From IMG/VR virus record IMGVR_UViG_3300030098_004595, positions 1 to 22,819 of that record: 22,819 nt of DNA; one strand, given 5' to 3'. Shown here in pieces: positions 1 through 22,819 of the stretch. Position 1 is the first letter of the stretch. Every line of letters begins with the position of its first letter. The notes under the pieces were generated by a model, which did not search any database, had not been told where the DNA came from, and saw only the letters and a list, made by a program, of their open reading frames with translations. Made by a program: the position numbers and the translations under genes. Source of the stretch: a virus.

Positions 1-783
1 TGGAACCCTATAGAAAACATTAATATAAGGAATTTTTTCTTTCTCATAAACCTCAAAAAGCTCTAATAGTTTATCGCTTTCTCCAGTCTTAGGGTCTATG
101 CTTTCACCTTCTTCAATATCTTTATAATCAAAATCTTTTTGCATATTCCCTAAAGACTTTTCTGTATAAACATAATCTACATTCTCTGAGTTGGCAGCCA
201 TATTAATCTTACGCTTTTGATCAGGGAACATACCATAAAGATGTGTTGTAGGTAGAACCTTTCTAATCATAATAAAAGATGCATCCCTAAATAACATGTC
301 TCTTGACTTAGGGTCTACATATACATCAAATGGCTCAGGTTGTGTTATTTTAACATCTCCCATGCCATTATCAGAATCAGGGTCTACTGTGACCATTAAA
401 TACCCTAAAGATTTAGTGATAGAGTCATTAATTGCATTTGCATATAATGTACCTCCATCAGAACCGTACCATACATAATCAGCTATATCAGAAAAAACGG
501 CAGCTACATCTACATCACTTCCTTCAGCTCCAATAGCTTGCCACCGTGGAGTATTAGCAGTGGCATAAAAATTAAGCATTTCTACTACTGGCAAGATACG
601 ATTAATTGTAAATGTAGGCATTCCCTGCTCTTCCAAGGAAATACGTTCCTGCTCTGTTAGCTGATTATCATTGGAAAAATCAAACCCTTTTTGGTTTATA
701 TATTCCCACTGTACACGGGACCGTTCATTGACCCGGTTGAACATCTGACGTATTCTATCAGCATTCTTATCTTTACGAGGCAT
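1..783 (-). CDS. Portal protein, P22-type, N-terminal 261 residues (runs off left edge)
   Basis: I translated this by hand from an ATG at 783 and found it open to the window edge. A good ribosome site (AGGAGAG) lies just upstream. The N-terminus is charged and helical. It is followed by segments typical of the P22-like portal family: RWQAIGAEGSD near residue 80, SLGYLMVTVDPDSD near 125 and QPEPFDVYVDPKSRD near 145. Portals form the dodecameric ring at one capsid vertex through which terminase pumps DNA and to which the tail attaches. P22-type portals are around 700 residues, so more than half is outside the window. It is the last of the minus-strand packaging and virion genes seen here, 13 bases after the beta-rich gene at 796-1254. 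The family call rests on remembered family patterns, but the position downstream of terminase supports it. Confidence 0.85.
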   Translation of the reverse strand, partial: MPRKDKNADRIRQMFNRVNERSRVQWEYINQKGFDFSNDNQLTEQERISLEEQGMPTFTINRILPVVEMLNFYATANTPRWQAIGAEGSDVDVAAVFSDIADYVWYGSDGGTLYANAINDSITKSLGYLMVTVDPDSDNGMGDVKITQPEPFDVYVDPKSRDMLFRDASFIMIRKVLPTTHLYGMFPDQKRKINMAANSENVDYVYTEKSLGNMQKDFDYKDIEEGESIDPKTGESDKLLELFEVYEKEKIPYINVFYRVP

Positions 784-795
784 TAATCTCTCCTA

Positions 796-1254
796 TTAAC
801 TATTTTTGCCAGCTATAAATATTTCTAATTCTACTGCGTTTGCTCCTGGATCAGCTATAATCTTTACCATATCTTCTAATGAAAATGCAGGGCTAGTATC
901 TGCTTCACCTTTCATACCAGCTTTAACAGCTCCCATTATATATGTTTCACCAGCTCCTAATAAAACTTGGAAATTTGAAGCATCACCTACAAAGCCAAGG
1001 TTAACTGAATTAGTTCCATCTAAATTTGTAATACGTAAATATTCTGGGAAGTCTTCATCAATTGCCCCATCTGCCCCGCTAACTGCAGCATTAAAAGTTA
1101 CCACTGTTGTATCTGCGCTGCCTGGACAAAGAACAATCCTTTTAAATATTTCATCAACTGTAAAAGTCTTAGTTATAGTGCCACCATAGTTATTCCCATT
1201 TAACGTCAATGACTCTACTAGCTTTACCGTTAATGTTGCGTTTGTTAATGCCAT
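796..1254 (-). CDS. Probable virion structural protein, beta-rich, 152 aa
   Basis: The protein is rich in T, V, G and N, has no membrane segment, and reads as alternating beta strands, for example ATLTVKLVESLTLNG at the N-terminus and YLRITNLDGTNSVNLGF in the middle. Such small beta-sandwich proteins between lysin and portal genes of podovirus-like phages are usually minor capsid or decoration proteins. That assignment is inference from composition and position. The start ATG at 1254 has a GGAG ribosome site. It lies between the M15 lysin and the portal in the same leftward operon. An alternative is a tail-fibre-associated protein; no catalytic motif is visible. Confidence 0.6.
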   Translation of the reverse strand: MALTNATLTVKLVESLTLNGNNYGGTITKTFTVDEIFKRIVLCPGSADTTVVTFNAAVSGADGAIDEDFPEYLRITNLDGTNSVNLGFVGDASNFQVLLGAGETYIMGAVKAGMKGEADTSPAFSLEDMVKIIADPGANAVELEIFIAGKNS

Positions 1255-1277
1255 ATTATACTCCTATTTAAACTTTT

Positions 1278-1670
1278 TTAATCCACTATTTCAAAGTGTG
1301 GAAAATCATCAAATCTATTATCTACTACTTGAAAGTCTCTGTCCCAGTCTCCTCCCCACCGAAGAGTATGACCCATCCCACGAGCCACCCCAAGCACAAA
1401 CCCTGCAAAAAGAGTTTGTCTTTCTCTGTCATCCCAGTCCACGGGATAAGGTGTGACATCAACAGCACGACTAGGCTTAGCATTATGCCTACCGTTAGGG
1501 AAACGAACTTTACTTTTCCCTTCGTCTGCCAATTTATTTTGTCTTTCTTCACCTCGGTGTCCTTCTAGTACAGAGCAATCTACATATTTAATAACTTCAT
1601 TAAATATATCTTGCAATCTTTCATCACATGTCGCAAGTCTACTGCGACTACTTTTTCCAAATTTTGGCAT
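1278..1670 (-). CDS. Endolysin, M15-family peptidase (L-alanyl-D-glutamate/D-Ala-D-Ala type)
   Basis: This 130-residue protein carries the zinc and catalytic signature of the M15 (VanY/Ply500-like) peptidases. His62 lies in GRHN and Asp71 in SRAVDV, spaced H-x8-D. A C-terminal DDFPHFEIVD supplies His125. A LEGHRGEERQNKL segment near residue 35 matches the substrate-site motif of the family. Phage members cut the peptide stem of peptidoglycan at lysis. The length matches single-domain phage endolysins; there is no separate wall-binding domain and no signal peptide, so a holin would be needed for export. It sits between an unknown gene and the beta-rich gene inside the late operon. A virion-associated role at entry is possible but less likely. 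Confidence 0.9.
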   Translation of the reverse strand: MPKFGKSSRSRLATCDERLQDIFNEVIKYVDCSVLEGHRGEERQNKLADEGKSKVRFPNGRHNAKPSRAVDVTPYPVDWDDRERQTLFAGFVLGVARGMGHTLRWGGDWDRDFQVVDNRFDDFPHFEIVD

Positions 1671-1675
1671 ATTCT

Positions 1676-2524
1676 CTAATTCCTTGCATCATCGTATAGA
1701 ATAAAATCATCTATATCTTTTTCATTAAAATAAAATCTTCCATATAAATTAACTGGATTAGACCCTGCAAACTCTACTAGCTCCCCAGCTTGTGTAGAAT
1801 TGGATACGTCAAATATATCAGCAATAGCTACATAAAATCCAACTTCATCTTTTCCAATACTTGAACTATATCTTCCTAGATCAACACTAGAAAATATATC
1901 AGCCCTAGCATCAAGCCTATTAGTAAGATTTATAGATTCTCCCATCTTTAAATTTAATACCTCATCCCTTAATGCATATTCATTATCAGCAAAAACTGCG
2001 TCTACTACAGCATAATCAGATAAGTCGTAAACTTTATCTCCTCTAAATGGATAGCCACCAGAAGGTCTTAAATCTGTTTCCCTCATATTTTCATCGTAAG
2101 GAGTAGTATAGCCTAATAATATATCAACTAACTTTGGAGCCTCTTTGATGCCATGTTCAGCATATCTTGATAAAACATAATCTTGCTTTTCTTCAAACTC
2201 TTCAGGATTTCTTGCAGTCATTATATACTCAAGGTCATATAAAGATTGTCCTTGATACATTCCTTGGCGTCCCATAGCTGCATTTATCATTCCTTTCTCT
2301 GACCAGGTCCCCATTGATGCAGATGCAGGAGTTGTAGCAAATGATCTAGCTTTATCTCTTAAATATAAACTATCTGCTTCTGTTAGCTCCATTTCATTCA
2401 AATAGTCTAATACTCCAGATCCTGCACGCTCAGTCAAGCCTCTACCTTCCCCAGTAAAAAGCCCTTCAAGTGCTGCCAAACTTAATCCTAGCATTCCTAA
2501 TTGTGATTCTTTTTCATTTGCCAT
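1676..2524 (-). CDS. Hypothetical protein after large terminase, 282 aa
   Basis: I chose ATG at 2524, whose A overlaps the TAA stop of the terminase gene (TAATG). The upstream in-frame TTG at 2539 directly abuts the AAGGAG and is too close to be used. The protein is acidic and mostly helical, with a short Ala/Leu/Gly-rich stretch near residues 8-25 (LGMLGLSLAALEGLF) that could be amphipathic or membrane-touching. The second half carries many Asp and Tyr residues (DLSDYAVVDAVFAD). I recognise no family. Lying between terminase and lysin, it may be a virion, scaffold or head-completion protein, but this is only position-based inference. Confidence 0.7.
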   Translation of the reverse strand: MANEKESQLGMLGLSLAALEGLFTGEGRGLTERAGSGVLDYLNEMELTEADSLYLRDKARSFATTPASASMGTWSEKGMINAAMGRQGMYQGQSLYDLEYIMTARNPEEFEEKQDYVLSRYAEHGIKEAPKLVDILLGYTTPYDENMRETDLRPSGGYPFRGDKVYDLSDYAVVDAVFADNEYALRDEVLNLKMGESINLTNRLDARADIFSSVDLGRYSSSIGKDEVGFYVAIADIFDVSNSTQAGELVEFAGSNPVNLYGRFYFNEKDIDDFILYDDARN

Positions 2525-4050
2525 TAAGCTACTATCCAACTCCTTGCTTTAGGTTTATGCTTAGTCCAGGAACCCTGTTTATCTTTTTTCATAGAAGTAG
2601 GTGGATGTGCATACTTACATGCATATGCTAATGCATCTATAGTATCATCATGGCCCATTCTAGGTCCAAAAGTCATTATTTCCCTTTGAAGATCATAATG
2701 ATCTTTTTTAATGAAGACTGAGCCCACTGAAAACCTTTGTGCCAATATCTCTTGTATTCTATCTCTTTTAGACATTCTATTACCAGGCTTTTCTGCAGTA
2801 TACTTGATAGTGAAGTCATTACGTCTTCGCATTTCTGCATTAACCGCTTGAAAGACTGGCTTTGACATAGTTGTGTCTTCAATGCAAAATAAGTTTGGAT
2901 TATATATTTTATTGTACCTGAATATATAGTCCACAATGCCTCTCCTGTCATCTTGTCCCGGTATGCCAAGTACAGGTATAGAACGCTTCCTGAGATAATC
3001 AAGTACATAGCAATTGTTATGGCTGTCAACCCCAACAGCAAGTAAAACACTAAAGTCGCTATCCCTACGAGCACTATCTGTAGCTGGGTCAACCCCAACG
3101 AAAATATTGACTGGTTTTTCATCGCCTTCTTTTGTTCTGACATATGCAATCCCTGTCTCCTCATCTCTATAAAAAGTGCCATCCCAATACTTGATATGGC
3201 TACGAGTAAAAATAGCATCGGCTTCATTTTGAACTTCCATCATGTATTCTTGATAGAATTTCTGCGGCACACCGTTATCCGAATAAAATTTCTTTTTTCT
3301 CTCCATTTCTTTATGACCAAACCATGAAGGCCATAAAGGAGTTCCATCTTCTTGCAGTGCTTTATATGTTACAACATCCCAGGAAAAACTTTCTCCTTGG
3401 GCTTTAGCTTTATTGTAACCATTTAATATATTCGTAACAAAAGCATCAAAATGCACTGGAGTTCCATTAATACGCAAACGGCCATCAGTTGGCTCTAATG
3501 CTGGAAAGACTACTGCTGTAACTAAGTTAGCTATCTTAGCACGAGACTCAGGAGTCCCTGTATTATTTTCATCTTCAAAGTCGTCTAAGATTATTAGATC
3601 ATATCTTTTATGCAACTTTGCTCCGCCTCTAATACCAGAAAGATTAGATTTAGATATCAATTTACAGCCATTTTTAAGCTCAATATCGTCTTCTGTCCAT
3701 TTTCTTCCCTTGACGTCCCCGAAATAATAACGTACTTTATCATTATATTCCAAATGATATTTTACATAATCTAAATTTGGTACAGAAATTTTACTAGAAG
3801 CAGCAACCCATCCATAAAATAATGGGTCCTCAGCAAATGCAAAATCATGTACAATACTGCACTTAGTTAATACAGTCTTACCATGACCACGAGGCAATAT
3901 AACTGCCATTTGCCTAATGCTATGATCATTAAGTCTATCTGCTACTTCATAATGGAAGAAAGGAGTTTCACTCCTCATAAAGTCATCAGGTAAAAAAAGC
4001 TTTCCAAATGCTATTAAATCATTTTTAGCAAGAAGAAGCTGACTCTCCAT
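2524..4050 (-). CDS. terL: Terminase large subunit (ATPase-nuclease)
   Basis: The large terminase is the DNA-packaging motor and headful or cos cutter. The 508-residue protein has both expected domains. The N-terminal ATPase has Walker A LPRGHGKT at residues 52-59 and Walker B LIILDDFED at about 152-160. In Walker B the usual DE pair reads DDFED. The C-terminal RNase H-like nuclease has VGVDPATD (Asp321), FCIEDT (Glu391) and GHDDTIDALAYA (Asp468 and Asp472). Length fits the family (about 450-600). The ATG at 4050 has only a weak ribosome site (CTGAG). The stop overlaps the next gene. Neighbours are a zinc-ribbon protein upstream and, further upstream, the small-terminase-like gene, a common phage arrangement. 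Confidence 0.96.
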   Translation of the reverse strand: MESQLLLAKNDLIAFGKLFLPDDFMRSETPFFHYEVADRLNDHSIRQMAVILPRGHGKTVLTKCSIVHDFAFAEDPLFYGWVAASSKISVPNLDYVKYHLEYNDKVRYYFGDVKGRKWTEDDIELKNGCKLISKSNLSGIRGGAKLHKRYDLIILDDFEDENNTGTPESRAKIANLVTAVVFPALEPTDGRLRINGTPVHFDAFVTNILNGYNKAKAQGESFSWDVVTYKALQEDGTPLWPSWFGHKEMERKKKFYSDNGVPQKFYQEYMMEVQNEADAIFTRSHIKYWDGTFYRDEETGIAYVRTKEGDEKPVNIFVGVDPATDSARRDSDFSVLLAVGVDSHNNCYVLDYLRKRSIPVLGIPGQDDRRGIVDYIFRYNKIYNPNLFCIEDTTMSKPVFQAVNAEMRRRNDFTIKYTAEKPGNRMSKRDRIQEILAQRFSVGSVFIKKDHYDLQREIMTFGPRMGHDDTIDALAYACKYAHPPTSMKKDKQGSWTKHKPKARSWIVA

Positions 4051-4075
4051 CTCAGAAACATTATTTAAATTGATA

Positions 4076-4273
4076 TTAGCTATTACTACTCCATATCCCT
4101 ATTGGGCATTTAGCTTTATTAAACTTAACCTTTACTTTCATAAAACATCCACATTTAGTGCATCTATTATTCTTAGTAAGAAATGTACACCCTTTACAGT
4201 GGTTCCATCTTTCTTCTTCTGTCTTTTTATCTACTTGCCCACTTACAATGGACGATAACCCCATCAAATCCAT
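4076..4273 (-). CDS. Small zinc-ribbon protein beside terminase, 65 aa
   Basis: The 65-residue protein has a compact cysteine layout: HCKGC near residue 25, then RCTKCGC near 37, then a basic stretch and KCPIGIW near 55. This C-x2-C...C-x2-C-G-C...CPIG-W pattern is typical of a small phage zinc-ribbon family often found near packaging genes. The role is unknown; nucleic-acid binding is the obvious guess. It lies directly after the 131-aa gene (adjacent stop and start) and 25 bases before large terminase, so it is co-transcribed with packaging genes. The first few residues (MDLMGLSS) allow a second start at the fourth codon. Confidence 0.75.
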   Translation of the reverse strand: MDLMGLSSIVSGQVDKKTEEERWNHCKGCTFLTKNNRCTKCGCFMKVKVKFNKAKCPIGIWSSNS

Positions 4274-4669
4274 TTACTTTACCATTTGGCTAGCAAGCAT
4301 TCTTCTTAACCCTTTTAATGCACTTTCTTTCATTAGCCCTGTGTCTCTATTGTATATATCATGCCACATTACTGCAGGTCCACTAGTAGGAGTTTCATCT
4401 GCTCTAAATGACTCAATAAAAGATTCATTCGGGCTGTAAATTTTTAAAAAGTTGTCAAATTCTAATCCTGAATATCTATCATTATCTTGCATTTTGTTTT
4501 GCTGGACCTCATAAAAATATTGCATTGCTTGCATATCATAACCTTCTTTATCTTCTCTTGAAGCACCATGATAAGCAGCCTCACCATCCAATCCTAATGG
4601 GTCCCATGTAGAAATATCATTTTCAATAAAAGAATTTATTAATTGATCTTCTAATTCTCTATTCGCCAT
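4274..4669 (-). CDS. Hypothetical acidic helical protein, 131 aa
   Basis: ATG at 4669 overlaps the TAA of the small-terminase-like gene (TAATG), and the ribosome site GGAGGAG is inside the end of that gene, so translation is probably coupled. The protein is acidic and predicted helical, with many D, E, N and Y residues and a basic C-terminal helix (ESALKGLRRMLASQMVK). I see no known motif. Its location between the two terminase genes suggests a packaging accessory or scaffold-like role, which is inference only. Confidence 0.72.
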   Translation of the reverse strand: MANRELEDQLINSFIENDISTWDPLGLDGEAAYHGASREDKEGYDMQAMQYFYEVQQNKMQDNDRYSGLEFDNFLKIYSPNESFIESFRADETPTSGPAVMWHDIYNRDTGLMKESALKGLRRMLASQMVK

Positions 4670-5397
4670 TACTCCTCCAATTCAGGCCTTTGAGCCTTTT
4701 CTATCTGTTCAGGACTAAATCCTGTAAATGCTCCTACAGAAAGCTGTGTAACTTTAGTAGCGTTTTTATCTTCCATGTCCATAATGTCAGCCAGTTTAAA
4801 AAGAGCTTTTAGTCTAGTATCATCCTTATCAGACGAGAGAACTACCTCCTTAATGTTCTTAAGTACAAAAGTTTCATCTAGCTCTAACTCTTCCAAAACT
4901 GGCTTTAATTCTTCTTTCATAGCTGTCCTTATTCTCTCTGTTTTTGTTAACTGTGCAGCTTTATGTGATGCATAGTTAAGATCGTTTGTTGGAAATGCCT
5001 TCATATATGCATCTCTAGGTCGTACTCCTTGGGAAAGATACATCACAAAGACTCTTTCATATTTAGTTAAATCTTTTCGTTGTAATAAACTTTCTTCTGG
5101 AGTTTTATTCCCTCCAAAAGTATAAATATTAGCTCTTCGTGATGTATCCATCTTTGTGTTATTGTGCACTACAAAAGTGCCAGTACAAGTACCTATATAC
5201 TCAACAACACGCTTTTTTCCCTTTTTGCGCTGCATTTGACCTTTGCGCAATACCTCTATTACACATTCATCATCAGCTTTAACCCAATCGCCAATATCAG
5301 CTTTCCTCCAGTCTGACTTCACAATTAAGCCATTTGGCAATGAATCATCTGGATCATAAACTTTATGCTCTACTTTTCCAACTTTATAAAATCGCAA
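4669..5397 (-). CDS. Terminase small subunit-like protein with N-terminal beta extension
   Basis: The middle and C-terminal parts look like the small-terminase helix-turn-helix region: KYERVFVMYLSQGVRPRDAY near residue 112, ASHKAAQLTKTERIRTAMKE near 143, and a following helical oligomerisation-like segment (LKNIKEVVLSSDKDDTRLKA). Small terminases bind the packaging initiation site and hand DNA to the large subunit. The first 75 residues are different: a beta-like module with GDWVKADDECVIEVLRKG and VEYIGTCTGTFVV. The start is probably TTG at 5397, with GAGGG ten bases upstream; no ATG is available before the conserved part. Gene order (this gene, one unknown, zinc ribbon, large terminase) supports the call. 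The function of the N-terminal module is unknown. Confidence 0.75.
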   Translation of the reverse strand: MRFYKVGKVEHKVYDPDDSLPNGLIVKSDWRKADIGDWVKADDECVIEVLRKGQMQRKKGKKRVVEYIGTCTGTFVVHNNTKMDTSRRANIYTFGGNKTPEESLLQRKDLTKYERVFVMYLSQGVRPRDAYMKAFPTNDLNYASHKAAQLTKTERIRTAMKEELKPVLEELELDETFVLKNIKEVVLSSDKDDTRLKALFKLADIMDMEDKNATKVTQLSVGAFTGFSPEQIEKAQRPELEE

Positions 5398-5400
5398 TAG

Positions 5401-5550
5401 CTATTTACCCTCTTTATAATTTGGCTTAGGAATGCGATATTCAATAGAGCCCGTTTCTTCACCAAACACTTTGTCTCCATTGGGTAGTTCATGCTGTTCA
5501 TCCACCGGATGACGTTTACCTGAATGTGGTCATGTATGGTATTTAGGCAT
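5401..5550 (-). pseudogene. Small gene interrupted by an in-frame TGA at codon 7
   Basis: The ATG at 5550 shares a base with the TAA of the gene before it (TAATG), so the start is well placed. The frame reads MPKYHT, then TGA at 5530-5532, then an unbroken 42 codons beginning PHSGKRHPVDEQHELPNG and ending in TAG at 5401-5403. The downstream part has a normal protein-like composition and includes GEETGSIEYRIPKP. It ends just before the start of the small-terminase-like gene. The simplest reading is a nonsense change or a sequence error, since one base would turn TGA into TGG. Readthrough or internal initiation at the GTG of PVDE is possible. The function is unknown; it looks like a small phage protein of about 49 residues. 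Confidence 0.6.
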
Positions 5551-5696
5551 TAATATCTAGGCCCTTTAGGCATCTTACCACGCTCTTCCATTCCACGTCT
5601 ACCACGCTTACCAGCAGTGCCTTTATAACTTACACAATCGCTATAGGCTTTACTACCCTTGGGGTACATTTGCCCGCATTTTTTTGGACTTGGCAT
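5550..5696 (-). CDS. Small basic Gly/Lys/Arg-rich protein, 48 aa
   Basis: I found this by hand; it is short but has a strong ribosome site (GAAAGGAGAC) seven bases before ATG at 5696. It starts MPSPKKCGQMYPKGSKAYSD and ends with a basic tail containing GKRGRRGMEERGKMPKGPRY. The charge suggests contact with nucleic acid or the capsid interior, which is inference. It overlaps the end of the preceding coiled-coil gene by 44 bases in another frame and its own TAA overlaps the next ATG. Two cysteines (7 and 21) are too few for a zinc site. Confidence 0.65.
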   Translation of the reverse strand: MPSPKKCGQMYPKGSKAYSDCVSYKGTAGKRGRRGMEERGKMPKGPRY

Positions 5697-5877
5697 TCTT
5701 AGTCTCCTTTCTTATAGCCGCTTTCTTTTCAGACTCAGCTTTTTCTTTCTTTTGCATTGCTGCCAAATATCCGTATAACTCTCTAAATGCTTCTCTTTGA
5801 GAGGCCAGTTCTTCAAATATTTCTTTACGCAGCTTTTTAATTTCTTCATTTAATGAATAACCATCTAAACTAGGCAT
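5653..5877 (-). CDS. Small coiled-coil protein with basic C-terminus, 74 aa
   Basis: The 74-residue protein is almost entirely helical and charged. It has a heptad-like stretch from about residue 8 to 45 (NEEIKKLRKEIFEELASQRE) followed by a Lys/Ala-rich basic tail (KKAAIRKETKNAKSKK). ATG at 5877 is preceded by AGGGGAG at good spacing. Proteins of this kind can be scaffolding, head-tail or regulatory factors; no family is recognised. The 3' end overlaps the next gene by 44 bases, which is unusually long for this phage but both genes have strong ribosome sites. Confidence 0.65.
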   Translation of the reverse strand: MPSLDGYSLNEEIKKLRKEIFEELASQREAFRELYGYLAAMQKKEKAESEKKAAIRKETKNAKSKKMRANVPQG

Positions 5878-5889
5878 CTATCTCCCCTT

Positions 5890-6312
5890 TTATTTTAAAG
5901 TTTCTAAATATGCTTTGTATCCCATTTCGTATTCATTACCATTCTTATCCAGAAGCGTTACACGATCACGATTCTTCCCATGCCTTATTACACTTGTTGA
6001 CTTAGGAGGAATTGGGTCTCCATGATATCCAAGCCACTTTGGAATATCAGCGTTAAGGCTCCCGAGAACTTTTAGCCCATTTTTATCTGTCAACCAAGCC
6101 CCACTTTTATTTACCATTGCTTCACCTTCCATTTCATGGCTCCATATATCACCCTTTTGAATAGTAAAATCATGCATTGTATCAATATCTTTAACGTTTA
6201 CAGCTTCTGGATACCCTCCATAGCCCTTAGAATAAACTCTTTGAGGGGACCCAAAAAGGTCACCACCCATGCCCTTCATAGCATTTAATAATATATCCTC
6301 CATGCTAGGCAT
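5890..6312 (-). CDS. Hypothetical protein, 140 aa
   Basis: I chose ATG at 6312, since GAGGAG lies seven bases upstream; a longer frame starting at 6360 has no comparable site and would sit inside the preceding gene. The protein starts MPSMEDILLNAMKGMGGDLF. Its second half looks compact and mixed alpha/beta, with KSGAWLTDKNGLKVLGSLN, DIPKWLGYHGDPIPPKS and DRVTLLDKNGNEYEMGYKAY. The repeated DKNG turns suggest beta hairpins. I recognise no family. It overlaps the preceding 48-aa gene by 8 bases and lies upstream of the small coiled-coil gene in the leftward operon. Possibly virion-associated by location. Confidence 0.68.
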   Translation of the reverse strand: MPSMEDILLNAMKGMGGDLFGSPQRVYSKGYGGYPEAVNVKDIDTMHDFTIQKGDIWSHEMEGEAMVNKSGAWLTDKNGLKVLGSLNADIPKWLGYHGDPIPPKSTSVIRHGKNRDRVTLLDKNGNEYEMGYKAYLETLK

Positions 6313-6451
6313 CCTTACTCTCCTCATTGAGTTCTTCAATTTTAGCATTACACTGTGCAATACTATCTTCCATTGTATAAACCCTGTAATATAGATCTTC
6401 TAGCTTTCGAGATAATTCTCTTACAGCATCTTCTACATATACAGTTTCCAT
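6305..6451 (-). CDS. Small helical (coiled-coil) protein, 48 aa
   Basis: I found this by hand between the synthetase-like gene and the 140-aa gene. ATG at 6451 follows AAGGAG at good spacing, and TAG at 6305-6307 overlaps the next start by 8 bases. It reads METVYVEDAVRELSRKLEDL and continues with an acidic helix rich in Leu, Glu and Lys, ending EELNEESKDA. The spacing of hydrophobic residues suggests a short coiled coil. The function is unknown. Confidence 0.62.
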   Translation of the reverse strand: METVYVEDAVRELSRKLEDLYYRVYTMEDSIAQCNAKIEELNEESKDA

Positions 6452-6461
6452 CACATTCTCC

Positions 6462-7286
6462 TTATTTGTGTAATATTCCATGAGCTTTCAAAGCTGACAC
6501 CATTCTTGTCACTCCAATACCACCACCGAAACGTTCAAACATATCAAGTGCTAAATACTCTTCTAGCTCATCTTCCACTCGTTTTTTACCAAAATGATTA
6601 TATAAAAGCTGTGCATATTCACCATCAGATATATTATGAAACTGATCACGCATTTCCTGTACATCTGTAGCTCTTTCTGCACTTCCAATAGTTTCCATTC
6701 CATGCATAATAACATCAACCTTATTATACATCCCATCACCTGCATGTTTCATATTCCAGAAAGGATGAGTCCTTAATGGGAAGTCTTTTAAAAACACACA
6801 AGGTGTATATTGCTTACATAAAGCATCTTCTTCATCATAATCCAATAAATTGACATCATAATGCTTACATGCATCATCATAACTAATTGTCTTATGTACT
6901 TCCCCAAACCCTAAATGTGATAATAGCTCTGTTTCAAGAGCCATCATATCTTGCATTCCTCCATGAGATTCAAATTCAAACATTGGGAAGACTTTATCAT
7001 GTCTACCCTCTACTGGATTTGGCTCATTTCTATAACTTGTAGTTATACAGAACACCCCTTTAGCATCAGGATTATCTAATAAATCCCTCTCTAACCACAT
7101 TTGCCCTGTTTGAGGCAATGGCCAGTTAATACCACTGAATATATATTGTGATATCGTAGCTGGATCTTCACATGCAGCTAATATAGACTGCCTTGATTGT
7201 GCTGGTACTTCAATGAATCCTTTCTCTTCTTGAAAGAATTTTCTCATCTCTTTTACTGCATAACTGTAGTCATACATATTTTTCAC
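6462..7286 (-). CDS. Class II aminoacyl-tRNA-synthetase-like catalytic core (Asp/Asn/Lys-type or AsnA-like), 274 aa
   Basis: The fold signature is clear. A motif-1-like segment TGQMWLERDLL lies at residues 60-70. Motif 2 is TSYRNEP with Arg86 and Glu88, then GRHDKVFPMFEFES at 94-107. Motif 3 is FGGGIGVTRMVSAL at 253-266 with Arg261. These residues bind ATP and the amino acid in class II enzymes. The Asp/Asn/Lys-RS subclass normally has an N-terminal OB-fold that reads the anticodon; here the core begins almost at residue 1, so that domain is absent. Stand-alone cores can make asparagine (AsnA, archaeal AsnRS-related enzymes) or modify other molecules, so function is open: amino-acid synthesis, tRNA charging or another adenylation. 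The start is GTG at 7286, with GAGGAG nine bases upstream. It lies early in the minus-strand operon. Confidence 0.85.
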   Translation of the reverse strand: MKNMYDYSYAVKEMRKFFQEEKGFIEVPAQSRQSILAACEDPATISQYIFSGINWPLPQTGQMWLERDLLDNPDAKGVFCITTSYRNEPNPVEGRHDKVFPMFEFESHGGMQDMMALETELLSHLGFGEVHKTISYDDACKHYDVNLLDYDEEDALCKQYTPCVFLKDFPLRTHPFWNMKHAGDGMYNKVDVIMHGMETIGSAERATDVQEMRDQFHNISDGEYAQLLYNHFGKKRVEDELEEYLALDMFERFGGGIGVTRMVSALKAHGILHK

Positions 7287-7306
7287 TTACTATTACTCCT
7301 CTATAC

Positions 7307-7346
7307 AATTTTTTTAGCAAACGCTTGTTTGCGTTAAGAAAAAATT
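7307..7346. repeat. Inverted repeat with T-rich and A-rich flanks
   Basis: GCAAAC at 7317-7322 pairs with GTTTGC at 7327-7332 around a four-base loop. The outer arms AATTTTTT (7307-7314) and AAAAAATT (7339-7346) extend it. The T-run precedes and the A-run follows the hairpin on both strands, so it does not have the layout of an intrinsic terminator in either direction. It lies between the acidic gene and the synthetase-like gene and could be an RNA-processing hairpin or a cruciform. Confidence 0.5.
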
Positions 7347-7358
7347 ATTATTCTTTAT

Positions 7359-7538
7359 TTAAGACTCCCCTATGATATACACATCTTTCATCCACTCTAT
7401 AGTTTCTTCATCCCAATATTCATCTAGAATCATATCGCCATAATAAAAGGTATTCTCATCTTCAATCATCTCTTCTGTTAAATACTCTATCTCTTCAGTC
7501 TCTTCGTTATATCTAATAGTCAAGATGTATTCTTTCAT
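7359..7538 (-). CDS. Very acidic small protein, 59 aa
   Basis: I chose ATG at 7538 because TTAGGAGG lies at ideal spacing; the longer frame from 7595 has no ribosome site. The protein begins MKEYILTIRYNEETEEIEYL and is dense in Glu and Asp with only a few basic residues. Its pattern suggests a small beta/alpha fold. Very acidic small proteins made early by phages are sometimes DNA mimics that block host nucleases or polymerase; that is only a hypothesis here. It is the third gene of the leftward operon, after two small membrane proteins and a 160-base gap. Confidence 0.7.
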   Translation of the reverse strand: MKEYILTIRYNEETEEIEYLTEEMIEDENTFYYGDMILDEYWDEETIEWMKDVYIIGES

Positions 7539-7698
7539 GATTAACCTCCTAATTTGATATACTAGTTTACTAGGTTTTTTATTAATATACAACATTTTTT
7601 TTAACCCCTGTAACTACTACTAAAATCAAATACTTATGGTATTTTTTCATATACTTAATAGCAAGCTTTTAAAACCGGATTGGAAATCCTAAAATGCT
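7539..7698 (-). terminator. Non-coding gap with a weak terminator-like hairpin (7673-7690)
   Basis: No gene is seen in this 160-base gap. Just after the stop of the membrane-protein gene the minus strand reads GGATTTCCAATCC and then GGTTTTAAAA: a 5-bp hairpin followed by a short T-run. It could be a weak terminator or attenuator. The rest is AT-rich with a short CTAG-TTTA-CTAG inverted repeat near 7563-7574 and may hold a promoter for the acidic gene that I cannot define. Confidence 0.3.
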
Positions 7699-7989
7699 TT
7701 AGTTGTTATTATCATTAAGCCTGTAAGATAGATCAAAATCAACACTGAGATTATTATTAGTAACTTCTCCAGTGGGTTCATTAAGCTCCAAATGCTGGGT
7801 TTCTCTACCTTTCGCATCTATATCTTCCTCCTTTAAATACTTTGTACCCACTCCCTTTGGTCGTGGGAAATGTGCATGGTCCACCCGACAATGTTTTGGA
7901 CAAGAATATTTGGGTGAAGTATCCAGATAGTCTACTGTCCAAGCTAATATACTCGCCATAACTATAATAATTAAATCCTCCCATGTCAT
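7699..7989 (-). CDS. Membrane-anchored small protein, 96 aa
   Basis: An N-terminal hydrophobic segment at about residues 5-20 (DLIIIVMASILAWTVDYL) is followed by a soluble, polar tail with a CPKHCRVDHAH stretch (Cys and His near 30-40) that might bind metal, then a low-complexity Asn/Asp-rich end. The layout of one membrane helix plus a periplasmic or cytoplasmic tail is seen in spanin- or holin-accessory-like proteins, but no family is recognised. Its ATG overlaps the TGA of the 37-aa membrane gene (ATGA), so the two are translated together. Confidence 0.65.
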   Translation of the reverse strand: MTWEDLIIIVMASILAWTVDYLDTSPKYSCPKHCRVDHAHFPRPKGVGTKYLKEEDIDAKGRETQHLELNEPTGEVTNNNLSVDFDLSYRLNDNNN

Positions 7990-8099
7990 TTCTTTTTACG
8001 TAAATATCTCCATATTTCCATAAATGCTAAGCTACCAAATAAATAAAATGAATAAAGTAATATGAGATAAAAATAATCTAAAAAATTGATGAGATCCAT
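7986..8099 (-). CDS. Tiny membrane protein, 37 aa
   Basis: I found this by hand. ATG at 8099 follows a G-rich ribosome site (AAAGGGGGG), and TGA overlaps the next gene (ATGA). It reads MDLINFLDYFYLILLYSFYL, then a short hydrophobic stretch and a basic end (WRYLRKKK). That is one membrane helix with a positively charged tail. It is the first gene of the minus-strand operon, about 17 bases from the predicted transcription start. Holin-like or host-membrane-targeting roles fit, but nothing proves one. Confidence 0.6.
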   Translation of the reverse strand: MDLINFLDYFYLILLYSFYLFGSLAFMEIWRYLRKKK

Positions 8100-8122
8100 A
8101 AAGGGCCCCCCTTTCTAAAGAG

Positions 8123-8151
8123 AATATAAAACAAAAAAAGTTGAAAACCAA
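8123..8151 (-). promoter_or_regulatory. Candidate promoter for the leftward operon
   Basis: On the minus strand TTGGTT (8151-8146) and TATATT (8128-8123) are separated by 17 bases, a reasonable match to the sigma-70-type pattern, upstream of the 37-aa gene. The -10 box is good and the -35 box weak. A short inverted repeat TTGAAA/TTTCAA (8141-8146, 8158-8163) overlaps the -35 box and could be an operator. Confidence 0.35.
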
Positions 8152-8163
8152 ATGAAGTTTCAA

Positions 8164-8270
8164 AAATTATAGAATTTGTATGTGAGGTTAAAAACTTGCC
8201 ACATACCGGGTTGAGATAGGTTTTCAAATCTATCTTTACGTTAACTTTCAATTAGAAAAAGGAGTCTATT
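8164..8270 (+). promoter_or_regulatory. Control region upstream of the rightward operon, with inverted repeat
   Basis: This gap between divergent operons must hold the rightward promoter. I cannot point to a convincing -35/-10 pair. It contains AGATAG (8214-8219) and CTATCT (8230-8235), an inverted repeat around a ten-base spacer, which could be an operator or a leader hairpin. The ribosome site AAAAAGGAG precedes ATG at 8271. Confidence 0.35.
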
Positions 8271-8489
8271 ATGACATTTATTATGGGTGAAGAATATTCT
8301 ATCGTATGGAACATCGATGGAGAAGCAAGACCATCAACAGTAACTTTTACCGGTGAAGGTAAAGAAATTGATGGTGAAGAGTTTGGTGAGTTTGAGAATG
8401 TGAACTCTGGTAAGTTGTACTATCTATCTAAGCGTGGCTTTGCTAAGATGCAAGCTAAGTCTTGGGGTGAGAAGAAGGTTGAGTGGTAA
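8271..8489 (+). CDS. Hypothetical small protein, first gene of the rightward operon, 72 aa
   Basis: The 72-residue protein starts MTFIMGEEYSIVWNIDGEAR and appears as a small beta-rich fold (VTFTGEGKEIDGEEFGEF) with a basic C-terminal part. A strong AAGGAG precedes ATG at 8271. The stop codon lies inside the loop of a 6-bp hairpin. As the first gene after the divergent control region it is probably made very early and may act on the host. No family is recognised. Codons such as GGT and CGT are more frequent than in neighbouring genes, suggesting high expression or a different origin. Confidence 0.75.
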   Translation: MTFIMGEEYSIVWNIDGEARPSTVTFTGEGKEIDGEEFGEFENVNSGKLYYLSKRGFAKMQAKSWGEKKVEW

Positions 8490-8496
8490 CCCACTC
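8481..8496 (+). other. Hairpin across the stop codon of the first early gene
   Basis: GAGTGG (8481-8486) pairs with CCACTC (8491-8496), and the TAA stop (8487-8489) sits in the four-base loop. No T-run follows. A second, AT-rich inverted repeat AGGTATA/TATACCT follows at about 8510-8542. They may protect the 3' end of the transcript. Confidence 0.45.
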
Positions 8497-8575
8497 TCCT
8501 TCCCTCTTAGGTATATATATAGTATAAACTTATACCTTACAATCTTAATTACTTATAATCAATAAAGGACATATC

Positions 8576-8833
8576 ATGAATACTCATACTTGTTTAACTT
8601 GTGACAATCAAACTAATGGTGGAGACCAGTGTATTGTTTGTAACCCAGAGGGTTATGTAGTTGATGAAACAACTTTCAGTAGTGACTTCATCAAAGACTT
8701 TGGCTCAGTTACATTGGGTAATTTCAAAGTACGTTATGAGCTACTAAATGCTATGTCTAACAGTGCAACAGAGTATGGCAAATCTAAAATTGCAAGGTTT
8801 GTTATCTGGTTGCAAGAAAGAGAGGCTAACTAA
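8576..8833 (+). CDS. Small zinc-ribbon protein, 85 aa
   Basis: The N-terminus holds two CxxC knuckles, THTCLTCDNQ and GGDQCIVCNP (cysteines near 6, 9, 19 and 22), a zinc-ribbon layout. The rest is a mixed helix/strand segment ending with a helical KIARFVIWLQEREAN. The ATG at 8576 is preceded by AAAGGACAT. The TAA overlaps a following ATG (TAATG). Zinc-ribbon proteins of this size in phage early regions generally bind nucleic acid or host protein; the exact role is unknown. Confidence 0.72.
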   Translation: MNTHTCLTCDNQTNGGDQCIVCNPEGYVVDETTFSSDFIKDFGSVTLGNFKVRYELLNAMSNSATEYGKSKIARFVIWLQEREAN

Positions 8834-8943
8834 TGTTACCTCTTGTACTTATAATATTAGCTACAAGTGAACGCAAATGTAGTGTAGTGTCTCCAACAGA
8901 TGAGATGAGCTATTCGCATGAAGGTTTGTTAGTTTGCTTGTAG
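8833..8943 (+). CDS. Possible 36-aa hydrophobic peptide overlapping RNA 1
   Basis: ATG at 8833 overlaps the preceding TAA, so it could be translated by coupling. It reads MLPLVLIILATSERKCSVVS, with a short hydrophobic N-terminus. No separate ribosome site is visible, and its last codons coincide with one strand of an RNA stem (8937-8944). It may be chance. Confidence 0.25.
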   Translation: MLPLVLIILATSERKCSVVSPTDEMSYSHEGLLVCL

Positions 8944-9198
8944 CGGATAATTCACTCTATAATATATACAAAGTGTTAGCACAATACGCAGTAAGCCATT
9001 AAGTGGACAACTCCTGTTAAAGGGTAATGTGTCTTTGTATTTATTATATAATATTGACTGATAGTTCCTGATACTTTAATCAGGCCACAATGAGCACACA
9101 TGTGATTCCCATATGGATTTGATCACCAGTGAGTGTATTGTGTGTACGTGCGGTAGAACAGATGAAAGGGACGAACCTGAGTAGTCTGTTCGCAGTCA
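8860..9198 (+). ncRNA. Candidate structured RNA 1 (about 340 nt)
   Basis: No convincing gene covers this gap, but complementary segments tile it. GCTACAAG 8860-8867 pairs with CTTGTAGC 8937-8944. The segment 8958-8973 pairs with 9033-9048 (15 of 16). TGACTG 9055-9060 pairs with CAGTCA 9193-9198 and encloses three helices: CCTGAT/ATCAGG (9067-9072, 9079-9084), CACAAT/ATTGTG (9086-9091, 9137-9142) and GAACAGA/TCTGTTC (9156-9162, 9185-9191). The last helix contains AGG/CCT. That describes a four-way junction at the 3' end. I assign the plus strand because the neighbouring genes are on it. No known RNA family was recognised. It may be a trans-acting RNA, a leader for the next genes or a large ornate phage RNA. 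Confidence 0.6.
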
Positions 9199-9229
9199 TT
9201 TTCAATCAAAATATATAGGAGATATAATT

Positions 9230-9376
9230 ATGGACAAACGTAGAATATATGATATAACAAGAGAAGCTGCAGCTAAAAGAATGTCGCTATTAAAAAAAAC
9301 CAAACAAGATGGATATGATAGTACAATATTAGATTACGAAGAATTTGAACAAATTAAAGATATTGAGGAAATATAA
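9230..9376 (+). CDS. Small basic/acidic helical protein, 48 aa
   Basis: I found this by hand. ATG at 9230 follows AGGAGATATAATT, the ribosome site used by many genes here. It reads MDKRRIYDITREAAAKRMSL, then a basic KKTKQDGY and an acidic C-terminus (DYEEFEQIKDIEEI). TAA overlaps the next ATG (TAATG). The function is unknown; the mixed-charge helices may mediate protein contact. Confidence 0.68.
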   Translation: MDKRRIYDITREAAAKRMSLLKKTKQDGYDSTILDYEEFEQIKDIEEI

Positions 9377-9624
9377 TGAAAGAATTAATGAACTATAGAG
9401 AAGTTTATCCTAATGGATATGGCTTAAGTGTAACTACTATGAAGTCATGGAATGATGATGAACCATATGCTTTATTAGATGTAGCAATACTTAAAGTAGA
9501 TGGATTATCTCATGAAGTTCTTGACTGTATAACAGGATTGAATATTGGTAGATTATATGCTCTATCTAAAGAAGTAAGTGCAGATGATTATGAATATAAA
9601 GAGGAGATACAATGGGAAGAGTAA
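9376..9624 (+). CDS. Hypothetical protein, 82 aa
   Basis: The protein begins MKELMNYREVYPNGYGLSVT and appears as a small alpha/beta domain with SWNDDEPYALLDVAILKVDG and an acidic C-terminus ending EEIQWEE. Translation is coupled to the preceding gene by TAATG. The last 13 bases overlap the next gene, and its ribosome site GAGGAG lies in this gene. I recognise no family. Confidence 0.7.
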   Translation: MKELMNYREVYPNGYGLSVTTMKSWNDDEPYALLDVAILKVDGLSHEVLDCITGLNIGRLYALSKEVSADDYEYKEEIQWEE

Positions 9625-9770
9625 TTGCAGTTGTAGTATTATTTGTTACCACATTACAATGCTATATGCATTATCAAATGATGGGTTATCACCAAAGTAT
9701 TCTATTCTATTGGTTACTATGCTTTGGTGTTTCATCCTTAATATGGGATGGATATAAAGTAAAGAAATAA
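9612..9770 (+). CDS. Small two-helix membrane protein, 52 aa
   Basis: I found this by hand. ATG at 9612 follows GAGGAGATACA within the preceding gene. It has two hydrophobic segments, VIAVVVLFVTTLQCYM and SILFYWLLCFGVSSLIW, joined by a short HYQMMGYHQ loop and ending in a basic DGYKVKK. That suggests a two-pass membrane protein. It ends 4 bases before the 5' end of the tRNA. A holin or superinfection-immunity role is possible; neither is shown. Confidence 0.65.
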   Translation: MGRVIAVVVLFVTTLQCYMHYQMMGYHQSILFYWLLCFGVSSLIWDGYKVKK

Positions 9771-9774
9771 GTAT

Positions 9775-9848
9775 AGCGGGTACAAGCCTTGGTAGGCTAG
9801 ACGGTCTCATAAGCCGTAGTATTGTGTGTTCGATTCACACACCCGCAA
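9775..9848 (+). tRNA. tRNA with CAU anticodon (Met-like; possibly Ile2)
   Basis: The cloverleaf can be drawn. The acceptor 5' strand GCGGGT 9776-9781 pairs with ACCCGC 9841-9846. The anticodon stem ACGGT 9801-9805 pairs with GCCGT 9813-9817 around CTCATAA (anticodon 9808-9810). The variable region is six bases. The T stem GTGTG 9824-9828 pairs with CACAC 9836-9840 around TTCGATT. The D arm is poor: either AGCC/GGCT with a six-base loop or a shifted 3-bp stem. With standard numbering, positions 1 and 72 are A and A, a mismatch recalling bacterial initiator tRNA, and the 3' end CCCGCAAC also resembles it. The anticodon stem lacks the three GC pairs of initiators. No CCA is encoded. CAU may also be a lysidine-modified Ile tRNA. 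Confidence 0.75.
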
Positions 9849-9869
9849 CAAATATAGTTCGAGGTGATA

Positions 9870-9968
9870 TTGGCTAAACAAGTAGAACCAGTATCAATAG
9901 GCGAGGCTGAACCAGGACACTGGGGACTCAATGAAGAGGTATTCAATCTGCAATATATTGAATGGTAG
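9870..9968 (+). CDS. Possible 32-aa protein starting at TTG, between tRNA and RNA 2
   Basis: I found this by hand. TTG at 9870 follows GAGGTGAT at workable spacing. It reads MAKQVEPVSIGEAEPGHWGL, ending EEVFNLQYIEW with TAG at 9966. The composition is protein-like, and the frame is one of few readable pieces in this stretch. It ends 15 bases before the first strand of RNA 2. No family is known; the evidence is a ribosome site and sequence sense only. Confidence 0.4.
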   Translation: MAKQVEPVSIGEAEPGHWGLNEEVFNLQYIEW

Positions 9969-9982
9969 AACTATTAAATTAA

Positions 9983-10290
9983 AAGTATAGCGTAGCAAAT
10001 GGTGACACTAGTTAAAGCCAATCGATAACGTTATCGTAGCACATTATATATCTGAGTCAATAGCTTAGAGACGAAAGATATGATGTGCTTTATTATTATA
10101 TCGGTCCTATCTTAAGCAGGGAGCTGGGTGGTACCAGTAAGAGTTAAAAATATAGCGTAACTCCATGTGATGCTGATAGTCTGCAGGCTATACTCTAAGG
10201 CTAAACCATGGAACTGTTATATGACTGTCGCTTAAAGTCACTCTACCGATATAATTCAAATTAGCCGAGTGTCTTAAGGACGCTATGCTT
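9983..10290 (+). ncRNA. Candidate structured RNA 2 (about 308 nt) closed by an 11-bp helix
   Basis: AAGTATAGCGT 9983-9993 pairs with ACGCTATGCTT 10280-10290 with one G-U. Inside this are CGATAA/TTATCG (10023-10028, 10031-10036), AGCACAT/ATGTGCT (10038-10044, 10083-10089) extended by ATATC/GATAT, and a perfect 11-bp long-range helix ATTATATCGGT/ACCGATATAAT (10095-10105, 10245-10255). The last encloses CTGG/CCAG (10124-10127, 10134-10137), TCCATG/CATGGA (10162-10167, 10207-10212), a hairpin with six pairs including one G-U at 10176-10191 and TGACT/AGTCA (10222-10226, 10236-10240). These helices are mutually nested and cover most of the stretch; no gene is seen. Strand follows the tRNA. Big phage RNAs near tRNAs (GOLLD, ROOL) are the nearest known idea, but I did not recognise their conserved sequences. 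Confidence 0.7.
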
Positions 10291-10507
10291 CTCCAAAGGG
10301 GAGGATGCCCCATTTTAAAGTCCTCCCCGTCAAATTGATAGTTCGTGAACTAATCCTCCAGGCGCGAAAGGCAGGATACTATCATAGCATATGATTTCCT
10401 TTCTCTTCATATGCGCGTACGATGACACTTCTTTTTTAGAAGTTCGAGTTACTGTTCGAGTAAAAAGATGTGGAGGGAAGATGTCGGTTATTTTCCCTTC
10501 TACATCT
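10291..10507 (+). ncRNA. Chain of hairpins after RNA 2, likely part of the same RNA or its 3' region
   Basis: Five hairpins follow without a gene. They are GGGGAGGA/TCCTCCCC (10298-10305, 10321-10328), with competing pairings GGGG/CCCC (10298-10301, 10308-10311) and CTCC with 10300-10303; TGATAGT/ACTATCA (10336-10342, 10378-10384) with inner ATCCT/AGGAT (10353-10357, 10373-10377); GCATATGA/TCATATGC (10387-10394, 10407-10414); ACTTCT/AGAAGT (10427-10432, 10438-10443); and AGATGT/ACATCT plus AGGGAA/TTCCCT (10466-10507). None ends in a T-run on the plus strand. The minus-strand frame here looks like a shadow. Confidence 0.55.
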
Positions 10508-10536
10508 AAAAAATTAAATAAAAACAAGGAGATATA

Positions 10537-10683
10537 ATGAAACATATATTAATATGTAAACAATGTGGAGATGTAGTAATGAATGACTCACATTTTGATG
10601 AGTGTTCTGATGATTGCATACTATATGAAACCAAAGATGAATCTTTTGCTGGTGAGGCAATAGTAGAATATATGAGGATGTGA
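10537..10683 (+). CDS. Small cysteine-rich (zinc-binding) protein, 48 aa
   Basis: I found this by hand. ATG at 10537 follows CAAGGAGATATA. It reads MKHILICKQCGDVVMNDSHF and continues with DECSDDC, giving paired cysteines at 7/10 and 23/27, a small zinc-ribbon or knuckle layout, then an acidic helix. The stop TGA lies 2 bases before the next ATG. The function is unknown; it resembles several other tiny zinc-ribbon proteins in this early region. Confidence 0.65.
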   Translation: MKHILICKQCGDVVMNDSHFDECSDDCILYETKDESFAGEAIVEYMRM

Positions 10684-10685
10684 GT

Positions 10686-10823
10686 ATGATCTATAGACTA
10701 TTGGTATATCTTGGGCTAAGCCTCTTTTCTATAATTTGTTTCTATCTCTTATTAGAATTTATAGATTGGATGCTAAAAACGTTCCCAAATCTAGGACAAA
10801 TAAGGTTCTGGGGACGTAAATAG
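10686..10823 (+). CDS. Tiny membrane protein, 45 aa
   Basis: I found this by hand. It reads MIYRLLVYLGLSLFSIICFY and continues LLLEFIDWML, then a polar basic tail ending IRFWGRK. That is one membrane helix of about 22 residues. The only ribosome site is weak (GAGGATGTGAG at the end of the previous gene), consistent with coupling across two bases. No family is known. Confidence 0.55.
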   Translation: MIYRLLVYLGLSLFSIICFYLLLEFIDWMLKTFPNLGQIRFWGRK

Positions 10824-10831
10824 TAAATAGT

Positions 10832-10894
10832 TTCCTCCTTGGGGGAGGGACCATTCGTACACTAATTCATCAAAGTCTTTCCCCCATCCTCCCT
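10832..10894 (+). other. Competing G/C-rich hairpins between early genes
   Basis: TTCCTCC near 10832-10838 can pair with GGAGGGA at 10844-10850. The same G-rich strand (GGGAGG 10843-10848) can instead pair with CCTCCC at 10888-10893, and TGGGGG with CCCCCA at about 10840-10845 and 10881-10886. The layout resembles the C/G/C trio at 10291-10328. There is no T-run. It is possibly an attenuator or an RNA-stability element before the operon starting at 10936. Confidence 0.45.
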
Positions 10895-10935
10895 AAAGAA
10901 TAATTAAATAAATAAAACAATACAAGGAGATAATA

Positions 10936-11142
10936 ATGCCAGGTGAAAATATGAGGCTAAAATCTGATTTTATAAGGTTTTACAAGCAGCAGTTTGCAAA
11001 ACTAAAGAAAATTGGAATTGGTAAACAAACTGAGCATGGTGTAGTAGTAACACAAATGTTGCTAGATACAACTGAACGTAGAATGACTGAATTAATGGTC
11101 AAAGATCTAAAAAAGAAAGTAAGAAAGGAACTAAAAGTATGA
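10936..11142 (+). CDS. Hypothetical basic protein, 68 aa
   Basis: ATG at 10936 is preceded by ACAAGGAGATAATA. The protein is Lys-rich and helical: it starts MPGENMRLKSDFIRFYKQQF, continues with KLKKIGIGKQTEHGVV, and ends in a basic LMVKDLKKKVRKELKV. It may bind nucleic acid. The stop overlaps the next ATG (ATGA), so it heads a coupled run of genes to 11983. I recognise no family. Confidence 0.72.
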   Translation: MPGENMRLKSDFIRFYKQQFAKLKKIGIGKQTEHGVVVTQMLLDTTERRMTELMVKDLKKKVRKELKV

Positions 11143-11510
11143 AAGAAGAGGATATAAAATTATCTGATCTGCCATTACATTTTTATATGCAATTAATTGG
11201 TGACTTACAGAACGGTATATTAACAATGTTTAAACATTTAGAGCATGTTGAAGGTGGAGACTTAATACAAAAAATAATAGACGCAGAATGTGCTGATGCT
11301 ATAGCTATGGCTCAAGCTCTTAATTTTCAAGGCTCTAAAGAGGGTTATGAAACTATGGAAGCTGATGAAATAACTGAAACTGCTGTAGATTATTGGTTGC
11401 GAGAATTTCATTCATTTATGAAAATTGCACATGATATGGAGGAGCCTGAAAGAACAGAGTTTACTGAAAAGTTTGGTATGCGTATAAAAGGTGACACTCA
11501 TGGAGCCTAA
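11139..11510 (+). CDS. Hypothetical acidic helical protein, 123 aa
   Basis: The 123-residue protein is helical and acidic, with segments LPLHFYMQLIGDLQNGILTM, AMAQALNFQGSKEGYETMEA and AVDYWLREFHSFMKIAHDME. ATG at 11139 overlaps the preceding TGA. The end overlaps the next gene by 11 bases. No catalytic or binding motif stands out. The composition suggests a small all-helical protein, possibly a dimer. I recognise no family. Confidence 0.72.
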   Translation: MKEEDIKLSDLPLHFYMQLIGDLQNGILTMFKHLEHVEGGDLIQKIIDAECADAIAMAQALNFQGSKEGYETMEADEITETAVDYWLREFHSFMKIAHDMEEPERTEFTEKFGMRIKGDTHGA

Positions 11511-11736
11511 ATATATATTGTATATCTCCTGTAAAGACGAAGAAGGGGTGGTTCAAGATCACCCCCTTCGTGGCTTTGAACTAGAAGTTGAAGCTAGATG
11601 GTATCTAGAAGGATATGTAGATGCTATTGTTAATCATACAGGTGATGGTAAAACAGATCCAGACGAAGTAAAAGGTCAATTCAGAATATCAGAAATAGGT
11701 AAAGAAAATAAAAAGGAAGATAATAATGGAAAATGA
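11500..11736 (+). CDS. Hypothetical protein, 78 aa
   Basis: I chose ATG at 11500 with AAAAGGTG upstream rather than the GTG nine bases earlier. It starts MEPKYILYISCKDEEGVVQD and shows a small alpha/beta pattern with a helical EVEARWYLEGYVDAIVNHTG and a polar C-terminus. It overlaps the gene before by 11 bases and the gene after by 11 bases. I recognise no family. Confidence 0.68.
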   Translation: MEPKYILYISCKDEEGVVQDHPLRGFELEVEARWYLEGYVDAIVNHTGDGKTDPDEVKGQFRISEIGKENKKEDNNGK

Positions 11737-11983
11737 AGAAATAAAAGAAGTAATAACAATAAAAGGGACTATAAATTTAGATGTATTAACTCACTTTATA
11801 GTAAACAATTTAGAAAGTGATTATTGTATATATACTACCCCACCAATGCTATCAATTGATAGTGATCATGAAACTTGTGATATAAGTATAGATACAAGAA
11901 AACCAGGTATATTAGAACTAGAAGATTATATTGGATCAATAATAACAAATAATCTTAAAGAAATATTAGAAAAGGAAGAATAA
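11726..11983 (+). CDS. Hypothetical acidic protein, 85 aa
   Basis: ATG at 11726 has AAAAAGGAAG upstream. The protein starts MENEEIKEVITIKGTINLDV and has an alternating beta pattern (CDISIDTRKPGILELEDYIG) with a helical end (NNLKEILEKEE). It is acidic. TAA overlaps the ATG of the DUF932 gene (TAATG), so both are co-translated. The function is unknown. Confidence 0.7.
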   Translation: MENEEIKEVITIKGTINLDVLTHFIVNNLESDYCIYTTPPMLSIDSDHETCDISIDTRKPGILELEDYIGSIITNNLKEILEKEE

Positions 11984-12978
11984 TGGCACATGGATTAGAA
12001 AATAAAAATGATATGTTTTATGTAGATGAAACACCTTGGCATTCATTAGGTACAAGATTAGATAAGCCACCAACAACAACTGAGGCTTTAAAACAAGCTA
12101 ATCTTAATTGGAGAGTTTGGATGAACGAAACTGAACTTCCAGGCTTTAATATACCCACAGGTCATTATGCTACATACAGAATGGATGGTGATACACCTAT
12201 TATATTAGGTAATGTATCTAAAAGTTATGGTATATTGCAAAATAAAGATGCATTTAAACCATTTGATGAGGTCCTATTAGAATATGGTTATACATATGAA
12301 ACTGCAGGTATGATACATAATGGTAAAAGAATATGGATACTTGCTAAAGCATCTAACAGTGATAAAGTAGGTGATGATAAAATAAATAAATATGCATTAC
12401 TATTTAATTCACATGATGGTAGTACAGCCGTTACTTTAAAGCCAACACCAATAAGAGTTGTCTGTAATAATACTTTAAACTTAGCTCTTTCTAAGGGTGC
12501 CGGTATAAAGTTAAAACATACAAGTGGTGTTAAAAATAGGCTTGATGAAGCAACCAATGTATTACGTGCAGCTGAAGGCTCATTTACTAAAGCTATGGAT
12601 CATATGAATAGAATGAATGATCTTAAGAACTTTGATATAATAGCATACTTTGAATCAATTATGCCTAAACTCAAAGAACGTGGTAAACAAGAGTTTAATT
12701 CAATTACAGGTCGTAAAGCACCAGATAGACAAAAACCTATCTTTGATGCATTGCTAACTAATTACTATAATGGTAAAGGTAATTCAGGACAAACTGTATG
12801 GGATGCATATAATGCAGTAACTGAATGGGTAGACCATGGTAAGTATAAAAAAGATAGTAACTGGATTAATAGAACCCAATTTGGTCACGGTAATGAAGTA
12901 AAATTAACAGCATATAAAGAAGCAGTTAAGCTAACACAAAACAAAATAAACTTTGGCTATGAGCCAAGTGTAAACTAG
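11983..12978 (+). CDS. DUF932 / phage-plasmid-like protein, 331 aa
   Basis: The N-terminus MAHGLENKNDMFYVDETPWH and the following SLGTRLDKPPTTTEALKQAN match the DUF932 (phage/plasmid-like TIGR03299) pattern, as do LGNVSKSYGILQNKDAFKPF near residue 80, NGKRIWILAKASNSDKVGDD near 115 and TPIRVVCNNTLNLALSKGAG near 155. The family is common in phages and plasmids and its biochemical role is not established. Links to replication or anti-defence are suggested but unproven. The length of 331 is normal. It is coupled to the preceding gene and followed after 13 bases by the conserved pair at 12992-14352. Confidence 0.9.
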   Translation: MAHGLENKNDMFYVDETPWHSLGTRLDKPPTTTEALKQANLNWRVWMNETELPGFNIPTGHYATYRMDGDTPIILGNVSKSYGILQNKDAFKPFDEVLLEYGYTYETAGMIHNGKRIWILAKASNSDKVGDDKINKYALLFNSHDGSTAVTLKPTPIRVVCNNTLNLALSKGAGIKLKHTSGVKNRLDEATNVLRAAEGSFTKAMDHMNRMNDLKNFDIIAYFESIMPKLKERGKQEFNSITGRKAPDRQKPIFDALLTNYYNGKGNSGQTVWDAYNAVTEWVDHGKYKKDSNWINRTQFGHGNEVKLTAYKEAVKLTQNKINFGYEPSVN

Positions 12979-12991
12979 GAGATAAATAAAA

Positions 12992-13375
12992 ATGAAGAAA
13001 TACCAACAAGGTGATGTAGTATTATTAAAAGTAACTAAAAAGCAATTTGAACATCATGTATCAACTACATGGAGATGCGAAAAATATGATACTTCAGAAA
13101 ACAGTAGGCATGAACTTGCTCTTGGTGAAGAAACAGGGCATTGTCATGCAGTATATTTTGAAGATATGTTAGATGAAGCTGGAGTTACTGTATATAAGAC
13201 TAAGTGGTCAAATGACCCAACTCAATCTGCATCAGCAGTAGAAGTAAAAGAAGAGTCAGTAACTCTTAAACATGAAGAGCATAATCCTATAACATTACCT
13301 AAAGGGTTTTATATTCAACGTATTGTTAAAGAATACGACCCATTAACAGGAGTAATTAGAGGAGTAATTGACTAA
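12992..13375 (+). CDS. Conserved protein of a two-gene unit (GDV...GHxH...HEEH type), 127 aa
   Basis: It carries the pattern I associate with a bacterial and phage family of unknown role: YQQGDVVLLKV at the start, ALGEETGHCHAVYF near residue 45, and KHEEHNPITLPKGFYIQRIV followed by KEYDP near 90-114. The His residues in GHCH and HEEH could form a metal or catalytic site, but that is a guess. In bacteria such genes often sit beside a DUF6745-like gene; the next gene here ends with a similar region. ATG at 12992 follows AGGAGATAAATAAAA. TAA overlaps the next ATG (TAATG), so the pair is co-translated. Confidence 0.72.
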   Translation: MKKYQQGDVVLLKVTKKQFEHHVSTTWRCEKYDTSENSRHELALGEETGHCHAVYFEDMLDEAGVTVYKTKWSNDPTQSASAVEVKEESVTLKHEEHNPITLPKGFYIQRIVKEYDPLTGVIRGVID

Positions 13376-14352
13376 TGAAATTAAGAAATTCAGCAGATAA
13401 AGATTCTCAAAAGAATCTAATAGAATTTGCTAAAAATGCAAAAATAGGTGAAGCTTTAAATAGTAGAGGTGGATATGGTTATTCATATGAACAATTAACT
13501 TTTATTAAAACTGGTAAAAATAAAGTTCATCTATATATAAATGGTAATTGGAGTAGTAATATTGATAACGCAACTTATAAGCCAATAGCTAAAATTACAC
13601 CTGAGTATCTTCAAATCTTAGATGTAGGTTGGAGATCTACTGCAATATTTAGTATTGGGAATTTTGATAGTAATGGTGCAAAGTTACTACCAGTAAAGCC
13701 ATATTATAGATATCATGATAATTTTGTAGCTTGTTTAAATGGTAATTTCGTATATGAAAACAATATGAAAATAGACTGGGAAGGTAATTGCGTTAATATT
13801 ACTGCAAGGCAACAGAAAAGAACTGATAATGCTATAGAGAGAGTAAGACAAACAGTTAATGCAAAAGCTAGAGCAAGATATAAACAAGCAAAAGCTGATA
13901 GAGAGTATAGAAAGTATTCTGATGGTAAATTTCCAGATTGGAATGTATCAAATACTTTATTCATTAAGAATGCTCAAGTCAGACAAATGGCTATTGAAGA
14001 AATAGGTCTTGATAAAGTATTAGCTAAATTCCCTACTGAAGTAATTGATTCTGATATTGTAGATGGTAGATCATATGAGTTAGTTCAAATTAGTATTAAT
14101 GGATTACCTCATCAACCTTATCATACAACAGTTGCTACATATCTTAAGATGATAAATCCAAGTACAGGTGAATATCATTTAGAAGGAATACCTACTAAAG
14201 ATGATAATTCCTGGGATTATTGTCCTGAGCCAACAGTAATATGTGCATTAGCATGGAGAGATGGTGAAGTTACAATAGAGAAAAACTGGGATAAAAGTCC
14301 AGTAGAAGATATTGTTAAATGGAAATACACTAAACCTGAAGTCTTAACTTAA
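13375..14352 (+). CDS. DUF6745-like C-terminal domain protein, partner of 12992-13375, 325 aa
   Basis: The C-terminal 130 residues resemble DUF6745-type proteins. VRQMAIEEIGLDKVLAKFPT (about 200-220) is followed by a beta segment with GRSYELVQISI, and TYLKMINPSTGEYHLEGIPT near 265-285 corresponds to the family pattern of a conserved Pro/Ser-Thr-Gly and a His before VPP. Then comes CALAWRDGE. The N-terminal half is unlike anything I know, with a basic helical region (RARYKQAKADREYRK) near 165. It lies directly after its usual partner gene. Its role is unknown. A hairpin with a GAAA loop follows the stop. Confidence 0.65.
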   Translation: MKLRNSADKDSQKNLIEFAKNAKIGEALNSRGGYGYSYEQLTFIKTGKNKVHLYINGNWSSNIDNATYKPIAKITPEYLQILDVGWRSTAIFSIGNFDSNGAKLLPVKPYYRYHDNFVACLNGNFVYENNMKIDWEGNCVNITARQQKRTDNAIERVRQTVNAKARARYKQAKADREYRKYSDGKFPDWNVSNTLFIKNAQVRQMAIEEIGLDKVLAKFPTEVIDSDIVDGRSYELVQISINGLPHQPYHTTVATYLKMINPSTGEYHLEGIPTKDDNSWDYCPEPTVICALAWRDGEVTIEKNWDKSPVEDIVKWKYTKPEVLT

Positions 14353-14361
14353 CTTAAAATA

Positions 14362-14385
14362 GAGAGGGTGGGAAACTGCCCTCTC
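14362..14385 (+). other. GAAA-tetraloop hairpin after the DUF6745-like gene
   Basis: GAGAGGG (14362-14368) pairs with CCCTCTC (14379-14385). The stem continues with U-G, G-U and G-C to a GAAA loop (14372-14375), making about ten pairs. It begins 9 bases after the stop codon and is followed by ATAACAAAGG, not by a T-run. Possibly a processing or stability element that also exposes the next ribosome site. Confidence 0.6.
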
Positions 14386-14403
14386 ATAACAAAGGAATAT
14401 ATA

Positions 14404-14829
14404 ATGGGATTTGATTTACATAGCATTAAAAAATATCCTGCAGATGCACCTCAAATGACTGCAGATTATGACAAAGATAAAGAAAAATGGATGAAAGAAT
14501 ATGAAATAAAAGCTAAATATGATCAAGAAAATGGAATGTATTTTAGAAATAATATCTGGGGATGGAGACCTTTATGGAATTTTGTATGTGAAAATTGTGA
14601 TGATATATTGACTAAAGAAGATATGGAAATGGGTCATTTTAATGATGGTTATCGTATTGATAAAGATAAATCTTTAAAAATAGCTGAAAGATTAAATCAA
14701 TTGCTGTCTGATGGTACTGTAGAATTAGAACAAGCTGCATGGGATGATAAAGATTATCCATTTCATACTCAAAATGTAATTAATTTTGCTAAATTCTGTA
14801 AAAAATCAGAAGGATTTGAAATATTCTAA
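14404..14829 (+). CDS. Conserved phage hypothetical protein (MGFDL...FRNN.W.WRPLW type), 141 aa
   Basis: I chose ATG at 14404 with AAAGGAATATATA upstream; the longer frame from 14368 runs through the hairpin. The start MGFDLHSIKKY and the centre GMYFRNNIWGWRPLWNFVCE match a widespread phage hypothetical family with MGFD...YFRNN.W.WRPLW. A conserved HFNDGYRIDKDKSLKIAERL helix segment follows, as is usual. The role is unknown. It stands alone between two hairpin-containing gaps. Confidence 0.8.
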   Translation: MGFDLHSIKKYPADAPQMTADYDKDKEKWMKEYEIKAKYDQENGMYFRNNIWGWRPLWNFVCENCDDILTKEDMEMGHFNDGYRIDKDKSLKIAERLNQLLSDGTVELEQAAWDDKDYPFHTQNVINFAKFCKKSEGFEIF

Positions 14830-15013
14830 ACAATTACTCAATAAAGAGCCACAAGCAATTTGTATAAATACCTTAATATATGATATTTTAATTATTTTTT
14901 AAGTAGGGAATAGTTAAAATATTCATTCCAATATTAACTGGCTGTAAGTTGCAGTATAAAAACTACAAAAGTCTTGTGGCTATTGGGTAAAATATTAATA
15001 AGCAGGAGATAAA
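14830..15013 (+). ncRNA. Structured AT-rich gap bounded by a 9-bp inverted repeat
   Basis: AGCCACAAG 14847-14855 is the exact complement of CTTGTGGCT 14973-14981. Between them lie smaller inverted repeats (TTAAGTA with TACCTTAA, GAATA/TATTC near 14909-14925, ACTG/CAGT near 14937-14955). I see no gene. It may be a small RNA, a long leader for the genes from 15014, or an origin-like region; it is AT-rich and upstream of the replication genes. Confidence 0.45.
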
Positions 15014-15259
15014 ATGGAATTAACACGACATCAAATAAGTAATGAAATTGAACGAATTAAAGATAAAATTGATAAACAAGGATTAGTTGCAAATGAGAGA
15101 GATTTAGCTCATTTAGATAATTTAGAGCAATTATATGCTGAATCAATTAAAAAAGAAATAAATAAAAATCTTAAATCTATTTATGAACAGCGATGTGATC
15201 ATCCTTATAGGAAACAAGGATGCTGTGATACTTGTGGGAAAGATTTAATAGGAGAATAA
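15014..15259 (+). CDS. Helical protein with C-terminal cysteine cluster, 81 aa
   Basis: The first 60 residues are a charged helical hairpin or coiled coil (EIERIKDKIDKQGL, then DLAHLDNLEQLYAESIKKEI). The last 25 have a small zinc-like cluster, RCDHPYRKQGCCDTCGKDLI, with four cysteines and one histidine. ATG at 15014 follows AGCAGGAGATAAA. TAA overlaps the next ATG (TAATG). The function is unknown; the zinc cluster suggests nucleic-acid or protein contact. Confidence 0.68.
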   Translation: MELTRHQISNEIERIKDKIDKQGLVANERDLAHLDNLEQLYAESIKKEINKNLKSIYEQRCDHPYRKQGCCDTCGKDLIGE

Positions 15260-15393
15260 TGAAGAAGAAAAAGAAGTTTAATTTTGAATTAATGGAAAGT
15301 CAAGCAAGAAAAGCTATTAAAAAAGCTAAACAAAAAAGAAAACAAAGAAAAACTCTATACCCAGTTGGGTTTGAGTACAAGAAAGGAATGTAG
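15259..15393 (+). CDS. Very basic small protein, 44 aa
   Basis: I found this by hand. ATG at 15259 overlaps the preceding TAA. It reads MKKKKKFNFELMESQARKAI, then a Lys/Arg/Gln-rich helix (KKAKQKRKQRKTLY) and a short PVGFEYKKGM end. The charge suggests nucleic-acid binding. Its TAG directly abuts the next ATG. No family is recognised. Confidence 0.6.
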   Translation: MKKKKKFNFELMESQARKAIKKAKQKRKQRKTLYPVGFEYKKGM

Positions 15394-15693
15394 ATGTATT
15401 ATAATACCAATAATGAAATAGGCAATGATTTAAAAAAGTCTAAAAAGAAAGCAATCAGTCAAGATCAATTTATATTGGGGATATTTAATACCTGGAGAAC
15501 AAATGATGGTATGACTCCTTCAGAAATAGAGCATATATTAACTGATAGTTATGATGTAAACTGGCCACTTACAAGTATAAGAAGATCTATATCTACTTTA
15601 ACTGATTCTGGTAAGTTAACTAAAACCGATAAGTTACGTAAAGGTAAGTATAATAAAAATGAACATGTTTGGAAATTCAAAGGAGATAAATAA
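15394..15693 (+). CDS. Probable winged-helix DNA-binding protein, 99 aa
   Basis: The segment FILGIFNTWRTNDGMTPSEI, then VNWPLTSIRRSISTLTDSGK and LTKTDKLRKGKYNKNEHVWK, fits a winged helix: three helices (with TSIRRSISTLTDSGKL as recognition helix) and a basic wing. Similar small winged-helix proteins in phages act as early regulators or replication-origin factors. Which is true here is unknown. ATG at 15394 directly follows the previous stop and uses AAAGGA. The stop overlaps the next ATG. Placement before the Erf/SSB/primase block makes a replication-linked regulator attractive. Confidence 0.65.
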   Translation: MYYNTNNEIGNDLKKSKKKAISQDQFILGIFNTWRTNDGMTPSEIEHILTDSYDVNWPLTSIRRSISTLTDSGKLTKTDKLRKGKYNKNEHVWKFKGDK

Positions 15694-15956
15694 TGTTTAT
15701 TCAAGTAGGTGATACATGGGCAATTGCATCAGATGAGCATTGCTGGATGATTAAAAAATATGAACAGCCAAATACTACATATCCAGAAGGTAGATGGAAA
15801 GCTCAAACATTTCATTCAAAAATAGAGGATGCTATTAATAGTATGACTGCTAAACGTATTAGATTATCAGAAGCAACAACATTAGCTGATGCAATAAAAG
15901 ATGCTCAAGATATTAAAAAAGAGATCAAAGCAGTTTTTGATGATAAGTTAATATGA
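15693..15956 (+). CDS. Small conserved phage protein, 87 aa
   Basis: It starts MFIQVGDTWAIASDEHCWMI and continues with GRWKAQTFHSKIEDAINSMT, RIRLSEATTLADAIKDAQDI. This beta-hairpin then two-helix layout (W.I..D..CW...K...G.W....FHS....A) is like small phage families such as DUF5405-like proteins, whose role is not known. TAATG and ATGA couple it to both neighbours, so it is a member of the early translation chain. A firm name is not possible from sequence alone. Confidence 0.65.
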   Translation: MFIQVGDTWAIASDEHCWMIKKYEQPNTTYPEGRWKAQTFHSKIEDAINSMTAKRIRLSEATTLADAIKDAQDIKKEIKAVFDDKLI

Positions 15957-16111
15957 AAAAGAAAAAGCATTCATTTATAACCAAATTAGGAAATTATAAG
16001 GTGGTAGAAGTTAACTTTAGTAATAAAAAGGAACTTGATGAATATATAGATTATATGTCCAAAGAGGCTGAATATGAGAGATTAATTAGCTTGTATTCAT
16101 CGGATGATTAG
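15953..16111 (+). CDS. Hypothetical small protein, 52 aa
   Basis: I found this by hand. ATG at 15953 overlaps the previous TGA (ATGA). It reads MKKKKHSFITKLGNYKVVEV, then a strand and an acidic helix (DEYIDYMSKEAEYERLISLY). The end is SSDD. There is no separate ribosome site, so coupling is expected. No family is recognised. Confidence 0.6.
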   Translation: MKKKKHSFITKLGNYKVVEVNFSNKKELDEYIDYMSKEAEYERLISLYSSDD

Positions 16112-16145
16112 CTGTATATTTACATACCACATTGTATAACCCCAA

Positions 16146-16183
16146 GGGGTAATTGCTACACTATTCGTGATAGCGGTTGCCCC
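16146..16183 (+). terminator. Long GC-rich hairpin before the recombination genes
   Basis: GGGGTAATTGCTA (16146-16158) pairs with TAGCGGTTGCCCC (16171-16183) over 13 positions; three are G-U pairs, and the loop can add CAC/GTG. It is followed by TTAATTAT, a weak T-rich tail. It may terminate or attenuate transcription before 16212, or protect the downstream message. Confidence 0.5.
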
Positions 16184-16211
16184 TTAATTATCTCAAATAA
16201 AAAGGAAAAAG

Positions 16212-16688
16212 ATGTCAGAAGAAAAGACAACAAAGACAGTGGAAGATTATCTTCCTACTGAAAAAACAAAGACCCCAGAACTTCCTTGGCAATCTACTAC
16301 TATAAATAAGCTAGCTGAAGCATTAGCTAAAGCACAAGCTGAAATGACAATGGTAGAAGCTGAGAGTAGTAATCCATTCTTTAATAGTAAATATGCATCA
16401 TTATCTGCAGTACTAAAGACAGTACTTCCAGCTTTAAATAAGCATGGCTTAAGTGTTATTCAAGGTACTAGATATTGCACATATACTAATGGATTTTATG
16501 TAACTGTAACATTAATGCATGCATCTGGTCAATGGACTCGTAGTGAAATACGTATGCCTATTGGTAAGAAAGATGCACATGGTGTTGGTGCTGCCACTAC
16601 ATATGGTCGTAGATATTTATTATCTGCAATATGTGGTGTAGCACAAGAAGATGATGATGGCAATGGTGCCTTAAAACAAACAAGATAA
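16212..16688 (+). CDS. Erf-family single-strand annealing protein
   Basis: The ERF superfamily signature is clear: NPFFNSKYASLSAVLKTVLP near residue 54, KHGLSVIQGTRY near 77, then HGVGAATTYGRRYLLSAICG followed by VAQEDDDGNGAL near 125-155. These proteins form rings that anneal complementary single strands during phage recombination and genome circularisation or concatemer handling. The length of 158 is near that of short ERF members. ATG at 16212 follows AAAAGGAAAAAG. It is followed 11 bases later by the SSB-like gene. The first 20 residues are a polar tail. Confidence 0.93.
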   Translation: MSEEKTTKTVEDYLPTEKTKTPELPWQSTTINKLAEALAKAQAEMTMVEAESSNPFFNSKYASLSAVLKTVLPALNKHGLSVIQGTRYCTYTNGFYVTVTLMHASGQWTRSEIRMPIGKKDAHGVGAATTYGRRYLLSAICGVAQEDDDGNGALKQTR

Positions 16689-16699
16689 AGGATAAATAA

Positions 16700-17224
16700 A
16701 TGGCAAGAACACTAACATTACCTAAAAAAGGTACAGGGCTTTATACTGCTGGCTGGCATACAGCTACTATAAGTAAAGCAAAATATGGTACTTACAACGA
16801 TGCACAATATATTGATGTATGGTTTGATGGGTATGCAGAGAACTTTAATATGCGTGTATATGCTAAGAAAAGTAAAGATGGAGAAGAGTTTGCTATTGGT
16901 AATCTATTCCGCTTTGCAAATGCTGGTATTACAGATGCATTAGAAAGTGCCGAAGGGGAAACAGTAATTAAAATGGATGACAGTGCTGAAGCATTGACTG
17001 GAAAGACAGTAAACATTTTCCTCTATAAGGATGGTAAATATTCTCGTGTGTTACAAAAAGTAGCACCAGTAGAGTTTACTAATGTAGTAGAAACTATAAC
17101 AGAAAATGATGTTACATATCATAAAGGTGCTGCAGAAAAATTCTTCAAAGAATGGGTTGAGCCTAAGCTAACCAAAGAAACTGAAGAAGCTACTGAAACA
17201 GCTACTGAAGATGTTCCATTTTAA
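16700..17224 (+). CDS. SSB-like protein (DUF669-like) with acidic DVPF tail, 174 aa
   Basis: The protein begins MARTLTLPKKGTGLYTAGWH and has a beta-rich body that could be an OB-fold (QYIDVWFDGYAENFNMRVYA, KTVNIFLYKDGKYSRVLQKV). It ends in an acidic ATETATEDVPF tail. A C-terminal D-x-PF is the hallmark of bacterial and phage SSBs, used to bind replication partners. DUF669-type phage proteins in this position are similar. It lies between the Erf gene and the primase-helicase, as expected for a replication/recombination block. The OB-fold is inferred, not demonstrated. Confidence 0.7.
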   Translation: MARTLTLPKKGTGLYTAGWHTATISKAKYGTYNDAQYIDVWFDGYAENFNMRVYAKKSKDGEEFAIGNLFRFANAGITDALESAEGETVIKMDDSAEALTGKTVNIFLYKDGKYSRVLQKVAPVEFTNVVETITENDVTYHKGAAEKFFKEWVEPKLTKETEEATETATEDVPF

Positions 17225-17232
17225 ATAAAACT

Positions 17233-17261
17233 GCTAAGGGGGGCTATATGCCCCCTAAAGC
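17233..17261 (+). other. G5/C5 hairpin after the SSB-like gene
   Basis: GGGGGC (17239-17244) pairs with GCCCCC (17250-17255) over a TATAT loop, and GCT/AGC (17233-17235, 17259-17261) adds an outer stem. It starts 9 bases after the stop codon; no T-run follows. It resembles the other inter-gene hairpins of this region. Confidence 0.55.
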
Positions 17262-17278
17262 ATAATTAGGAGTTATAT

Positions 17279-19084
17279 ATGATTAAAGAATTTGCTTTCG
17301 GATTGGCGCAAAGACATTATTTTCAAGATGCATCAAAAATATGCCATTGGACTAATATAGATAAAGATACATATATGTCTTTATACGACTTTGATGAAAG
17401 TATAACAGATTATTTTAGCAAAAATAATAGTTTGTCTGGCTTTGATGGACTTGTTTATATGCCAGATGAATTTATATTAGATGTAGATGGAAAGGATAAA
17501 GATGATCTCGAAAATGCCAAACAAAAAACCGTTGGACTTACAATCCTTCTTGATGATCTTGGGATTCCTTATCGTCTTTATTTTAGTGGAAATAAAGGGT
17601 TTCATGTGGGAATACCATCTACCGCTTTTAGGTGGAAGCCTGATAGGAATCTCCATCTTAAGGTCAAAGATGCATTAACACATGCGGGAATATTTGAATA
17701 TGCGGATCCTTCTGTAACAGATAAAACAAGACTAATAAGAGTAATAAATACAAAAAATCTAAAAGCACAGTTATGGAAGATACCAATTACAAGACGTGAT
17801 TTAAATGCTGAAAATATATTAGAACATATGCAAAGCATTGCTAAGAAGCCAGGAGAAATAATAAACTTTGATTTAGAATGTGATCCTGTGTTTGATGTTA
17901 TGTCAAGAACTAAAAATAAAGAGGTTGCACCTACACCTGAGTTTATATCCCAAGGTAGACAACCTGATCCTGTTAATTACCCCTGTATTAATAGTATGCT
18001 ATCATCATTCCCTCAAGGAGAAAGACATGCTACAGCATTACGCCTATCTGCTTGGTTTAGATGGTTGTATCCTGAATCTATAGTAAGAAATATTATGGAG
18101 CAATGGAGACAACAAGTAGATGATGATAAAAAACCATTTACTGAAAAAGAAATGGAAAGTATAGTTAAAAGTGCATATGAAGCTCATGGTGGTCAAGGCA
18201 ATAAGTATGGATGTGCTGATACTATTATGGATAAGCATTGCAGTGAAACATGTAAGTTATATAAATCTAAGAAAAGTCAAAATGTAATGGATTCATCTGC
18301 TATGGAAACATCATTAATTAATTTCCTTAGTAGTAATATAAATCCATTAGACTTAGGAGATTTATATGGAGTAAATAGTTTTCCTATATATCCAGGTGAG
18401 GTTGTTATTATACAAGCTCCGCCTAAATCTATGAAAACTATGTTCTTACAGAATATTGTAAATGGATTTAAAAGACCTACATATTTCATAGAAATGGAAA
18501 TGTCTCCAAGACAAATCTGGTCTAGGTTTGTACAGATAGAAATGGGTTGGAATGAAGATCAGCTAAGAGAACATTATCAGCAAATGAAAAATGGAATGGA
18601 TAAAAGGTTTGAATGGTTGATGGTTGATTATTCAAGCCCTTATGCTAATGAATTAGATAAGAAAATATCAATGCTACCAGTTAAACCTGAAGTACTAGTT
18701 ATTGATCATATGGGATTATTTAAATCAAAGCATAGAGACCCTAATATGAAAACTGAAGAAGCATCTCAGGCTATGATGGAAGTTGCAGTTAGACATAATA
18801 TAATTGTATTTGCTGTATCTGAAATAACTAAAGGTGCATTCCATGAGGGGACTATGAATATAGCATCAGCTAAAGGTTCATTTAGAACTGCATATAATAC
18901 TAATAAACTATTGTCAGTTATACCAAGCAAAAGTGTAACTACTGGATTAATAGAAGAATTGCGTATTAGATGTGAGGCTAATAGAGAAAGAGAACATTTA
19001 GATTTGAAGTTAGAAGTAGTAAATAATAAACTAGTAGCAAATAACGAAACTGAAAAACTAATACATTTAGGGGAAAAATGGTAA
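17279..19084 (+). CDS. Primase-helicase (AEP/PrimPol domain plus RecA-like helicase), 601 aa
   Basis: Domains in order: an archaeo-eukaryotic primase-like region with FILDVDGKD (Asp68, Asp70) and YFSGNKGFHVGIP (His109) at residues 66-113; a helical PriCT-like region with RLSAWFRWLYPESIVRNIME near 262-290; a Cys/His cluster (CADTIMDKHCSETC) near 311-325; and a RecA/DnaB-type ATPase with IYPGEVVIIQAPPKSMKTMF near 370-390 and VLVIDHMGL near 471-479. The protein should synthesise primers and unwind DNA at the fork. The P-loop is unusual: the Gly before the Lys is Met (SMKT). ATG at 17279 follows AGGAG. It is followed directly by an overlapping gene. Confidence 0.88.
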   Translation: MIKEFAFGLAQRHYFQDASKICHWTNIDKDTYMSLYDFDESITDYFSKNNSLSGFDGLVYMPDEFILDVDGKDKDDLENAKQKTVGLTILLDDLGIPYRLYFSGNKGFHVGIPSTAFRWKPDRNLHLKVKDALTHAGIFEYADPSVTDKTRLIRVINTKNLKAQLWKIPITRRDLNAENILEHMQSIAKKPGEIINFDLECDPVFDVMSRTKNKEVAPTPEFISQGRQPDPVNYPCINSMLSSFPQGERHATALRLSAWFRWLYPESIVRNIMEQWRQQVDDDKKPFTEKEMESIVKSAYEAHGGQGNKYGCADTIMDKHCSETCKLYKSKKSQNVMDSSAMETSLINFLSSNINPLDLGDLYGVNSFPIYPGEVVIIQAPPKSMKTMFLQNIVNGFKRPTYFIEMEMSPRQIWSRFVQIEMGWNEDQLREHYQQMKNGMDKRFEWLMVDYSSPYANELDKKISMLPVKPEVLVIDHMGLFKSKHRDPNMKTEEASQAMMEVAVRHNIIVFAVSEITKGAFHEGTMNIASAKGSFRTAYNTNKLLSVIPSKSVTTGLIEELRIRCEANREREHLDLKLEVVNNKLVANNETEKLIHLGEKW

Positions 19085-19566
19085 TGAAGAAAAAACAATA
19101 TGATGAATTATTTGAGTATATGATAAATGAAGTAAAAGATACTCGCAATAGTGGGCAAAAAGAATATGCTCATGATGTTGATAATGTATTCGCAAACTTT
19201 GATAGAACTGCAGAATTATTAGATACAACAAGAGAAAAAGTTATGATGACATTCTTATTAAAGCATATTGATGGAGTGTCTGCATGGGTTAAGGGACATA
19301 AATCTCAACGTGAAAAAGTGCAAGGACGCATTAAAGATTTAATAGTTTACTTAACTTTAATGTGGGCTGCTGCAGATGAAAGCAATTATCATAAAGATAT
19401 GGATAAATTGTGGGATCAACAAGCAGGTGATATGGGATTTATAGGCATAGATGATACTGATTGTGATATAGAAGCTAAAACTGTTGGAACTGAAGGTAAT
19501 CATACTGTATTTAATCCAGAGACTGGAGAGGTTAAATACCAAACTGTTGGAGATGAAGTAGTATGA
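19078..19566 (+). CDS. Phage conserved helical protein, MazG/DUF1599-like pattern, 162 aa
   Basis: ATG at 19078 overlaps the primase-helicase stop by 7 bases; a second ATG at 19084 is possible. It has a helical pattern: YAHDVDNVFANFDRTAELLD near residue 29, VMMTFLLKHIDGVSAWVKGH near 55 and GRIKDLIVYLTLMWAAADES near 82. That resembles phage families related to the nucleotide-modification or MazG-like group (DUF1599, DUF6378), which may act on nucleotides. The metal-binding acidic residues of true MazG are not all visible. The last 60 residues are acidic and low in structure. The function is unproven. Confidence 0.6.
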   Translation: MVMKKKQYDELFEYMINEVKDTRNSGQKEYAHDVDNVFANFDRTAELLDTTREKVMMTFLLKHIDGVSAWVKGHKSQREKVQGRIKDLIVYLTLMWAAADESNYHKDMDKLWDQQAGDMGFIGIDDTDCDIEAKTVGTEGNHTVFNPETGEVKYQTVGDEVV

Positions 19567-19745
19567 GTCATAATAGAAGAGACAGAATAGGAGAGTATGC
19601 AGATTTTATGGATGATGTAATATTTTTTATGCATCAAAGTAGAGAACGCATGCTAGATTTAAATACTAGACTAGGTAAATTGGAGGATATAATTGAAGAA
19701 ATGGCAAAACTTCCTAAATCCAGAGTCAAAGAAGAGCCGCTTTAA
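19563..19745 (+). CDS. Small coiled-coil protein, 60 aa
   Basis: ATG at 19563 overlaps the preceding TGA (ATGA). It begins MSHNRRDRIGEYADFMDDVI and then has a long helical region (FFMHQSRERMLDLNTRLGKL, then EDIIEEMAKLPKSRVKEEPL) with heptad-like Leu/Met/Ile spacing, suggesting a dimeric coiled coil. The next gene begins inside it at 19693. The function is unknown. Confidence 0.62.
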   Translation: MSHNRRDRIGEYADFMDDVIFFMHQSRERMLDLNTRLGKLEDIIEEMAKLPKSRVKEEPL

Positions 19746-19914
19746 ATGTCAAATGTGTGGGACTGGTTGGATAAAGCCGGTCCCATATTACATTATAGGT
19801 ACACACCCAGCTATAGAAAAGCTTGTAGGGTATACTGAAAGAGAAGTATGCCTTAAATGTGTAAAGCGTGAGATGGGCTCAAAGAATAAACATAAAAAGG
19901 AATTTTTAGAATGA
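19693..19914 (+). CDS. Zinc-ribbon protein from a TTG start, 73 aa
   Basis: The TTG at 19693 follows GGAGGATATAA, the best ribosome site nearby; the first in-frame ATG (19753) would lose a key cysteine. It has two CxxC pairs, KCQMCGTGW near 18 and VCLKCVKREM near 52, with a hydrophobic segment between: a zinc-ribbon layout. A basic tail (KNKHKKEFLE) follows. It overlaps the preceding gene by 53 bases in another frame and the next start by 4 (ATGA). The role is unknown. Confidence 0.65.
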   Translation: MKKWQNFLNPESKKSRFKCQMCGTGWIKPVPYYIIGTHPAIEKLVGYTEREVCLKCVKREMGSKNKHKKEFLE

Positions 19915-20093
19915 AAGATGAATCAGCAATAAAAATGATAATAAATGAAAATAAATTATCTGTAGAAGATACAGATCACCCTATGAGTGAAACAACATAC
20001 TCTTATGTTAGCGGATGGATTGAAGCATTGGAATGGGTTTTGGGGGGAGAAATGGGAACAAATGAGGGGAGAGATGATGAACCAAATAAGTGA
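19911..20093 (+). CDS. Hypothetical small protein, 60 aa
   Basis: ATG at 19911 overlaps the preceding TGA. The sequence begins MKDESAIKMIINENKLSVED and continues with SYVSGWIEALEWVLGGEMGT and a polar end. A small helix-turn-helix shape is possible, but no known motif is recognised. The 3' end overlaps the next gene by 17 bases. Confidence 0.58.
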   Translation: MKDESAIKMIINENKLSVEDTDHPMSETTYSYVSGWIEALEWVLGGEMGTNEGRDDEPNK

Positions 20094-20394
20094 GTGCTGT
20101 GATGCTCCTTTGGTTTATCATATCTGGGAAAGGTCAGATAAATCGATAGGTTATGAACCTTGGGATTATTGTCCTAGCTGTCTTAAGCTTTGTGATAGTT
20201 ATGATCCTGAAGAAAAACAATCTAAATATAAATTAAATAAATTACTAGAAGGAGCAAATAATGGAACCATTGCAAGGGCACTTAAAAGGCTTTCCGAAGA
20301 ATGTGATTTTGGACGAAGAAACAATGTTAAGCATAGCACGTATGATTGCGTACGTGACGGTTTTCTCTACGCACCGAACGAGCAGCCCAGCTGA
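20077..20394 (+). CDS. Zinc-ribbon protein with a possible overrun tail, 105 aa
   Basis: I chose ATG at 20077, six bases after GGGGA; ATG at 20074 is equally possible. It starts MNQISECCDAPLVYHIWERS and has CC near 7-8 and YEPWDYCPSCLKLCDSYDPE near 25-45, a zinc-ribbon pattern. The remaining part (after about residue 60) shares 134 bases with the next gene in a different frame and looks less structured. That region may be a run-over tail, or the protein may truly be longer. Confidence 0.55.
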   Translation: MNQISECCDAPLVYHIWERSDKSIGYEPWDYCPSCLKLCDSYDPEEKQSKYKLNKLLEGANNGTIARALKRLSEECDFGRRNNVKHSTYDCVRDGFLYAPNEQPS

Positions 20395-20470
20395 AATGAC
20401 ACAAAAATCTATAGCTGAGGATGCAAAAATCGTAGATAAATGGTTGCTAAGTAAAGCAAATGATGAGTAA
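20261..20470 (+). CDS. Hypothetical helical protein, 69 aa
   Basis: ATG at 20261 has AAGGAG seven bases upstream. The protein starts MEPLQGHLKGFPKNVILDEE and continues with a helical region (TMLSIARMIAYVTVFSTHRT, then EMTQKSIAEDAKIVDKWLLS). The residue pattern is more protein-like than the other frame of the same DNA. Local base composition is richer in G and C than its neighbours, suggesting a different origin. No family is recognised. Confidence 0.62.
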   Translation: MEPLQGHLKGFPKNVILDEETMLSIARMIAYVTVFSTHRTSSPAEMTQKSIAEDAKIVDKWLLSKANDE

Positions 20471-20494
20471 ATTATAATATAATAAGGAGAGAAT

Positions 20495-20686
20495 ATGAGC
20501 AATATTCTAGTAGATGAGCAAATAGAACGTCAGTTTGACGAAGCTCAAGTTGATACATATAAAGCACAAGTAAGAGAAGCACACACTATATTTAAAGATA
20601 TGTTAAGTGGTGCAGATATTGAAGATATTAAAGCTCGTGCTTACACTGCGCTGAATCCTAAAAGATTCACAAAGAAAGAATGGTAA
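20495..20686 (+). CDS. Small helical protein upstream of the nuclease, 63 aa
   Basis: It starts MSNILVDEQIERQFDEAQVD with AAGGAGAGAAT upstream of ATG at 20495. It is helical throughout (TYKAQVREAHTIFKDMLSGA, then DIEDIKARAYTALNPKRFTK), ends KKEW, and stops with TAA at 20684-20686. Six bases later the nuclease frame begins in the same frame. The function is unknown. It may be a partner or, by readthrough, an N-terminal part of the nuclease. Confidence 0.65.
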   Translation: MSNILVDEQIERQFDEAQVDTYKAQVREAHTIFKDMLSGADIEDIKARAYTALNPKRFTKKEW

Positions 20687-20692
20687 GACTCC

Positions 20693-21040
20693 TTGGGAGT
20701 TAACGTAAAAACCTCAAAGGCTAAGGGGAGGAGATTGCAGAACTACGTACGAGACACCCTTCGTACACTGTTCTCCTCTCGCCTGGAGGAAGATGATATC
20801 AAATCTCAAACAATGGGTATGTGTGGAGAAGATATTGTTCTTTCTCCTGCAGCACAAAAAGAAATTCCTTATAGCTTTGAGTGTAAAAATAAAGAAAGAC
20901 TAGATTTATGGGCTTCATTACAGCAAGCCGAAGATAATTGTGGGAATAGGACACCTGTTCTGGTCTTTAAAAGAAATCGTTCTAAAACTTATGTAGCCAT
21001 TGAATATACTAAATTTCTGGAATTAATAGATGAGAGATGA
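20693..21040 (+). CDS. PD-(D/E)XK-type phage nuclease (Holliday-junction-resolvase-like), 115 aa
   Basis: The protein matches a phage nuclease family with KGRRLQNYVRDTLRTLF near residue 12. Catalytic Asp47 lies in GEDIVLSPAA, and Glu61/Lys63 in SFECKNKERLDLW. The C-terminal LVFKRNRSKTYVAIEY is the usual beta core. These enzymes cut branched or replicating DNA. The start is probably TTG at 20693; no ATG precedes the conserved region and no good ribosome site is seen. TTG lies in the loop of a hairpin (20688-20700) and directly follows a same-frame stop. The gene is richer in G and C than neighbours. It closes the replication/recombination block. Confidence 0.78.
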   Translation: MGVNVKTSKAKGRRLQNYVRDTLRTLFSSRLEEDDIKSQTMGMCGEDIVLSPAAQKEIPYSFECKNKERLDLWASLQQAEDNCGNRTPVLVFKRNRSKTYVAIEYTKFLELIDER

Positions 21041-21203
21041 TCTTTGCCCCGTATGTAAAAAAATAATTGATGATTATATAGAAGCTAATGCTACTTCTGT
21101 AGATGATTTCAGTGACCTATATGCTAGACTTAATAGAGTCCAAGATGAAATTAATTCAATTATGGACCAAATTAGTCGTGCTAGCATTAATGAATTAATC
21201 TAA
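21030..21203 (+). CDS. Small CPVC-containing helical protein, 57 aa
   Basis: I found this by hand. ATG at 21030 lies inside the end of the nuclease gene. It reads MRDDLCPVCKKIIDDYIEAN and continues as an acidic helix with DLYARLNRVQDEINSIMDQI. A single CxxC cannot form a complete zinc site without partner residues. Its last 9 bases overlap the 3' end of the minus-strand gene, so the two operons converge without a separate terminator. Confidence 0.58.
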   Translation: MRDDLCPVCKKIIDDYIEANATSVDDFSDLYARLNRVQDEINSIMDQISRASINELI

Positions 21204-22819
21204 AATTTTATCCCTAATAGAATCAGCAATTCTATATACACCACGTTGATATATCTGCAGAGGCCGTAATAGATCTTTATGTTTCCATGCATCTATTGCA
21301 GTAGTCATTCCCATAGGTAGTAAAAAATAAAGGAGATAGTTATTAACTTCTTCCTTTGTTCCAAAAACATCTTCAACCAATACACCTTCCCATAGTTCTT
21401 CTTCTTCATCAACCAACCCAGTTACATATAAACTTTTAGCAAGAGTGTTAAATAAAGTTGCAAGTATAACTGATTGCCCACCTCTCATTAAAGAACCTTT
21501 CATAGTACGAGGTACAGCTGACATCATTGCTTGTATTCCAGGCCCAATTACAGGTATCGTATATAAGAATGTAGACATTAAAGTTATAAAGCCTCTAGTT
21601 CCAAAGAATCTTTGTAATTTTCTAGCAGTAGCATCTTCAGGGCTAGGATTGATTAAACGTTTGAACCCTTCAGCGAATTTACTTTCATCTTCATTCATAG
21701 ATCTATAGAAATTACTAATAACTCTCCATTCATTTCTTACTTGATGCCAACTATAAGGTTTAAATTTAAATAAGAATTTACCTGAAAAGCCTGAGAATGC
21801 TTGCGGTAAGAATGCAGGAGACAAACCAAACAGTGTATTATAAACTAAGATACGTCCATATTTTATTGCTTCTGGATGAGTATATAATTTTACAGGATTA
21901 TTTGCATGTTTTTCTATATACTCAGATGGAACTACTCCACTATCAACAGCCATCATAGCTCCTAATACAGAAACTTCTATTCTCATTTGTAATTCACTAG
22001 GATGAAATCCTACTAATGTTTCAAAAGCTTTAGACTTATAAAAAGGCTGTGCTGCATATATAAATCCCCCCTTAAGCATCTCACCTACATAGCTATTAAC
22101 TTTATCCTCACCTATTATATATCCCAACTTCTCTAATAATGCTTGTTTTTGCTTTTTAGAAAGTTTATCTAACCCCCCAGCCTCACTTGCAGCATCTGAT
22201 AATCCATGAGTTGCATTCCAAATGCCTTCTAAACCATCAAGTAAAACCTTAGTATCTGATTTTCTTTTTGTAGGCATTCTTTGAATTAACTTAGACATAG
22301 CTTCATTCCAGCCCTTATCTTTCATAGCAGCTTTTATAAAATCAGATTTATTTAGCTTTAATAAAGTCCAGTCTTTAATACTATAACGTATATTGCCTTG
22401 ACCTCCGGTATCTGTAGCACCTGCTAATATATCTGCCATAGCACTAAGAGTATCAGTTGTACCCATAGCATCAGCAACTTGCTTTGCTTGTTCTGGGTTA
22501 TCAAAAGTGTAGCTCATTGCTTTTGATGTACTTTTAAATCCATGCTCAATTATTGCACTAACTCTTTGGAATTGATTATTCATAGCAGAACCCCATCCAA
22601 GTAGAGATGCACTAATAATCTTACTATGCCAATTCCCAAACTTATTAATAGTCTCAAGTGTTAATTTATAATTGTCTCCATATCTTGCCTTCATAATTGG
22701 CTGTAATATTTGAGCTAACTTTTCATCGCTTAAATCAAATCCAAATATACCAGCCTTAACATCTAGCCTACCAACAGACCTCTTAAACAGGTCAAATAAA
22801 TAATCCCTAGTATTACTAT
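21195..22819 (-). CDS. C-terminal part of a large, probably virion-associated protein (runs off right edge), 540 aa
   Basis: The frame is open to the window edge: codons upstream of the internal ATG at 22694 read through (KAGIFGFDLSDEKLAQILQP), so the start is beyond the window. The segment is long and mostly helical, with several hydrophobic stretches near the C-terminus (FITLMSTFLYTIPVIGPGIQ, QSVILATLFNTLAKSLYVTG, NNYLLYFLLPMGMTTAIDAW) that may cross or enter a membrane. Very large phage proteins with such ends are often internal virion or ejection proteins. No enzymatic motif is seen, so this is inference from size, composition and location in a minus-strand block. It converges with the early operon. 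Confidence 0.6.
   Translation of the reverse strand, partial: SNTRDYLFDLFKRSVGRLDVKAGIFGFDLSDEKLAQILQPIMKARYGDNYKLTLETINKFGNWHSKIISASLLGWGSAMNNQFQRVSAIIEHGFKSTSKAMSYTFDNPEQAKQVADAMGTTDTLSAMADILAGATDTGGQGNIRYSIKDWTLLKLNKSDFIKAAMKDKGWNEAMSKLIQRMPTKRKSDTKVLLDGLEGIWNATHGLSDAASEAGGLDKLSKKQKQALLEKLGYIIGEDKVNSYVGEMLKGGFIYAAQPFYKSKAFETLVGFHPSELQMRIEVSVLGAMMAVDSGVVPSEYIEKHANNPVKLYTHPEAIKYGRILVYNTLFGLSPAFLPQAFSGFSGKFLFKFKPYSWHQVRNEWRVISNFYRSMNEDESKFAEGFKRLINPSPEDATARKLQRFFGTRGFITLMSTFLYTIPVIGPGIQAMMSAVPRTMKGSLMRGGQSVILATLFNTLAKSLYVTGLVDEEEELWEGVLVEDVFGTKEEVNNYLLYFLLPMGMTTAIDAWKHKDLLRPLQIYQRGVYRIADSIRDKILD

Follow-up and report, generated by a model that had tools for sequence, protein, structure and literature searches.

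Introduction

Few known RNAs are as large and ornate as GOLLD and ROOL, both of which form cages and for neither of which, to our knowledge, a function has been established. GOLLD is a long RNA, in many cases of over 800 nt, which assembles into a homo-oligomeric cage and whose 3' half is universally conserved. Small RNAs are also co-encoded with phage tRNAs, as in the tRNA cluster of T4, which encodes the stable RNAs C and D; we know of no function for these two RNAs, nor of any description of them as modular or exchanged. ROOL, a large ornate phage RNA, is often found near tRNA islands (PMC12286853), and the published GOLLD env-38, from a marine sample, lies downstream of a Met-tRNA (PMC12286853).

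The window considered here (22,819 nt) covers the opening 22.8 kb of an IMG/VR virus record 53.5 kb in length. From its letters alone, an earlier note had singled out a stretch at 9983-10290 as a single nested RNA about 308 nt long, which might be a divergent member of a class such as GOLLD or ROOL, or a new class. The reading that we favour, with a probability of roughly 0.7, is a different one: the stretch holds two tandem autonomous RNA modules, A (9979-10096) and B (10095-10255), belonging to a modular island that is linked to a tRNA-Met gene and occupies a slot common with GOLLD, and these modules are presumed to act in trans. Window coordinates refer to the plus strand unless otherwise stated.

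The RNA island and its relatives

A tRNA-Met (CAT) gene is placed by ARAGORN at 9775-9849, where it occupies the middle of the RNA island, and tRNA-Met(CAT) is also present in the corresponding island of many relatives. This is the only tRNA detected there; neither ARAGORN nor Rfam gave a tRNA or tmRNA within 9979-10258. Both the neighbouring tRNA and the lack of a gene, which the earlier note had reported, were found as described: on the plus strand no ORF of note crosses the flagged stretch, the longest within 9979-10258 being of 22 aa. Sigma-70-like sites showed no excess over chance. The segment 10259-10525, for which no homologue was recognised, is a further non-coding and strongly structured part of the island, with several hairpins and z values of -3.9 (10259-10335) and -4.1 (10335-10525) against shuffles. 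Between the tRNA and module A, the segment 9864-9968 contains a possible ORF of 34 aa, has AGTTC/GAACT ends and folds with fair stability (z about -2).

Elsewhere in the window, 6462-7286 (minus strand) encodes a 274-aa class II aminoacyl-tRNA-synthetase-like protein (PF00152), relatives of which occur in L012, L015-L018 and L025; in several of these a tRNA-Asn(GTT) gene of 85-96 nt, unusually long, lies nearby. The relatives of the AsnRS-like gene and those of the DUF932 gene yielded no copy of the RNA, and the right group was obtained with the relatives of the terminase, which are a group of uncultured phages known from metagenomes. Among named phages, neither a close relative of the terminase nor a copy of the RNA was found. 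Many of the relative records are fragments, so that the absence of a module from them is weak evidence. In one record (G006:6007-7527, minus strand) the terminase is intact but for one in-frame TAG, which may reflect a sequencing error or stop readthrough.

Conserved structure of modules A, B and R1

Module A of the window (9979-10096), of the type denoted A1, is made of a conserved TTAAAAGTATA, a local helix, a long arm with a conserved loop and a CTTTATTA tail. In the local helix (helix 1, 9987-10034), ATAGCGT (9987-9993) pairs with ACGTTAT (10028-10034) over 7 bp. The arm (10039-10088) consists of GCACATT (10039-10045)/GATGTGC (10082-10088), a bulge AT, ATATCT (10048-10053)/AGATAT (10076-10081) and GTC (10056-10058)/GAC (10070-10072), and carries the conserved loop AATAGCTTAGA (10059-10069) at its tip. 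A search among the terminase relatives by blastn, by patterns and then with a covariance model identified 10 other distinct sequences, all from uncultured viruses that belong to this terminase group; indeed, all module A carriers tested have the group terminase, at 78-88% identity. Besides the window, type A1 is carried by L098, L151, L180, L191/L192 and L100, and type A2, in which the long arm has an additional domain, by L096, L140, L209, L210 and L224; a covariance model built on A1 only still matches the A2 copies with their inserts (E 2e-5 to 2e-3). A pattern for the conserved loop retrieved only the known copies and chance matches.

Over the 11 module A sequences, 99.1% of cells are paired and 9 of 25 pairs have changed on both sides; none of 500 shuffles reached the covariation score, and slid controls were only 22-53% paired. 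Helix 1 is paired in 11 of 11 sequences, with both sides changed in three of its eight pairs (G-U/U-A, G-C/C-G/A-U and U-A/C-G), and each of the three arm helices shows compensatory changes. The same outcome was obtained from an alignment of six module A sequences produced by MAFFT only, in which no structure was used. The identity of the module A helices is clear from these sequence comparisons, at a depth of 11 sequences that would not let every pair pass a large R-scape test.

Module B (10095-10255) is closed by the helix 10095-10105/10245-10255, which is the perfect 11-bp helix already pointed out in the earlier note and which covaries. Within it lie a hairpin (10123-10127/10134-10138), a helix (10140-10144/10240-10244) and an inner arm (10150-10157/10215-10222 and 10163-10167/10207-10211). 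Its sole full homologue, in L209, keeps 48 of 48 predicted pairs, six of them with changes on both sides. L208/L092 contains a minimal module B without the inner arm, and L224 has the 3' part only, as a fragment; a pattern search returned the known copies and chance matches only. Compensatory change across homologous contigs, a test that had been suggested together with the original description, was passed by both A and B.

A further module, R1 (RNA 1; 9055-9198), is closed by TGACTG/CAGTCA and comprises a hairpin CCTGAT/ATCAGG, an apical insert of variable length and a near-invariant arm GAACAGATGAAAGGGACG..TCTGTTC. In the group 10 sequences contain it, most of them immediately 5' of the tRNA, and its covariance model matched 9 other records (E <= 1.3e-26). 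In R1, 98.9% of cells are paired and 13 cells have changed on both sides, with the hairpin switching from CCTGAT/ATCAGG to CCAGGT/ACCTGG. As in A, the compensatory changes of B and R1 exceed what shuffled and slid controls give. In bacterial and archaeal genomes, the R1 pattern gave two chance matches, both in coding sequences.

When the window was compared with the 4227 models of Rfam release 15, the matches at E <= 1 were confined to tRNA-Sec and two chance families; at this level there was no match to riboswitch, ribozyme or intron families. A separate search with RF01998 (group II intron fragment) gave nothing above its cut-off. The flagged RNA, for which this comparison had been proposed at the outset, has no Rfam match, and R1, A and B represent no fewer than three RNA families that are new relative to Rfam release 15.

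A mosaic of modules around one tRNA

Around one tRNA-Met, the islands of the group draw on a set of modules (R1, A, B, M, N, Q/E, S, X and Z) whose combinations and orders vary. In the relatives, R1, the tRNA-Met and then A or B are usually close together; in the window, small ORFs lie between R1 and the tRNA. Module B is 3' of A in the window and 5' of A in L209, module A occurs without B in L098, L151, L180 and L192, and L100 has module A without any tRNA. Module M, whose copies in L140 and L151 share 92% identity along 145 nt, is located 5' of R1 and the tRNA in the former and 3' of the tRNA in the latter. Likewise, module E/Q precedes the tRNA in L192 and is found at the 3' end of the island in L096 and L209, and module X is 3' of the tRNA in L099 and L128 and 5' of it in L110 (matches at the tRNA were disregarded where the seed overlapped the tRNA); the copy of X in L128 has an insert, and that in L136 has none. 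All module copies keep the orientation of the tRNA. Some relatives have islands large enough for an RNA of GOLLD length, that of L151 being about 1.1 kb long, and in some relatives the fold of the whole island is no more stable than shuffles (z 0.1 in L180, 0.0 in L110). The segment 9979-10258 of the window is, in short, a pair of tandem, separately evolving modules taken from a larger shuffled set.

Inside the RNA island of L151, at 3200-3290 (minus strand), there is also a tRNA-like module with acceptor-like ends (GCGAGAG...CTCTCGCTACC) and a T-arm-like hairpin GGTGCAAATCC, for which ARAGORN makes no call. By eye, T-arm-like hairpins with TGCAAAT, TTCGAAT or TGTAAGC loops recur in otherwise unlike modules, at L128 ~7440-7390 (minus strand), L110 ~6760-6720 (minus strand), L180 3290-3325 and L210 8830-8860.

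GOLLD in the same genomic slot

Within the terminase group, two members, G039 (L163) and G034 (L150), carry GOLLD (RF02032) at 155 and 167 bits, above the threshold of 150; the copies are located at L163:2048-2467 (minus strand) in G039 and at L233:1344-1743 (plus strand) in G034. Whether it holds module A or GOLLD, the slot lies upstream of the terminase in every case and on the strand opposite to it, that of the rightward gene cluster, with gaps of 3.3-6.2 kb from terminase to module A (12 records) and of 6.2 and 7.7 kb from terminase to GOLLD, the distances for G003, G034 and G042 assuming that the record ends join. In G039, GOLLD is accompanied by a tRNA and then module X, which other members have without GOLLD. 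In G034, a weak match to the tmRNA family (tRNA-like domain, L233:967-1047) is seen just upstream of GOLLD.

In the terminase tree, module A is found in the clade of the window and in a separate pair, L140/L151, and GOLLD in another lineage, so that the two are interspersed. No record among 49-51 has GOLLD together with A or R1, the two GOLLD records being too few to prove mutual exclusion. The parallel with GOLLD that had been drawn from the setting is borne out by these two relatives. A, B and R1 are conserved and autonomous RNA structures, shuffled among genomes and missing from Rfam, which lie in the same slot as the GOLLD of sister phages; we read them as positional counterparts of GOLLD, a term that does not imply homology to it.

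Alternative readings of the flagged stretch

The alternative that survives best, and an improbable one, is that the RNA is a cis-acting leader, such as a riboswitch or an attenuator, of small downstream genes. Just downstream on the same strand, at 10537, there is indeed a small ORF that has a good ribosome-binding site. However, the first ORF 3' of module A differs among L098, L151, L100 and L192, and in the window, L209 and L180 the next element is another module; cis-regulation is unlikely because the sequence following module A differs in this way between relatives. Furthermore, there is no terminator-like site within the flagged RNA and no match to an Rfam riboswitch.

Slimmer still is the chance that the stretch forms a single ornate, nested RNA, about 308 nt long, which an outer 11-bp helix closes, possibly as a conformation alternative to the local helix. 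The outer helix exists in the window as the earlier note had drawn it, with one G-U pair (9983-9993/10280-10290), and it is included in the minimum-energy fold of the 308 nt. This fold (-87 kcal/mol) is more stable than those of shuffles of the same composition, a comparison which had also been proposed and which gave z of about -3 (-2.9 to -3.1). Among 400 dinucleotide shuffles of the 308 nt, an 11-bp helix with at most one G-U pair arose in 9% and a perfect one in 1%; an 11-bp helix spanning at least 280 nt arose in none, a figure that is biased in the helix's favour because the interval had been drawn to end there. In each homologue, a distal complement to the 5' strand of module A was then sought, L151 being judged by alignment. 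Whereas the window has a complement of 11 bp, as long as that found in about 1% of shuffled regions, the outer helix was present in 0 of 10 homologues, whose best distal complements (7-9 bp) were matched by 9-73% of shuffled regions. Moreover, its 5' strand consists of the same bases as the local helix 9987-9993/10028-10034, which is kept in all 11 sequences, and relatives have A without B or B before A. Since the outer helix is absent from the 10 homologues and competes with a conserved helix, the 308-nt outline falls: the outer helix is a feature of the window sequence only, outside the conserved structure, and it was rejected as a conserved or switching element, the local partner of its 5' strand being present instead in the homologues. 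What stands of the original description is that a structured and conserved RNA lies next to a tRNA; the architecture as a single nested RNA gives way to two tandem modules with a boundary near 10095. A palindromic hairpin CGATAACGTTATCG (10023-10036) is likewise seen in the window and broken in the homologues.

An equally small chance attaches to a highly diverged GOLLD, or a part of its variable 5' half. The slot and the tRNA-Met neighbourhood are those of the two real GOLLD copies, and env-38 shares the position downstream of a Met-tRNA (PMC12286853). The RF02032 test works in this group because two relatives match it, but no match was obtained in the record of the window (G000) even at E 10, and the suggestion of a divergent member was not upheld. 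By blastn, neither module A nor module B showed similarity to the 5' region at either GOLLD locus, the only clear match of the window being the tRNA. In addition, A and B, which measure 118-161 nt, are local closed modules that occur by themselves, in contrast to the length and conserved 3' half of GOLLD.

Finally, DNA-level inverted-repeat elements (MITE-like units or cruciforms) devoid of RNA function are very improbable: several modules do have inverted repeats at their ends, bordered by TA-rich sequence, and their location varies among genomes, but pairs in A and B switch to G-U (C-G to U-G, U-A to U-G), which makes a pure DNA element unlikely because such switches keep an RNA helix and not a DNA inverted repeat, and the loop AATAGCTTAGA, the internal junction bases and the tRNA orientation of all copies are kept.

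Possible role and comparison with known systems

For the two tandem modules of the favoured reading, a route to action in trans can be proposed. Plus-strand transcription would cover the island and the tRNA jointly; the modules would be freed through tRNA processing and through cleavage in AU-rich linkers, and in the infected cell they would work in trans as folded RNAs, in the role that GOLLD may have in sister phages. That the modules are trans-acting and functionally equivalent to GOLLD is an analogy that we put forward tentatively, with the odds somewhat against it. The alternation of GOLLD with other folded modules at one fixed slot constitutes a natural experiment, in that whatever replaces GOLLD should share its job. 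A broader proposal, for which we would give only slightly less than even odds, is that the slot serves as an exchange site for dozens of autonomous ornate RNA modules, of which GOLLD would be only one, and that these are swapped, nested and reordered around the tRNA-Met like gene cassettes, probably as targets such as host factors or defences change quickly. The observations also suggest that large ornate RNAs may evolve by the addition and shuffling of small autonomous modules.

Set beside the known systems, the window RNA has the setting typical of GOLLD (RF02032): it is phage-borne, non-coding and heavily structured, it lies near tRNA genes, specifically beside a tRNA-Met, and its slot is that of GOLLD in two group members. 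In contrast to GOLLD, it gives no sequence-structure match, and A and B are short closed units, which occur singly and whose order varies, and they lack any one conserved 3' core. With ROOL it shares the condition of an ornate phage RNA near tRNAs, but ROOL had no match in the window at E 1, nor in the islands of the relatives. The T4 stable RNAs C and D are similar as small stable RNAs encoded with phage tRNAs. As regards architecture only, there is a likeness to the expansion segments of large RNAs such as rRNA, in which helical inserts at apical or junction positions leave the core undisturbed, as do the extra domain that distinguishes A2 from A1, the apical insert of R1 and the inner arm of B; unlike in those RNAs, whole modules of the island also change their order and their neighbours.
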